Source of the DNA: Aquificaceae bacterium
GTDB taxonomy: Bacteria > Aquificota > Aquificia > Aquificales > Aquificaceae
Direction of reading: 5' to 3'
Assembly: GCA_025056375.1 (NCBI GenBank)
Contig: JANWWH010000002.1
Coordinates: forward strand, 1 to 57,026
Length of the DNA stretch: 57,026 nucleotides
Position numbers and translations under genes: made by a program. The first letter of the stretch is position 1. Each line of letters starts with the position of its first letter. The notes under the pieces are model-generated. The model worked only from the letters and a program-made list of their open reading frames with translations, was not told the origin of the DNA and ran no database searches. Below are positions 1 to 57,026 of the stretch, piece after piece.

Positions 1-341
1 CTACCAAACTTTGTAGCCTTAACAAACAAAGGTACGGAAGACACAGAGAGTGCAGTTATCTCCTTGCTCCAGCGTAGCGTTCCATCTGGTCCCATCTTCA
101 TAATGATGGGTCTCTGCACTGGAGTCCCAGATACAATATCAGTTTTTACTCCGTACAAGACTATGTCTGTGCCGTCCACAAAGCTACCGTAAGCGGGAAA
201 GGGTGTTATCTTATATACGCTCGGGGTTATGGACTTGGGTCTTAGGTTTTTTGAGCTGGGCTTCGCCTGTAAGTGATAAATAAGTCCAGAAAGTATAAGG
301 AGAGCGGTTAAAACAAGATAGAACAAGCCGGACTTCTTCAT
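1..341 (-). CDS. N-terminal part of a secreted or membrane-anchored protein (cut by the left edge)
   Basis: An open frame runs from an ATG at 341 to the window edge without a stop (about 113 codons). A GGGAGG Shine-Dalgarno lies 6-7 bases before the ATG, and a TATAAT box sits at 372-377 on the same strand. The protein begins Met-Lys-Lys, followed by a hydrophobic stretch (about residues 5-22) typical of a signal peptide or membrane anchor. The visible remainder is polar with beta-strand character and includes a short Asp-Gly-Thr-Leu-Arg-Trp segment. That segment resembles blades of secreted beta-propeller proteins, but this is only a hint. Function is unknown, and the C-terminus and any downstream operon lie outside the window. 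Confidence 0.75.
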   Translation of the reverse strand, partial: MKKSGLFYLVLTALLILSGLIYHLQAKPSSKNLRPKSITPSVYKITPFPAYGSFVDGTDIVLYGVKTDIVSGTPVQRPIIMKMGPDGTLRWSKEITALSVSSVPLFVKATKFG

Positions 342-371
342 AGCCGTCCTCCCTTTCAAGTTCTTAGAAGA

Positions 372-377
372 ATTATA
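372..377 (-). promoter_or_regulatory. -10 box for the left-edge gene
   Basis: TATAAT on the minus strand, about 30 bases upstream of the ATG at 341, leaving a short leader that contains the GGGAGG ribosome site. No good -35 match is seen 17 bases further upstream. Confidence 0.45.
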
Positions 378-537
378 ATATAAACCAGCGGAGAAACTCC
401 GGAATAGTGAAAACCATAAGCCCTATACAGGCTAAGTCTCCGGCTGACCCATACAAAGGATTTACTCAAAACTTGGAGGGTTTTACCCACCTGCTTTTTA
501 GCTGATGGTTAAGCTTAGGGTAATTTTTTTGTCCTGC

Positions 538-543
538 TATAAT
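538..543 (+). promoter_or_regulatory. -10 box for inositol-phosphate synthase gene
   Basis: TATAAT at 538-543 predicts a start near 550. The resulting leader of about 20 bases contains GGAGG at 560-564, five bases before the ATG at 570. The -35 region is weak. Confidence 0.5.
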
Positions 544-569
544 ATTAGAAGCCCTTATCGGAGGTCAAA

Positions 570-1670
570 ATGCCAAAAATAAGGATAGCCATAGCGGGTT
601 TAGGTAACTGTGCCAGCAGTCTTATTCAGGGCGTCCATTACTACGCCAAGCACAGAGAGGATGTGAGCGGGCTTATGTTTGAGGACGTGGGCGGTTACAA
701 ACCCTGGGACATTGAAGTGGTCGCCGCCTGGGACATTGACGCAAGAAAGGTAGGCAAAGACCTTTCTGAAGCTATCTTCTCACCCCCTAACTGCACTGCG
801 GTCTTTGAACAAGAAATTCCTAAGGCAGGTGTGTTGGTAAGAAAGGGTAAGGTGCTGGACGGATACGCTAGCCACATGGCTAACTACCCGCCGGAGAGGA
901 GCTTTGTGCTTTCGGAGGAGAGAGAGGACGAGCTTGAGGATGTTGTGGCTGTTTTGAAGGAAAGCGGGGCGGACATACTAGTAAACTACGTGCCGGTTGG
1001 TTCGGAGGAGGCAGCCAGGTTCTACGCGGAGGCTTCTCTTAGGGCGGGCGTGTCTTTCATAAACGGTATGCCTACCTTCATAGTATCAGACCCACATTGG
1101 GCAAAGAGGTTTGAGCTGGAGGGTATACCGGTGGTAGGTGACGACATAAAGTCTCAAGTGGGTGCCACCATAGTGCACAGGACGCTGGTTCAGCTTTTCA
1201 CTGACAGAGGTGTGAAGGTCGATAGAACCTACCAGCTTAACTTTGGAGGCAACACGGACTTCCTTAACATGCTCGAAAGAGATAGGTTAAAAACGAAGAA
1301 GCTCTCCAAAACGGAGGCGGTCTCTTCCATGATACCTTACCAGATGGACCCTATGGATATACACATAGGACCCTCCGACTGGGTGCCTTGGCTCAAGGAC
1401 AGAAAGATAGCCTACATAAGGATAGAGGGCAGGCTTTTTGGCAACGTGCCCATGTATGTAGAGCTGAAGCTGGATGTAGAGGACTCACCCAACAGCGCAG
1501 GCTCTATGATTGACGCCATAAGGTGCTGTAAGCTGGCAAGGGACAGGGGTATAGGTGGACCTCTTTATTCCATAAGTGCTTACACTATGAAGCATCCGCC
1601 GATACAGTATCCTGACTGGCAGGCGAGAAAAATGGTAGAAGAATTCCTTCGTGGCGAGCGAGAAAGGTAG
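570..1670 (+). CDS. ino1: myo-inositol-1-phosphate synthase
   Basis: The 366-residue product is recognised as L-myo-inositol-1-phosphate synthase, the NAD-dependent enzyme that converts glucose 6-phosphate to inositol 1-phosphate in the cytoplasm. The N-terminal Gly-Leu-Gly-Asn-Cys-Ala-Ser stretch (about residues 10-16) is the dinucleotide-binding turn of the short prokaryotic form. The central Asn-Phe-Gly-Gly-Asn-Thr-Asp-Phe segment and the following Lys-rich stretch match the active-site region of the family. The ATG has GGAGG five bases upstream. Family knowledge: in hyperthermophiles this product feeds di-myo-inositol-phosphate, a heat and salt protectant, or inositol lipids; no partner gene for either route is adjacent. 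The last 20 bases overlap the next gene. Confidence 0.93.
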
Positions 1671-2700
1671 GCTCTGGTTCCACACTGCCAGCGTAGGAGA
1701 GTTCAACACCGCGAAGCCTCTTCTCAGAAGGCTTTTTATGGACTATCACATAACCCTAACCTACTTCTCTTTCAGGGCGAGAGAATACCTGAGGTCTCAA
1801 CAAGGCTTAGGTTACTTTCATGACCTTTACAGGCTACCACCCGACCTTCCACCCTTGGTCAGCTCCTTTGAGAGGAGGGTAAAACCGGACGCCATCTTCA
1901 TAATGGAAAGAGAGCTCTGGCCCTCTCTTCTTCTGTTTACAAAGGCTCCAAAGGTATGGCTCAACGCCTACGCAAAGGGTGGGCTTCTTGAGCGGTGGCT
2001 GTCCAGAAAATTTTCTCTAATAGTGGCGAGAGAAGAAAAAAGTGCGAGGGTATTAAGTTCTTACGGATGCAATGGCGTGCTTTCCTGTGGAAACCTAAAG
2101 TTCGTCCTTGAAGAACCACCACCCCTAAAACTTAGGGTTGAGGAGCATGAACTTTTAATTGCAGGTAGCACCCACAGGGGTGAGGAGGTGCTTATAGGAG
2201 AAGCTTTCAGGAAGTTAAAGAGAGAATTTAAAAACCTCAGGCTGGTTGTAGCACCGAGACACGTAAGCAGAGCCAGAGAGGTTGGGGAGCTCTTTAAGGA
2301 CTTCAGGGTTTCCTTCAGGAGCGAAGAAGAGGAAGGCTGGGAGGTGCTGGTGGTAGATACGCTGGGCGAGCTCTTTTCTCTCTACGCACTTGCAAGGGTT
2401 GCCTTCGTGGGGGGAACTTTACTGCCAGTTGGGGGGCATAACCTCCTTGAGCCTGCCTACTTCGGAAAACCCGTCCTTTACGGACCTTATACCCACAAGG
2501 TGGAGGACATCAGAGGGTTTCTTGAGGAGAGGTCTCTTGGCTTTTGCGTAAAGGACGCGGAGGAGCTCTACCAGAAAGCCCGTAGCCTACTGCGAGGAGA
2601 AGTAAGGGTAGAACCCTTTTCTATGAGAGAGTATTCAGAAAGAACTCTGAACTGCTACCTTTCCATACTTAGGAGTAAGTTGCCTTCCTTTGGACTTTAG
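1651..2700 (+). CDS. waaA: 3-deoxy-D-manno-octulosonic acid (Kdo) transferase
   Basis: The 349-residue protein is a GT-B glycosyltransferase of the KdtA/WaaA family, which adds Kdo from CMP-Kdo to lipid A precursor at the inner membrane. The N-terminal Thr-Ala-Ser-Val-Gly-Glu motif carries the family's catalytic base (Glu17 here). The C-terminal Gly-Gly-His-Asn-Leu-Leu-Glu-Pro motif is the nucleotide-binding signature. It starts with GTG inside the ino1 3' end, because a stop lies in frame at 1636, so no longer start is possible. The usual N-terminal membrane anchor or leader is therefore nearly absent, and attachment would be peripheral. Together with lpxI and an msbA-like gene elsewhere in the window it shows a lipid-A-type outer membrane. 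Confidence 0.93.
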
Positions 2701-2706
2701 GTGTAA

Positions 2707-2712
2707 GATAAT
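2707..2712 (+). promoter_or_regulatory. Possible -10 box of secD (near-leaderless)
   Basis: GATAAT lies eight bases before the secD ATG at 2721. It is the weakest member of the leaderless set in this window, because an AAGGG stretch that could serve as a ribosome site lies between them. Confidence 0.3.
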
Positions 2713-2720
2713 AAGGGTAG

Positions 2721-4214
2721 ATGAGAGACTTAAAGTGGAACCTTTTCCTCCTGCTCCTGCTTTTTGTGCTCTCTGTGACGGTTGTTTCTCTAAAGCCCAT
2801 AAACTTGGGGCTTGACCTCAAAGGTGGTATATCCTTGGTCCTACAACCAGATATAAACTACAGCCTTGAGCAGGAATACGACAGATATGTAAAGGACATA
2901 GAGGAGAAGATAAGGCAGGGGGGGTTAAAGGTCCTTGAGGTAGTAGTTATAAAGGAGGGCATAAGGGTCGAGCTTCTGGAGGAAGGAGACTACCCTAAAC
3001 TTTCTGAGCTCCTGGCAAAGGAATTTCCCAGGTTTACGGTGGCAAGGAGGGAGAAGGAAGGAGTGGTTCTGAAGCTAAAGGAGCAAGAAATAGAACAGTT
3101 CAGGGTTGGAGTCCTCACGCAAACCATAGAAGTGCTCAGAAAGAGAATTGACGAGCTGGGCGTAGTTCAGCCCGTTATAACCCGCATAGGCACCGACCGC
3201 ATACTGGTGGAACTGCCCGGTCTTCTAGACCTACAGAGGGCAAAGTCTCTTGTTGGCAGGACCGCCCTTCTAGAACTAAAGCTTGTAGTAGAAAGCGGTC
3301 CAAAGGAAGCCCTTCAGGACAAGGTTACCAGAGACAGAGAGTTGCTTCCTGACAGGTTAGGTGGTGAGTGGTTTCTCGTAGAGAAGGTGCCCGTGGTAAC
3401 AGGTGCGGACCTGAAAACAGCTTACACCGCCAGTGATGAGTTTGGTATGCCCGCAGTGGGTTTCGAGCTCACCGACAGGGGTTCAAAGGTCTTTGCGGAG
3501 GCAACGGGGCAAAACATAGGCAGAAGGCTCGCCATAGTGCTGGACAAAAAGGTTATATCCGCACCAGTCATAAGGAGCAGGATAAGCGACAGGGGTCAGA
3601 TAAGTGGAAACTTTACGCTGGAAGAAGCAAAGGAACTCGCCATAGTCCTGAGGGCTGGTGCTCTACCTACCAGAGTGGAGTTCCTGCAGGAGACGGTGGT
3701 GGGTCCTTCTCTTGGGAAAGACGCCATAGAGCAGGGTATAAAGGCAGGTGTAGCAGGCTTTTTACTCCTCCTAATGCTTCTTTTGGCGCGCTACAAAACC
3801 GCCGGTCTTACTGCCACTCTCTCCATAATTCTGAACGCCCTCATGCTTTGGGCAGGGCTTGTCCTTCTCGGTGGAACGCTCACGCTACCGGGCATAGCGG
3901 GTATCATCCTGAACATGGGTATAGCGGTAGACTCCAACGTGCTCATTTTTGAAAGGGTAAAGGAAGAGCTCAGGTTGGGCAACAGCCAAAGAAAGTCCAT
4001 AGAGCTCGGCTACAGGAGAACGCTCAGCGCTGTCTGGGATACACATATAACCCTTCTGGTAGCTGCTCTAATACTCTTTCAGTTTGGTAGCGGACCAGTA
4101 AAAGGCTTCGCCACAACGCTAACCATAGGCACCATAGCCTCCTTCGTATCTAACGTATACTTTGCAAAGGTTCTCTTAGAGCTACTGAGCAAGTTGAGGC
4201 TTTTCAGGGTTTAG
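2721..4214 (+). CDS. secD: Protein translocase subunit SecD
   Basis: The 497-residue protein is the SecD half of the proton-driven SecDF motor that pulls exported proteins out of the SecYEG channel. There is one N-terminal membrane segment (about residues 7-24), then the Gly-Leu-Asp-Leu-Lys-Gly-Gly motif diagnostic of SecD. A periplasmic P1 domain with the repeated Val-Leu-Arg-Lys-Arg-Ile-Asp-Glu-Leu-Gly motif follows, and then five C-terminal membrane segments with the Gly-Ile-Ala-Val-Asp-Ser-Asn-Val-Leu-Ile-Phe-Glu motif. SecF, usually the next gene, is not here; a flagellar gene on the other strand follows, overlapping the secD stop by four bases. Confidence 0.96.
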   Translation: MRDLKWNLFLLLLLFVLSVTVVSLKPINLGLDLKGGISLVLQPDINYSLEQEYDRYVKDIEEKIRQGGLKVLEVVVIKEGIRVELLEEGDYPKLSELLAKEFPRFTVARREKEGVVLKLKEQEIEQFRVGVLTQTIEVLRKRIDELGVVQPVITRIGTDRILVELPGLLDLQRAKSLVGRTALLELKLVVESGPKEALQDKVTRDRELLPDRLGGEWFLVEKVPVVTGADLKTAYTASDEFGMPAVGFELTDRGSKVFAEATGQNIGRRLAIVLDKKVISAPVIRSRISDRGQISGNFTLEEAKELAIVLRAGALPTRVEFLQETVVGPSLGKDAIEQGIKAGVAGFLLLLMLLLARYKTAGLTATLSIILNALMLWAGLVLLGGTLTLPGIAGIILNMGIAVDSNVLIFERVKEELRLGNSQRKSIELGYRRTLSAVWDTHITLLVAALILFQFGSGPVKGFATTLTIGTIASFVSNVYFAKVLLELLSKLRLFRV

Positions 4215-5242
4215 AGATAAAGGCTGAAGCTCTCGTTTCTATACTCTGAGGCTTCTGAGAGGTTCTTCAAGAGGTCGGGGTTACCCTTTTCTCTTTCTTC
4301 TCTTTTACCACCCTGCCTTCCCTCAGAGATGTAGAGATTGCTTCCGTTTAACTTGAGAACCTCAAGGGTGTATCCTAGGCTCTGCAAAGATTGAACCAGT
4401 TTCTGCACTTCAAAGGTGCTCGGTTGCACGTAGGCTTCCTCTTTTAGATTTATGAAGAGCTTAAGCCTTTCACCAAGAAGGTTCAACTTTACGTTAGCCT
4501 CCTCAACACGCAAGTTTATGTGCTTTGATTCTTGGCTAGGCACGGGGCGTTTTTCTGTAGCTTCCACTCTGGTCTCCTCGTAGTCTTTAGAGAGTATCAC
4601 CTCCTTGTAGCCTTGACCGTAAAAGAAGGATGTGTCACCGCCCTCTTCCTCCTTTTTAACCTTACCCATGTCCTCTCTTACTTTGGGCTCCAAGGCATCT
4701 TCTAAAAGACTTATAGGCTCTACAGGTTTTTGAAACCCTTGCCCCGAGTTACCCGCAGTCAGCTTCCCTCCACTTAAAACATTTTCTTCCTTCCGCTCAA
4801 ATGTGAGAAATTTATCTGCAGATTCTGCGTAGGGTTTTGGAGTTAGTTCTACCTCCCAACCCTCTTCCAAGAGCTCACCCTCCTGCACTCCGCTGGAGGT
4901 CTTCCGTAAGAGTTGATAAATCTCGAGGGGGTTTATATTTTCCTTCAAAGTATAACTGAGAAAACTTCTCTCTTCTTTTCCTTCTCCTCTGAGAATAAAA
5001 GTCAAGGGTTCTTCTATTTGAGAGGTAGAGTTCAGGTTGAGAGGGATTATACCTCCAAGGGCTTCTAAGATGGAGGGTTGAAGGAGCGCAGTTTTCTCAT
5101 GAGCTTCTCCTTCTTTTCCTTCATCGAGCTCCTCCATAACTTCAAAAAGTAGAGAGATAAAGTCTGAGCCCTTTGTATGCGTAACTCTTAAAACTCCGAA
5201 GGCTCTGGGCTCAAGTTCTGCGTCAACCCTTTCACTTTTCAT
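4211..5242 (-). CDS. fliK: Flagellar hook-length control protein FliK-like
   Basis: This 343-residue protein lies at the far end of the flagellar cluster. Most of it is low-complexity, polar and Glu/Ser-rich, as in FliK rulers. The C-terminal third has the FliK type III substrate-switch pattern: an Asn-Leu-Arg-Val-Glu-Glu-Ala strand, Val-Lys-Leu-Asn-Leu, Leu-Lys-Leu-Phe-Ile, then a helix ending in Leu-Gly-Tyr-Thr-Leu-Glu-Val-Leu. FliK measures hook length and switches export specificity through FlhB, which is encoded nearby. The ATG follows a GGGGGG-type ribosome site, with AT-rich promoter-like sequence at about 5258-5272. The assignment rests on context and fold pattern because FliK is poorly conserved. 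It is shorter than most FliK proteins. Confidence 0.7.
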   Translation of the reverse strand: MKSERVDAELEPRAFGVLRVTHTKGSDFISLLFEVMEELDEGKEGEAHEKTALLQPSILEALGGIIPLNLNSTSQIEEPLTFILRGEGKEERSFLSYTLKENINPLEIYQLLRKTSSGVQEGELLEEGWEVELTPKPYAESADKFLTFERKEENVLSGGKLTAGNSGQGFQKPVEPISLLEDALEPKVREDMGKVKKEEEGGDTSFFYGQGYKEVILSKDYEETRVEATEKRPVPSQESKHINLRVEEANVKLNLLGERLKLFINLKEEAYVQPSTFEVQKLVQSLQSLGYTLEVLKLNGSNLYISEGRQGGKREEREKGNPDLLKNLSEASEYRNESFSLYL

Positions 5243-5372
5243 TACACCCCCCGCTCTTTATATAATTATAGACCCAAGATGGAAAATTTCAAGCACCCCA
5301 CTCCGAAAATTCTTGAAAGGGAAACCCACCTCCTTCTTACCCTAAAGTTTTGCGCGTTAGAAGTCCTCTCCT

Positions 5373-5774
5373 TTAACTATCCCAGCCCGAACCGGAAGAA
5401 GTCCAGCTATCGTAATGGCTGTATGTATCCCAGCTTGAGGAACTCCAGTCATCACTACCACTCAAACTCTCTTCATGGAGGCCATGGTAAAGAGGACAGG
5501 AAGGGTCCCATAGAGCTCTGGACAGGTTGCAATCGTCACTCCAGCCTGAAATACCATCTTCCAATAGAGAAGAGGAGGAACCTGCTTTGTGCTTTTCCTC
5601 AGAGGAAAAGACATTGCTCTGGCTGGTTCCTTCATAGCAATGCATAGGACTATCCTCTTGAAAAGGCTTATCCTCAGCCTTCCGCTCGTTGTTTTGAGGG
5701 AAAGCCTCCTTGTTGGCAAGGTTTATCTTCCATATAAGGAACAGGACCACAACCAGAAGGAGCACATACTCCAT
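5373..5774 (-). CDS. Small membrane-anchored protein with Ser/Trp/Asp-rich tail
   Basis: I do not recognise the family. The 133-residue product starts with a single hydrophobic helix (about residues 3-17), then becomes strongly polar. The last 30 or so residues are almost only Ser, Trp, Asp, Gly and Tyr. The start is well supported: AAGGAGG lies 8-9 bases before the ATG at 5774, and AT-rich promoter-like sequence (5793-5800) lies just upstream. It sits between the DUF2905 gene and fliK on the same strand, so a role in flagellar or envelope assembly is possible but only by position. The overlapping plus-strand frame lacks a ribosome site and was rejected. Confidence 0.6.
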   Translation of the reverse strand: MEYVLLLVVVLFLIWKINLANKEAFPQNNERKAEDKPFQEDSPMHCYEGTSQSNVFSSEEKHKAGSSSSLLEDGISGWSDDCNLSRALWDPSCPLYHGLHEESLSGSDDWSSSSWDTYSHYDSWTSSGSGWDS

Positions 5775-5936
5775 CTTCCTACCTCCTTACCCATATAATA
5801 ACGGGCAAAAAGTCAAAAAACTGACAGGACTGTCTTATGCTCCTTTGTATGTAGCTCTTTCTCTTACTTCATAGCATAGAGCATAACAACAGGTCATATA
5901 AACATACCTAACTGAGCCATGGGCATCCTTTTTGGA

Positions 5937-6164
5937 TTACCTTTTCAAAAGGCTTAGCAGTAAGGTAAAAAGAGCTGACAGAAGAAGGCTGAGTATGAGA
6001 GAGGTAGCCAGAGGAAAGTAAAGGGTAAAACCCTCCTTCCTTATGACTATGTCTCCCGGTAGTCTTCCAAGCCCGAAGGGCAGTTTCTCAAAGAAGGTAA
6101 GCAAGAGACCAAGAACTACGAGGAAAAACCCTATCAGAAGAAGAACCTTTCCTAATTCGTTCAT
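5937..6164 (-). CDS. DUF2905-family small membrane protein
   Basis: The 75-residue protein has two membrane helices (about residues 5-25 and 51-72) separated by the Gly-Arg-Leu-Pro-Gly-Asp-Ile segment typical of DUF2905 proteins. Biochemical function is unknown. It is the last member of the coupled flagellar export operon: its ATG overlaps the flhB stop by four bases. In many bacteria this family is found next to unrelated genes, so a flagellar role should not be assumed. Confidence 0.82.
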   Translation of the reverse strand: MNELGKVLLLIGFFLVVLGLLLTFFEKLPFGLGRLPGDIVIRKEGFTLYFPLATSLILSLLLSALFTLLLSLLKR

Positions 6165-7207
6165 ACCGCCACCTGCCTTTTTCTGAACATGATAAAGGCT
6201 ATAATCTCCGCTACCGCCTTGTAGAACTTGGGTGGTATCTCTTCACCGATTTCCACGACAGGATACATAGCCCTTGCCAGTTCCTCCTTCCTTATTATAG
6301 GCACACCCTCTTCCTTCGCTATTTGCATTATCCTCTCCGCTACAGAGCCCTTACCCTTTGCCAGCACCTTTGGTGCTCTGTCTCCCTTCTCGGGATCGTA
6401 ACGGAGGGCTATAGCTATGTGAGTGGGGTTGGTTATTACCACGCTTGCCTTTGGCACTTCCTGCATCATCCTTCCGCGAGCAAGCTGTCTCATCCTCCTC
6501 CTTATCGCACCTTTCACCTGAGGGTTTCCTTCCTGTTGTTTGTATTCCTCCTTAACCTCCTCTCTACTCATCCTTATTCTTTTTTCGTAATCCCACCTCT
6601 TGTAGGCGTAGTCAAACAAGGCTATGAGTATGGCAAATATGCTTAGAACTACTACTACCTTAAAAAGGAGTTTAAGAAGGAAGAGCGCAAAGCTGAAAGC
6701 GTCCTCGGATGGTGCCCTGAGAAGATACTCTACATCCCCCTTTATCAGAAAATAGGAAACTAACATAAATAGAGAGACCTTAAGGAGGTTTTTCGTTAAT
6801 TCAAAGGCGGTGGTGAGAGAAAATATCCTCTTCATGCCCTCAAAAGGGTTAATCCTTTCCCACTTAAATTGGAGCGGCTTTAGTGTGAATATAAAGCCAA
6901 ACTGACCCACATGGGTAAGCACCACCGTAAGCATAGCCACGAGGAAAAGGGGAAGAAGAAGCTTGGGGAAGTGCTCGCTTATGTAGGCGATGGCAAGGGT
7001 AGGGCTTGCAGAGGGGTTAAGGGCTACAAACCTTAAAAAAACCACAACCTCGTAGAAGAGGTAACCACCAGTGAAGAAGAGAAGCAAAGAGGAAAGGAAA
7101 ACGGTAATGGAGGAGGATAGCTCAGGGCTTTTGGCTACGTTTCCCTCTTCTCTGAGTTTCTTCCGTCGATAGGGCGTTGCTCTCTCCGTTTTATTTTCCT
7201 GAGCCAT
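6161..7207 (-). CDS. flhB: Flagellar export gate protein FlhB
   Basis: The 348-residue protein is the substrate-specificity switch of the flagellar type III export gate. Four membrane helices fill residues about 30-200. A cytoplasmic domain follows with the self-cleavage motif Asn-Pro-Thr-His at about 260-263, normally cut between Asn and Pro. The N-terminus is the usual charged segment (Gln-Glu-Asn-Lys-Thr-Glu-Arg-Ala-Thr). It begins one base after fliR ends and overlaps the next gene by four bases, so the export genes are translationally coupled. Confidence 0.97.
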   Translation of the reverse strand: MAQENKTERATPYRRKKLREEGNVAKSPELSSSITVFLSSLLLFFTGGYLFYEVVVFLRFVALNPSASPTLAIAYISEHFPKLLLPLFLVAMLTVVLTHVGQFGFIFTLKPLQFKWERINPFEGMKRIFSLTTAFELTKNLLKVSLFMLVSYFLIKGDVEYLLRAPSEDAFSFALFLLKLLFKVVVVLSIFAILIALFDYAYKRWDYEKRIRMSREEVKEEYKQQEGNPQVKGAIRRRMRQLARGRMMQEVPKASVVITNPTHIAIALRYDPEKGDRAPKVLAKGKGSVAERIMQIAKEEGVPIIRKEELARAMYPVVEIGEEIPPKFYKAVAEIIAFIMFRKRQVAV

Positions 7208-7208
7208 A

Positions 7209-7967
7209 TCAACCCCCCATCAAGCTTACGAACTTAATTATATATTCCTTAAGGTGGGAGGAAAAAACCCAAAGGGTCACGGGCAAAGAAAGGAAAAGCA
7301 CGAGAAGTCCTATAAAGAGCTGTATGGGCAAGCCTACTATAAAGACATTAATCTGAGGTATGAACCTGTTTATGAGAGCAAGCACCAGATTGAAAACAAG
7401 CATAACCACTATCACTGGAAGGGCAACCTTGAAAGCAAGAAGAAAGCTTTCGTAAAAAAAACCCAGAAAAACCTCAGGGTTAAGCCCGTAAAGGTTGAAA
7501 GCCCCTGGAGGAATCCTTTCAAAACTCCTCCCAAGGGCAAGAAGGGTTATCTCCGCACCACCCAGAGAGAGAAAGAGAAGATTAGCTATCAGTGAAAAGA
7601 TGAAAGCCATAACCGTCGTCTGAGGCTGTTGAGGGTTAAAGACGGTGGCAAGACCAAGACCAATGTTCACGCTTATGAGCTCGCCTGCCATCTGCAAGGC
7701 GTCAAAGAGAAGCCTGAGCATGAGACCTGCGGTAAAGCCAAAAAGAAACTCCTTTAAAACCGCCATAAAAAAGTGAGCTGTAGTGGGGAACTCTATTGGC
7801 TTTACATCCACGTACAAAAAAAGGGCAAAGCCGACGGCGGTGGCAAGAAAAGCCTTAAAAGTGCCCGGTAGGAACTCTCTTCCAAAGACTGGCACCAGTA
7901 TGAGAAAGCTCAGAACTCTGGTGTATACGAGGAAGAGGGTAAGAAGGGCGTTTATGTCAAGGCTCAT
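7209..7967 (-). CDS. fliR: Flagellar export gate protein FliR
   Basis: The 252-residue all-helical membrane protein has the family pattern, including the conserved Arg-Val motif near the N-terminus and the Asn-x-Gly-Leu-Gly-Leu-Ala-Thr-x-Phe-Asn-Pro segment in the middle. FliR joins FliP and FliQ in the cone-shaped export gate. Its start overlaps the fliQ stop by four bases. Confidence 0.96.
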   Translation of the reverse strand: MSLDINALLTLFLVYTRVLSFLILVPVFGREFLPGTFKAFLATAVGFALFLYVDVKPIEFPTTAHFFMAVLKEFLFGFTAGLMLRLLFDALQMAGELISVNIGLGLATVFNPQQPQTTVMAFIFSLIANLLFLSLGGAEITLLALGRSFERIPPGAFNLYGLNPEVFLGFFYESFLLAFKVALPVIVVMLVFNLVLALINRFIPQINVFIVGLPIQLFIGLLVLFLSLPVTLWVFSSHLKEYIIKFVSLMGG

Positions 7968-8233
7968 CGGAGCCAGCTGGGTATGTTTATGATAAGCTCC
8001 TTAGTGTAGTCAAGGAGCTTACCAAGCATCCAAGCACCAAGGATAAGAACCGTCAGATAGGCAGCGATTATCTTGGGTATGTAGCTGAGGGTCATTTCCT
8101 GTATCTGAGTGGCGGACTGAAGGATGCTTATGACCAACCCAACCAGAAAGGTAGCTATTAGAACGGGGGCGGAGAGCATAAGAGCCATCTCCAAAGCCTT
8201 CTGCCCAAGGGATATGACCATATCCGGGCTCAT
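7964..8233 (-). CDS. fliQ: Flagellar export gate protein FliQ
   Basis: The 89-residue protein with two membrane helices contains the Gly-Leu-Val-Ile-Ser-Ile-Leu-Gln-Ser-Ala-Thr-Gln-Ile-Gln-Glu motif that defines FliQ. In the gate four copies surround the FliP-FliR core. It overlaps fliP by four bases upstream and fliR by four bases downstream. Confidence 0.97.
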   Translation of the reverse strand: MSPDMVISLGQKALEMALMLSAPVLIATFLVGLVISILQSATQIQEMTLSYIPKIIAAYLTVLILGAWMLGKLLDYTKELIINIPSWLR

Positions 8234-8961
8234 TGGTAACTCCTCACAAGGGATAATACTACAAGCTCCCAGCCGTTGGCAAGCACGAAGAGCATCACCT
8301 TAAAGGGTAGAGATATTATCTGGGGCGGTATCATCAGAATACCCATGGATATAAGTATGGAAGCCACCACCAAGTCTATAATCAGAAAGGGTAGGTAGAG
8401 GAGAAAAACAATCTGAAAGGCGGTGGCTATTTCACTGACCATGAAAGCGGGTATTACCACGCTTAGAGGTATGTCTTGGGGCTTTTGGATGCGCTCCTTT
8501 TCCTCCTTTGGTAGGTTTGCCAAATCAAGAAAAACCTTGAGGCTTTCCTTTCGCGTATTTTTTACCATAAACTCCTTCATGAGAGATGAGGTCCTCTCAA
8601 AGAAGACTTGGTCTGTTATTTGGTTCTTAAAAAGGGGCTGGAGAGCCTGCTGATTTATGGCATCAAAGACGGGCTTCATGATGAAGAAGGTAAGAAAGAG
8701 AGCGAGAGAGACGATTACTTGGTTGGGTGGGACGGTAGGAACACCCAGTGCCTGTCTTAGAAGTGAAAGAACTATCACAATCCTTATAAAAGAAGTGGTC
8801 ATAATCAGTATGGAAGGGGCGAGAGAGAGAACGGTCAGAAGTATCAAAAGCCTTATGGAGGTATCCAGTTGTCCTGTGCCTACCCTCAGGTCTATGTTGG
8901 GTATTATCTGTTGGGAAAGGGCGGGGCTAAGAAAAAGAAGGCTAAGGACTACCAGCTTCAT
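8230..8961 (-). CDS. fliP: Flagellar export gate protein FliP
   Basis: The 243-residue protein starts with a cleavable signal peptide (about residues 1-16, ending Ala-Leu-Ser), as known for FliP. It carries the family motifs Thr-Ser-Phe-Ile-Arg-Ile-Val-Ile-Val-Leu-Ser-Leu-Leu-Arg and Pro-Pro-Asn-Gln-Val. Five FliP copies form the core of the export gate. The start lies 20 bases inside the fliO gene. Confidence 0.97.
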   Translation of the reverse strand: MKLVVLSLLFLSPALSQQIIPNIDLRVGTGQLDTSIRLLILLTVLSLAPSILIMTTSFIRIVIVLSLLRQALGVPTVPPNQVIVSLALFLTFFIMKPVFDAINQQALQPLFKNQITDQVFFERTSSLMKEFMVKNTRKESLKVFLDLANLPKEEKERIQKPQDIPLSVVIPAFMVSEIATAFQIVFLLYLPFLIIDLVVASILISMGILMIPPQIISLPFKVMLFVLANGWELVVLSLVRSYQ

Positions 8962-9217
8962 CCCTGTATACCACCTCCACCGAGCCCTCCGTCATAGCCA
9001 CCACAAAAAGCCTACCCCTTATCTCTATCTCAAGAAGGAGCATGTTTCTTCCAAGGGGTATGACCCTCTTCAACCTTATCTGGGTATCTCTTTCCTCTCT
9101 GCTCCACTTTAGCCTTTGGAGAAGGGGGAGAAGGTAGGGCAGTGTCAGGAAGATGAGCACTATCACTATACCGAGAGCTACAAGAAGGCGCAAAAGATTG
9201 AAGAAGAGGTCAGTCAT
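8942..9217 (-). CDS. fliO: FliO-like flagellar assembly protein
   Basis: The 91-residue protein has one N-terminal membrane helix (about residues 8-32), then a small beta-rich cytoplasmic part with the FliO pattern (hydrophobic strand, Leu-Gly-Arg-Asn-Met-Leu-Leu-Leu-Glu-Ile, then a second strand). FliO helps FliP fold and oligomerise. Sequence conservation in this family is low, so the call leans on its position between fliL and fliP. It overlaps fliL by four bases. Confidence 0.85.
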   Translation of the reverse strand: MTDLFFNLLRLLVALGIVIVLIFLTLPYLLPLLQRLKWSREERDTQIRLKRVIPLGRNMLLLEIEIRGRLFVVAMTEGSVEVVYRDEAGSP

Positions 9218-9681
9218 GTGGTCTGCACCACGAACTCGGTAAAGTATATGTTTCTTACGCCACCCTCAAAAAGTATGGTGTTTATCCTCCTTATGAGCTC
9301 CAGCCTCAGGTTTTCTCTTCCCTCTGGTGTCCTTACAAAGGAGGAGGTCTTACTGCTTATCACGTCTATGATAGCATCTTTTATAATGGGCAGTCTTCTC
9401 TCCACTTCCTGACGGGCTTTCTCATTGGAAAGCTCAAGAGTTACCGCAACCCTTGCAAAGGCGTCCACGTTCCTGTCCGCCAAGTTCACCGTAAAGACGC
9501 CAAGCTCCATCATAACACCCACCTGAGTGGGTGGTGGGGCGGATTCTTCCTTCTTACCCTTCTTAGCAAAGAGAAAAAAGTAAGCACCTCCTCCACCCGC
9601 CACGAATAGCAGAAGTAGGGGTATAATAAACAGGAACTTTTTAGAACCGCCCTTCTTCTCTTCCCTTGCCTCCTCTGCCAT
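9214..9681 (-). CDS. fliL: Flagellar basal-body-associated protein FliL
   Basis: The 155-residue protein has a short Lys/Glu-rich cytoplasmic tail, one membrane helix (about residues 18-38), a linker, and the periplasmic FliL domain with the Leu-Ala-Asp-Arg-Asn-Val-Asp-Ala-Phe-Ala-Arg-Val core. FliL surrounds the stator and affects torque. No Shine-Dalgarno precedes the ATG. Instead a minus-strand TATAAT lies seven bases before it, overlapping the end of flgG, which suggests an extra internal leaderless promoter for the export genes. Confidence 0.93.
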   Translation of the reverse strand: MAEEAREEKKGGSKKFLFIIPLLLLFVAGGGGAYFFLFAKKGKKEESAPPPTQVGVMMELGVFTVNLADRNVDAFARVAVTLELSNEKARQEVERRLPIIKDAIIDVISSKTSSFVRTPEGRENLRLELIRRINTILFEGGVRNIYFTEFVVQTT

Positions 9682-9688
9682 GCGTTAA

Positions 9689-9694
9689 ATTATA
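9689..9694 (-). promoter_or_regulatory. -10 box for leaderless fliL transcript
   Basis: Minus-strand TATAAT seven bases before the fliL ATG (9681). Predicted transcript start at or next to the A of the ATG. The box lies in the 15-base gap beside the flgG stop. Confidence 0.5.
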
Positions 9695-9696
9695 GC

Positions 9697-10485
9697 CTAC
9701 CTTCTGAGGTTGGCGGTCTGCCCGAGCATTTCGTCTGCGGCAGTTATACCCTTTGTATTGAACTCAAAAGCCCTCTGGGCTATAATCAGGCTCACCATCT
9801 CCTCTACTATGTTCACATTGGAGGACTCTAAATACCCCTGAAGGAGGGTGCCTATGCCCTGGTTGCCCGGGTTGTCAACCACTGGCTCGCCGGAGGCATC
9901 CGTCTGTATGAAGAGGTTGTTGCCCAGCCTCCTAAGACCAGCAGGGTTTACGAACTTAGCAAGCTCAAGCCTTCCTACCTCTTCCACCGTTGTAGCTCCC
10001 TGTCTTAGGACTGTCACCGTTCCGTCAGGACCTATCCCCACGCTTATGGCGTCCGGTGGTATGGTTATCTCCGGGTCAAGGGGGTAGCCATCGGGGTTCA
10101 CCAGTCTCCCTTCCGCATCCAGCCTAAACTGACCGTTTCTGGTGTAGGCTATGTTGCCATCTGGCAGAACCACTTTAAAAAAGCCTTCTCCCTGAATGGC
10201 TATGTCCAGCTGGTTGCCCGTCTGGAATATATTCCCCTGAGTGAATATGCCGTAAGTGTCCGATACAAAAGTGCCAAGACCTACCTGAAAACCAGAAGGG
10301 TTGCGAGTTGCGGGCGATGTGGGTGCTCCAGGGTCTCTTATGGTCTGGTATACCAGGTCCTGAAAGGTCGCCCTCATCTTTTTAAAGCCCACCGTGTTGA
10401 CGTTTGCCATGTTGTTGGATATCACATCCAAGTTGGTTTGCTGGGCGGTCATACCAGAAGCGGAAGTCCATAAAGCTCTAAACAT
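9697..10485 (-). CDS. flgG: Flagellar distal rod protein FlgG
   Basis: The 262-residue protein begins with the rod/hook family N-terminus (Met-Phe-Arg-Ala-Leu-Trp-Thr-Ala/Ser-Ala-Ser-Gly-Met, then [11 protein letters not shown]). It ends with the matching C-terminal coil (Val-Glu-Glu-Met-Val, [10 protein letters not shown]). Length equals that of typical FlgG. GAGGAGGGG lies five bases before the ATG. It is the first gene of the flagellar run; the flavoprotein gene upstream ends 19 bases before it. Confidence 0.96.
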
Positions 10486-10504
10486 GTTACCCCTCCTCTT
10501 AGGT

Positions 10505-11635
10505 TTATTTTAACACACAGGCTTCCTCAAGGGTTGGGTCTGGTCTTTTGCCCACGAGTATCTCTATGAGCTCCTTAACACTTATTATGCCCTGCCTTTT
10601 TAGGAGGTGTCCGTTTGCACCGCTTATGAATATACCCTCCTCGTAGTTTCCAAGCCAAGCGGAGCCAAGCCTGTCCGCTATACAAAAGCCCACCTTTCTG
10701 GCTTCTTCGCCCTTGTTACAGGGGGTTATGCAGTGAGATACACAGCCGTTCCAGCCGTTGTAGCCAGCCAGCACCCTTTCTACGAAGGGCGTCCTTATGA
10801 CCCTCAGAGGATATCCTACGGGGGACTTGAAAAGGATGATGTCTTCCTCCTCCGCCCTCAGAAGCGTTTCCTTGTATATGGGGGGAGCATCGCACTCGTG
10901 GGTGGCTATGAACCGCGTGGCTATCTGAACTCCGCTCGCACCCCTTTCCATGTAGTAAAGTATATCCCTGTAGCTCCATACGCCACCCGCCACTATCACG
11001 GGTATGTTACCCCACTTCTTTGCTTCCTCAAGGACTGAGGGAAAAAGGTTTTCCAGCTGATACTCAGACATAAAGCATTCTTCATACTTAAAACCTTGAT
11101 GTCCACCGGACTTAGGACCCTCAAGAACCACCGCATCAGGAAGCCTTTTATACTTCTTTTCCCAGGTCCTGCATATGAGATTAAGAGCTCTTGCGGAGGA
11201 AACTATGGGGATAAGAGCCACATCCGCGTCGCCCACAAACTCGGGAAGCCTGAGGGGTAGCCCTGCACCGGATATGATTGCGTCCGCACCTGCTTCCACC
11301 GCATCTGCCGCCACCCTCCCGTAGTCCGTTATGGCACAGAGTATGTTGACCCCTATAGCTCCTCTTCCTTCGGAGAACCTCTTTGCTTCCCGAACCATTC
11401 GTGTCAGTGCTTCTTTGCTGTGGGTGTGGAAAGAACCTATGGGTCTTCCAAACTTGTCTCTTTTTACAAACTCGGGATACCTGTAGCCCGTGCCCACCGC
11501 GGAAACCACACCTACCGCACCTTCTCTGGCAACCGCACCCGCAAGCCTTTCCCAGGATATACCTACCCCCATACCTCCTTGAATGATGGGTATAGGGACG
11601 ACTTTATTTTTCAACCTCAGGGGTTTCAGAGACAT
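10505..11635 (-). CDS. Nitronate monooxygenase-type FMN oxidoreductase
   Basis: The 376-residue TIM-barrel flavoprotein belongs to the 2-nitropropane dioxygenase/NMO family. Visible family marks are Ile-Ile-Gln-Gly-Gly-Met-Gly near the N-terminus, the Gly-Pro-Lys-Ser-Gly-Gly-His-Gln-Gly turn, and Val-Ile-Val-Ala-Gly-Gly-Val with [11 protein letters not shown]. The ATG at 11635 is chosen because AGGAGG lies six bases before it; an upstream in-frame ATG at 11683 has no ribosome site. Near the C-terminus is a cysteine cluster (Cys-x3-Cys-x3-Cys, then another Cys 13 residues later) absent from classical nitronate monooxygenases. FabK-type enoyl reductase is an alternative. Substrate unknown. Confidence 0.82.
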
Positions 11636-11790
11636 AATAAACCTCCTATCTTTATTTTTTAAAATATAGTTCTGTAAATCCAAGGAGCAAGCTTATTTTC
11701 ATCTATAAAAAAGCCTTGCCTTTTGATAAGATACTTTTATTGAGCCTTTCAAAAACCTTATGTATATTTAAACTCAAGGAGGTGAGAAAC

Positions 11791-13200
11791 ATGATAGAGG
11801 CGCTTCTAAGCAAAGAAAACCTCTCTAAGAGGGAGAAGTTAGCTTTCTTTAGAAGCCTATTGAGGTCGGAGATGGAGGTGCTGAACGAGTATTGCGGTGC
11901 GGAGAACATGCCCAGTAGGTATGCAGTGGAACTGTGCCACCTTCAAAACATAAAGAAGGTGAACGTAGCAAGGCTTCTTAGCGTCATTGAGTTTTACGAC
12001 CCCGATTTCATAAAGACCCTCGCCGTAACAGACCCAAGGGTGAGAAAGTTTATAGGCTACTACTTTGACTTTTTAAAAACTAACCCTTACGGATACGAAG
12101 CCCTTGAACCACAAAACCTCTTTGGCAACTGGGATTTCATCAAATACAAGCTAAAGGTGCTATTCCCAGAGCTGAGCCTTGATGAGATAGAAAGGTTTAA
12201 GTTCAAAAGAAAGGAATTCGTGGAGTATGTGAGAAAGAGGCTCGGTGAGAAGGAAGAAGTTATAGAATCCAAGCTCAACAAGGCAACTTGGTATGAGAGT
12301 GTCCCCTACCTTGAACTTGAGGAGGAAATGTCAAAGCAGTGGCATCCTGAGCCTATAATGACCGATGAGGACTGGAAGTTTATAAAGAGGCATGTAAGGG
12401 GCAGAAAGAACGTGGTCATAATCCAGAACGGGAAGGAAATGCTCGTCTATGTGGAGGTAGACCTTTCGGAGGAGGAGCTCGATAAATACAGGAAGGATAG
12501 AGAGGGACTTAAGAAACTTCTGGTGCAGAAGTATAACCTTACGGAGGACGGTGCGGAGCAGATACTCAGGAAGGCTGGATGGGAATCGGAAACCTACCAC
12601 ATAATACCACCTCTGCACACAGACGTGGTCCTTGACTACGGTGAGGGGGAGAAAAGGGGAGAAAAGCTGATGGAAGAAAGAGAAGGCGTGAGCTACCACG
12701 AGCTTGCCAACTTTATAAGGTATCTTGGGGGTCTTGAGCTTGAGGAGCTGAATTACCTTGAGCTTTTTTACGAGAAAGTAGAACCTGAAGTTCAGGAAGT
12801 TATGGACCAGCTCATAAGGACACAGAGAAGGATACTGGGTAAACTTTTTGGCATCTTCTACACCGTTGACCCCCTTATGGCGGAAGCCATACTCACCATA
12901 AAGCCCGAGAGGTTTGAGTTTTTGCAGTCTCTTGCGGTAAAGGAGACGGTAAGGAGCAAGGAGTTCGTTCTCTACTCCAACCTGGCGGCTTGGAACATAG
13001 TGAAGGATAGAATAGTCTCAAGGTTTCCGGAGGTAAACTACGAGAACATAGAGGACTTTAAAGGAAGGAGGGAAGAATTCGTAAAGTTTCTGATGGAGAA
13101 GACGGGCAGGTCAAGGGAGTCCGTAGAAAAGGGTCTTGAGGAATGCGGATGGCTGAAAACGGAGGAGATACCACCCTTCCTACGGCAGATAGGACCCTGA
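11791..13200 (+). CDS. Unrecognised protein with three CsbD-like modules
   Basis: This 469-residue soluble protein matches no family I know by name. The ATG at 11791 is chosen because AAGGAGG lies eight to nine bases upstream; a longer frame from 11716 has no such signal. Internal repeats are clear. Segments at about residues 113-167 and 400-454 align along their length: Trp-x-x-x-Lys, Phe-Pro-Glu-x, then an Arg-Lys/Arg-Glu-Phe-Val helix, a Lys-x-x-Gly-x-x-x-Glu-x-Val-Glu helix and a final Trp. A third copy (about 194-264) is interrupted by a Val/Ile-rich insertion. The pattern resembles the CsbD/YjbJ stress-protein helical hairpin. The segments before copies one and three also resemble each other, so an ancestral half was probably duplicated. 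Confidence 0.75.
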   Translation: MIEALLSKENLSKREKLAFFRSLLRSEMEVLNEYCGAENMPSRYAVELCHLQNIKKVNVARLLSVIEFYDPDFIKTLAVTDPRVRKFIGYYFDFLKTNPYGYEALEPQNLFGNWDFIKYKLKVLFPELSLDEIERFKFKRKEFVEYVRKRLGEKEEVIESKLNKATWYESVPYLELEEEMSKQWHPEPIMTDEDWKFIKRHVRGRKNVVIIQNGKEMLVYVEVDLSEEELDKYRKDREGLKKLLVQKYNLTEDGAEQILRKAGWESETYHIIPPLHTDVVLDYGEGEKRGEKLMEEREGVSYHELANFIRYLGGLELEELNYLELFYEKVEPEVQEVMDQLIRTQRRILGKLFGIFYTVDPLMAEAILTIKPERFEFLQSLAVKETVRSKEFVLYSNLAAWNIVKDRIVSRFPEVNYENIEDFKGRREEFVKFLMEKTGRSRESVEKGLEECGWLKTEEIPPFLRQIGP

Positions 13201-13206
13201 AGGTGC

Positions 13207-13212
13207 TAAAAT
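13207..13212 (+). promoter_or_regulatory. -10 box for leaderless apgM transcript
   Basis: TAAAAT six bases before the apgM ATG (13219), with no Shine-Dalgarno at usable spacing. Predicted transcript start is at the ATG itself. Confidence 0.5.
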
Positions 13213-13218
13213 CTTTGT

Positions 13219-14436
13219 ATGCTGGAGAGCTTAGTTCAAAAAAACGACAGGAAGATAGTTCTCCTGGTCCTTGATGGTATAGGTGGCCTCCCTGTAAAGG
13301 ATGGAAGAACGGAGCTGGAGCTCGCAAAGACGCCCAATCTGGACACCCTCGCCAAAAGGTCCGCCCTTGGTTTACACCTACCAGTGGACCAGGGCATAAC
13401 GCCGGGTAGCGGACCGGGTCATCTGGGTATCTTTGGATACAACCCCCTTAGCCATCAGATAGGGAGGGGCATACTGGAAGCTCTGGGTCTTGGTCTTGAG
13501 GTGAGCGATAGAGACATAGCCATAAGGGGCAACTACGCCACGGTAGAAAGGGTAGGTGGAAGGCTTATAGTAAAAGATAGAAGGGCGGGGAGAATACCAA
13601 CGGAGGAGAACAAAAGGATAACCTCAAAACTTTCAGAGGCTATAAGGGAAGTGGATGGCGTAGAGGTCTTTTTCTCGCCTGGCATGGAACATAGGGTAAC
13701 CCTCCTTCTGAGGTTTCCTGAGGAGCTCCCCGAGGGCAGTGACAGAATAAGGGACACGGACCCACAAAAGGAAGGGCTTGAGCCCCTCTTGCCAGAGGGT
13801 GAGAACGAAGCTTCTGAGAGAGTGGCGAGTGTTGTAAAAAAGCTCCTCCAAAGAGTAGAAGAGCTCCTCTCAGAAGAGCCAAGGGCTAACTACCTGCTTC
13901 TTAGGGGCTTTTCTCAAAAGCCAAAAATGGAGAGTTTTGAAAAGAGGTTTGGGCTTAAAGCCTGTGCCATAGCGGTCTATCCTATGTATAGAGGGCTTGC
14001 CAGCCTTGTAGGTATGGAGCTCATAAGCTTTGAGGGTCAGTCCATAAAAGACCAAATAAGCACCCTCAAGAGGGTCTGGGAAGATTACCACTTTTTCTTC
14101 CTTCACATAAAGAAGACGGATTCCTACGGTGAGGATGGAAACTACGAAGGAAAAATAAGGGTTATAGAAGAGTTTGACGCCCACCTACCCAATATACTGG
14201 AACTGAACCCACAGGTGCTTGTGATAACTGGCGACCATTCCACCCCCTCGGTCCTTAAAGGTCACTCTTGGCACCCAGTGCCAGTTCTCCTGCACTCTCC
14301 TTATGTGCTTGGCGGCACTTCTGAAAGGTTTACCGAGAGAGAGTGCCTGAAGGGTGAGCTTGGCATCTTCCCTGCGGAGAAGCTTATAAACCTGATGCTT
14401 GCCCACTCCCTTAGGCTTGCGAAGTTCGGGGCATGA
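13219..14436 (+). CDS. apgM: 2,3-bisphosphoglycerate-independent phosphoglycerate mutase, archaeal type
   Basis: The 405-residue enzyme interconverts 3- and 2-phosphoglycerate in glycolysis and gluconeogenesis. It has the alkaline-phosphatase-superfamily layout: Leu-Asp-Gly-Ile-Gly-Gly (metal ligand Asp) near residue 18, the Pro-Gly-Ser-Gly-Pro-Gly-His-Leu active-site loop with the nucleophile Ser, and Thr-Gly-Asp-His-Ser-Thr-Pro near the C-terminus. About 400 residues and these spacings mark the archaeal form, not the 510-residue bacterial GpmI. It starts 18 bases after the repeat-protein gene ends and overlaps no gene when the downstream ATG is used for mqnC. Confidence 0.94.
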   Translation: MLESLVQKNDRKIVLLVLDGIGGLPVKDGRTELELAKTPNLDTLAKRSALGLHLPVDQGITPGSGPGHLGIFGYNPLSHQIGRGILEALGLGLEVSDRDIAIRGNYATVERVGGRLIVKDRRAGRIPTEENKRITSKLSEAIREVDGVEVFFSPGMEHRVTLLLRFPEELPEGSDRIRDTDPQKEGLEPLLPEGENEASERVASVVKKLLQRVEELLSEEPRANYLLLRGFSQKPKMESFEKRFGLKACAIAVYPMYRGLASLVGMELISFEGQSIKDQISTLKRVWEDYHFFFLHIKKTDSYGEDGNYEGKIRVIEEFDAHLPNILELNPQVLVITGDHSTPSVLKGHSWHPVPVLLHSPYVLGGTSERFTERECLKGELGIFPAEKLINLMLAHSLRLAKFGA

Positions 14437-14437
14437 G

Positions 14438-14443
14438 TTAAAT
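14438..14443 (+). promoter_or_regulatory. -10 box for leaderless mqnC transcript
   Basis: TTAAAT nine bases before the mqnC ATG (14453), immediately downstream of the apgM stop. There is no ribosome site. Confidence 0.4.
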
Positions 14444-14452
14444 TACTCTCTC

Positions 14453-15529
14453 ATGAATACGCAGGTGGAGCTCTACGACAAGGTTCTCGAAGGAGAGAGG
14501 TTAACGCCCGAGGAAGCCCTCAGCCTTTTTGAAGAAGACCTACTTACCCTCGGATACCTTGCCAACGAAGCAAGGAAAAGACTACATCCGGAAAATGTGG
14601 TCACCTTCGTCATAGACAGAAATGTGAACTACACCAATGTTTGCGTAGCGGGTTGCAAGTTCTGTGCCTTCCAGAGAAAGATAGGGTCTCCCGAAGGTTA
14701 CGTGCTCTCTAAGGAGGTGGTTCTCCAAAAGGTGGAAGAGCTCCTGAGCTGGGGGGGCACTACGCTCCTCATGCAAGGCGGACTGAACCCAGACCTACCC
14801 CTTTCCTACTACGAAGAGCTCATAAGCTCCATAAAGGAAAACTTCCCTCAGGTGCAGGTTCATTCCTTCTCCGCACCAGAGGTGGTCTATCTGGCAAAGA
14901 TAGAAAGGCTTAGCATAAGGGAGGTTCTTAAGAGGCTAAAAGACGCAGGTCTTGACTCTCTTCCCGGTGGAGGTGCGGAGATACTCTCTGAGGAGGTAAG
15001 GGACTTTTTAAGCCCGGGCAAGTGTGGGGTGGAGGAGTGGGAGCTGGTTCACAAAACCGCCCACGAGCTCGGTATGACCTCCACCGCCACCATGATGTTC
15101 GGTCACATAGAAAGACCAGAGCATATAGTGGAGCATCTGGAAAGGGTTAGAAGAATTCAAGATGAGACGGGTGGATTTACCGCCTTCATACCCTGGACCT
15201 TCAAGAAGGGAAACACCCAACTGGACACCTTGGAGGAGAGCCCTCCAACCTACTACCTTAAGGTGCTTGCCCTCTCAAGGCTTTATCTTGACAACTTCAA
15301 AAACCTTCAGAGTTCTCATGTTACACAGACTATGCAGGTGGGTGTAGTGGGCCTCCACTTTGGTGCCAATGACTTGGGCAGTGTAATGATGGAAGAGAAC
15401 GTTATATCTTCCACTTCCTACAGGGTTAGTATTCCGAAAGTGGAAGATATGGTGGAGAATATAAGGTCTGCGGGTTTCATACCAGCCCAAAGGGACACCT
15501 ACTACAGGATACTGAAGCTATTTAACTGA
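14453..15529 (+). CDS. mqnC: Dehypoxanthine futalosine cyclase (radical SAM)
   Basis: The 358-residue protein is a radical SAM enzyme with the Cys-x3-Cys-x2-Cys cluster motif at Cys64, Cys68 and Cys71. It is preceded by the family stretch Thr-Phe-Val-Ile-Asp-Arg-Asn-x-Asn-Tyr-Thr-Asn-Val and ends with Gln-Arg-Asp-Thr-Tyr-Tyr-Arg-Ile-Leu, both typical of MqnC and not of MqnE. It cyclises dehypoxanthine futalosine in the futalosine route to menaquinone. The ATG at 14453 is preferred over an in-frame TTG at 14399 inside apgM: it gives the normal family length and has a -10-like box nine bases upstream. No other mqn gene is in the window. Confidence 0.93.
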   Translation: MNTQVELYDKVLEGERLTPEEALSLFEEDLLTLGYLANEARKRLHPENVVTFVIDRNVNYTNVCVAGCKFCAFQRKIGSPEGYVLSKEVVLQKVEELLSWGGTTLLMQGGLNPDLPLSYYEELISSIKENFPQVQVHSFSAPEVVYLAKIERLSIREVLKRLKDAGLDSLPGGGAEILSEEVRDFLSPGKCGVEEWELVHKTAHELGMTSTATMMFGHIERPEHIVEHLERVRRIQDETGGFTAFIPWTFKKGNTQLDTLEESPPTYYLKVLALSRLYLDNFKNLQSSHVTQTMQVGVVGLHFGANDLGSVMMEENVISSTSYRVSIPKVEDMVENIRSAGFIPAQRDTYYRILKLFN

Positions 15530-15544
15530 TCGTAGGCTTTTTCC

Positions 15545-15795
15545 ATCAGACCGCTGAGAGTTTAGTCCTTTAGGATTTGCCAAAAGGGTATAAAGGTAGA
15601 AGGGCTCAGGATAGTTCCTATTTCTATAGTCATTTATTCAACTATAGAAACAGGTCTTGCAGGTAGAGGGACTATAGGCTCCTCTATGAGCTTGAGGTAA
15701 CTCAAGCTCAATACACTCCTCAATTTAAGGAGTGTATCCTGCCTTGCCCTTACAGCTATACGGCATTGGACGCCAACTACTCCGTATAGCTATTT
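15545..15795 (-). ncRNA. Predicted structured small RNA, minus strand, between mqnC and gltB
   Basis: No open frame fits this gap. Five hairpins are seen. 15754-15763 pairs with 15782-15791 (10 bp, with an inner TTGG/CCAA hairpin). 15711-15720 pairs with 15728-15737 (10 bp, 7-base loop). 15687-15696 pairs with 15701-15710 (10 bp, 4-base loop). 15664-15669 pairs with 15681-15686 (6 bp). 15621-15630 pairs with 15641-15650 (10 bp). GCAGG at 15659-15663 pairs with CCTGC at 15738-15742 and encloses three of these hairpins with no unpaired base, a perfect four-way junction. An outer stem joins 15600-15605 and 15746-15751. A consensus promoter (TTGACA, 17 bases, TATAAT) lies at 15800-15828 on the minus strand and predicts a start near 15793. 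The 3' end is not defined; no intrinsic terminator is evident. It matches no RNase P, tmRNA, SRP or 6S signature I could find by eye. On the plus strand one loop would be GTAA (GNRA type), so the strand rests on the promoter. Confidence 0.7.
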
Positions 15796-15799
15796 AACT

Positions 15800-15828
15800 A
15801 TTATATGCAGAATTCTAAAAAATGTCAA
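15800..15828 (-). promoter_or_regulatory. Consensus sigma-70-type promoter of the structured RNA
   Basis: On the minus strand TTGACA (15828-15823) is followed after exactly 17 bases by TATAAT (15805-15800). Both hexamers are perfect. It is the best promoter seen in the window and points away from gltB into the hairpin cluster, with no coding frame downstream before mqnC ends. Confidence 0.85.
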
Positions 15829-15839
15829 TTGGATGAACA

Positions 15840-16060
15840 TCTATATTTGTCCAAAAACAACTATTTTACTGGAGACTAGTAACCTATACTTTTTTCCTAT
15901 CCTAAGGGTCTATATTAGACACAGCGCCTTCCACATAGTTCCTTCCTTCGGTTATGGTTCAGGACCCTTTCCTGCACTTTCATTGAATGAAAGGACTGGC
16001 TAAATTCAGAGAGATACTATATTAAAATATTCAGCCATTTAACCTTTAGAGGTGAAGAGG
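15840..16060 (+). other. Leader and upstream region of gltB with three small hairpins
   Basis: The region is non-coding and AT-rich. It has three short perfect hairpins: GTCTA/TAGAC at 15908-15920, CAGGA/TCCTG at 15960-15974, and CTTTCA/TGAAAG at 15977-15993. A TATATT box at 16018-16023 could start gltB transcription near 16030, giving a leader of about 30 bases with AGAGGTG before the ATG. The hairpins would then lie upstream of that start, where they could be protein-binding sites or part of a longer transcript. Confidence 0.4.
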
Positions 16061-19000
16061 ATGGAGCTTTTTGAACATGACTCCTGCGGTGTAGGTTTCC
16101 TATGCAACATAAGGGGGGAAAGAAGCCATCAGATAGTCCGCTGGGGTATTCAGGCGGTTAAAAACCTCACTCACAGAGGTGCGGTAGGTGGTGACGGAAA
16201 GACGGGTGACGGTGCGGGCGTTCTCATAGAGATACCCAGGAGGTTCTTCGGGGATTACATACAAGAAAAGGGGCTTGAGGTCTCCTCCCTCCAAAACCTT
16301 GCGGTGGGCTGTGTGTTTCTTTACGAGGAGGTGCGGTCCGCAGTAGAAGAGCACATAAGGAAAAGCCCTTTTAAGCTGGTGGGCTGGCGTGAGGTGCCCT
16401 TAGACACCTCCGCAGTGGGCGAGTCAGCCCTCAAGGTCATGCCAAAAATATTCCATCTTCTTCTTGACTGCGAGAGGGTCACACAGGAGAGGAGAGAGAT
16501 AGAGCTATACCTGCTTAGGAGAAGGCTTGAGACGGACAGGAAGCTAAAAGATAAGCTCTACTTTGCCTCTCTTTCCACGAGGTTGCTGGTATACAAGGGT
16601 ATGCTTGTTGCCCCACAGCTGGACATCTTCTACCCAGAGCTCAAGGACGAGAGGCTCGAATCCGCCTTCTGTCTTTTCCACCAGAGGTATTCTACGAACA
16701 CCTTTCCAAACTGGAAGCTGGCTCAGCCCTTTAGGCACTTGGCTCACAACGGCGAGATAAACACCATACTGGGCAACAGGAACTGGATGAAAGCTCTAGA
16801 GCACGAGCTATCTCACGAGCTTTTTGGAGAGAACATAAAACTCATAAGACCACTGGTCTCTTACGAAGAGAGCGATTCAGCTTCGCTTGACAGGGTCTTT
16901 GAGCTCTTGCTCCTCGTAGGCTACAGCCCAGAACATGCCATAAACCTACTCATACCCCCTGCCTGGGAAGGCGTGCCCTGGCTTAGCAAAGAGGTAAAGG
17001 ACTTTTTTGAGTTTCAGTCCCTTCTGATGAAACCCTGGGACGGTCCTGCAAGCATAGCTTTCACAGACGGCGAAAAGATAGGTGCTCACCTTGACAGGAA
17101 CGGTCTAAGACCTGCCCGTTATGTGCTTACGGAGGATGGCACTCTCGTGCTTGGCTCAGAAGTGGGCATGGTGGAGCTGGAAGATAGAAAAATTCTAAAG
17201 AAGGGAAGGCTCGGACCCGGAGACACGCTGGTGGTGGACCTGAAAGAGGGTAGGGTAAAGGAAACGGAGGAGATACTCAAAGAGCTCTCCTCTTGCAAGC
17301 CTTACGGTGAATGGCTCCAAAAACATCTGGTAAGACTCTCTCAGATAGTAAGGGACTACAGCCTTCCCCATCCCCACGAGGACCCTGACAGGCTTAGAAA
17401 GCTGGTTGCCTTTGGCTACACGCAGGAGGAAATAAAGAATGTGCTCACCCCTATGGCGGAGGAGGGCAAGGAGATTACCTTCTCCATGGGTGACGACACA
17501 CCCATACCCCCCCTCTCGGAGAAGCCAGTCCTCCTCTTCAGATACTTCAAGCAGAGGTTCGCACAGGTTACCAACCCCCCCATAGACCCCATCAGGGAGA
17601 GGGCGGTTATGTCTCTTAAGATGAACTTAGGGCACAAGAGAAATTTTTTAAAGGAAGAAGAAGAGCACGCCAAAAGGCTTCAGATAGAAAGCCCTATACT
17701 CCTTCCCTACCAGTTTAAGGCTCTTCTCGAGCAGGAGCACTTCAAGGTAGCCTGGGTGCCCATGACCTACCCAAAGGAGAGGAGCTATTGCGTAGTGGAG
17801 CTTCAGGACCTGGCGGGCGAAAGAAGGATTACGGACATCCTCTACGATGCCATGTATGAGGGTATCACCATATGTGACCTGAGGCTGGGAGTGGAGGTAG
17901 TATGCAGGAGGGTGGAGGAGGTGGTTCGTGAGGGGGCTCAGATAGTGGTGCTGTCTGACAGGAACATGTCCAAACACAGGCTTGCCGTCCCTAGCCTGCT
18001 GGCGGTTTCTGCGGTCTTTAAGTGGCTCTCAGATAGGGGTTTATCTAACAAGGTTTCGCTGGTGGTGGAGACGGGAGAAGCCAGAGACACCCACCACATG
18101 GCATGCCTTATAGGCTACGGAGCTTCCGCAGTATATCCCTATCTTATGTATGAGCTGATATACGAGCTATGTCAAAAGGGAGAAATAAATATACCCTACG
18201 AGCAAGCCCTTCTCAATTACAAGAAAGCCCTGGAAGACGGTCTTTTAAAGATAATGTCCAAGATGGGCATATCCACCCTAAATTCCTATCAAGGTGCAAG
18301 AATCTTTGACACGGTCTGCCTAAACAAGGAGTTTGTGGAGGAATACTTCCCAGGCACGCCCGCCACCTTGGAGTCCGACGGCATCTTTGAGGTTCAGGAG
18401 AGCCTTCTTATAAGACACGACGCGGGTTTTGAAAGGGAGAAGCCCGAGCTGGACTACGGCGGAGATATGAAGTTCAGGAAGGGGGGGCAGTGGCATGCCT
18501 GGTCCCCCTTCGTGGTCAGAGCTCTTCACAAGTTTTTGGAAACAGGGGACTACGAGGACTACAGAGAATTTTCCCGTCTTGCCAACGGGGAGCATCCTAC
18601 CTTCATAAGACATCTTTTAGACTATAAAAGGGCGGAGGAGCCTGTTCCTCTTGAGGAAGTGGAGCCCGTAGAGAGCATACTCAAAAGGTTTGTCACTGGT
18701 GGTATGTCCTTAGGAGCTCTCTCGCCGGAAGCCCACGAGGTGCTGGCGGAAGCCTGCAACAGGCTTGGCATGAAGAGTAACTCGGGAGAGGGTGGTGAAG
18801 ACCCTGCAAGATACTGGACCCTAAAGAACTCAGCCATAAAGCAGGTAGCATCAGGGCGCTTTGGTGTCACGCCAACCTACCTTGCCTCCGCTCAGGACAT
18901 TGAGATAAAGATAGCTCAAGGGGCAAAGCCTGGTGAGGGCGGACAGCTCCCAGGCAAAAAGGTAAACGAATACATAGCAAGGCTCAGACACGCCCAACCG

Positions 19001-20551
19001 GGCGTCACCCTCATATCCCCCCCACCCCATCACGACATATACTCCATAGAAGACCTCGCCCAGCTCATAAACGACCTAAAAGAAGCCAACCCTACCGCCA
19101 AGGTCTGCGTAAAGCTGGTGGCTGAAACGGGCGTTGGGACTGTGGCTGCAGGGGTGGCAAAGGCTTATGCGGACATCGTTCAAGTGAGCGGTGCGGAGGG
19201 TGGAACGGGTGCAAGCCCCTACTCTTCCATAAAGAACGCAGGTAACTACTGGGAGATAGGTCTTTCTGAGACCCAGAGAATCTTGATGGAAAACAACCTA
19301 AGGGACAAGGTAAGGCTCAGGGTGGATGGGGGCATGAGGACTGGTAAGGATGTGGTCATCGGGGCCCTTTTGGGTGCGGAGGAGTTCGGCTTTGGCACTG
19401 TCTCTATGATTGCGGAGGGTTGCGTGATGGCAAGGGTTTGCCATACAAACCAGTGCCCTACGGGCGTGGCGACCCAAGACCCGAAATACAGGGAAAAGTT
19501 TAAGGGCAAGGTAGAAAAGGTGATGAGCTACTTTCTGGCGGTAGCCCAGGAAGTGAGAGAAATCCTATCTCAGATGGGCTTTAGGTCCTTGGAGGAAGTC
19601 ATAGGAAGGAGAGACCTCATTGAGGTCAAGACCTACGACCACATACCCGGTTCCAAAAGGGTGAGGCTTGAGGAGTTTCTTAAAGAAGGATACCCAGAGG
19701 GCAAACCCCTCAGATGCCTACAGGAGCGCAACGACAACCCAAGAAGGAGCTCTCTGGCAAGAGAGTTAGAGGAGCGGGTGCTCCCCTACATAGAAAGGGG
19801 TGAGAAGTTCTGCGGAGAATACACCATAAGAAACATAGATAGGAGTGTCCCCACGAGACTTGCCTACCACGTAGCGGTAAGGTACAGGGACGAGGGTCTT
19901 CCCGAGGATACCATAAGTCTCACCTTTAGGGGGACTGCGGGGCAGAGCTTTGGAGCCTTCAACCACAGGGGTATGTCCCTAACGCTCATCGGAGACACCA
20001 ACGACTATGTGGGTAAGGGCATGTTCGGTGGAAGGATAGTCATAAAACCACCAGATGTGGAAGACACCCAGAACCACGTAATAATGGGCAACACTTGCCT
20101 CTACGGTGCTATTGGAGGTGAGTTGTTCGCAGCAGGAAAGGCGGGGGAGAGGTTTGCGGTCAGAAACAGCGGAGCTCTGGCGGTGGTGGAAGGTGCGGGT
20201 ATGCACTGCTGTGAATACATGACGGGTGGTCTCGTGGTGGTGCTAGGTAAGGTAGGGGTCAACTTTGGTGCGGGTATGACGGGCGGTTTTGCCTACGTGT
20301 TAGATGAGGACATAGACAGAAAGATAAACGCAGGCTATGTGATGACCAGAAACCTCAGGGAGAGAGAAAAGGAAGAGCTAAGGAGCCTTATAGAAAAACA
20401 CCAGAGCTACACCCAGAGCAAGTGGGCAAGGCACATACTGGAACACTGGGAAGAATACGCTGGAATGTTTCGGAAGGTAGTCCCCCTTGAGATGTGTAAA
20501 AGAGACGAGATGGGCATATCCGACGAGTGTGAGGTAGAACTGAAGGGCTAA
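16061..20551 (+). CDS. gltB: Glutamate synthase large subunit
   Basis: The 1496-residue protein transfers the amide of glutamine to 2-oxoglutarate. The start at ATG 16061 puts Cys at position 9, the expected class II amidotransferase nucleophile exposed after removal of a short propeptide; a GTG nine bases upstream is the alternative. Visible domains: amidotransferase (to about 430, with Asn-Gly-Glu-Ile-Asn-Thr), a central domain, the FMN barrel (Gly-Glu-Gly-Gly-Glu-Asp-Pro-Ala-Arg, and the Cys-His-Thr-Asn-Gln-Cys-Pro-Thr-Gly-Val [3Fe-4S] loop), and the Gly-rich C-terminal beta-helix. The small subunit gltD is not adjacent, so the electron donor (NAD(P)H via GltD, or ferredoxin) cannot be told from here. 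It is the largest gene in the window. Confidence 0.96.
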   Translation: MELFEHDSCGVGFLCNIRGERSHQIVRWGIQAVKNLTHRGAVGGDGKTGDGAGVLIEIPRRFFGDYIQEKGLEVSSLQNLAVGCVFLYEEVRSAVEEHIRKSPFKLVGWREVPLDTSAVGESALKVMPKIFHLLLDCERVTQERREIELYLLRRRLETDRKLKDKLYFASLSTRLLVYKGMLVAPQLDIFYPELKDERLESAFCLFHQRYSTNTFPNWKLAQPFRHLAHNGEINTILGNRNWMKALEHELSHELFGENIKLIRPLVSYEESDSASLDRVFELLLLVGYSPEHAINLLIPPAWEGVPWLSKEVKDFFEFQSLLMKPWDGPASIAFTDGEKIGAHLDRNGLRPARYVLTEDGTLVLGSEVGMVELEDRKILKKGRLGPGDTLVVDLKEGRVKETEEILKELSSCKPYGEWLQKHLVRLSQIVRDYSLPHPHEDPDRLRKLVAFGYTQEEIKNVLTPMAEEGKEITFSMGDDTPIPPLSEKPVLLFRYFKQRFAQVTNPPIDPIRERAVMSLKMNLGHKRNFLKEEEEHAKRLQIESPILLPYQFKALLEQEHFKVAWVPMTYPKERSYCVVELQDLAGERRITDILYDAMYEGITICDLRLGVEVVCRRVEEVVREGAQIVVLSDRNMSKHRLAVPSLLAVSAVFKWLSDRGLSNKVSLVVETGEARDTHHMACLIGYGASAVYPYLMYELIYELCQKGEINIPYEQALLNYKKALEDGLLKIMSKMGISTLNSYQGARIFDTVCLNKEFVEEYFPGTPATLESDGIFEVQESLLIRHDAGFEREKPELDYGGDMKFRKGGQWHAWSPFVVRALHKFLETGDYEDYREFSRLANGEHPTFIRHLLDYKRAEEPVPLEEVEPVESILKRFVTGGMSLGALSPEAHEVLAEACNRLGMKSNSGEGGEDPARYWTLKNSAIKQVASGRFGVTPTYLASAQDIEIKIAQGAKPGEGGQLPGKKVNEYIARLRHAQPGVTLISPPPHHDIYSIEDLAQLINDLKEANPTAKVCVKLVAETGVGTVAAGVAKAYADIVQVSGAEGGTGASPYSSIKNAGNYWEIGLSETQRILMENNLRDKVRLRVDGGMRTGKDVVIGALLGAEEFGFGTVSMIAEGCVMARVCHTNQCPTGVATQDPKYREKFKGKVEKVMSYFLAVAQEVREILSQMGFRSLEEVIGRRDLIEVKTYDHIPGSKRVRLEEFLKEGYPEGKPLRCLQERNDNPRRSSLARELEERVLPYIERGEKFCGEYTIRNIDRSVPTRLAYHVAVRYRDEGLPEDTISLTFRGTAGQSFGAFNHRGMSLTLIGDTNDYVGKGMFGGRIVIKPPDVEDTQNHVIMGNTCLYGAIGGELFAAGKAGERFAVRNSGALAVVEGAGMHCCEYMTGGLVVVLGKVGVNFGAGMTGGFAYVLDEDIDRKINAGYVMTRNLREREKEELRSLIEKHQSYTQSKWARHILEHWEEYAGMFRKVVPLEMCKRDEMGISDECEVELKG

Positions 20552-20594
20552 AGTTGCTCAGCAGACCTCTAAAAACTTATCAAACAGGGGACAT

Positions 20595-20600
20595 TATACT
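20595..20600 (+). promoter_or_regulatory. -10 box for leaderless obg transcript
   Basis: TATACT eight bases before the obg ATG (20609), in a T-rich stretch with no Shine-Dalgarno. Confidence 0.5.
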
Positions 20601-20608
20601 TTTTTCTT

Positions 20609-21676
20609 ATGTTCGTTGACAGGGTTAAGTTGTATGTTAAAGCGGGTGACGGTGGCGATGGTGCGGTAGCCTTCCTCAGAGAGAAGTACAGACCCCACGG
20701 AGGTCCTGCAGGCGGGGACGGGGGAAAGGGCGGAGATGTGGTGCTGGTGGCTACCAGAAGGAAGCACACCCTCTACGACTTTAAGTTTCGCGCCCACTTT
20801 AAGGCTCAGAGGGGTGAACAGGGAAGGGGCAAAAACCAACAGGGTAAGGATGGAGAAGACCTCCTGATAGAGGTGCCCCTTGGCACTGTGGTGCGGGATG
20901 GGGAAAAGGGTCATGTTCTCTGTGACCTTATAGAGGAAGGGCAGAGGTGCGTTGTGGCAAGGGGTGGAAGGGGTGGAAGGGGGAACGCCCGCTTCGCTAC
21001 CCCCACCAATCAGTTGCCAAGGTATGCGGAGAAGGGACAGAAGGGAGAAGAAAGGTGGCTTATACTTGAGCTGAAGCTGATAGCGGATGTGGGTCTTGTG
21101 GGTCTACCAAACGCGGGAAAGTCTACCCTTCTTTCAAGGCTCACCAGGGCAAGACCAAAGATAGCGGACTACCCCTTCACTACCCTTTCGCCGGTGCTGG
21201 GTGTGATGGAGTTAGAAGAGGGGACACAGCTTGTCCTTGCGGACATACCCGGGCTCATAGAAGGTGCCAGTCAGGGCAAGGGGCTGGGTTACGAGTTCCT
21301 GAGACACATAGAGAGGACAAAGCTTATACTGCACCTCTTGGATGTATCAGAGGGCAGGTCTGAAGACCCCCTTAGAGCTTTTGAGATAATAAACAGGGAG
21401 ATGAAGAGCTACAGCCCAGAGCTTACGAAGAAGCCTCAGGTAGTTGTTGGCACCAAGATAGACAACCTAACTGACAGGTCTTACCTTGAAAGACTGAGGA
21501 GAGAGTTTAAGGTGAGAGGTTACCTTTTCCTTGCGGTTTCTGCGGTGACTGGCGAAGGTCTTGAAGAGTTAAAATACCACATAGTTAGGAAGTTTAAGGA
21601 GATAGAGAATGAAAAGCCTAGGGAGATACAGGGTGTCGCTGAGCCCTCAACTGCCTGCAGAAGTGGAAGCAGTTGA
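20609..21676 (+). CDS. obg: GTPase Obg
   Basis: The 355-residue protein is the ribosome-assembly and stress GTPase Obg/CgtA. The glycine-rich Obg fold comes first (about residues 1-158, with Lys-Ala-Gly-Asp-Gly-Gly-Asp-Gly and Gly-Gly-Pro-Ala-Gly-Gly-Asp-Gly-Gly). The G domain follows: P-loop Gly-Leu-Pro-Asn-Ala-Gly-Lys-Ser at 165-172, Asp-Ile-Pro-Gly-Leu-Ile-Glu-Gly, and Thr-Lys-Ile-Asp. There is no C-terminal OCT domain, as in other short Obg proteins. The last 68 bases overlap the next gene, so the final 20 or so residues are constrained by two frames and look atypical. The usual partners rplU and rpmA are not upstream. Confidence 0.96.
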   Translation: MFVDRVKLYVKAGDGGDGAVAFLREKYRPHGGPAGGDGGKGGDVVLVATRRKHTLYDFKFRAHFKAQRGEQGRGKNQQGKDGEDLLIEVPLGTVVRDGEKGHVLCDLIEEGQRCVVARGGRGGRGNARFATPTNQLPRYAEKGQKGEERWLILELKLIADVGLVGLPNAGKSTLLSRLTRARPKIADYPFTTLSPVLGVMELEEGTQLVLADIPGLIEGASQGKGLGYEFLRHIERTKLILHLLDVSEGRSEDPLRAFEIINREMKSYSPELTKKPQVVVGTKIDNLTDRSYLERLRREFKVRGYLFLAVSAVTGEGLEELKYHIVRKFKEIENEKPREIQGVAEPSTACRSGSS

Positions 21677-22550
21677 GCTGGAGGAGTCGGAGCAGTTCGT
21701 GGACTTTCTGGAAGAGCCCGGTGTTTACGAAGGTTACCTTCCCAAAGGGGGTTTTAGCCTGGTTTTTGTGGACGGCGTTAGACGCACCGAATGCCTTGCC
21801 TACATAAGAGACGAGGAGACCGGAGAGAGCTTCGAAGGAGCTTTTGTCTCTCTTGGGGCGGGGGCTCTCAAAGTAGACTACGGAAGGATTAACCTTCTTG
21901 AGGGGTCTCTCCTCCTGAAAAGGGTCGAGAGGCTTCTGTTTTTCAGAGGGAAGGCAGCGCTCGGAAGCCTTTTAGGTTTTAGACCTCAGGGTGTAGAGGG
22001 TGAGCTCTCGGCGGAGGTAAACAGATACATGAAGGAAGAGCTGGAGGCTAAGGTTGCCCTTGAAGTCTCCAGAAAGTTCCCTTCCACCCTTCTCCTGTGC
22101 GACGGGACGCTGAGCCACAGGCTAAGAAACACTCCCTGCCTTGGCTTCGTAAAGAGCATAAAAAGGCTATATCTGGACCTTTCCCATGTAAACCTTCTCT
22201 ATTCCCTTCGCGTGGGTCAGAGAAGTCCCATACTTAAGCTTCACTACCAGCGCAGACAGGAGGAAAGGGAGAAAACGGATAAATACACTTGGTATGTAAG
22301 GCTCTCCAATCACGAAGGGCTACACGGTCTTGCTAGAGTTGAAGTCTTCCCCCAGAGGGACCTACACACTTTGAAGGAAATGGCTGACCTCTCCGCGGGT
22401 ATCCTTCCTCTCTTCGCCAGTCAATCCTTTCAGGATAGGAGGTCTCCTCAGAACCTTCTCCCTATCGGCAGGCTTGAGAAGTTTCTCAGACTTCACTTGG
22501 GTGCTTACGGGCTCATAAGGAGGAAAATAGAAGACTTCTTCCATGCTTGA
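21609..22550 (+). CDS. NurA-domain nuclease-like protein
   Basis: The 313-residue protein shows the NurA pattern. An early strand ends in Val-Asp-Gly (Asp55, a candidate metal ligand), and a second strand has Cys-Asp-Gly-Thr-Leu. Then comes Gly-Phe-Val-Lys-Ser-Ile-Lys, and a C-terminal segment Arg-Arg-Ser-Pro-Gln-Asn-Leu-Leu-Pro-Ile-Gly-Arg-Leu-Glu with a conserved Leu-Arg helix. NurA is a 5'-3' exonuclease that works with the HerA translocase in DNA end resection in archaea and some bacteria. No herA is in this window. The start at 21609 lies inside obg (68-base overlap); a later start would remove little of the core. The activity is inferred from motifs only. Confidence 0.7.
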   Translation: MKSLGRYRVSLSPQLPAEVEAVELEESEQFVDFLEEPGVYEGYLPKGGFSLVFVDGVRRTECLAYIRDEETGESFEGAFVSLGAGALKVDYGRINLLEGSLLLKRVERLLFFRGKAALGSLLGFRPQGVEGELSAEVNRYMKEELEAKVALEVSRKFPSTLLLCDGTLSHRLRNTPCLGFVKSIKRLYLDLSHVNLLYSLRVGQRSPILKLHYQRRQEEREKTDKYTWYVRLSNHEGLHGLARVEVFPQRDLHTLKEMADLSAGILPLFASQSFQDRRSPQNLLPIGRLEKFLRLHLGAYGLIRRKIEDFFHA

Positions 22551-23418
22551 GGTTTTTCTCACCGTAAGCCTGGCTTACCTTCTAAAAAGGGCTGGACTTT
22601 TCTCGGAGGAGCATTCTAAGGTGCTGGTCAACTATGTGCTCTACTTTGCCCTTCCTATACTTAGCTTCAAGACCGCTCACGGTCTTGGGTTTTCCCTTGG
22701 TGTCCTGGGGGTTGCCTTAGGTGCCTGGTTGGTGATAATACTTTCTCTGCTTACCGCCTATCTTGTAGGCACATTCCTGAGGCTCAACCCCTCCGACCTT
22801 AAAACCCTTACCCTTATCTCCGCCTTTGGCAATACCGCCTTTTTGGGCTACCCTTACAGCTTCAACTACTTTGGTGAAGAGGGGCTCATGTATGCGGTTA
22901 TATACGACAGCATAGGTTCTTTTCTTGCGGTGTCTTCTATAGGTTTTCTAATACTTAGCGGAAGGTTTGACCTTAAGCCTCTCCTCTCCTTTCCTCCCTT
23001 TCTCGGTCTTGTCCTTGGATTTCTCCTCAGAGGTTATCAGCTTCCCGAAGCCTTTTGGAAGTTCGTAGACTTCTCCTTAGCTTCTCTCCTGCCCGTTGTT
23101 CTCTTCTCTTTGGGGCTTTCTCTTGAGTTTTCCCGCATGCTAAAGGAGGGTAAGCTCCTCTTAGTTGCCCTGACCCTCAAGATGTTTATCTCTCCCCTTT
23201 TTGCCCTTTTTTTACTCAAGCTGTTACCCATAAACGCCCTTGCCTACAAGGTCTCGGTGGTAGAATCCGCCATGCCTACCATGGTAACTGTTAGCGTGCT
23301 CGTTTTGAAGTTTGGGCTGAACCATAACCTCGCCTTTGGTAGCGCAGGGCTTGGTATAGTGGTGAGTTTTTTCAGCGTGCCCCTTTGGCTTTATCTCCTC
23401 GAAAGACTTCCGATGTAA
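22543..23418 (+). CDS. AEC-family (auxin efflux carrier-like) transporter
   Basis: The 291-residue membrane protein has about ten hydrophobic helices in the two-times-five arrangement of the AEC/BART superfamily. It has an early Tyr-Val-Leu-Tyr-Phe-Ala-Leu-Pro segment (the Pro-containing broken helix) and an Asn-Thr-Ala-Phe-Leu-Gly-Tyr-Pro motif after the central loop. Family members export or take up organic acids or related anions; the substrate here is unknown. The ATG overlaps the NurA-like gene by eight bases, and the 3' end overlaps the convergent pseudouridine synthase gene by 28 bases. Confidence 0.88.
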   Translation: MLEVFLTVSLAYLLKRAGLFSEEHSKVLVNYVLYFALPILSFKTAHGLGFSLGVLGVALGAWLVIILSLLTAYLVGTFLRLNPSDLKTLTLISAFGNTAFLGYPYSFNYFGEEGLMYAVIYDSIGSFLAVSSIGFLILSGRFDLKPLLSFPPFLGLVLGFLLRGYQLPEAFWKFVDFSLASLLPVVLFSLGLSLEFSRMLKEGKLLLVALTLKMFISPLFALFLLKLLPINALAYKVSVVESAMPTMVTVSVLVLKFGLNHNLAFGSAGLGIVVSFFSVPLWLYLLERLPM

Positions 23419-24137
23419 GGTAGTCCAAGCGCCTTTCTGAGTTTCCTCAGTTCCTCCTCCGTCAGCTCTCTCCACTGACCCGGCTTAAGGTTTCCAAGGT
23501 TTAGAGGACCTATGGCAACCCTCTTAAGCTTAAGCACTCTATGCCCAAAGTGGGAAAGGAACCTCTTAACTATGTGTTTTCTACCTTCGTGAAAGACTAT
23601 TTCAAGAAAGCTCCTGTCCCTTTCGTGCCTGAGGAGCCTAACACTGTCAGGCTTTGCGAAGCCATCCTCAAGCTTGGCACCTTTACCCATTTTCCAAAGG
23701 GTTTCCTCGCTCACCTCTCCCGAAGCCCATACAAGATAGGTTTTAGGCAGTTTGTATCTTGGATGCATTATCCTGTTAGCGAGCTCTCCGTCGTTAGTAA
23801 GGAGCAAAAGACCCTCCGCATTGTAATCGAGCCTGCCTGCAGGATAAACCCTTTCTCGCACCTTTTCTATAAGCTCCTGAAGGGTCTTCTTTCCCTCCTT
23901 TGGCTCTCCAAGTGCGGTAAGGTAACAGCAAGGCTTGTAGAGAAGTATATACTTGTAAGGGGAAGGTCTTACCTCTCTGCCTTCCACCTCCACCACATCC
24001 TTCTCCAGGTCAACCCTCCAACCCAGCTCTCTTACCGGAAGTCCATTTACCTTTACCCTCCCTTCCAATATGAGCTCCTCTGCCTTTCTCCTTGAGGCAA
24101 CACCACACATAGACAAGTATCGGTTAAGCCTTACCAA
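23391..24137 (-). CDS. rRNA pseudouridine synthase, RluB/RsuA family
   Basis: The 248-residue protein has an N-terminal S4 RNA-binding domain (Leu-Asn-Arg-Tyr-Leu-Ser-Met-Cys-Gly-Val-Ala-Ser-Arg-Arg) followed by the catalytic domain with Gly-Arg-Leu-Asp-Tyr-Asn-Ala-Glu-Gly-Leu-Leu-Leu-Leu-Thr-Asn-Asp-Gly, in which the Asp is the catalytic residue. RluB (23S rRNA) is more likely than RsuA or RluE, but the target cannot be proved by eye. The start chosen is TTG at 24137, because AAGGAGG lies seven bases before it; the longer frame from 24191 has no such site. The start overlaps the upstream gene's stop by seven bases, indicating coupling. Confidence 0.88.
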   Translation of the reverse strand: MVRLNRYLSMCGVASRRKAEELILEGRVKVNGLPVRELGWRVDLEKDVVEVEGREVRPSPYKYILLYKPCCYLTALGEPKEGKKTLQELIEKVRERVYPAGRLDYNAEGLLLLTNDGELANRIMHPRYKLPKTYLVWASGEVSEETLWKMGKGAKLEDGFAKPDSVRLLRHERDRSFLEIVFHEGRKHIVKRFLSHFGHRVLKLKRVAIGPLNLGNLKPGQWRELTEEELRKLRKALGLPYIGSLSRR

Positions 24138-24724
24138 TATCTTTCCTCCTTCCATGGGTCTCCTCTCATGTTGTATCCCCTCTGCTCCCAAAAGCCCGGC
24201 GCATCCTCCTCCCTAAGTTCTATACCCCAAACATACTTGGCGCTTTTCCAGGCGTAGAGTTTTGGAAGGACAAGCCTTAGGGGGTATCCGTGCCTTAGGG
24301 GTATGGGCTTCCCATACATCTTGTAAGCTATTATGCTGTCTTCTTCGTAGAGGTATTGGAGGGGGAGGTTAGTGCTGTATCCTTCAAGGCAATGAACCAT
24401 AACATAACCCGCGGAGGGTTTTGGCTTTGCCAGATTTAAAAGATAAGAGGTTTGCACGCCTTCCCACTCTATTTCTTTTACGCTCCACCTCGTAACACAG
24501 TGAAAATCCGCAACCACTTCTACGGAGGGAAGCGAGACAAACTCCTCGTAAGTAAACTCCAGAGGTTCTTCCACAAGCCCAAACACTCTAAACCTGTAGT
24601 TTTCCATATCCCACTGGGGTATGTGGTCTACTATGTCGTAGACGATAGGTGCGGATATCCACCTCTGTCCAGGCGGTAGGCGGTCTTCTCTCAAGTTTAC
24701 GGAGCTGACTATCCTCTTTTTCAT
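24131..24724 (-). CDS. Sulfite-oxidase-like molybdopterin oxidoreductase
   Basis: The 197-residue protein belongs to the short, single-domain sulfite oxidase-like group (COG2041 type). The Phe-His-Cys-Val-Thr-Arg-Trp-Ser segment supplies the cysteine that ligates molybdenum, and Arg-His-Gly-Tyr-Pro-Leu-Arg-Leu and Lys-Tyr-Val-Trp-Gly-Ile follow as in the family. There is no signal peptide or Tat motif, so a cytoplasmic location is inferred. The ATG at 24724 is preferred over an in-frame TTG at 24751. Physiological substrate unknown. It is divergent from the DUF1232 gene and coupled to the pseudouridine synthase downstream. Confidence 0.85.
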   Translation of the reverse strand: MKKRIVSSVNLREDRLPPGQRWISAPIVYDIVDHIPQWDMENYRFRVFGLVEEPLEFTYEEFVSLPSVEVVADFHCVTRWSVKEIEWEGVQTSYLLNLAKPKPSAGYVMVHCLEGYSTNLPLQYLYEEDSIIAYKMYGKPIPLRHGYPLRLVLPKLYAWKSAKYVWGIELREEDAPGFWEQRGYNMRGDPWKEERYW

Positions 24725-24766
24725 GCTTATAAATATAGTGCGGGCTGGCAAGCCCTGGGAGAATGT

Positions 24767-24772
24767 TATAAT
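24767..24772 (+). promoter_or_regulatory. -10 box for near-leaderless DUF1232 gene
   Basis: A perfect TATAAT nine bases before the ATG at 24782, with no ribosome site between them. Confidence 0.5.
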
Positions 24773-24781
24773 AAAAATCCC

Positions 24782-25144
24782 ATGGAGGAAAAGTTAAGAA
24801 AGCACCACAGAAATATAGATATCAGGGAGCTCGGATTACTTCTTGAGGAGAAGTTGAGAAGCGTCCCACCCACGATGGAATACGTGAGAAACCTTATCTT
24901 GGATGTAAAAATGCTCTTTAGGGTGCTCTCCGACTTGGAGTTTGACCTAAAGGAGGAGGCAAGGAAGGATTTTATATCCGCACTTCTTTACTTCATAGAG
25001 GTTAGAGATGCCATCCGTGACCGCATACCCCTCATAGGTTACTGGGATGACTACAGGCTGGTCAGATATGTGAAGGATAAGCACAGAGAGGAGATAAACC
25101 GCTACTTCTCTCAGGTCAAGCACTTTATAGCCAACTACTTCTGA
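24782..25144 (+). CDS. DUF1232 (YkvA-like) protein
   Basis: The 120-residue protein is mostly helical and contains the Ile-Pro-Leu-Ile-Gly-Tyr-Trp-Asp-Asp-Tyr motif that marks DUF1232 proteins (usually Val-Pro-x-x-Gly-x-x-Asp-Asp). Unlike many members it lacks obvious membrane helices. Function is unknown. It heads a plus-strand run; its stop overlaps the start of the ABC permease by one base (TGATG). Confidence 0.72.
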   Translation: MEEKLRKHHRNIDIRELGLLLEEKLRSVPPTMEYVRNLILDVKMLFRVLSDLEFDLKEEARKDFISALLYFIEVRDAIRDRIPLIGYWDDYRLVRYVKDKHREEINRYFSQVKHFIANYF

Positions 25145-26118
25145 TGCTTCGCTTCCTGCTTTACAGGTTGCTTCAAGCTTTCCTTACGCTGGTGGGCGTA
25201 ACCTTTCTCTCCTTTTTTATAATAAAGCTGGCACCGGGAGACTATCTTGACCAGCTCAAACTCAACCCACAGATATCACCAGAAACCATAGAAGCTCTCA
25301 AAAAACAATACGGACTTGACCAGAACCTCCTCCTGCAGTATCTTAGGTGGCTTCTATCAGCCCTTAGCTTTGACCTCGGCTACAGCTTTCAGTATCACGC
25401 ACCCGTATCACAGCTGATAGGTGAAAGGGTCTGGAACACGCTCCTGCTTACCCTTAGCTCCACACTGCTCTCTTGGCTTTTGGCTATACCCCTTGGTCTT
25501 CTGGCGGGTCTAAAGGAAAACACCCTCACCGACAGGGTAATAAGAGCCTACTGTTACCTTTTCATGTCCTTACCCTCCTTTTTTCTTGCCTTTCTGATGC
25601 TTCTGCTCCTTTCCAAGATAGGACATCTACCCGTGGGGGGCATACACAGCCCCGACTTTCACAAGTTGAGCCTTTGGGGCAAGCTCCTTGACCTACTCGC
25701 CCACATGCTCGTGCCGGTGCTTACCCTTACCCTCGTATCCTCCGCAGGTCTCATAAGGCTTATGAGGAGCAGTGTTATAGAGATAAAGAACAGCCCCATA
25801 GTGCTTATGCTAAGGGCAAAGGGTGCACCCCAGCGGGTTATAATAAAGCATATATTCAAAAACGCCATGAACCCCTTTACCACGCTCATAGGTTACGAGA
25901 TAGCGGGGCTTCTTTCTGGTGCAGCCCTGATAGAGATTATAGTGGGTTGGCCCGGACTGGGAACTCTCATGCTTGATGCGGTGCTCTCTCAAGACCTTTT
26001 TTTGGTTATGGGTGGTCTATACATAGGCACTATAATGCTTCTCGTGGGTAACCTTATGGCGGATATACTCTTGGCTCTCATAGACCCAAGGGTAAGAGAG
26101 AAGGAAGTGATAAGTTAA
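25144..26118 (+). CDS. ABC transporter permease, DppB/OppB type
   Basis: The 324-residue inner-membrane protein starts with Leu-Leu-Tyr-Arg-Leu-Leu-Gln and the Ala-Pro-Gly-Asp segment typical of the first permease of peptide/nickel importers. It has about six helices and the EAA-type loop Leu-Arg-Ala-Lys-Gly-Ala-Pro near residues 218-224. The partner permease, ATPases and binding protein are not adjacent, so it either assembles with subunits encoded elsewhere or is a relic. Substrate unknown. Confidence 0.9.
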   Translation: MLRFLLYRLLQAFLTLVGVTFLSFFIIKLAPGDYLDQLKLNPQISPETIEALKKQYGLDQNLLLQYLRWLLSALSFDLGYSFQYHAPVSQLIGERVWNTLLLTLSSTLLSWLLAIPLGLLAGLKENTLTDRVIRAYCYLFMSLPSFFLAFLMLLLLSKIGHLPVGGIHSPDFHKLSLWGKLLDLLAHMLVPVLTLTLVSSAGLIRLMRSSVIEIKNSPIVLMLRAKGAPQRVIIKHIFKNAMNPFTTLIGYEIAGLLSGAALIEIIVGWPGLGTLMLDAVLSQDLFLVMGGLYIGTIMLLVGNLMADILLALIDPRVREKEVIS

Positions 26119-26129
26119 GGAGGTGAACC

Positions 26130-26675
26130 ATGCCAAAGGTAGCTATCCTACTTGCGGAGGGCTTTGAGGAAGTAGAGGCGGTGGCACCCATCGATGTATT
26201 GAGGCGTGCGGGCGTGGAGGTGTTGGTGGTAGGGCTCTCCTCAGAACCGGTTGCAAGTGCAAGAAATATGAAAATCGTGCCCGACGTAACCCTTGACCAA
26301 CTTGACCCGGAGGAGCTTGACATGGTCATACTCCCTGGTGGTGCGGGTGGGGTGGAAAGGTTGAAACAGGACCCGAGAGTGGAAAGGCTCGTAAAAGCCT
26401 TACAGGAAAAGAAGAGGTTCATAGGTGCCATATGCGCCGCACCCACCGCCCTTGCTAAGTTTGGTCTACTTGAGGGCAAAAGGGCTACCGTTTATCCTTC
26501 TCTGGTGGAGGAGATAAAACCTGCGCTCTTCGTAGACCAGCCGGTGGTGGAGGACCAGAACCTTCTTACCAGTCAAGGTCCGGGCACAGCCCTTGAGTTC
26601 AGCCTAAAGTTGGCGGAGAAGCTCGTGGGTAAGGAGAAGGCGGAGGAAGTGGCAAGGCGGATGTTGGTAAAGTAG
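26130..26675 (+). CDS. DJ-1/PfpI family protein
   Basis: The 181-residue protein has the DJ-1 fold marks: Gly-Phe-Glu-Glu-Val-Glu-Ala near residues 11-17 supplies the conserved Glu, and Ile-Gly-Ala-Ile-Cys-Ala-Ala-Pro places the reactive cysteine at Cys102 in the nucleophile elbow. Members are proposed glyoxalases, deglycases or chaperones; which one applies here is unknown. AAGGAGG lies seven bases before the ATG. It sits between the permease and an rRNA methyltransferase in one direction. Confidence 0.9.
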   Translation: MPKVAILLAEGFEEVEAVAPIDVLRRAGVEVLVVGLSSEPVASARNMKIVPDVTLDQLDPEELDMVILPGGAGGVERLKQDPRVERLVKALQEKKRFIGAICAAPTALAKFGLLEGKRATVYPSLVEEIKPALFVDQPVVEDQNLLTSQGPGTALEFSLKLAEKLVGKEKAEEVARRMLVK

Positions 26676-26677
26676 GA

Positions 26678-27853
26678 ATGCTTCAAGTGAGGGTTAAGCC
26701 CGGCGTAGAGGACAAGATAAGGGGCTTTTTCCCTTGGGTTTACAAACCCGAAGTAACTGGCTATTCTAAGCAACCCAAGAAGGGTGACCTCGTGGTAGTC
26801 AGAGACGCAAAGGGTGGGTTTCTGGGATACGGTTACATAAACCCTCATGCAAACATAAGCATAAGGATACTCTCTTTCAAAAAGGAGGAAGAGATAAACA
26901 TAGAGCTCATAAGGAGAAGGCTCAAAGAAGCCATTGAATACAGAAAAAGGCTCAACCTTGATAGCGACGCCTACAGACTGGTTCACTCGGAGGGTGACTT
27001 CCTGCCTGGCCTTATAGTAGACCTTTACGGTGATTACGTTGTGGTGGAGTTTACTACTTACGGCATGAACAGACTAAGAGAATGGGTCTTGCCAGCCCTC
27101 GTAGAGTTCCTGAAGCCAAAGGGTGTATACGAAAAGGTGAGCGAATACGCCTCTTCTGTGGAGGGTCTTGAACAAAGGGGGGAAGTGGTCTACGGTCATG
27201 TGCCAGAAGAGGTGGTTATACGAGAAGGAGACCTCAGGTTTTACGTGAACATTCTTGAAGGGCAGAAGACGGGTTTTTTTCTTGACCAGAGAAGGGCAAG
27301 AAGGCTCCTAAGAGATATGGTTAAACCCGGAGATGAATGTCTTGACCTTTTCTGTCATACGGGAGCTTTTGCACTCCACATGAAAAAGGCGGGTGCAGGA
27401 AGGGTTACAGCTGTTGACACCTCTAAGGGAGCTCTAAGGGTAGGTAAGAAAAACGCGGAGCTTAACCATATAAGGGGTATAGAGTGGGTGGAGGAGGATG
27501 TCTTTGATTTCCTGAGAGTGCTCCGCAGGGCAAGGAAGAGTTTTGATATTGTGGTCATCGACCCTCCATCCTTTGCCAAGAACAGGTTTGCTGTAGAGGG
27601 TGCCCTCAGGGGTTACAAGGAACTCCTCCTCACGAGCCTAAAAGTGACGAAACCCGGAGGATACCTTGCGGTTTACTCCTGCTCCTTTCATGTGACGAGA
27701 GAGCACCTTTTGCAGGTTCTTCTGGAAGCTTCCAAAGATGTGAAAAGACAGGTGAGGATTGTGGCGGAGAGCTTCCAGGACCTTGACCATCCCTGGGTTC
27801 TCCAAATGCCAAATACCCTTTACCTGAAAGGTATATACGCGGAGGTGCGGTAG
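26678..27853 (+). CDS. Class I rRNA (cytosine-C5-type) methyltransferase, RlmI-like
   Basis: The 391-residue protein has an N-terminal PUA domain (about residues 1-80, Phe-Pro-Trp-Val-Tyr-Lys) and a Rossmann methyltransferase domain. The latter shows Asp-Leu-Phe-Cys-His-Thr-Gly-Ala-Phe (SAM motif I), Ile-Asp-Pro-Pro-Ser-Phe-Ala (motif IV) and Ser-Cys-Ser (motif VI region). This is the layout of RlmI, which methylates C1962 of 23S rRNA; the exact site here is inferred. It starts two bases after the DJ-1 gene, and its TAG stop overlaps the uppP GTG start by one base. Confidence 0.9.
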   Translation: MLQVRVKPGVEDKIRGFFPWVYKPEVTGYSKQPKKGDLVVVRDAKGGFLGYGYINPHANISIRILSFKKEEEINIELIRRRLKEAIEYRKRLNLDSDAYRLVHSEGDFLPGLIVDLYGDYVVVEFTTYGMNRLREWVLPALVEFLKPKGVYEKVSEYASSVEGLEQRGEVVYGHVPEEVVIREGDLRFYVNILEGQKTGFFLDQRRARRLLRDMVKPGDECLDLFCHTGAFALHMKKAGAGRVTAVDTSKGALRVGKKNAELNHIRGIEWVEEDVFDFLRVLRRARKSFDIVVIDPPSFAKNRFAVEGALRGYKELLLTSLKVTKPGGYLAVYSCSFHVTREHLLQVLLEASKDVKRQVRIVAESFQDLDHPWVLQMPNTLYLKGIYAEVR

Positions 27854-28629
27854 TGGAAATAAAGCATGCCTTACTCCTCGGAGCGGTAGAGGGTATAACC
27901 GAGTTCCTGCCCGTATCTTCCACAGGGCATCTTATACTTACCGCCCACGTGCTGGGAATACCCCATGATAGTTTTACCAAAAGCTTTGAGATAGCCATAC
28001 AGCTCGGTGCCATACTGGCGGTGGCTTTCCTTTACTGGAGAAGGTTGACCAGGGACATAGAGCTGTGGAAGAGGATACTGGTGGCTTTCCTTCCTACTGG
28101 TCTCTTAGGCTTTACCCTATACAGGTTCATAAAGAGCTATCTCATAGGTAACGACTTGGTAGTAGTTCTTGCCCTCGTGTTAGGTGGTATTTTCCTCCTC
28201 TTTGCGGACAGGGTTTGTGAGAGGTTCTGTTACATAAGTGATGCAAGGGAACTGAGCTACCCCAGAGCCTTTGCGGTAGGGCTATTCCAGAGCTTGGCTA
28301 TGGTGCCAGGCGTATCCCGCTCCGGTGCCACTATCATAGGTGGTATGCTTCTTGGTCTTAACAGAAAAACCTCCGCAGAGTTTTCCTTCCTGTTGGCAGT
28401 GCCTACCATGCTGATAGCTACGTCCTACGACCTTTATAAGTCCCACGGTGAGTTTCAAGCTACCGACTGGCAAGTGTTAGGCGTGGGGTTTCTTACCGCC
28501 TTTTTCTTTGCAATGCTCAGCATAAAAACCCTCCTCCGCTTCCTCTCAAGTTATTCTTTCTTGACCTTTGGTATCTACAGGGTTTTGGTAGGGCTTGTTT
28601 ACGCTTACTTTTTCCTCCTACCAAAGTAG
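27853..28629 (+). CDS. uppP: Undecaprenyl-diphosphatase
   Basis: The 258-residue multi-helix membrane protein carries both BacA/UppP signatures. Glu-Gly-Ile-Thr-Glu-Phe-Leu-Pro-Val-Ser-Ser-Thr-Gly-His is near the N-terminus, and Pro-Gly-Val-Ser-Arg-Ser-Gly-Ala-Thr is in the second half. It dephosphorylates undecaprenyl diphosphate to recycle the carrier lipid for peptidoglycan and O-antigen synthesis. It starts at GTG, overlapping the stop of the methyltransferase gene. Confidence 0.96.
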   Translation: MEIKHALLLGAVEGITEFLPVSSTGHLILTAHVLGIPHDSFTKSFEIAIQLGAILAVAFLYWRRLTRDIELWKRILVAFLPTGLLGFTLYRFIKSYLIGNDLVVVLALVLGGIFLLFADRVCERFCYISDARELSYPRAFAVGLFQSLAMVPGVSRSGATIIGGMLLGLNRKTSAEFSFLLAVPTMLIATSYDLYKSHGEFQATDWQVLGVGFLTAFFFAMLSIKTLLRFLSSYSFLTFGIYRVLVGLVYAYFFLLPK

Positions 28630-28669
28630 GCGACATGTTAAGAACTCCTTCAAAGCAAAGCACTTTTGA

Positions 28670-28675
28670 TATAAT
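28670..28675 (+). promoter_or_regulatory. -10 box for leaderless tpiA transcript
   Basis: A perfect TATAAT seven bases before the tpiA ATG (28683). An out-of-frame ATG-TGA lies between them and there is no ribosome site. Confidence 0.55.
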
Positions 28676-28682
28676 ACATGTG

Positions 28683-29423
28683 ATGAAGCTCATATCCGCC
28701 AACTGGAAGATGAACTTGACGCCCGCTCAGACAAGAGAATACCTCCAAAAATTCCTTCCCCTCGTAGAGGACATAAAGGATAGAGAAATACTTATATGTC
28801 CACCTTTTACATCTTTGTGCGTGGCAGGAGAGATGCTTGCAGGCAGTGGAATAAGGCTCGGAGCTCAGAACTGCTATCACGAGCCAAGGGGAGCTTTCAC
28901 CGGAGAGGTCTCTCTTGACATGCTTAAGGAGTTTGGTGTTTCCTATGCCATAGTAGGGCATTCGGAAAGGCGGTGGATATTCGGAGAGTCTGACGAGCTC
29001 ATAAACAAGAAGGTGACCGCCTGCTTAAAGGCTGGCGTAAGACCTATAATATGCGTAGGTGAAAGGCTTGAAGAGAGGGAAGCGGGTCTGACCTTCAAGG
29101 TGGTAGAGACCCAGATAAGACTTGCCCTCTCTGGAGTTGAGGAATACACGAGTAGCGTGGATATAGCTTATGAACCCGTATGGGCAATAGGGACGGGCAA
29201 CCCAGCCACGCCCGAGGATGCCCAGCTGGTTCACGCCTACATAAAAGACCTCCTCCATCAGATTAACCCGGGACACAGAGGAGAAACGCGCGTCCTCTAC
29301 GGCGGTAGCGTAAGCCCCAAAAACGCCAGTGAATTCATGCGTATGAAGGATGTAGATGGGCTCTTGGTAGGTGGTGCCAGCTTAGACCCTGAATCCTTTA
29401 GCCAAATCGTAAAGTCCTTTTAG
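28683..29423 (+). CDS. tpiA: Triosephosphate isomerase
   Basis: The 246-residue enzyme interconverts dihydroxyacetone phosphate and glyceraldehyde 3-phosphate. Seen are Ala-Asn-Trp-Lys-Met-Asn (catalytic Lys) at the N-terminus, Gly-His-Ser-Glu-Arg-Arg (catalytic His), Tyr-Glu-Pro-Val-Trp-Ala-Ile-Gly-Thr-Gly (catalytic Glu and loop), and Tyr-Gly-Gly-Ser-Val. The ATG at 28683 gives exactly the family N-terminus; a longer frame from 28635 runs through the promoter box. The last 42 bases overlap the convergent lptF/G-type gene. Confidence 0.97.
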   Translation: MKLISANWKMNLTPAQTREYLQKFLPLVEDIKDREILICPPFTSLCVAGEMLAGSGIRLGAQNCYHEPRGAFTGEVSLDMLKEFGVSYAIVGHSERRWIFGESDELINKKVTACLKAGVRPIICVGERLEEREAGLTFKVVETQIRLALSGVEEYTSSVDIAYEPVWAIGTGNPATPEDAQLVHAYIKDLLHQINPGHRGETRVLYGGSVSPKNASEFMRMKDVDGLLVGGASLDPESFSQIVKSF

Positions 29424-30440
29424 GGCTATAAGGGGTATAGGTAAATAAAGCAGGAAGATTAGATAAAGCTCGAGGTTTGTATTTTCCACGAGAGACTTCA
29501 TAAGATTGAGCAAAAGCCAGTGTAAAAAAAAGAGAGAAGGGAGGGCAAGAACCGTTAAGTTAAAGCGTCTCCACCTGAGATAGAGCCAGCTAAGGGTAAG
29601 GCTTAGATAAAAGGGGAGGGTTGATATAAAAACCCTTCTGACTATCTCATAAAGGTAATACCTGTTGTTGACCCCCATTTTCTCTCCAAGAAGACCAAGC
29701 ATGAGCGCGTCCTTCATGGAAAGGTGCTCTGGTTTCTCCGCAAGGGGTTTTATCTGCCCAAGTTCTAAATATGGGAACTCCAAATCCTTTATCTCTGTCT
29801 CGCCCGTAATTAGGTTTTTTATGCCTGCCCCCCTAACTTCAATCCTGTTCTCTCTCCATTTCCCCCCCTCTGCGGTTATCAACTCTCTAATAGAACCTTC
29901 TCTTACCTTCAAAAGGAAAAAGCCGTGAAACCTACCCGTAGATACATCCACCAGTTCAAAGCTGTAAAACCTCGTCTCTTCTCCTGTTTCCTCCTTGAGC
30001 CACAGGTTTCGGACAACACCGCTTTCGCTTCCCTTTGCCCTTTTGTATTCTCTCTCTATCCTGTATAACCTTTTCTGGCTCTTTGCATAAAGGTCATAAC
30101 TCCCAAAAAGGTTCACAAGGGACAAGAACAAGGAAAAAAGTAGGATGTAAGAGGAAAGCCTTAGAGGAGAAAGCCCGAAGCTTTGGAACAAAAGGTCAAG
30201 TTTTTTGTTTATCAATCTTCTAAAGACCAGAATGAGGGCAAGACCCGCCGTAAAAGCACTCATGTAAAAGAAAGCTATAGGTAGGAAGTTTATAGTATAA
30301 GAAAGGAAGATGGAAAGGTTTTTGTCTTTGAAAAGAAAAAAAAGCTCACCTAAAAGGTATAAATAGAATATACCAAAAAGAACCAAAAGCACGAGCAAAA
30401 AGGTTTTTATGTAATTCGTGATAAGGTATAAACCGAGCAT
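29382..30440 (-). CDS. LptF/LptG-family permease (YjgP/YjgQ)
   Basis: The 352-residue protein has three N-terminal membrane helices, a beta-rich periplasmic part (about residues 110-235, jellyroll-like in the family) and three C-terminal helices, the LptF/LptG layout. With LptBC these permeases extract lipopolysaccharide from the inner membrane. Which of the two it is cannot be decided; only one copy is in the window. The ATG lies 16 bases from the divergent gcvT ATG, and a palindromic AT-rich box serves both. The 3' end overlaps tpiA. Confidence 0.85.
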   Translation of the reverse strand: MLGLYLITNYIKTFLLVLLVLFGIFYLYLLGELFFLFKDKNLSIFLSYTINFLPIAFFYMSAFTAGLALILVFRRLINKKLDLLFQSFGLSPLRLSSYILLFSLFLSLVNLFGSYDLYAKSQKRLYRIEREYKRAKGSESGVVRNLWLKEETGEETRFYSFELVDVSTGRFHGFFLLKVREGSIRELITAEGGKWRENRIEVRGAGIKNLITGETEIKDLEFPYLELGQIKPLAEKPEHLSMKDALMLGLLGEKMGVNNRYYLYEIVRRVFISTLPFYLSLTLSWLYLRWRRFNLTVLALPSLFFLHWLLLNLMKSLVENTNLELYLIFLLYLPIPLIALKGLYDLAKGFRV

Positions 30441-30444
30441 GGGC

Positions 30445-30454
30445 TAAAATTTTA
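30445..30454. promoter_or_regulatory. Palindromic shared -10 element between lptF/G-type gene and gcvT
   Basis: The perfect palindrome TAAAATTTTA fills most of the 16 bases between two divergent ATGs (30440 and 30457). Read on the plus strand, TAAAAT ends six bases before gcvT; read on the minus strand, TAAAAT ends eight bases before the permease gene. Both genes would be leaderless. Confidence 0.5.
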
Positions 30455-30456
30455 AT

Positions 30457-31482
30457 ATGAGGACACCTCTTTACGAAGTTCACGAAAGGCTTGGTGCAAA
30501 GTTTACCCAGTTTGCAGGATGGATTATGCCCCTCGAATACTCCTCTCTGGTAAGAGAAACCCTTGAGGTGAGGAGTTCCTGCGGGCTCTTTGACATATCT
30601 CACATGGGGAGGCTTTTAATAAAGGGTGAGTTGAATAAGCTTGAGTATGTTACCTCAAGGGTTGTAGAAAAGCTAAAAAAGGGGAAGGTCCAGTATAACC
30701 TCCTAATGAACCAAAAGGGCGGTGTAAAAGATGACATAACCCTTTACAGGTTGTCCGAGGAGGAATTCTTTCTTTGTGTTAACGCAATAAACAAGGAAAA
30801 GGTGGTTGGTTGGCTTAAGTCCTGGGGTCTTCAGGTGAAAGACCTTGGTAAGAAAACCCTTCAGTTCGCCCTTCAGGGTCCCCGCTCTGTGGAAGTGCTA
30901 CAGAATTACCTTCCTGTAAAGGATATGGGCTATTACCACTTTGAGTTTTTTGATAAAACCCTGGTATCTCGCACAGGATACACGGGCGAGGACGGTTTTG
31001 AGATTTACGCACCCCTGCAGGAAGGTATGGAGCTTTTCAGTAAACTGCTAAAGGATTGCGCGCCCTGCGGGCTCGGTGCCAGAGATGTGCTTAGGATTGA
31101 GGCAGGTATGCCCCTCTACGGGCATGAGCTTTCGGAGGATGTGAGCCCTTTCGAGGCGGGTCTTGAAAAGTATGTAAGCCTTGAAAAGGACTTTCTTGGT
31201 AAGGGGGAACTTATGGAGAGACCCTTAGAAAGAAAGCTCTTCGGTCTTGAGCTCCTCCAAAGAGGCGTGCCCAGAGAGGGCTACGAGCTTTTCCACGAAG
31301 GTGAGCCCGTAGGCTATGTAAGCAGTGGAACCTTTTCTCCAAACCTTCAGAAGGGCATAGCTCTATGCTTCGTGAAGCCCTCTTTGAGGGTTGAAGGGCT
31401 TGAGGTAGAACTGGATGTAAGGGGCAAGAAGCTACCTGCAAAGCTCAGGAACTTCCCTTTCCTTAAGAAGACGCGCATATAA
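30457..31482 (+). CDS. gcvT: Glycine cleavage system T protein (aminomethyltransferase)
   Basis: The 341-residue protein transfers the methylene group from the H-protein aminomethyl arm to tetrahydrofolate. Visible family marks: Phe-Ala-Gly-Trp-Ile-Met-Pro-Leu-Glu-Tyr, Phe-Asp-Ile-Ser-His-Met-Gly, Arg-Thr-Gly-Tyr-Thr-Gly-Glu-Asp-Gly-Phe-Glu, and Gly-Leu-Gly-Ala-Arg-Asp-Val-Leu-Arg-Ile-Glu-Ala-Gly. It is slightly short for the family (usually about 360). GcvH and GcvP are not adjacent. The 3' end overlaps the convergent mnmH gene by 51 bases. Confidence 0.95.
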   Translation: MRTPLYEVHERLGAKFTQFAGWIMPLEYSSLVRETLEVRSSCGLFDISHMGRLLIKGELNKLEYVTSRVVEKLKKGKVQYNLLMNQKGGVKDDITLYRLSEEEFFLCVNAINKEKVVGWLKSWGLQVKDLGKKTLQFALQGPRSVEVLQNYLPVKDMGYYHFEFFDKTLVSRTGYTGEDGFEIYAPLQEGMELFSKLLKDCAPCGLGARDVLRIEAGMPLYGHELSEDVSPFEAGLEKYVSLEKDFLGKGELMERPLERKLFGLELLQRGVPREGYELFHEGEPVGYVSSGTFSPNLQKGIALCFVKPSLRVEGLEVELDVRGKKLPAKLRNFPFLKKTRI

Positions 31483-32478
31483 CTCCTTTAGGCTTTCAAG
31501 GCAGGCTTCAAAGTCCGAACAGTCAAGCCTAAAGAGAGGCTTTTTCTGAAGTTTGTAAGTTCTGTCGTAGTATTCGGTCATCAGAAGTAGAGCAAGCTCC
31601 TCCGCCCTGTTTTCTTCCAGCAGGTGGAGAATTTTTCTGTAACTTTCCTCACCCAGATACTTTCTTATCTTAAGAAGGGATTTTCTAAACTCTTCTTGCC
31701 AACCGTCAAAAGAGGCGTAATCCTCTATCAAGTTTTTGAGCCTGCTCTCGTAGTTTGCCTCCACCTCCAAAAACATACCCTCTTCCTTCTTCTGCCAAAA
31801 GACCCACGGCAGGTGCACCCTACCTATTAACCTGCTCTCGTCCTCCACGAGCAAGAGGTTACCCTCTAGTTTTCTGAGCTCTTCGTAGAGCAACGCGTCA
31901 AAGAGCTTCTGGCTTATGCCCTTGCCCATACCCAGCTTGCCAAATACAGAACCCCTGTCCCTTGCAAGCCCTTCAAGGTCTATGACAGGATAACCCTCCT
32001 CCCTCAGCTTCCTAAGTAACTTCGTTTTTCCAACGCCAGTTTTACCAGTAAGAACAAGAAACCTCTTATTCTCTATCAAACTCTCCATGTCCTTTAGGAT
32101 AAACTCTCTGTAAGCTCTGTAGCCACCCTCCAACCTAAGCACCTCTAAACCTACCGAACGGAGCACCCTGCAAAGCTCCTGACTTCTAAGCCCACCCCTC
32201 CAGCAATAGAGAACCACATGCCTGTGCCTTTCCTTCAGTTCCTTAAATTTCTCAAGAAGGTGCTCGAACTTTTTCCAAGCTATTTCGTAGCCAAGCTCCT
32301 TAGCTTTCTCCAGACCCTCGCCCCTGTAGAGCACGCCTATGAGCCTTTTCTCTTCGTCTTCAAAAAGGGGAAGGTTTATAGCTCCGGGTATGTGAAACTC
32401 TTCATACTCCGACGGGCTTCTTATGTCCACGAGCACTTTGTCTTCAAGCAGGTATAAGTCCTCCGGTTTTATGTCCAT
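31432..32478 (-). CDS. mnmH: tRNA 2-selenouridine synthase
   Basis: The 348-residue protein joins an N-terminal rhodanese domain (Asp-Ile-Arg-Ser-Pro-Ser-Glu-Tyr; catalytic Cys92 in Tyr-Cys-Trp-Arg-Gly-Gly) to a P-loop domain (Gly-Lys-Thr-Gly-Val-Gly-Lys-Thr at 145-152). This fusion defines MnmH/SelU, which geranylates and then selenates the wobble 2-thiouridine of tRNA. It implies that the cell makes selenophosphate, though selD is not in the window. The 51-base overlap with gcvT encodes its C-terminus. Confidence 0.94.
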   Translation of the reverse strand: MDIKPEDLYLLEDKVLVDIRSPSEYEEFHIPGAINLPLFEDEEKRLIGVLYRGEGLEKAKELGYEIAWKKFEHLLEKFKELKERHRHVVLYCWRGGLRSQELCRVLRSVGLEVLRLEGGYRAYREFILKDMESLIENKRFLVLTGKTGVGKTKLLRKLREEGYPVIDLEGLARDRGSVFGKLGMGKGISQKLFDALLYEELRKLEGNLLLVEDESRLIGRVHLPWVFWQKKEEGMFLEVEANYESRLKNLIEDYASFDGWQEEFRKSLLKIRKYLGEESYRKILHLLEENRAEELALLLMTEYYDRTYKLQKKPLFRLDCSDFEACLESLKELYARLLKEREVPELCR

Positions 32479-32489
32479 GTTTTAAAACT

Positions 32490-32759
32490 CTAAGCCTTCC
32501 TGCTACCGCAGAGATACTTTACACCCTTCTCCGTCCTTGCCCAGTGGCGGGTCCCTGCCTTTATCTCAAGAAGGTCTCCTGCTTTCAGATGATAAACCTC
32601 GTCCTCCGTTCCTATGGTCACCTCACCTTCAAGGACAAGACGCGCCTCGTCCTCTGGATGGGTATGCCAGGGATATTGGGTGTGGGGCGGGTCCTGCCAA
32701 AGGTATAGCTCGCGGTAACCAAGAGAGCTCAGCCTTTCTTCCGCTTCCCTTAGTTCCAT
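32490..32759 (-). CDS. Small cupin-domain protein
   Basis: The 89-residue protein is a single cupin barrel. His-Thr-His-x-x-x-x-Glu in the first cupin motif and a later His in Gly-Thr-Arg-His-Trp provide a typical metal site. The N-terminal 15 residues are helical. Such small cupins are stress- or sugar-related or of unknown function; nothing here narrows it. It lies between mnmH (11 bases) and infC (37 bases) on the same strand. Confidence 0.85.
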   Translation of the reverse strand: MELREAEERLSSLGYRELYLWQDPPHTQYPWHTHPEDEARLVLEGEVTIGTEDEVYHLKAGDLLEIKAGTRHWARTEKGVKYLCGSRKA

Positions 32760-32796
32760 GGAAACATTTTAACAGCTTGGACGTTACCTATAATAA

Positions 32797-33312
32797 CTAC
32801 TTTCTCTTCGGGAGGAGGGCAAATACGAGAAAGTTACCCTCTTTTTTTACTGGAGCCTCCAGCTGTCCTGCGTCGGAGAGCTCCTCAATTATCCTGTTTG
32901 CCAGCTTTTCACCCAGCTCCGGGTGGAGGTGTTCTCTACCCCTGAAACGTATCCTTATCCTTACCTTGTCTCCATCCGCCAGAAACTCTCTCATATGCTT
33001 TAGCTTGACCTTTAGGTCATGCTCGTCTATCCTCAAAGAGAGCATCATATCCTTTACCTCTATCGCGTGCTCTCTCTGCTTCTTCTTGGCTTCCTTTTCC
33101 TTCTTTTTGAGCTCGTATAGAAACTTCCCGTAGTCCAGTATCTTACAGACGGGTGGGTTTGCCTGGGGTGCCACCTCCACCAGGTCAAGCCCTTTCTCAC
33201 CTGCTATCCTTAAAGCGTCCTGAAGGGGGACTATACCTATCTGCTTACCCCCTTCGTCGATGAGCCTTACCTCCTTCGCCCTTATCTGTCGGTTTACCCT
33301 ATAATCCTGCAA
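32797..33312 (-). CDS. infC: Translation initiation factor IF-3
   Basis: The 171-residue protein has the IF-3 N-domain, the Lys/Glu-rich linker helix and the C-domain (Lys-Val-Arg-Ile-Arg-Phe-Arg-Gly-Arg-Glu). The start is taken as TTG at 33312, since AAAGGAGG ends five bases before it; the GTG at 33318 sits on the ribosome site itself. A non-AUG start is typical for infC and is the basis of its autoregulation in enteric bacteria. The usual downstream rpmI and rplT are absent; a cupin gene follows. Confidence 0.95.
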   Translation of the reverse strand: MQDYRVNRQIRAKEVRLIDEGGKQIGIVPLQDALRIAGEKGLDLVEVAPQANPPVCKILDYGKFLYELKKKEKEAKKKQREHAIEVKDMMLSLRIDEHDLKVKLKHMREFLADGDKVRIRIRFRGREHLHPELGEKLANRIIEELSDAGQLEAPVKKEGNFLVFALLPKRK

Positions 33313-33724
33313 GACCACCTCCTTTAAGTTCTTTTTGTAAAAGGTAGAGAGAAAGAAGAAAGTTCATAAAAAGCAAAAAAGTAGAGAGCAGAGAAACCCT
33401 TCTGAAAAGAACCCTCCTCGGGTCTTCGTAAGGGACCAAGTCTATATCCCCCAGCACCCTCTTGTAGTTTTTAAGCCAGTAGGAGGCACCTACGTTCAAA
33501 CTGAGACCAAGCATAAGGAGCAGTGCGTGAAGCTTCTCATCGTTCAATATAAGATAAAGCAAGAGGAGGAAAAAGGCAACTTTGTAAAACCTCCACAGAA
33601 TGCGCCCGTAAAACCTACCCGCAAGGTTTTTGTTTTCCTTTACTCTCAGAAGAAGGGGTGCTACGAGGAACACCATTGCAAAGAGAGAACCAGAGTAAAG
33701 GGCAAGTAAGAGCTGGGCGGTCAT
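33299..33724 (-). CDS. DUF4149-like integral membrane protein
   Basis: The 141-residue protein has four membrane helices and resembles DUF4149 (TMEM205-like) proteins: an early Ser-Gly-Ser-Leu-Phe-Ala-Met-Val-Phe segment, then Ala-Gly-Arg-Phe-Tyr-Gly-Arg-Ile. Function is unknown. Its last bases overlap the infC start and ribosome site, so the two are likely co-translated. A plus-strand frame in this interval is a shadow. Confidence 0.7.
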   Translation of the reverse strand: MTAQLLLALYSGSLFAMVFLVAPLLLRVKENKNLAGRFYGRILWRFYKVAFFLLLLYLILNDEKLHALLLMLGLSLNVGASYWLKNYKRVLGDIDLVPYEDPRRVLFRRVSLLSTFLLFMNFLLSLYLLQKELKGGGLAGL

Positions 33725-33797
33725 GACCTTTGCCTTCTACCCATTCCTCTTTCCTTTCCTTTGTTAATTAGCAGTAAAGCCATCCTCCCCTTTTTAT

Positions 33798-33803
33798 TAT
33801 ACT
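33798..33803 (+). promoter_or_regulatory. -10 box for leaderless smc transcript
   Basis: TATACT eight bases before the GTG start at 33812, with a second TATTAT overlapping it. No ribosome site is present. Confidence 0.5.
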
Positions 33804-33811
33804 ATTATCCT

Positions 33812-36800
33812 GTGAAAGCTTGGATAGAAAAAATTGCCCTTGAGGGCTTTAAATCTTACGGTAAGGAGAGGGTGGAGGTGCCCCTTGGGCAGGGTTTTAT
33901 AGCGGTGGTTGGACCTAATGGTGCAGGTAAGTCCAACATCGGAGATGCCATATCCTTCACCCTTGGTATAGCCACCGCCAAAACTCTTAGAGCAAAGAAC
34001 CTATCCTATCTCATATACACCAGAAACTCCGAGAGAGCTGATTATGCTTCTGTGGAGGTGCACTTCAAAAACCAAGGGCTTTTCCCGATGCAGGAGGAAG
34101 ATATAGTCCTCTCACGGAAGGTATATCAGGACGGTAGGAGTGTGTTCCGTATAAACGGTGCGGTGGTCAGAGAAAGAGACCTTTTGGACTTTCTCTCAAA
34201 GGCGGGTATATACGAAACCGCCTACAATGTGGTTCTCCAGGGGGATATAGTAAGGTTTTTGAAAATGACCCCCGTAGAGAGGAGGAAGCTCCTTGAGGAA
34301 ATAGCGGGCATAGAGGAATACGAAGAGAAAAAGCAAAAGGCTCTTCTGGACCTGGGGGAAGTGGAGCTCAAAATCAGAGAGCTCAGGCTCCTGATGGATG
34401 AAATGGAAGTGCAGATGGAAAAACTTTTGGAGGAGCTCAAAAGGCTCAGGCTTTACAAACAGTTAGAAGAGGAAAGAAGAAAAGTAGAGATAAAACTTAA
34501 CCTGAAAGCCCTTTACGAGCTTATAAAGTCCTCCGAAGAGCTTCAGAGACAGATAAACATAAGGGTGGAAGAGCTGGAAAAGCTGAAGGAGAAGCTAAAA
34601 AGCCAGGAGGAGGGGCTCAACAAAGCGGAGGAGGAACTCAGGAGGGTAAACGAGGAACTTCTGCCTTTCAGAGAAAGGGTAGGGAGACTATCCCAATCCA
34701 TAGAGGGCATAGGACATAGTCTTCAGGAACAGGAAAAGAGGTTGGAAAAGCTCCAAAGAGAAATCTACGCTGTTCAAGAACAGCTCAAGTCTTTGGAGGC
34801 TCAAAAGGACCATACGCTTAAGGAAGAGGAAGAACTTCTCGTGCTTATACAGCAGGAGGAGGTGGAGCTCCTGTCTCTCGAAGAGTCCACAGGTCTTATA
34901 TGGAAGGGCATAAAGGAGAGGGAAGAGAGGCTGAAGGTATCCCTTGAGGAGCTGGAGAAAACGGAGGAAAAGTTAAGAGAGGTGAACAACCTTCTCGAAA
35001 AGGGCAAAAAAGAGCTCTCGGAGCTGGAGTTAAAGGTAAGAGAGTTTGACATAAAAAAAGAAAGGGTAAGGGAAGACAAGGAAAGGTTAGAGGAAGAGGA
35101 AAGAAGGGTAAAGAGCCTGATGGGTGAATCGCTCCTGAAGAGAGAAAACTATCAAAGGATGTTGAAGGAAGAGGAAAAGTCCATAAGACAAAAAAAGGAA
35201 AACTATCAGAGGGTGGAGGAGAAGCTTAGGAAGATAAGACAGGAAAGAGAGGAAGTGCTCAAGGAGATATCCATGATAAGGGGCAGGCTTCAGGGACTGC
35301 CTCCGGAGGAGCTCCCCTTTGAAAACATAGAGGGCGTATATGGTAGAATGTCAGGTCTCATAAGGATAAAGGACTTGGAGTATCTCAGGGCGGTGGAAAC
35401 TGCAGGCGGTGGAAGGTTGTCCTATGTGGTGGTAGAGGACGAAGATACCGCAAAGAAATGCATCCAGAGGCTCAAGGAACTGAGGTGGGGGAGGCTAAAC
35501 TTCATCCCCCTTAGCAAAATAAGGGATACAAAGCTACCTCCTTCACCACCCCGGATGAAGGGTGTTATAGACTTTGTGGTTAACCTTTTGGAATACGACA
35601 AGAGGTTTGAAAGGGCGGTAAGGTTTGTCTTTGGCGACACCCTTCTTGTGGACGATTTTGAAACCGCCAGAAACCTCGGTGTGGGTCTCTACCGGGTTGT
35701 GACCCTTGAGGGAGAACTTTTTGAAAAGAGCGGTGTTATAAGCGGGGGCTACGGTGAGGAAAGGGGAGAGCTGGGAAGAGGCTTTTACATGGAGGAGCTA
35801 AACAGGTTGAACCAGTTACAGGAAAGGCTTAGAGAGGAAGAGGAAAAGGAGGAAAGGCTACTGAAAACCCTCAGGGAAGAGCTTGTGGAGAAGGAAGGTG
35901 TCTTAGCCATACTGCGCAGGAGGCTTGAAGAGTTAGAAGAGAAGGACAGAAGCGGTCTTGAGAAAATAAGGGAGATAGGAGAAAAGCTCGCGAAGGCGGA
36001 GGACTATATGAAAGTTCTTGAAGAGGAAAAGGAAAAAGCAAGAGATAGGATGAAGCTCCTCAAGGAAGAGCTCCAATACCTTGAAGAGAAGCGAGAAAAC
36101 CTGAGCCTAAAAAGGCAGTCCGTCCTGCTTCACTACAGAGAGTCTGGAGTGGAAGACCTCAGGAACGAGCACGAAAAACTCCGTCAGAGGTTGGAAAAAC
36201 TGAGAGAATCCCTACACAAGAAACAGCTCAAGCTTAGAGAGGTTCAACTTGAGAGAACAAGCCTTCAGAAGGAGATAGAAAGAAAACTTGCTTTTATAGA
36301 TACCACCCTTCAGGAGGTAGAGAAGCTGAAGCTGGAGGAAGAGGGGTTAAAGAAGAGAAGACAGGAGATGGAAGAGGAGCTTCAGAGGATAAACTTTCAG
36401 GCTTACGAACTCTACAGAAGGAAAGACAGACTGGAAGAGGAGCAGAGAAGGTTTCAGTCGGAGCTCGGTAGGCTGAGGTTTCAGGAGGAAAAGCTCAAGG
36501 AAGAGCTTCACAGATTAAGCCTTGAAAAGGCAAAGTTAGAAGAAAGAGCCCTTGAAGTCAGAGAAAAACTGAAAGAGCTGGGGTATGAGGGTGAAGTGGT
36601 GGAGGTCAAAGAGGGCGTAGGTAAACTGCGGGAGGAAATTTCAAGGGTTTTAAGGGAGCTCTCCGCTCTGGGGAGCGTAAACTTCAGGGCGGAGGAGGAG
36701 TATGGTCACTATGAGGAAAGGTATAGAGACTATCAGGAAAGATACAGAAAGCTCAAAGAGGAAAAGGAATCCATAAAGGAGCTCATAGAGGAGATAGAGG

Positions 36801-37276
36801 GGAAGAAGCTGAAGGCTTTTATGGAAACCTTTCAGGTGGTAAACAAAAACTTAAAAAACATCTTCTCCGAGCTCTCACCGGGTGGCAAGGCTTACATGCT
36901 GTTGGAGAAGGAAGAGGACCCCCTCTCCGGTGGCGTGAGCCTCGTGGTAAAACCCAGAGGTAAGGAGGTGCAGTATCTCGAAGCCATCTCCGGTGGCGAG
37001 AAGACGCTGGCAGCACTATCACTCATATTTGCCATTCAGGACTACAGACCTTCTCCCTTTTACTACTTTGATGAGGTGGATGCCCATCTGGATGAGGCTA
37101 ACGCCAGAAGGGTGGGCGAGCTCATAAAGGAAAGGTCAAAAAGGGCACAGTTTATCGTGGTTACCCTTAGAGAAGTGCTTGCAAGTTTTGCGGACAAAGT
37201 TATAGGTGTAAGCGGAAGGGGGGGGCTCTCCAGGGTATTTACCTTGGAAAACCCCACGGAGCTTATCCCTGGTTGA
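33812..37276 (+). CDS. smc: Chromosome segregation protein SMC
   Basis: The protein of 1154 residues condenses and segregates the chromosome. The head begins with Phe-Lys-Ser-Tyr-Gly and the Walker A Gly-Pro-Asn-Gly-Ala-Gly-Lys-Ser (34-41). Two long Glu/Lys/Arg-rich coiled coils flank a hinge around residues 490-640 (ending near Gly-Val-Ile-Ser-Gly-Gly-Tyr-Gly). The C-terminal head carries the signature Leu-Glu-Ala-Ile-Ser-Gly-Gly-Glu-Lys and Walker B Phe-Asp-Glu-Val-Asp. GTG at 33812 is chosen because the product then begins exactly as SMC proteins do; an earlier frame reads through the promoter. ScpA and ScpB are not adjacent. The end overlaps clpC by 14 bases. Confidence 0.96.
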   Translation: MKAWIEKIALEGFKSYGKERVEVPLGQGFIAVVGPNGAGKSNIGDAISFTLGIATAKTLRAKNLSYLIYTRNSERADYASVEVHFKNQGLFPMQEEDIVLSRKVYQDGRSVFRINGAVVRERDLLDFLSKAGIYETAYNVVLQGDIVRFLKMTPVERRKLLEEIAGIEEYEEKKQKALLDLGEVELKIRELRLLMDEMEVQMEKLLEELKRLRLYKQLEEERRKVEIKLNLKALYELIKSSEELQRQINIRVEELEKLKEKLKSQEEGLNKAEEELRRVNEELLPFRERVGRLSQSIEGIGHSLQEQEKRLEKLQREIYAVQEQLKSLEAQKDHTLKEEEELLVLIQQEEVELLSLEESTGLIWKGIKEREERLKVSLEELEKTEEKLREVNNLLEKGKKELSELELKVREFDIKKERVREDKERLEEEERRVKSLMGESLLKRENYQRMLKEEEKSIRQKKENYQRVEEKLRKIRQEREEVLKEISMIRGRLQGLPPEELPFENIEGVYGRMSGLIRIKDLEYLRAVETAGGGRLSYVVVEDEDTAKKCIQRLKELRWGRLNFIPLSKIRDTKLPPSPPRMKGVIDFVVNLLEYDKRFERAVRFVFGDTLLVDDFETARNLGVGLYRVVTLEGELFEKSGVISGGYGEERGELGRGFYMEELNRLNQLQERLREEEEKEERLLKTLREELVEKEGVLAILRRRLEELEEKDRSGLEKIREIGEKLAKAEDYMKVLEEEKEKARDRMKLLKEELQYLEEKRENLSLKRQSVLLHYRESGVEDLRNEHEKLRQRLEKLRESLHKKQLKLREVQLERTSLQKEIERKLAFIDTTLQEVEKLKLEEEGLKKRRQEMEEELQRINFQAYELYRRKDRLEEEQRRFQSELGRLRFQEEKLKEELHRLSLEKAKLEERALEVREKLKELGYEGEVVEVKEGVGKLREEISRVLRELSALGSVNFRAEEEYGHYEERYRDYQERYRKLKEEKESIKELIEEIEGKKLKAFMETFQVVNKNLKNIFSELSPGGKAYMLLEKEEDPLSGGVSLVVKPRGKEVQYLEAISGGEKTLAALSLIFAIQDYRPSPFYYFDEVDAHLDEANARRVGELIKERSKRAQFIVVTLREVLASFADKVIGVSGRGGLSRVFTLENPTELIPG

Positions 37277-39701
37277 AGATAGCCTCTAACTTTTCCCTCT
37301 TCTTGATGGGTTTTATGTAGGGCTTGTCCTCCTTCACCCTTACCTCCACCACCTCCGTGTCCGTAAGGGTGCCTTTGAGGAGCTCCTCCGCCAGCAGGTC
37401 CTCCACGTGGTGCTGAAGAGCTCTTTTGAGGCTTCTTGCTCCATATTCGGGTTTGTATTCCTTTTCTATTATCCAGTCCACAAAACTCTTGTGTAGCCTT
37501 ACCTTCACGCTCCACTCCTCAAGGCTCTTGTTTACTTGCTGGAGCTGGAGGTCAAGTATCCTTACCACATCCTCCTTCTCAAGGGGTCTGTAGACGATAA
37601 CCTCGTCCAGCCTGTTGAGAAACTCAGGACTAAAGGTCTTTTTAACCTGGTCCATGACATTCTTCTTCATCTGCTCGTAATCTATCATGCCGAACTTTTT
37701 CTCAAAACCCATCTGTGAGCCGTGGGCTATCAGCCTTGCACCCAAGTTGGAGGTCATAATGATTATGGTGTTGGAGAAGTCCACCGTCCTGCCCATAGCG
37801 TCGGTGAGCCTTCCGTCGTCAAATATCTGCAGGAAGATGTTGAACACATCAGGGTGAGCCTTCTCTATTTCATCAAAGAGGAGCACGGAGTAAGGTCTCC
37901 TGCGCACCCTTTCGGTAAGCTGTCCACCTTCCTCGTAGCCTACATAGCCCGGCGGTGCACCCACCAACCTCGATACCGTGTGCTTTTCCATGTATTCGGA
38001 CATGTCAAACCTTACGAGGGCTTCTTCGGAGCCGAAAAGATACTCCGCCAGAGCCTTTGCGGTCTCCGTCTTACCAACGCCGGTGGGTCCAAGGAAGAGG
38101 AAAACACCTATGGGTCTGTGCCTACCCTTCAAACCTACTCTTGACCTCCTTATAGCTCTGGCAATAGACTTTATGGCATCTTCCTGACCCACAACCCTTT
38201 TGTGGAGCTCCTCTTCTATGTGAAGGAGCTTTTCCATGTCGCTCTCGTGTATCCTCTTGACGGGTATACCCGTCCAACGGGCGACCACCTCCGCCACGTC
38301 CTCCTCCGTAACCTTTGGTCTGTTGGCGGACATCTCCTGCTTCCATCTGGCTTTTAGGTTTTCCAGTTTTGCCCTGAGCCTTAGCTCTTCATCTCTGAGC
38401 CTTGCTGCCTTTTCGTAGTCCTGCTCGTTGGCAGCCTCTTCCTTTTTGCTCTCTATTTCTCTTATCTTTTCCTCAAGCTCCTTGAGCTCGGGGGGTAGCT
38501 GGTAGGCTTTTAGCTTTACAAGAGAACCAGCCTCGTCTATAACATCTATGGCTTTGTCCGGAAGGTTTCTCTCTGTTATGTATCGTTCAGACAGGATGAC
38601 AGCCTTTTCAACGGACTCAGGCGTGTATTCCACATTGTGAAACTCTTCAAACTTTGCCTTCAACCCGTAGAGTATCCTTACCGTGTCCTCCTGAGAGGGT
38701 TGGTCTACTATTATGGGCTGGAACCTTCTCTCAAGAGCTCCATCCTTTTCTATGTATTTCCTATATTCGTCAAGGGTGGTGGCGCCTATCACCTGTATTT
38801 CACCCCTTGCCAAGGCAGGTTTTAGCATGTTGCTAGCATCTATGGAGCCCTCCGCAGAACCTGCCCCCACGAGGGTGTGTATTTCGTCTATAAAAAGTAT
38901 GACATTTGGAGCCTTTTCCAGCTCCTTGAGTATGTTCTTTAACCTCTCCTCAAACTGACCTCTGTATTTTGTCCCGGCTACGAGAGCGGCCAGGTCAAGA
39001 GCAACCACCCTCTTGTTGAGAAGGGGGTCTGGCACCTGTTTGTGAGCTATCCTCTGGGCTAAGCCCTCTACGATGGCGGTTTTACCCACGCCCGGGTCTC
39101 CCAGTAGGACGGGGTTGTTCTTCCTGCGCCTCACCAGTATCTGTATGACCCTCTCTATCTCCTTCTCCCTTCCTATGACCGGGTCCAGCTTTCCTTCCCT
39201 TGCCATCTGGGTCAGGTCACGGGAAAAGCGGTCAAGATTGGGGGTGGGCGCGTACTTGGTGGTTTCTTGAGGGGGTAGTTCACCCAGTATTTGGAGCACC
39301 TCTCTCCTTACCGAATACTCATCCAGCCCAAAACCTCTGAGTATCCTTCCACCAAGACCCGTCTTCTCTCTAACCACACCTATGAGCAGGTGCTCGGGTC
39401 CCACAAACTGGTGATGAAGTATTCGAGCTTCCTCCACCGCAAACTCTAAAACCCTTTTGGCATCTGGGGCAAAGAGTATCTCTCCCGAGTGGCTACCCCG
39501 GGTTATCTGTCCCATGATGGCTTTGCGCACCTTCTCCTGAGTAAGACCAAAGCGTGAAAGCACTAAGGAAGGAAGGTCATCTTCCCTTATGAGGGATAGG
39601 AGTATGTGCTCACTACCCAGATAGGTATGCCCAAGCTCTATGGCTTCCTCTCTTGCTTGGAGGATAACTTGTCTTGCCTTCTCAGTAAACTTTTCAAACA
39701 T
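37263..39701 (-). CDS. clpC: ATP-dependent Clp protease ATPase subunit ClpC
   Basis: The 812-residue unfoldase has two N-terminal Clp-N repeats (residues 1-140), the first AAA module (Gly-Asp-Pro-Gly-Val-Gly-Lys-Thr at 201-208), and a middle segment with a UVR-like stretch ([12 protein letters not shown]). The second AAA module follows (Gly-Pro-Thr-Gly-Val-Gly-Lys-Thr) with the ClpP-contact loop region containing Met-Gly-Phe. The UVR and short middle domain mark ClpC, not ClpA or ClpB. ATG 39701 is chosen for GGAGAGG just upstream and for the normal N-terminus. McsA, McsB and CtsR are absent nearby. Confidence 0.95.
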
Positions 39702-39783
39702 CTTTTTCACCTCTCCTATAGATAAAGATAGAGGAGCTTTGGAGTTTGGCAACAAGGAACGCTACCTCTTGAGCCAAAGGTTT

Positions 39784-39789
39784 TATAAT
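39784..39789 (+). promoter_or_regulatory. -10 box for leaderless purK transcript
   Basis: A perfect TATAAT eight bases before the purK ATG (39798); no Shine-Dalgarno. Confidence 0.55.
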
Positions 39790-39797
39790 CTTACCCT

Positions 39798-40880
39798 ATG
39801 CGGATAGGCATACTGGGCGGTGGTCAATTGGGTTGGATGACGGTGCTGGAAGGAAAAAAAATGGGCTTTGAGTTCTTCGTGCTGGATGCTGACCCCAATT
39901 CACCTGCCAGTAGGGTTGCAGACCGCTGGTTTCCTCCAGAGAAGGTGGATGAGTTTGTGAGGTTGTCCGAGGTCATAACCTACGAATTTGAACACCTGCA
40001 AGAGGAGGTTCTTGAGAAGGTATACGACTTGACCACACCTTCCTTGAACATACTTGAGCTAAAGAGGAGCAGAGTAAGGGAGAAGGAGTTTTACAGAAGA
40101 GAAGGCTATCCTACCCCTGAGTTTGTCTCTGCGGAGGGCAAAGACCTGAAAGAGAAAGTAGAAAAATTTGGGTTTCCTTGCGTAATTAAGGCGGAAAAGC
40201 TTGGTTACGATGGCAAAGGTCAATACAGGGTTTACTATGCGGAGGATGTGGAAAGGGTGCTTAAGAACCATCATCCAGAGGAAAGGTTTCTGGTGGAGAG
40301 GCTGATAGATTATAACTTTGAGTTTTCTATCATAGGCGTCAGGGATGCAAGGGGAAACAGAAAGCTCTACCCCTTGACGGTGAACCATCACGAAGGGGGT
40401 ATACTTCTATATAACTCTACCAGAGGTTTTCAGATAAGGGAAGCGGAGGATATAGTCCTGTCTCTTATGGAAGGGCTCAACCTGGTGGGTCTCCTTGCGG
40501 TGGAATTCTTCTACACCTGGGATGGTAAGGTGCTCGTAAACGAGCTGGCACCCAGACCTCACAATACAGGTCATTACAGCCTTGATGGCTGTTATACCTC
40601 TCAGTTTGAGAACCTCTTAAGAGCTCTGTGTGGATTGCCCCTCGGGTCCACGAGGCTAAAGTCACCCTCCGGTATGGTGAACATACTGGGTTTGTCTCTT
40701 GAAGAGATAGACCTACCCAGTCTTCTGTCGGTGGAGGGTGCCAAGCTTTACTGGTATGGTAAGGAAAAGAGAGCAAAGAGGAAGATGGGGCATATAAACC
40801 TTACCGCAAGCACGGACCAGGAGCTGGAAGAGAGACTGGAAAAGCTAATAAGCCTCATCTATTCTCATGAGCCTTCTTAA
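39798..40880 (+). CDS. purK: N5-carboxyaminoimidazole ribonucleotide synthase
   Basis: The 360-residue ATP-grasp enzyme carboxylates aminoimidazole ribonucleotide in purine synthesis. It starts with the PurK N-terminus Ile-Gly-Ile-Leu-Gly-Gly-Gly-Gln-Leu-Gly and has Lys-Leu-Gly-Tyr-Asp-Gly-Lys-Gly-Gln, Asn-Glu-Leu-Ala-Pro-Arg-Pro-His-Asn-Thr-Gly-His-Tyr and Gln-Phe-Glu-Asn as in the family. PurE is not adjacent. The end overlaps the histidine kinase gene by 14 bases. Confidence 0.95.
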   Translation: MRIGILGGGQLGWMTVLEGKKMGFEFFVLDADPNSPASRVADRWFPPEKVDEFVRLSEVITYEFEHLQEEVLEKVYDLTTPSLNILELKRSRVREKEFYRREGYPTPEFVSAEGKDLKEKVEKFGFPCVIKAEKLGYDGKGQYRVYYAEDVERVLKNHHPEERFLVERLIDYNFEFSIIGVRDARGNRKLYPLTVNHHEGGILLYNSTRGFQIREAEDIVLSLMEGLNLVGLLAVEFFYTWDGKVLVNELAPRPHNTGHYSLDGCYTSQFENLLRALCGLPLGSTRLKSPSGMVNILGLSLEEIDLPSLLSVEGAKLYWYGKEKRAKRKMGHINLTASTDQELEERLEKLISLIYSHEPS

Positions 40881-41853
40881 GGAGTTCCTCAGTCAGGTAG
40901 GTGAGGGCTACCTTCTCATAGATAGGGAAAACAGGGTAGTCTTCGGCAACGACTTTCTCATAAGAAGGGCGCTCCTGAAAAAGGATTTTGAAAGTAGACC
41001 TTACTATGAGTGTGTAAACAACCTTACGGTGGTCAGCTGTCTTGCGGAGGCTATGTCGGAAAAAAAAGACAAGCTGTGTCACTTTGACCATGAGGAAAGA
41101 GAGTATGCCCTTTACATCTTTGTGGGCACGGAGCTATTGGTAGCGCGTTTTTCAGACATCACCGAGTTGAAGAGATACGAAAGGTCAAGGAGGGAGTTCG
41201 TAGCGAAAGTGTCCCACGAGCTCAAAACGCCCATAGAGGTCTTAAAAAGCCAGTTGGAGACCCTCTACGAGGAGGAAGAGAGAGAGGAGAAGAGAGCTTT
41301 CCTTGAAAAAGCCCTGAAGCGTGTGGAGGACATGAGGAGGTTGGTGGAGGACCTTCTCATACTTACCAGACTGGAATCCGGAGAGGAGAGGGTCAGAAGA
41401 GAAGATGTGGAGCTTAAGCTTCTTGTGGAGGAGGTTTTTGAGCTTCTTGAATCTCAGGCTCAGGAGAGCTCCGTATACATGAGAAACTTGGTGGAGGATA
41501 AACTCAAGGTTAAAGGGGACTGGGATAAGCTCTTTCTTCTCCTTAAAAACCTCGTGGACAACGCCATAAAGTATAACCGACCGGGTGGCAGTGTAGAGGT
41601 AAGAGCTCATAGAAGAGAGGGGTTCATAGTGGTGGAAGTCTCTGACACTGGTATGGGCATACCCAGAAAACACCTGCCCTTTATTTTTGAAAGGTTCTAC
41701 AGGGTTGAACCCTCAAGGTCAAGAGAGATGGGCGGCACAGGTCTTGGACTTTCTATAGTGAAGCACATAGCTCTTTCTCACGGTGGAAGGGTAGAGGTGG
41801 AGAGCCAAGAGGGGAAGGGTAGCACCTTCAGGGTTTACCTCCCTTCAGATTAG
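40867..41853 (+). CDS. Soluble PAS-containing sensor histidine kinase
   Basis: The 328-residue protein has a PAS-like N-terminal sensor (about residues 1-105, including [12 protein letters not shown]). The HisKA phosphoacceptor is His117 in Val-Ser-His-Glu-Leu-Lys-Thr-Pro, and a HATPase domain follows ([10 protein letters not shown]; Asp-Thr-Gly-Met-Gly-Ile-Pro; Gly-Gly-Thr-Gly-Leu-Gly-Leu-Ser). It resembles the cytoplasmic part of PhoR but has no membrane helix. No response regulator gene is next to it, so it is an orphan kinase. It overlaps purK by 14 bases and the convergent ribBA by nine. Confidence 0.92.
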
Positions 41854-43053
41854 ATGCCCCAGCTTAAGCCTTTTTGCTTCGAGATATCTCTGGTTATGCT
41901 CGCAGGCTTGTATCTTCAAGGGCACTCTTTCTACAACCTCGAGCCCGTATCCCTCAAGGGCAACTATCTTTCTCGGATTGTTAGTGAGAAGTTTCATCTT
42001 CCTCACCCCTAAATCTAAAAGTATCTGGACCCCTATCCCGTAATCTCTAAGGTCTGCAGGGTATCCCACCTTTTCGTTAGCTTCTACCGTGTCGTATCCC
42101 ATGTCCTGAAGGTGGTAAGCCTTTATCTTGTTCACTATGCCTATGCCCCTACCTTCGTGACCCATTATGTAAACCAAAACTCCCTTACCCTCCTGAGCTA
42201 TGATTTCCATAGCGGATTCAAGCTGTGACCTGCAGTCGCACCGAAGAGACTTGAAAACATCCCCGGTAAGACACTCAGAGTGCACCCTTACAAGGACAGG
42301 CTCATCCTCTCTCCACTCACCCATGGTAAGGGCAACCTGTTCCTCGCCGGTCAACAGATGTTTGTAGGCGTGTATCTTGAAAAAGCCGTATCGTGTAGGA
42401 AGGTTAGCGCTCGCCTCGCGTAGAACGAGCCTTTCCCTCCTTAGTCTGTAGCGTATAAGGTCTGCAATGGTTATTATCTTTAGGTTAAACCTTCTGGCGA
42501 ATTCCATAAGGTCCGGAAGCCTTGCCATAGTTCCATCGTCTTTCATTATCTCGCATATAACACCCGCAGGATAAAGACCCGCAAGTTTTGCCAGGTCTAC
42601 GGAGGCTTCCGTATGCCCCGCCCTTTCAAGGACTCCCCCTGGCTTTGCCTTTAGAGGAAAGACATGCCCAGGTCTGATGAAGTCCGAAGGTTTTGCCTCC
42701 GGACTAACCGCAAGTTTTATGGTTATGGCCCTGTCAAGGGCGGATATGCCCGTGGTTGTCCCGAACTTTGGGTGGGCGTCTATGGAAACGCAGAAGTAGG
42801 TGCCCTTTGGGTCCGTGTTTCTCACCGCCATTGGGTAGAGGTCAAGCTCTTCACACCTCTGGGGTGTAAGACTGAGACATACAAGACCCCTTCCATACTT
42901 TGCCATGAAGTTTATGGCTTCCGGTGTTACCTTCTCGGCCGCCATGACCAGGTCCCCCTCGTTCTCCCTGTCTGGGTCGTCTACCACTATCACCATCCTG
43001 CCCTGAGCTATGTCCTCAAGAGCTTCCTCTATGGTGTTGAAATTAAACTCCAT
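41845..43053 (-). CDS. ribBA: Bifunctional DHBP synthase / GTP cyclohydrolase II
   Basis: The 402-residue riboflavin enzyme joins two halves. Residues about 1-200 form 3,4-dihydroxy-2-butanone 4-phosphate synthase ([10 protein letters not shown]; Gly-His-Thr-Glu-Ala-Ser). About 205-400 form GTP cyclohydrolase II (Cys-Leu-Thr-Gly-Asp-Val-Phe, Arg-Cys-Asp-Cys zinc ligands; Gly-His-Glu-Gly-Arg-Gly-Ile-Gly). Both active sites look intact. GGAGG precedes the ATG. No other rib genes adjoin. Confidence 0.96.
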
Positions 43054-43065
43054 ACCAGAACCTCC

Positions 43066-43305
43066 TCACTGCTTTTTTTCCTCCTTTTCTCTATTTAAAA
43101 GATTCTTCCCCTTTTCCCAGAGCTCATCGAGCAAGCTTTTCTCGTAGGCTTGTTTTACGGAGACCTCTTCCTTTTCCGTGCCCTTTTTCTTAATATCACC
43201 CCCATAGTAATCCCTAAGCCTTTCTATTGTCGGTCCTCCGTAGTGAACCCAAATATGGTCAATGAGTAAAAAGGCCAGAATGATACCCACTATCCACTTA
43301 ACCAT
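43066..43305 (-). CDS. Small single-helix membrane protein, unknown
   Basis: The 79-residue product has one membrane helix near its N-terminus (about residues 4-17), then a charged C-terminal part rich in Lys and Glu. I know no family for it. The ATG at 43305 is chosen over an upstream frame start at 43377, which would run into the divergent transporter gene. A minus-strand TATTTT lies nine bases before this ATG. It is followed 12 bases later by ribBA on the same strand. Confidence 0.55.
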   Translation of the reverse strand: MVKWIVGIILAFLLIDHIWVHYGGPTIERLRDYYGGDIKKKGTEKEEVSVKQAYEKSLLDELWEKGKNLLNREKEEKKQ

Positions 43306-43313
43306 TTTGTAAA

Positions 43314-43320
43314 TAAAATA
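43314..43320. promoter_or_regulatory. Overlapping divergent -10 boxes
   Basis: TAAAAT (43314-43319, plus) lies ten bases before the exporter ATG at 43330, and TATTTT (43320-43315, minus) lies nine bases before the small-protein ATG at 43305. Only 24 bases separate the two ATGs, and neither has a ribosome site. Confidence 0.42.
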
Positions 43321-43329
43321 GTCCTCTGA

Positions 43330-44982
43330 ATGGAGCATATCAAGTGGGTCCTCCTTCGTCTGAAGGCATACTTGCATTTTATCTTCCTTAGCCTCTGCGG
43401 TTCTCTGCTCGAGGCGGGCGGGACTGCGGGCGTTAGCCTTCTCATAAAATCTCTTGTGGACAAGGTTTTTCTCCTGAGGGAAGAGGAAGAGCTCTTAAAA
43501 GTTGTTCTGAGCCTTTTGGGTTTTGTATTTATAGCTCAGCTGGGGAGGCTTACAAGTGCTTTTTTCTCCGCCCTCTACACGGAGCTGGAGATGAAAAAGC
43601 TAAGAGAAGAAGCCTTCGGTAAACTCCTCAGGGCGGATTACTCCGCCTTTCTGGGTTTCTCTCCTGGTGAGTTTGCCTCAAGGGTTATATCAGACATGAA
43701 CCTATACAGGAACCTCATAGGCTCTTATGGCGTAAAGCTTATCAGAGAGCCAACGACGGTGCTCTTTTTGGTGGGCGTGCTTCTATACAGAGACTGGTTT
43801 CTCACACTGAGCCTTTTTCTGCTCCTGCCCTTGCTCGCCTTTGCGGTGAAGTATTTTGGTAAAAAGAGGGGGAAGCATCTGAAGAGGTCACAGGAGGGTT
43901 ATGCGGAGGTGGCGGACAGGCTCTTCAGTTCTTTCTCCGGCTTTGAGAGTATAAGAAGCTTTAGGGCACAGCCTCTTTTTGAGAGACTTTTCAGAGAACT
44001 TAGCAGGGCGCTTTTTAGGTCTGGCTTGAGGTCTGAGGTTTACTTTGCCCTCAACTCGGTGTTTAACTTCACCTTTGGTTACTCTGTGGTTGCCTTAGTG
44101 ATACTCTATGGTGGCTTCAGAATAGCGGAGGGGAGCCTAACCGCTGGCGACTTCCTTTCTTACCTTACCGCCCTTCTCTTCTTGCAAACCCCCCTCATGG
44201 AAACCCAGAAGGGTTTTATGGAGTTTAGAGCTTCTTTACCCGTGGTAGGAAGAATAAGGGAAGTGCTTTCCCTTGAGGAAGAACGGGCTGGAAGGTTTAG
44301 CTTTGAAGCTCTCGGAGAGGGTATAGAGGTGGAGAACTTAAGGGTAAGCGTAGGTGGGCGGTTGCTCCTTAAGGGCGTAAACCTAAAGATTAGGAAGGGG
44401 GAGAAGCTCGGTCTTATGGGGGATACGGGCTCTGGGAAAAGCACTCTCCTAAGGGTGTTGGCAGGTCTCTTGCCCTACGAGGGTAGCGTAAGGGTGGGAG
44501 GTTTGGAGCTCGCAGATATAAACAGAGAAGACCTCAGGGAAGCTTTCCTTTTTCTCTCTCAGGAACCTTTCATCTTCCCGGGCACTGTGAGGGAAAACCT
44601 CCTGCTGGCTGGAGAAAAAGAGGAAGAGCTTATCAGAGCTCTTCAGCTCTCGGAGTGTGACTTTGTGAAGAGCCTGGACCAGCCCCTGAACCCCAAGAGC
44701 CTCTCTGGTGGTGAAAAGCAGAGACTTGCACTGGCAAGGGTTTTTCTAAAGTCTCCACAGTTGCTTCTGTTGGACGAGGTCACCTCCGCTCTGGATGCCA
44801 GAAAGGAAGAAAGGGTGCTTGATAATCTCTTTACCCACTTCCGAGACAGCACTTTCATCCTCGTAGCCCACCGGTTTTCTAACCTGCTCAGGTGCGACAG
44901 GGTGCTGGTCATGAAGGAAGGTCTGGTGGTTTTTGAAGGAAAACCTAAAGAAGCAATAGACTTTTTTCTTCAGAGCCCGTAG
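43330..44982 (+). CDS. MsbA-like ABC exporter (membrane and ATPase domains fused)
   Basis: The 550-residue half-transporter has six membrane helices (about residues 1-300) and a C-terminal ATPase. The ATPase shows Walker A Gly-Asp-Thr-Gly-Ser-Gly-Lys-Ser-Thr, signature Leu-Ser-Gly-Gly-Glu-Lys-Gln-Arg, Walker B Leu-Leu-Leu-Leu-Asp-Glu and an H-loop His. The family includes the lipid A flippase MsbA. The convergent neighbour lpxI belongs to lipid A synthesis, which supports but does not prove that role. The end overlaps lpxI by 13 bases. Confidence 0.88.
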   Translation: MEHIKWVLLRLKAYLHFIFLSLCGSLLEAGGTAGVSLLIKSLVDKVFLLREEEELLKVVLSLLGFVFIAQLGRLTSAFFSALYTELEMKKLREEAFGKLLRADYSAFLGFSPGEFASRVISDMNLYRNLIGSYGVKLIREPTTVLFLVGVLLYRDWFLTLSLFLLLPLLAFAVKYFGKKRGKHLKRSQEGYAEVADRLFSSFSGFESIRSFRAQPLFERLFRELSRALFRSGLRSEVYFALNSVFNFTFGYSVVALVILYGGFRIAEGSLTAGDFLSYLTALLFLQTPLMETQKGFMEFRASLPVVGRIREVLSLEEERAGRFSFEALGEGIEVENLRVSVGGRLLLKGVNLKIRKGEKLGLMGDTGSGKSTLLRVLAGLLPYEGSVRVGGLELADINREDLREAFLFLSQEPFIFPGTVRENLLLAGEKEEELIRALQLSECDFVKSLDQPLNPKSLSGGEKQRLALARVFLKSPQLLLLDEVTSALDARKEERVLDNLFTHFRDSTFILVAHRFSNLLRCDRVLVMKEGLVVFEGKPKEAIDFFLQSP

Positions 44983-45752
44983 ATAGCTATACCATACTTT
45001 TGGGCTAACCTCTCCATCTTTTCTCTTTCCAAAAGGTAGACCTTGCCCGCTTCAACAAAAAGGGCGTCACCCCTTATCTTCCTTATGGCTTCCAGGGTCT
45101 TTGGTCCTACTGTAGGCACATCTATGCGGAAGTCCTGACCCTTTCTTGCGGTCTTTATGACCCTGCAACCCTTACCCGCAATCTCCCCAGCCCTTTCTAT
45201 GGTCTTCTGCGTGCCCTCCATAGCTTCCACGCTGACCACAGTCTTGTCCTTTACTACTATGGTCTGCCCCACATCCAGCGTGGCTATCTCTCTGGCTATA
45301 GGAAACCCCCAGAGCCCATCCTCCAGAGCTTCCCGTGAGGGTTCAATGGGGGATATACAGCCTGCAGGTGCCAGGAGCTCCTCCAGAAAGGGTCTTGGGT
45401 CTGGAAACTCAAAACCCAAAGCCTCAAGCTCTTCCATAAGGGTCCTGATAAGGGTATGAGCCTTTCTATCCTTCGCCTTTTGAAGAACCTTGAGAGCTAC
45501 CTCATCCAAGGTCAGAAAGTGAGAAAAAAGAAGGCTGTGTTCAAATTTACCTAAAAGGACCAGTTTTTTTATACCCTTCCTTTCAAGGCTTTTTAAAAGC
45601 CTTCCTACCTTTCCAAGGGGGAAATACTCCTCCGCAGGTAGTTCGGTAACCCCCCTCACGCCCGCCACGAAGACCTCCACACCCCTTTCTCTTGCCTTCT
45701 TAAGAAAGACCCTCGGAAGTTCTCCTGAGCCCGCTACGAGACATACACTCAT
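44970..45752 (-). CDS. lpxI: UDP-2,3-diacylglucosamine diphosphatase LpxI
   Basis: The 260-residue protein matches the LpxI (former DUF1009) family: N-terminal Leu-Val-Ala-Gly-Ser-Gly-Glu-Leu-Pro, a middle Asp-Val-Gly-Gln-Thr-Ile-Val-Val-Lys segment, Glu-Gly-Thr-x-x-Thr-Ile-x-Arg-Ala-Gly, and Asp-Val-Pro-Thr-Val-Gly-Pro-Thr/Lys-Thr near the end. It makes lipid X in lipid A synthesis in bacteria lacking LpxH. It overlaps folE by four bases upstream. Confidence 0.93.
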
Positions 45753-46309
45753 AGAGAAAGCTTACCTATGAGCTTAAGGAACTCTTCCCTCGTTCTGAGG
45801 TCGCTAAGGAATAGACCCCTCAAGGCGGAAGTGACCGTAAGGTGTCCGGGAGCCATCACCCCTCTCATAGACATGCAGAGGTGCTCCATCTCGAGCACCA
45901 CAGCCACGCCCTTTGCTTTTAACTGTTCCAGAAGGAAATCCGCTATCTGATTGGTCAACCTTTCTTGCACCTGAGGTCTGAGGGCAAAGGCTCGCACCGT
46001 TCTGACGAGCTTTGATAGCCCACACACTATACCGTCCGGTATGTAGGCTATGTGGGCTTTTCCGAAAAAGGGAAGGAGGTGATGTTCGCAGAGGGAATAC
46101 ACGCTTATATCTTTTACGAGCACCATCTCGTTGTAAGAGCCAAACTCCTCAAAAAGTTTGAAGTCGAAGTTCCTCTGGCGGTCAAACTCCTCCCACATGC
46201 GGATAACCCTGTCGGGCGTCTCCAGAAGACCTTCTCTATCCGGGTCCTCACCTATACCTTCAAGAAAAAGCCTTATTGCCTGCCTTATCTTTTCTTTATC
46301 CAAAGGCAT
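45749..46309 (-). CDS. folE: GTP cyclohydrolase I
   Basis: The 186-residue enzyme converts GTP to dihydroneopterin triphosphate for folate. Visible are [12 protein letters not shown] (zinc Cys and His), Arg-x-Gln-Val-Gln-Glu-Arg-Leu-Thr, and His-Leu-Cys-Met-Ser-Met-Arg-Gly-Val. ATG 46309 is chosen over an upstream in-frame GTG at 46315, because a TATAAT box ends seven bases before it. folP lies about 2.4 kb away. Confidence 0.96.
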
Positions 46310-46316
46310 AGGCACT

Positions 46317-46322
46317 ATTATA
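46317..46322 (-). promoter_or_regulatory. -10 box for leaderless folE transcript
   Basis: Minus-strand TATAAT seven bases before the folE ATG (46309). A divergent box for the PsiE-like gene lies 21 bases away. Confidence 0.55.
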
Positions 46323-46343
46323 AGCTTCTGGCGCAGATGCCTT

Positions 46344-46349
46344 TATGAT
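46344..46349 (+). promoter_or_regulatory. -10 box for leaderless PsiE-like gene
   Basis: TATGAT seven bases before the ATG at 46357; no ribosome site. Confidence 0.42.
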
Positions 46350-46356
46350 ATTCTCC

Positions 46357-47148
46357 ATGAAGGACTTTGAGGAGTTAAAAAACCTTTACCGATGGACTTA
46401 CGAGGATGAGAAAAACGCAAAAAAGTTAAAGGACATGGCTCTTAGGCACATGGAAGACCTTGTCCTTAACCTTCCCTACGGATTTCCCGACAGAGAAAGG
46501 GCGAGGCTATGGCTTGAAGGGCTTTTTGAGCTCAAATGCACCGAGAATATGGGTTACGGCGACCCTCTTACGCTTAGCCTAATAAGACAGTTCCTGCAGG
46601 ATAGAATGGCTCAGGAAGTTACTTCCATACAGGAGAGGCACAGCCTACTCACATCACTGAACAAGCTTCTGGACCTCTGTCTCCTTAGCACCCTACCTGA
46701 GGGAAAGGTGGTGGGCGGTTTTTCTCCTTTAAGCAGATACCAGAGATGGATGATAAGGAGCATAAGGCGGGTGTCCAGAGTATTTGATGTGTTCATACTT
46801 CTCACCCTTCTGCTGGTAGGGTTCTCTATAGTGGTCTGGATTGTGTATGAGTTTTATCTTGTGCTTGTTGGTAAACTGCCCCTTGAAAGGGGTGGGCTCA
46901 GTATCCTGGGCTCCATACTTATACTCTACGCCATATCAGAGCTCCTATTGGAACAAGTGAAGACCACGAAGGGTGGTGCCGTTAGTATAAAGACTTTTTT
47001 GGGTGTTGCCCTTGCGGCGGTGATAAGAAAAGTTCTTATCCTGTCCCTATCCCCAGAGAAGTTCTATGAGCTCCTAACCCTCTCGCTCATACTCCTTTCC
47101 CTCGGATTGGTCTTTTTACTAGTTCACAAGGTGGAAAGCTCCACATGA
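46357..47148 (+). CDS. Membrane protein with C-terminal PsiE-like region
   Basis: The 263-residue protein has a soluble helical N-terminal half (about residues 1-140, Glu/Arg/Leu-rich, no family recognised) and four membrane helices in the C-terminal half. The latter include a Tyr-Ala-Ile-Ser-Glu-Leu-Leu-Leu-Glu segment and Ala-Ala-Val-Ile-Arg-Lys-Val-Leu-Ile that resemble the phosphate-starvation-inducible PsiE family. Function is unknown. ATG 46357 is preferred to an ATG 12 bases upstream, because the latter lies inside the promoter box. Confidence 0.68.
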   Translation: MKDFEELKNLYRWTYEDEKNAKKLKDMALRHMEDLVLNLPYGFPDRERARLWLEGLFELKCTENMGYGDPLTLSLIRQFLQDRMAQEVTSIQERHSLLTSLNKLLDLCLLSTLPEGKVVGGFSPLSRYQRWMIRSIRRVSRVFDVFILLTLLLVGFSIVVWIVYEFYLVLVGKLPLERGGLSILGSILILYAISELLLEQVKTTKGGAVSIKTFLGVALAAVIRKVLILSLSPEKFYELLTLSLILLSLGLVFLLVHKVESST

Positions 47149-47227
47149 GCCCTGTCATAAAACCTCCCCTTGAAAAAGACCGCGGGTGGCCTATCATAAT
47201 ACCGAGCAAAACTTTAAAGGAGGTAGT

Positions 47228-47575
47228 ATGATGCAGAAGTTAGCTTTTAACTTTTTCGCAACAGAGAAAGCGGTTCAGGAGGTGCTCAGGATAGCACAAG
47301 AGAACAACATCGCCGAGCCCATACTTAGGGTTAGGGTTGTCCCCGGGGGATGCTCCGGTTTTCAGTATGCCATGGGCTTTGATGACACCGTAGAGGAAAG
47401 CGATAACATATTCGAGTATGGAGGTCTGAAGATAGCCATAGACCAGTTCTCCATGCCATATGTGAACAACGCGGAGCTTGACTACGTCATGGACTTTATG
47501 GGCGGTGGCTTTACCATAAAGAACCCCAACGTAAGTGGTTCCTGCGGTTGTGGTAGCTCCTTCTCCTGCGGATGA
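47228..47575 (+). CDS. A-type iron-sulfur carrier (IscA/ErpA/HesB family)
   Basis: The 115-residue protein has the three conserved cysteines of A-type carriers: Cys42 in Gly-Gly-Cys-Ser-Gly-Phe-Gln-Tyr, and Cys106 and Cys108 in Gly-Ser-Cys-Gly-Cys-Gly. A fourth cysteine (Cys114) lies next to last. It carries Fe-S clusters or iron to target proteins. AAAGGAGG precedes two adjacent ATGs (47228 and 47231); either could be used. An intrinsic terminator follows directly. Confidence 0.93.
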   Translation: MMQKLAFNFFATEKAVQEVLRIAQENNIAEPILRVRVVPGGCSGFQYAMGFDDTVEESDNIFEYGGLKIAIDQFSMPYVNNAELDYVMDFMGGGFTIKNPNVSGSCGCGSSFSCG

Positions 47576-47577
47576 GC

Positions 47578-47964
47578 TTATTGCCCCCCTTCGGGGGCTT
47601 TTATAACCCTTACCTTTACATACTCGGGTTCCGTCCTCTCTACAGATACGAGAAACTTAGGCACGTTCTTGACTTCCACTTTGAGGATATGCTCGCCTTC
47701 CTTTAGACCCCTCAAGCTTACGCTTGCGGTTATTTTCTCAAGGGTTTCTTCGTGGACAAACCTTTCCATAACCCTCAGTCTTATCTTCACCCTTTTTCTC
47801 TCCAGCCTGTATTCGTAGCCTTTTTCTTGGTCCACCATCTCTATCTGCCTTTCCACGCCCAGAGGCACCCTTTCACCCATGTTTAGCACAAACCAGAGAA
47901 CAACCCCCATCACGAGAGAAAGAAGTTTGTAGTGCCAGTCGTGTATGATAAGTCTTTTAAGCAT
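47578..47964 (-). CDS. cdaR: YbbR/CdaR-like regulator of diadenylate cyclase
   Basis: The 128-residue protein has one N-terminal membrane helix (about residues 12-27, preceded by Asn/Asp-Trp-His-Tyr-Lys-Leu-Leu-Ser as in CdaR) and one to two beta-rich YbbR-type repeats. Gram-positive CdaR has four repeats, so this is a short form. It overlaps cdaA by eight bases, the standard pairing, and likely modulates the cyclase from outside the membrane. Confidence 0.82.
   Translation of the reverse strand: MLKRLIIHDWHYKLLSLVMGVVLWFVLNMGERVPLGVERQIEMVDQEKGYEYRLERKRVKIRLRVMERFVHEETLEKITASVSLRGLKEGEHILKVEVKNVPKFLVSVERTEPEYVKVRVIKAPEGGQ
47583..47602 (+). terminator. Intrinsic terminator of the IscA-type gene
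   Basis: GCCCCC (47583-47588) pairs with GGGGGC (47593-47598) around a four-base loop, followed by TTTT. It lies eight bases after the stop codon. On the other strand the same bases encode the last codons of cdaR. It is the only clear intrinsic terminator seen in the window. Confidence 0.8.
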
Positions 47965-48727
47965 TTTCCACCCTGAGCTCTTTTAAAAGTAAGGCTCTCA
48001 GCATCTCGGGGTCAAGGTTTCTTTGGAGCTTTCCACCCATGGCAAGAGATATCTCACCTGTTTCCTCCGAAACTACCACGCAAAGGGCGTCGCTCTCTTC
48101 AGATATGCCCAGAGCGGCGCGGTGCCTCGTGCCATACTTCTTGGGGAGCTCCGAGGATTTGGAAAGGGGTAAGATGCAGGAGGCGTAGACCACCCTGTCT
48201 CCCCTTACGACCACCGCACCATCGTGCAAAGGAGAGAGGGGGTTGAAGATGGTAACGAGTAGTTCCACTGACACCAGACTGTCCATTAGCACACAGCCTT
48301 CCACCAGCCCTTCTACGCTCTGAGCTCTTTCTATCACTATGAGCCCACCTATCTGTCTCTCTGATAGAAAGGAGCAGACCCTCACCACCCTATCTACAAC
48401 CCTTTCACCCACGGGCTTTATGACGGATACGCCCGCCCTCTGTCCAAGCCTGCTCAGAGCCTTTCTTATCTCCGGTTGGAAGATGACCACCAGAGAGAAA
48501 AGACCTACCGTCCAAAGCTTTTCAAAGACCCAGGAGAGGGTCCTAAGATGGAGGAGTTCCGCAAAAAACCAGAAGCCAGCCAGCAAGACAACGCCCCTGA
48601 ATATCTGCAGACCCTTGGTTATACGGAGAAAATAAAGAACGCCGTAGAAGAAAAGTGACACTGCAATTATGTCTATTAGGTCTTTCCAAGAGAAGATTTT
48701 TAAAAACTCTAAGTTAATATTCACCAT
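47957..48727 (-). CDS. cdaA: Diadenylate cyclase CdaA (c-di-AMP synthase)
   Basis: The 256-residue protein has about three N-terminal membrane helices (residues 15-90) and a DisA_N/DAC domain with both catalytic motifs: Asp-Gly-Ala at 169-171 and Arg-His-Arg at 201-203. It makes cyclic di-AMP from two ATP. The start lies 14 bases inside folP. The order folP-cdaA-cdaR suggests one transcript. Confidence 0.96.
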   Translation of the reverse strand: MVNINLEFLKIFSWKDLIDIIAVSLFFYGVLYFLRITKGLQIFRGVVLLAGFWFFAELLHLRTLSWVFEKLWTVGLFSLVVIFQPEIRKALSRLGQRAGVSVIKPVGERVVDRVVRVCSFLSERQIGGLIVIERAQSVEGLVEGCVLMDSLVSVELLVTIFNPLSPLHDGAVVVRGDRVVYASCILPLSKSSELPKKYGTRHRAALGISEESDALCVVVSEETGEISLAMGGKLQRNLDPEMLRALLLKELRVENA

Positions 48728-49898
48728 AGGTCTTTACCGTATCGAGAAGGGCAAGAAACTCGCGGGTTTCTCTAACATCGTGAACCCTTACTATGTGAGC
48801 ACCCTTCATAACCGCAGGTGCGAGAGCACCAAGGCTTCCGTAAAGCCTCTGTTGAGGCTCGCTTTTCTTCTTTAACAAACCTTCCATGACCACACCTATA
48901 AAGGACTTCCTCGATACACCCACCATCAGGGGTAAGCCGAGGGCGCGAAACTCTCCAAACCTCTTAAGTATCTCTACGTTGTGCTCTGGGAGTTTTCCAA
49001 AGCCTATGCCCGGGTCAAGTATAACCTGACCCCTATAGTCCTTCTCCTTTAGACTTTTCAACTTCTCCTCAAACCATAGGAAGACCTCCTCCACCACGTC
49101 TTCGTAGATAGGTGGGGCTTCTTTCCAGGTCTCTGGTCTCCCTTTTATGTGGGTGAGCACATAGGGGCAATTATACTTGCTTACCAACTCATGCATGTCT
49201 GGGTCAAAGGTGCCACCACTTATGTCGTTTATGATGTCCGCACCTTCCTCAAGGCACGCCCTCGCCACCTCCGCCTTGTATGTATCCACTGAAATCCAAA
49301 CCTCAGGTAGCTCTCTCCTTACTTCTCTTAGCAGGGGGAGAACTCTCTGGAGCTCCTCCTCCGCAGATACCCTCCGGGAGCCAGGTCTTGTGGACTCCCC
49401 ACCTATGTCTATGATGTCCGCCCCCTCCTCTACCATGCTTACCGCCCTTTTTAAACCTTCAGAAGGCTTAAGGTATAGACCTCCGTCGGAGAAGGAGTCG
49501 GGGGTTGCGTTCAAGACGCCCATCACCGCAGTTTTTATCCCCAGAGGGAGGATTTTTCTGTTGTGCTGTAGCTTGAAGGACCTTTTGTGATAAGCCTGAA
49601 GTCGGTGAAGTATCTCTACCGCTAAGCCTCTGTTTTCCTTTACAAGAAAGGTGCAAAACTCTTTTATCCTCCTCTCGGAGCCACAAAGGACAAAGCCCCC
49701 CTCTCCCTGAAAGGTGTGTAAGCATGCCCTTCTACCAAGACTGAAAAAAACCTCTGGCTTTAAGCTCTCCCCCTTCATGTAAAGAACGCAAAAAACCCCT
49801 TCGGAGCTTCTGTCGTAAGCTTCCCTAAAGAATACACCCACCTTCTCTTTGAGAAACCTGTAAAAAGCTTCTCTGCTCTCGAAGTGCTTGACCAGCAT
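48714..49898 (-). CDS. folP: Dihydropteroate synthase with N-terminal extension
   Basis: The 394-residue protein contains a complete dihydropteroate synthase barrel from about residue 123: Met-Gly-Val-Leu-Asn-Ala-Thr-Pro-Asp-Ser-Phe-Ser-Asp-Gly-Gly, Asp-Ile-Gly-Gly-Glu-Ser-Thr-Arg-Pro-Gly, Asp-Pro-Gly-Ile-Gly-Phe-Gly-Lys, and a C-terminal Arg-Val-His-Asp-Val. It joins the pterin and p-aminobenzoate in folate synthesis. Normal enzymes have about 260-280 residues; the first 115 or so here are an additional region I cannot assign. ATG 49898 is chosen because a minus-strand TATCCT box lies seven bases upstream; an in-frame TTG at 49904 is the alternative. Confidence 0.94.
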   Translation of the reverse strand: MLVKHFESREAFYRFLKEKVGVFFREAYDRSSEGVFCVLYMKGESLKPEVFFSLGRRACLHTFQGEGGFVLCGSERRIKEFCTFLVKENRGLAVEILHRLQAYHKRSFKLQHNRKILPLGIKTAVMGVLNATPDSFSDGGLYLKPSEGLKRAVSMVEEGADIIDIGGESTRPGSRRVSAEEELQRVLPLLREVRRELPEVWISVDTYKAEVARACLEEGADIINDISGGTFDPDMHELVSKYNCPYVLTHIKGRPETWKEAPPIYEDVVEEVFLWFEEKLKSLKEKDYRGQVILDPGIGFGKLPEHNVEILKRFGEFRALGLPLMVGVSRKSFIGVVMEGLLKKKSEPQQRLYGSLGALAPAVMKGAHIVRVHDVRETREFLALLDTVKTYGEY

Positions 49899-49905
49899 AG
49901 ACAAT

Positions 49906-49917
49906 AGGATACATTAT
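49906..49917. promoter_or_regulatory. Divergent -10 elements of folP and frdB
   Basis: Minus-strand TATCCT (49911-49906) lies seven bases before the folP ATG at 49898, and plus-strand CATTAT (49912-49917) lies six bases before the frdB ATG at 49924. Neither gene has a ribosome site. Confidence 0.38.
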
Positions 49918-49923
49918 TTAAGC

Positions 49924-50607
49924 ATGGTTTTAAGGCTAAAAATAAGAAGGCAGGAAGCCTCGGGAAAAGCCTATTATCAGATTTTTGAAGTCCCTTACGA
50001 GGAAGGCATGACCCTGCTTAGTGCCCTCCAGAGGATAAAGGAAGACCTTGACCCAAGTCTCGGTTTTAGACAGTTCTGCAGGGCGGGCATATGCGGGACC
50101 TGCACCCTTACGGTTAACGGTTTTCCAAAGCTTGCCTGTAAGGAACAGCTCTTACCCTACGCCCTTTTTGGCGAGGAAATTCTGATAGAGCCCCTTAAAA
50201 ACTTTAATGTCCTCAGAGACTTGGTGGTGGACAACGAGAGTTTTGTGGAGAAGATGAAGTCTCTAAACCTCTGGATAAAGGAAAGGTCCACAGACCCACG
50301 CATACCCCCTGAGCTCAGTAAGAGGATAGAGACCTCGGCGGACTGCATACTCTGTCTTGCCTGTCAGTCTTATTGCCCTCAGGTCCTTGAGGAGGACTAC
50401 GCAGGACCCCTCTTCTTTGCCAAACTCTACCGCCTCTACGAAGACCCAAGAGAAGAGGCTAAGGCTCTAAGGATGAGACAGGCGGTAGTAGAAGGAAGGC
50501 TTTACCACTGCCTTTCCTGTAACAAGTGCAATCTGGTGTGTCCGAAGGAGGTAGAGCCTGCAACCCTTATAAGGGAACTCATGCAGGTTATGGATGTGGT
50601 TCCTTAG
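49924..50607 (+). CDS. frdB: Fumarate reductase/succinate dehydrogenase iron-sulfur subunit
   Basis: The 227-residue protein has an N-terminal plant-type ferredoxin domain (Cys52, Cys57, Cys60, Cys72 for [2Fe-2S]) and a C-terminal two-cluster domain. The latter has Cys141-x2-Cys144-x2-Cys147-x3-Cys151-Pro and Cys196-x2-Cys199-x2-Cys202-x3-Cys206-Pro. In classical subunits the position of Cys199 is not Cys, so one centre is [3Fe-4S]. Here it could be [4Fe-4S], as in TfrB/HdrC-like proteins. The flavoprotein subunit is not adjacent. ATG 49924 gives the normal length. The 3' end overlaps flgA by 14 bases. Confidence 0.92.
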   Translation: MVLRLKIRRQEASGKAYYQIFEVPYEEGMTLLSALQRIKEDLDPSLGFRQFCRAGICGTCTLTVNGFPKLACKEQLLPYALFGEEILIEPLKNFNVLRDLVVDNESFVEKMKSLNLWIKERSTDPRIPPELSKRIETSADCILCLACQSYCPQVLEEDYAGPLFFAKLYRLYEDPREEAKALRMRQAVVEGRLYHCLSCNKCNLVCPKEVEPATLIRELMQVMDVVP

Positions 50608-51217
50608 CCTTCTGATAATCCTTGAGCTGTCTTTTGGAAGCGTGGAGAGGCTCGTTGAGGAGGAGGTTTACAGAAGGTTTGGTGAGCTCGTTAAGGTTCA
50701 GAGGGTAAAGCTATTAGGGAAGAAAGAGGTAAAAAGTCCTGAGAGGATAGAGCTCCAGATGGAATACGGTAAGAGCAGGGCGGTGGCTTACCTCTACTTT
50801 GGTGACAAAAGAGAGCAGGTTCTCATAGATGCCCTTTGGAAGGTAAGGGTTTTTGTAGCCCTCGAGGACATACAGAAGGGAAGCGCCATAAAACCTGAAA
50901 TGTTCAGGGTTGAGGAGGTTTTTATGAAAACCATACCCTCGGACCTGAGGCTCAACCCCGCAGACTTTGAAAACTATACCGCCTCCACCAATATAACCAG
51001 AGGGACAGTGCTCAGAAGGTCCTTACTCAAAGAGGTGCAGGCGGTAAAGGTAGGAGAAGTGGTGGAAGCTTTCTACAAAAGCGGTGCCCTCGAGGTGAGC
51101 TTTCGGGCTGTGGCTATAGATGGGGGGCAGGTGGGAAAGGTCATAAGGTTGAGGAAAGAGGACAGGGTGCTAAGGGGAAGGGTGCTATCAAAGGGCAAGG
51201 TGGAGGTTTTACCCTGA
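50594..51217 (+). CDS. flgA: Flagellar P-ring assembly chaperone FlgA
   Basis: The 207-residue protein has a signal peptide (about residues 1-15) and a C-terminal SAF domain with Ala-Leu-Glu-Asp-Ile-Gln-Lys-Gly-Ser-Ala-Ile, Ile-Thr-Arg-Gly-Thr-Val-Leu-Arg-Arg, and the closing Gly-Gln-Val-Gly-Lys-Val-Ile-Arg-Leu-Arg and Gly-Arg-Val-Leu pattern. FlgA helps FlgI assemble the periplasmic ring. It lies about 40 kb from the flagellar block in this window, translationally coupled to frdB, and the NUDIX frame begins on its stop codon. Confidence 0.92.
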   Translation: MWFLSLLIILELSFGSVERLVEEEVYRRFGELVKVQRVKLLGKKEVKSPERIELQMEYGKSRAVAYLYFGDKREQVLIDALWKVRVFVALEDIQKGSAIKPEMFRVEEVFMKTIPSDLRLNPADFENYTASTNITRGTVLRRSLLKEVQAVKVGEVVEAFYKSGALEVSFRAVAIDGGQVGKVIRLRKEDRVLRGRVLSKGKVEVLP

Positions 51218-51609
51218 AGGAGGAGTTCTCCGCAGGTGGCTTGCTCTTCAAGGGAAGGGAGTTGCTACTTGTAAGAAGCCCCTCCGGTGTTTGGACTTTT
51301 CCAAAGGGTCTTGTAGAAGCGGGCGAAAACCCAGAGGAAACCGCCCTTAGAGAGGTCCTGGAAGAGACGGGGGTGAGGGGAAGGATAGTGACGCCCCTTG
51401 GTGAGATAAACTACTGGTATGTCAGAGAGGGTGAAAAGATAAAGAAAAAGGTGGTCCTATACCTTATGGATTATGTGGAAGGAGAGCCAAAGCCCTCCTG
51501 GGAAGTGAAAGAGGCTCGCTTCGTGCCAGTGGAAGAGGTGAGCGGGCTTCTTAAATACAAGGGAGACAGAGAAGTCTTTGAGAAGGCTATAAAGGTCAAA
51601 GCTCTATAG
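51214..51609 (+). CDS. NUDIX hydrolase, probable CTG start
   Basis: The product hydrolyses nucleoside diphosphate derivatives; the NUDIX box Gly-x5-Glu-x7-Arg-Glu-x-x-Glu-Glu-x-Gly is complete (Gly-Leu-Val-Glu-Ala-Gly-Glu ... Arg-Glu-Val-Leu-Glu-Glu-Thr-Gly). Ap4A-type or general housecleaning activity is likely. A start at TTG 51241 would cut off the first strand (Glu-Phe-Ser-Ala-Gly-Gly), which is conserved in the family. Upstream in the same frame no ATG, GTG or TTG is near. A CTG at 51214 has GGAGG at 51202-51206, seven bases before it, and overlaps the flgA TGA as CTGA. I therefore place the start there (131 residues). The 3' end overlaps glcD by six bases. Confidence 0.78.
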   Translation: MKEEFSAGGLLFKGRELLLVRSPSGVWTFPKGLVEAGENPEETALREVLEETGVRGRIVTPLGEINYWYVREGEKIKKKVVLYLMDYVEGEPKPSWEVKEARFVPVEEVSGLLKYKGDREVFEKAIKVKAL

Positions 51610-52995
51610 TTCTACCACCTTTCCAGGGTTGAAGAGGTTTTTGGGGTCAAAGAGCATCTTTATACCCTTTAGGAGCTCATAACCCACTTCACCAAATTGC
51701 CACTTGAGAAACTTCTTTTTCGTCAACCCTACACCGTGCTCTCCTGTTATAGAGCCCTGATACCTCAGTGCCACTTCAAATACCTCGTCCACCGCCCTCT
51801 CCGCCCTATGCTCTTCCTCAGGGTTGGACTTGTCGTAGAGGAGGTTCACGTGAAGGTTTCCGTCTCCTATGTGTCCAAAGATGACCATGAGAAGTTCATA
51901 CTTTCTGGCTATCTCTCTGAACCTCGGTATTGCCTCCGACAGGTATATTCTTGGTATGACTATGTCCTCGTTTATCTTACCGCTCCTGAGGTTGCCAAGG
52001 GCTGGACCGAGGCTTTTCCTCGCAGACCAGAGCTTTTCTTCTTCTTCTTTGCTCCTTGCGGTCCGCACCTCTACGCCCATAGGTTTTAACAGTTCCTCTA
52101 TACCCTTTATGTCCTCCGCCACGCCTTGGGGTGAGCCGTCCACCTCTATCAGGAGCAGTGCCTCTACCCTCGGAAGACCTACGGGCTTGTAGTCTTCTAC
52201 AGCTCTTATGGCATCTGAATCCATAAACTCAAGTGCAGAGGGAAATATGCCCGAGGTAAATATCTTCGTTACCGCCCTTCCTACATCCTCGAGGTTGTTA
52301 AAGAGAGCCAAAGCTGTGGACCTCGCCTTTGGCTTTGGTATGAGTTTGAGCGTTGCGGAGGTGATGAGCCCCAAGGTGCCCTCTGAACCCACGAGGAGCT
52401 TGGTTATGTCATAGCCTGCCACATCCTTTATGACAGGGTTACCCGTCCTTAGAGTCTGCCCTTCCTTCACCACTGCGGTAAGACCCAGAACATATTCACG
52501 GGTAACGCCATACTTGAGACATCTTGGACCACCTGCGTTCTCCGCTATGTTGCCACCGAGGGTTGAATATTTGTAGGAAGAGGGGTCCGGTGGATAGAAC
52601 AGTCCGAGCCTCTCCACCTGCTCCTGAAACTGAGCGGTTATAACACCCGGTTGGACCTCCGCAGTGGCATTATCCAAGTTTAGCTCAAAACGGTTCATCC
52701 TCTCAAAGGAGACCACCACGCCCTTCTCTAAGGTAGGAACTGCACCACCCGTCAGCCCTGAGCCTGCACCTCTGGGGAAGATGGGTATACCCTCCTCGTA
52801 GCATACCTTTACCAGTAGAGTTACCTCCTCGTGGCTTTCTGGAAAGACCACTGCGGAGGGTAGAGCTCTTTCTATAGGTATGGGTGTGGCGTCGTAAGCA
52901 TAGAGCTTCCTCTCTACAAGAGAAGTTTTTACCCTCCCCTTTCCAAGCACTTCTATAAGTTTATCCACTGGCTTTTTCCTCAGAATTCCAAGCAT
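51604..52995 (-). CDS. glcD: FAD-linked (S)-2-hydroxy-acid dehydrogenase, GlcD type
   Basis: The 463-residue flavoprotein has a PCMH-type FAD domain (Phe-Pro-Arg-Gly-Ala-Gly-Ser-Gly-Leu-Thr-Gly-Gly-Ala near residue 75; Leu-Gly-Gly-Asn-Ile-Ala-Glu-Asn-Ala-Gly-Gly) and the C-terminal oxidase domain (His-Ile-Gly-Asp-Gly-Asn-Leu-His; Gly-Glu-His-Gly-Val-Gly). It matches glycolate oxidase subunit GlcD or D-lactate dehydrogenase of the same family. GlcE and GlcF are not adjacent, so the substrate and electron acceptor are open. It has a leaderless-type promoter. Confidence 0.92.
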   Translation of the reverse strand: MLGILRKKPVDKLIEVLGKGRVKTSLVERKLYAYDATPIPIERALPSAVVFPESHEEVTLLVKVCYEEGIPIFPRGAGSGLTGGAVPTLEKGVVVSFERMNRFELNLDNATAEVQPGVITAQFQEQVERLGLFYPPDPSSYKYSTLGGNIAENAGGPRCLKYGVTREYVLGLTAVVKEGQTLRTGNPVIKDVAGYDITKLLVGSEGTLGLITSATLKLIPKPKARSTALALFNNLEDVGRAVTKIFTSGIFPSALEFMDSDAIRAVEDYKPVGLPRVEALLLIEVDGSPQGVAEDIKGIEELLKPMGVEVRTARSKEEEEKLWSARKSLGPALGNLRSGKINEDIVIPRIYLSEAIPRFREIARKYELLMVIFGHIGDGNLHVNLLYDKSNPEEEHRAERAVDEVFEVALRYQGSITGEHGVGLTKKKFLKWQFGEVGYELLKGIKMLFDPKNLFNPGKVVEL

Positions 52996-53002
52996 GGTAT
53001 AA

Positions 53003-53008
53003 AATATA
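53003..53008 (-). promoter_or_regulatory. -10 box for leaderless glcD transcript
   Basis: Minus-strand TATATT seven bases before the glcD ATG (52995), with no ribosome site. Confidence 0.5.
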
Positions 53009-53040
53009 TTACGCCTACAGGTCTATGTTAAACACGACAG

Positions 53041-53973
53041 TTACCTGATAGCTTTCAAAACCTTCTCCACATCTTCCACTTTTTCTACGTTAAAGACCCT
53101 CACGTGGGGCACAGTTTGCTGTATGAGCTTAGAAAGCACATTTTTTGGACCTACTTCCACAAATGTATCCACGCCTTGCTCTACCATATATAGAACACTG
53201 TGAAACCATTTCACGGAGGAAAATATCTGTCTGTAGAGGTTTTCTCTTATCTCTGGTGCCATCCTATGGGCTTGGGCGGTGTAATTTTGGACTAGGGGCA
53301 CGCTTATGTTTTTTATGGGTGTTTGTGCGAGCTTGAGCCTGAAGGCATCGGCGGCGGCTTTCATCAGGGAGCAGTGAGAAGGAACGGAGACCTTCAGAGG
53401 TATAACTCTACCACCCATATCCTTTGCTATCTCGCCTGCCTTTTCTACCGCAGGCTTCTCTCCAGAGATAACCGTTTGCTCCGGTGAGTTGTAGTTGGCA
53501 GGCTCCACTACACCCGCGTCCTGAGCAAGCCTGCAGGCTTCCTCCACTTTCTCCGGTGGTAGCTTTAAAACCGCAAGCATAGCACCCCTGCCTTCGGGCA
53601 CTGCGGACTGCATGTATTTACCCCTCAGGTGAGCAAGCCTGACCGCCTCAAAGAGTTCCACGCCGCCAGCCACCGCAAGGGCGGTGTATTCTCCCAGCGA
53701 GTGGCCCGCCACAAAGTCTGGTTCTGGAAAGCCCTTTGACCTTAAAACCGCGTAGATTGCCAAACTGGTGGTCAGAAGGGCTGGCTGCGTGTTTAGGGTT
53801 CTGTTAAGCTCTTCTTCGGGACCATTAAAGATTATCTCAGTGAGATTATACCTAAGAGCGGTCTCCGCACTGTGGAACACATCCGCCGATTCGGAGAACT
53901 CCCTGTAGAATTCGTAACCCATACCCACATACTGAGAACCCTGCCCAGGAAACACGTAAGCCAGCTTTCCCAT
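53041..53973 (-). CDS. fabD: Malonyl-CoA:ACP transacylase
   Basis: The 310-residue enzyme loads malonyl groups onto acyl carrier protein for fatty acid synthesis. It shows Phe-Pro-Gly-Gln-Gly-Ser-Gln near the N-terminus, the nucleophile Ser92 in Gly-His-Ser-Leu-Gly-Glu-Tyr, the catalytic His in Val-Pro-Ser-His-Cys, and Glu-Val-Gly-Pro near the end. Other fab genes are not adjacent. Confidence 0.96.
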   Translation of the reverse strand: MGKLAYVFPGQGSQYVGMGYEFYREFSESADVFHSAETALRYNLTEIIFNGPEEELNRTLNTQPALLTTSLAIYAVLRSKGFPEPDFVAGHSLGEYTALAVAGGVELFEAVRLAHLRGKYMQSAVPEGRGAMLAVLKLPPEKVEEACRLAQDAGVVEPANYNSPEQTVISGEKPAVEKAGEIAKDMGGRVIPLKVSVPSHCSLMKAAADAFRLKLAQTPIKNISVPLVQNYTAQAHRMAPEIRENLYRQIFSSVKWFHSVLYMVEQGVDTFVEVGPKNVLSKLIQQTVPHVRVFNVEKVEDVEKVLKAIR

Positions 53974-53982
53974 AAGTTCTCT

Positions 53983-53988
53983 ATTTTA
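53983..53988 (-). promoter_or_regulatory. -10 box for near-leaderless fabD transcript
   Basis: Minus-strand TAAAAT nine bases before the fabD ATG (53973); it overlaps the stop of the upstream small gene. Confidence 0.45.
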
Positions 53989-54222
53989 ACTCAGCTCTCT
54001 AAGCTTTTCCTTCAGAAAATCCCAACTCCACCAAGTGGCTTCGTGGACTGGCATAGTTTTGCCTATGTCTTCTTCCTTGCCTTCCACCCACACAAACTTG
54101 CCATCTGTAAGAAGCTTGAAGTTCCTTGTCCTCGAAGACCATCTCCAGAAGTTATGGGGACCAATACCAAGGGCTTTTTTAAAAAGTTCAAGTTCGTTGG
54201 GCAAAAGGGGTCTTCCTTCCAT
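53986..54222 (-). CDS. Small Trp-rich protein, unknown
   Basis: I do not recognise this 78-residue protein. It is soluble, has six Trp residues and an Asn-Phe-Trp-Arg-Trp-Ser-Ser-Arg segment followed by two short beta strands, and a C-terminal helix. A perfect minus-strand TATAAT lies six bases before the ATG, the same arrangement as its neighbours, which supports its being a real gene. It sits between the Lon-like protease gene and fabD on the same strand. Confidence 0.62.
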   Translation of the reverse strand: MEGRPLLPNELELFKKALGIGPHNFWRWSSRTRNFKLLTDGKFVWVEGKEEDIGKTMPVHEATWWSWDFLKEKLRELS

Positions 54223-54228
54223 ACCTTA

Positions 54229-54234
54229 ATTATA
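54229..54234 (-). promoter_or_regulatory. -10 box for leaderless small Trp-rich gene
   Basis: A perfect minus-strand TATAAT six bases before the ATG at 54222. It overlaps the stop codon of the Lon-like gene. Confidence 0.5.
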
Positions 54235-56566
54235 TGGACTTTTTCCTTCCCGATTTTACCACTTTTTTGGAAAACTCCAGAAGCCTCCTCTTAACAAGTC
54301 TATGAAAAGCTCTGGCCCTCATGCCAGTGACAACTTCTATGGCGTCGTCCACATCATCCACTGCGTATATGTGAAACTCGCCGAGCTCCAAGCTCTTAAG
54401 GACCTCTTCGTCGAGAAGAAGGTTGTCCTGGTTCCTCTGAGGCACTATCACACCCTCAACACCCTTAAGTCCCCTCATCTTGCATAGCTTGTAGAAACCT
54501 TCCACCTTTTCCTTTATACCTCCAACGGGCTGAAGGTTACCCAACTGGTCCACAGAACCCGTTACCGCTATGTGTTGCTTCAGGGGCACACTTGCAATAG
54601 CAGACAAGATAGCAAGGAGCTCAGCCAGAGAAGCGCTGTCCCCCTCAACTTCGTCATAGCTCTGCTCAAAGGTAAGGGTGCAGGAGAGGTGCAGAGGCAC
54701 TTCTCCCCCGTATTTTCTCCCCAGGTAACCGCTCAGTATAAGAACGCCCTTTGAGTGGATAGGTCCGCTCAGCTCCACTTCTCTCTCTATGTTGATTATT
54801 CCCTTGTCGCCCGCATAGACAGTGGCTGTTATCCTTGTAGCTTTTCCAAAGCTGTAATCGCCAAGTTCTATCACGCTCAGTCCGTTTACCTGACCTACCT
54901 CTTCCCCTTCCAACTTTAGGATTAGCTTACCCTCTTCTATCCACCTCCTTAACTTCTCTTCCAGAAGGTTTGACCTGAAAACCCTCTTCTTTATGGCTTC
55001 TCTTATGTGCTTGCCCTCTATTCTTTCTCCCTCTGCAAGGCTGTGAGCTTCCCTTATCACATCCACTATGTGCCCGAAGACTGCGTTAAACCTCTTTCTG
55101 CTTCCTGAAAGCTCCACACCATACTTGAAGAGCTCCGAAAGGGCGTCTGCGGATAGATACTTTAAGCCCTCTTCCTCTACAATTTTTCTGAGTATCCTTG
55201 GAAAAGAAGCGATGAGCTCTTCCCCCACATCCACCACAGGGTCAAACTCCGCCTTTACCTTAAACAGCCTTCCAAACTCAGGGTCATAGTTGTAGAGCAG
55301 GTAATAGAGGTAGGGTTCACCTATGAGGACGACCTTGAAATCGGCGGGTAAGGGCTCTGGGCTTATACCTACCACCGGCAGGAAGGTATCCTCAAAGGGG
55401 TGGAGGGGCATGTGAACCTTTTTATGCATGAGCACCTTCTTCAGTGCATCCCAGAGGAGTGGGTTCTTTAGGAGGTCGTTTGCCCTAAGAATAAGGTAAC
55501 CACCCCTTGCCCTGTGAAGACTGCCCGCTGAGAGACTCATATGGTCTGCATATAGAACGCCCATCTCTACAGTGTAGAAGACCCTACCGAAGAGGCTTTG
55601 GAAGGTAGGCACCTCATCAAAGACCACCGGTGCACCTTCAAGACCTGAGTTGTCCACGAGCACATTTACCCTGAAGGCGTTTAGAGACTTCTCTAACATC
55701 CTCTGAAAGGCAAGGTTTCCTCTAGAGGTATGCCAAGAAAGAAAAAGCTCCACGTTCCGAGAGAGCTCTTTCTTTAGTCTCTCCAAGTGTTCCTTTAAAC
55801 CCTGGTAGTGACCGTACTTATCATCAAACCTTGAAAAGACCTTGCCCACCACATAGCTTGCCACCTTACCCCTCAGCTCCAGTATCTGGTCTGAGAACTC
55901 GTGGTCAAGCTCTCTCATCTCCCTTAAAAAATCTCTGAACTTTTCCTCAAACTCATACAGAGCCCTTTCATAGCCTTCCTGAAGTCTCGGGTTTGAGTAG
56001 ATCTCTTCCTCTGGAACCACCCTTCTGCCAACTATAGGGAGGAGCTTTATACCCGCTGGTGTAAACACGACGCCCAAGCCGTGCTTCTGGGCTTCCTCTA
56101 CGAGCCTCTGGGTCACTTCCTCCTTTCTGACTTCTCTGTTCTTTGTTATCCTTGCCAGCTCTTCCTCGTATTCCTTGCTTTCAAAAGCTTTTGGAACCTC
56201 TTCCTTTAAGGCTTCTATGGCTCTGTCTATGTCTTGAGCAAAGGCTCTGCCAAGCCCCGCTGGCAGTAGAAGGTATCTGGGTCTAAGAGGATTTTCAAAG
56301 TTGTTCACACAGCAGATGTCCTCAGGCTTTTTCTTACCCTTCGAGACCTCCCTCAGCCTACTCAGGGCGTAAACGGTTCTTCCCACGCTTTCAGGACCTG
56401 AAACATATAGGTTATAACCTTCCTTCTCCGTCTTCAGAGCAAGGTCAAAGGCGGACTTTACCCTTTCCTGACCCGGGAAAAACTCACCTGGTGGAAATTT
56501 CTCCATAGGAAGGGTGTAAACATGACCGTAGTTCAAATCCTCTCTTGAAAGCTTTCTAATAGCCAC
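54230..56566 (-). CDS. Lon-like ATP-dependent protease (AAA_32/LonB-like type)
   Basis: The 778-residue protein belongs to the Lon-related group with an AAA_32 ATPase part and a C-terminal Lon peptidase domain. The predicted catalytic dyad is Ser644 in Glu-Gly-Asp-Ser-Ala-Ser and Lys685 in Gly-Gly-Ile-Lys-Glu-Lys. The nucleotide loop at 57-64 reads Gly-Pro-Glu-Ser-Val-Gly-Arg-Thr, with Arg where Lon has Lys; this substitution is common in the subfamily. A long helical insertion (about residues 110-300) separates the loop from the rest of the ATPase part. No membrane helices are obvious, unlike archaeal LonB. It begins one base after the MTH1187-type gene ends. Confidence 0.88.
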   Translation of the reverse strand: MAIRKLSREDLNYGHVYTLPMEKFPPGEFFPGQERVKSAFDLALKTEKEGYNLYVSGPESVGRTVYALSRLREVSKGKKKPEDICCVNNFENPLRPRYLLLPAGLGRAFAQDIDRAIEALKEEVPKAFESKEYEEELARITKNREVRKEEVTQRLVEEAQKHGLGVVFTPAGIKLLPIVGRRVVPEEEIYSNPRLQEGYERALYEFEEKFRDFLREMRELDHEFSDQILELRGKVASYVVGKVFSRFDDKYGHYQGLKEHLERLKKELSRNVELFLSWHTSRGNLAFQRMLEKSLNAFRVNVLVDNSGLEGAPVVFDEVPTFQSLFGRVFYTVEMGVLYADHMSLSAGSLHRARGGYLILRANDLLKNPLLWDALKKVLMHKKVHMPLHPFEDTFLPVVGISPEPLPADFKVVLIGEPYLYYLLYNYDPEFGRLFKVKAEFDPVVDVGEELIASFPRILRKIVEEEGLKYLSADALSELFKYGVELSGSRKRFNAVFGHIVDVIREAHSLAEGERIEGKHIREAIKKRVFRSNLLEEKLRRWIEEGKLILKLEGEEVGQVNGLSVIELGDYSFGKATRITATVYAGDKGIINIEREVELSGPIHSKGVLILSGYLGRKYGGEVPLHLSCTLTFEQSYDEVEGDSASLAELLAILSAIASVPLKQHIAVTGSVDQLGNLQPVGGIKEKVEGFYKLCKMRGLKGVEGVIVPQRNQDNLLLDEEVLKSLELGEFHIYAVDDVDDAIEVVTGMRARAFHRLVKRRLLEFSKKVVKSGRKKSI

Positions 56567-56567
56567 C

Positions 56568-56888
56568 TCAGGTCGCCTTTTTTATCTCTCTTCCTATCTT
56601 CTCCTCTACAGACCTCACCTTACCCTTTAACCTCCCAGACTTACCTTCCCTGTAGTCTATCTTCATGGTTATGGATATGCGGGGGCAATCTCTTTTTAGG
56701 GCTTCAAAGCCATCCTTTATCACCCCCATAACCTCTTCCCAGCTCTCACCCTCTATGATAGTTCCCATAGGTGTAAGTATGTAATCCAACCCTGACCTGT
56801 CCACTATGTCCACCACCCTCGCCACATACTCGCTAACACTTTCCCCCTTACCCAGCGGTGTCATACTCACAAACACAAGCACGCTCAT
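56568..56888 (-). CDS. MTH1187/UPF0045-type thiamine-binding protein
   Basis: The 106-residue protein has the ferredoxin-like UPF0045 fold pattern: an N-terminal strand with Ser-Met-Thr-Pro-Leu-Gly, then Tyr-Ile-Leu-Thr-Pro-Met-Gly-Thr-Ile-Ile-Glu-Gly-Glu, and Arg-Ile-Ser-Ile-Thr-Met-Lys-Ile-Asp-Tyr-Arg. Some relatives bind thiamine or its precursors. It is the first gene of a minus-strand run, and its start region faces the transposase gene at the window edge. Confidence 0.88.
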   Translation of the reverse strand: MSVLVFVSMTPLGKGESVSEYVARVVDIVDRSGLDYILTPMGTIIEGESWEEVMGVIKDGFEALKRDCPRISITMKIDYREGKSGRLKGKVRSVEEKIGREIKKAT

Positions 56889-56897
56889 GGTTCTAAT

Positions 56898-56903
56898 ATT
56901 TTA
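56898..56903 (-). promoter_or_regulatory. -10 box for leaderless MTH1187-type gene
   Basis: Minus-strand TAAAAT nine bases before the ATG at 56888; there is no ribosome site. Confidence 0.42.
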
Positions 56904-56934
56904 TACTATATGCTTTGTCTAATAAGGTCTGTAG

Positions 56935-56940
56935 GATAAT
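56935..56940 (+). promoter_or_regulatory. Possible -10 box of the right-edge transposase-like frame
   Basis: GATAAT eight bases before the ATG at 56949. Confidence 0.3.
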
Positions 56941-56948
56941 ATAACCTT

Positions 56949-57026
56949 ATGAAGCGGAGCTGGAAAGATTATAACAAAGACTTAGTAAAAAGAGGAGAAA
57001 TCCTCATTGACCCAGAAATACTTGAT
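56949..57026 (+). CDS. Start of a probable IS transposase (cut by right edge)
   Basis: The frame opens at ATG 56949 and stays open for 26 codons to the window end. The first residues (Met-Lys-Arg-Ser-Trp-Lys-Asp-Tyr-Asn-Lys-x-Leu-Val-Lys-Arg-Gly-Glu-Ile-Leu) resemble the N-terminus of IS5-like DDE transposases of thermophiles. No terminal inverted repeat can be confirmed because the other end is outside the window. The call rests on a short stretch. Confidence 0.5.
   Translation, partial: MKRSWKDYNKDLVKRGEILIDPEILD

Follow-up and report, generated by a model that had tools for sequence, protein, structure and literature searches.

TnpB, the nuclease ancestor of CRISPR-Cas12, forms pairs with its omegaRNA that are usually specific. 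Guide RNA loci without a nuclease gene exist as the standalone IscB omegaRNAs of the OMEGA literature, which belong to the Cas9 lineage and not to IS607 TnpB, and guide RNAs of the TnpB type are used outside the transposon life cycle in the case of TldR. The omegaRNAs (or reRNAs) of IS607 TnpB, e.g. those of ISXfa1 (PMC10711439) and the RAGATH-18 reRNA of ISFba1 (PMC11061315), are positioned at the right end of the transposon, where they overlap the 3' end of tnpB; they are built of stem-loops, with a pseudoknot beside the guide, and their scaffold stops at the transposon boundary, after which a host-derived guide follows (PMC10711439, PMC11061315). In the IS607 TnpB of ISXfa1, this pseudoknot is required for activity (PMC10711439). 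Gene-free derivatives of tnpB transposons are also already known, namely the palindrome-associated transposable elements (PATEs) of IS605-type transposons, short multicopy elements that retain the ends and whose movement is presumed to take place in trans (PMC3119063, PMC7290912).

Here we describe a locus between mqnC and gltB, within a window of 57,026 nt (the whole stretch of DNA analyzed, from an Aquificaceae genome), which probably derives from an IS607-type tnpB transposon as a non-autonomous element reduced to its guide RNA, comprising a left end, a promoter, a complete omegaRNA and a right end. It resembles the IS607 TnpB reRNAs in position, boundary and stem-loops, with a candidate pseudoknot in the corresponding place, but its RNA also occurs without tnpB, has its own promoter and folds into a compacted four-way junction; unlike the RAGATH-18 reRNA, it matches no Rfam family. 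Like PATEs it is short, gene-free and multicopy with the ends kept, but it is of the IS607 (serine recombinase) rather than the IS605 type and retains a complete promoter-driven guide RNA, a feature absent from the PATE descriptions (PMC3119063, PMC7290912). In contrast to TldR guide RNAs, its copies are mobile and no TldR gene stands beside it: the neighbors are mqnC and gltB, with no adjacent nuclease-dead TnpB-like gene.

The whole mini-element spans 279 bp (15611-15889; all features below are on the minus strand), with its left end at 15889 and its right end at 15611, the positions at which homology to the copies on contigs C15 and C50 stops, and the flanking DNA differs from copy to copy. 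No open reading frame of 50 or more amino acids lies on the minus strand within these limits; having neither tnpA nor tnpB, both of which an IS607 element encodes, it is therefore a non-autonomous derivative and not an IS607 element proper. Its left end (15833-15889, GTATAGGTTACTAG...ACAAATATAGATGTT) is 74% identical over 57 nt to that of a tnpB-bearing element on contig C188 of a close relative of the same genus (G005), and left ends of the same type precede tnpB in two complete Aquificota genomes (G007 and G064) and tnpA on contig C57 of the window's own genome. Its ends are shared with an element of the IS607 serine recombinase type: on C188 the start of an IS607 tnpA follows the same left end, and on C57 an intact tnpA follows a related one. 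Several copies, transposon ends and no transposase gene also characterize PATEs and other miniature non-autonomous IS. A 12-bp direct repeat (AGCTATTTAACT, at 15516 and 15788) was rejected as a target duplication, as its second copy lies inside the element and is also present in the C15 copy, and no consensus flanking motif (TAM) could be read by eye in the left-end flanks.

The window's genome holds three full copies of the RNA (in the window, on C15 and on C43) and one left-end copy at the end of contig C50. The C15 copy, 94% identical to that of the window, sits between gatB and an aminotransferase gene, and the C43 copy is diverged. A covariance model built from standalone copies only (R1) finds 16 matches in G005, at least 13 of them without a recognizable tnpB, degraded copies in two further genomes (G004 and G009), and tnpB-linked matches in G007 and G064; in these last two, the genomes with intact tnpB, it finds no standalone copies, and the remaining Aquificota genomes searched yield zero matches. 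In relatives, the neighboring genes differ and the model finds nothing at those places; a conserved mqnC-gltB intergenic RNA was rejected on these grounds, and the insertion between the two genes is lineage-specific. Separately, the stretch just upstream of gltB (16014-16052, CAGAGAGATACTATATTAAAATATTCAGCCATTTAACCTTT...) is conserved before gltB in at least five genomes of the genus (loci L011-L014 and L016) and is probably a promoter or leader element. In G005, the copies on C45 and C211 (L032, L034) carry ...AATTTAAAACATTCTC... upstream of the RNA, and the same sequence recurs, as TTTACTACTCCAGAAGAA.TTAAAACATTCTC, next to the left end on C188 (L028), which points to a second repeat, belonging to the host or to a mobile element, in all three contexts.

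The link to tnpB comes from the position of the fold. In three G005 copies, the 3' half of the RNA directly follows the tnpB Zn-ribbon codons. The element on C188 of G005 has a broken tnpB and a right end 96% identical over 77 nt to that of the window element. In G007 and G064, R1 matches three sites each, all across the 3' end of tnpB (E 1e-20 to 1e-28), in genes of about 369 codons, five uninterrupted and one G064 copy frame-shifted, whose product is identified as TnpB by both NCBIfam NF040570 and Pfam PF07282. In the alignments, the 5' hairpin, the GCAGG...CCTGC junction with its three arms, and the end hairpin all fall on tnpB coding sequence, with about 75 extra coding bases (72-79) inside one arm. 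These matches in G005, G007 and G064 occupy the place of an omegaRNA (reRNA), and the whole fold is accordingly assigned, from sequence and position, as the putative omegaRNA of an IS607-type tnpB transposon, with TnpB binding and guiding predicted. Because a model of standalone copies finds the same fold at the omegaRNA position of tnpB, the window element is best regarded as a miniature IS607-type transposon. The interval matched no family when checked against Rfam, in keeping with the sequence-only reading that no known class fits by eye, and identity with RAGATH-18 was rejected since its Rfam covariance model gave no match even at E <= 10. At two G064 tnpB right ends (L221, G/AAGGAGGAACT-ATG; L222, AAAGGGGGAACT-ATG), the end abuts precisely on the ATG of an open frame, as if to provide the downstream gene with a ribosome-binding site.

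The minus-strand RNA runs from a 5' hairpin through a perfect four-way junction to an end hairpin, and the hairpin stems, the GCAGG/CCTGC stem and the promoter lie where the initial inspection of the sequence had placed them. The 5' hairpin (15752-15793) derives from tnpB codons (EVAGVQW) and matches tnpB coding sequence in the C188 element, G007 and G064; 8 of the 12 pairs of its helix 1 change on both sides. The junction is closed by 15738-15742 (5' strand, the CAGG/GCAGG side) pairing with 15659-15663 (3' strand) around three hairpins with zero unpaired bases, an arrangement that covariation confirms and in which the C15 copy swaps a G-C for an A-U pair. Junction hairpin 1 (15711-15737; 5/12 pairs changed on both sides) is a compact substitute for a coding-sequence hairpin, its tnpB counterpart being the arm ACTTGT...ACAAGT; the arm corresponding to junction hairpin 2 (15687-15710; 4/10 pairs) encloses about 72-80 nt of coding sequence in tnpB-linked copies; and junction hairpin 3 (15664-15686), proximal to the right end, is nearly invariant in sequence, with 98.4% of cells paired. 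The right-end hairpin adjoining the guide (15617-15654) has 97.3% of cells paired and three pairs changed on both sides, and lies downstream of the tnpB stop region in the C188 element, G007 and G064. A candidate 5-bp pseudoknot joins UAGUU (15775-15779) to AACUA (15612-15616), directly before the guide and analogous in position to that of the ISXfa1 reRNA (PMC10711439); 71 of 79 cells pair, vs 20-41 of 63-64 when slid, with strands that are mostly invariant and a single G064 mismatch. No two copies share the sequence that comes after the right end (GGAACTAT), as expected of a variable host-derived guide, and the host flank at 15591-15610 is the prospective guide, of a presumed length of about 20 nt. 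One stem of the earlier description did not survive: the outer AAGGGC/GCCCTT pairing is chance and no part of the structure, since AAGGGC (15600-15605) falls beyond the limits of the element and neither arm is present in the 94%-identical C15 copy.

The prospective guide has one other match in the genome (C21:54-77). Window positions 15533-15609, the 3' flank of mqnC, are identical to C21:1-77 over exactly 77 nt, and the two diverge where the element begins. This overlap is the signature of a branch in the assembly graph; C21 may come from members of the population whose site is empty, or it may be another junction, and is not proof of the former.

This RNA is under structural constraint. The fold of the minus strand of 15580-15800 (-93.7 kcal/mol, z = -9.4) was far below that of shuffles, with 0 of 200 as low, and that of the 189-nt element (-86.0) was below 400 of 400 random windows of the same contig. 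The plus strand of the same interval reached z = -7.4 against shuffles, and a plus-strand RNA was rejected given its less stable fold and lack of a promoter. Compensating base changes, which the sequence-only reading had proposed to look for, are present: across eight standalone copies, pairing is possible in 94.9% of cells, and both partners have changed in 22 of 67 pairs, compared with about 40% and 3-6 when slid, counts that come from related and hence not independent copies. For subtype B (12 copies), 22 pairs change on both sides vs 5-10 slid, in an alignment fitted to the model and leaning towards it. As all 12 copies have the compact hairpins in common, subtype B probably post-dates the loss of tnpB. 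The window and C15 copies keep all modelled pairs, and in many of the G005 copies the promoter is gone or the fold is incomplete. One standalone G005 copy (L227, C44:907-1065) has lost junction hairpin 3 and keeps 98% of the remaining pairs and a TTGATT-N17-TATAAT promoter, a natural minimized variant of the scaffold.

The promoter (15800-15828) is, as first reported, an exact sigma70 consensus, TTGACA-N17-TATAAT (12 of 12 positions), with a predicted start near 15793, and is the sole match at one mismatch or fewer in the 57-kb window, where 0.13 are expected. Four copies whose 60 nt of upstream sequence cannot be aligned (window, C43, and C241 and C44 of G005) score 9-12 of 12 for this motif, exactly at the RNA start. 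The tnpB genes of G007 have TTGACA/TTGATA-N17-TAAAAT immediately before the ATG, and this may be the source of the promoter in standalone copies, at least in those of the C43 subtype. The other G005 copies are promoterless and look like relics.

With respect to partner proteins, contig C57 encodes an intact IS607 TnpA (NF033518, E 1e-52), after which a tnpB of the cognate family begins, to be cut within its first codons by the contig end. A complete cognate tnpB was not found in the assembled genome of the window, nor any further piece on its other contigs, and the cognate tnpB copies of G005 are broken or partial. The one full-length TnpB of the window's genome (C33:8327-9811, L157) is a single-copy, 495-codon frame of another family, sharing 32% identity with the cognate TnpB over 295 aa; no right-end scaffold was found near it, and for want of a linked scaffold it was rejected as the partner.

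We propose that an ancestral element would have lost tnpA and most of tnpB, retaining the left end, the whole omegaRNA and the right end, with the promoter now directly before the RNA and two coding-sequence arms of the junction reduced to short hairpins. The TnpA of a larger relative in the same cell would then move the mini-element, and such mobilization in trans is likely. The transcript would read through the right end (past 15611), so that about 20 nt of host flank become the guide, and cognate TnpB could use this RNA in trans to cut insertion-free sites, favoring retention of the element; such guiding, a prediction, is plausible. What weighs against this account is that a complete cognate tnpB was not found in the assembled genome of the window, that those of G005 are broken or partial, that intact tnpB and standalone copies do not occur together in G007 and G064, and that many G005 copies are eroded. 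That guide-RNA-only elements are double parasites, depending on TnpA for movement and on TnpB for RNA-guided retention, with an omegaRNA that its own promoter has freed from the tnpB mRNA and that selection has shrunk to a minimal four-way-junction scaffold, we put forward tentatively, as somewhat short of an even bet.

Other readings account for part of these data. The sequence-only reading, that of a new sRNA gene of the chromosome without ties to mobile elements, fits the strong fold, the promoter and the lack of an Rfam match. Its structured RNA on the minus strand, driven by a promoter of its own, does stand, but a fixed locus for a new class of trans-acting or housekeeping RNA is not supported. 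In its 3' half the RNA coincides with the right end of IS607-type tnpB transposons, and a mobile-element end had been named beforehand as evidence against that reading. Dispersed copies with transposon ends speak against any housekeeping or regulatory sRNA, gene neighbors are not conserved, and the multicopy state and the tnpB homology already refute such a gene, to which we give almost no credence. A domesticated host regulatory RNA serving another effector, such as the unrelated C33 TnpB, would at least have in that full open frame, with its resemblance to cognate TnpB, a candidate; the missing scaffold near C33, a guide that matches only its own flank and C21, and the usual specificity of TnpB-omegaRNA pairs make this very improbable.

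We consider it rather unlikely, if to be taken seriously, that the element is an inert miniature IS, a PATE-like relic whose ends are moved by TnpA in trans and whose RNA guides nothing, the hairpins persisting through recent origin or through a role of the DNA itself in transposition. Gene-free PATE ends of tnpB transposons are known (PMC3119063, PMC7290912), no intact cognate tnpB was found assembled alongside, and several copies are decaying. Such a relic leaves unexplained, however, why four copies with unrelated upstream DNA all have a sigma70 promoter where the RNA starts, as well as the compensatory upkeep of the long-range junction stem, the 5' hairpin and possibly the pseudoknot, and the IS607 serine recombinase acts on double-stranded circles, for which hairpins are unneeded (PMC10711439).

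In the literature searched, of which coverage was partial, we found no description of an IS607-type mini-element with a complete promoter-driven omegaRNA, and priority is not claimed. The guide-RNA-only derivative adds an omegaRNA family from thermophiles that has no Rfam entry, and its minimal standalone scaffold reveals what the RNA embedded in coding sequence can do without. The element suggests that omegaRNAs may part from the tnpB gene and be mobilized alone, much as guide RNA and nuclease gene are naturally split in CRISPR systems, and it makes testable the exploitation of RNA-guided nucleases in trans by non-autonomous transposons.
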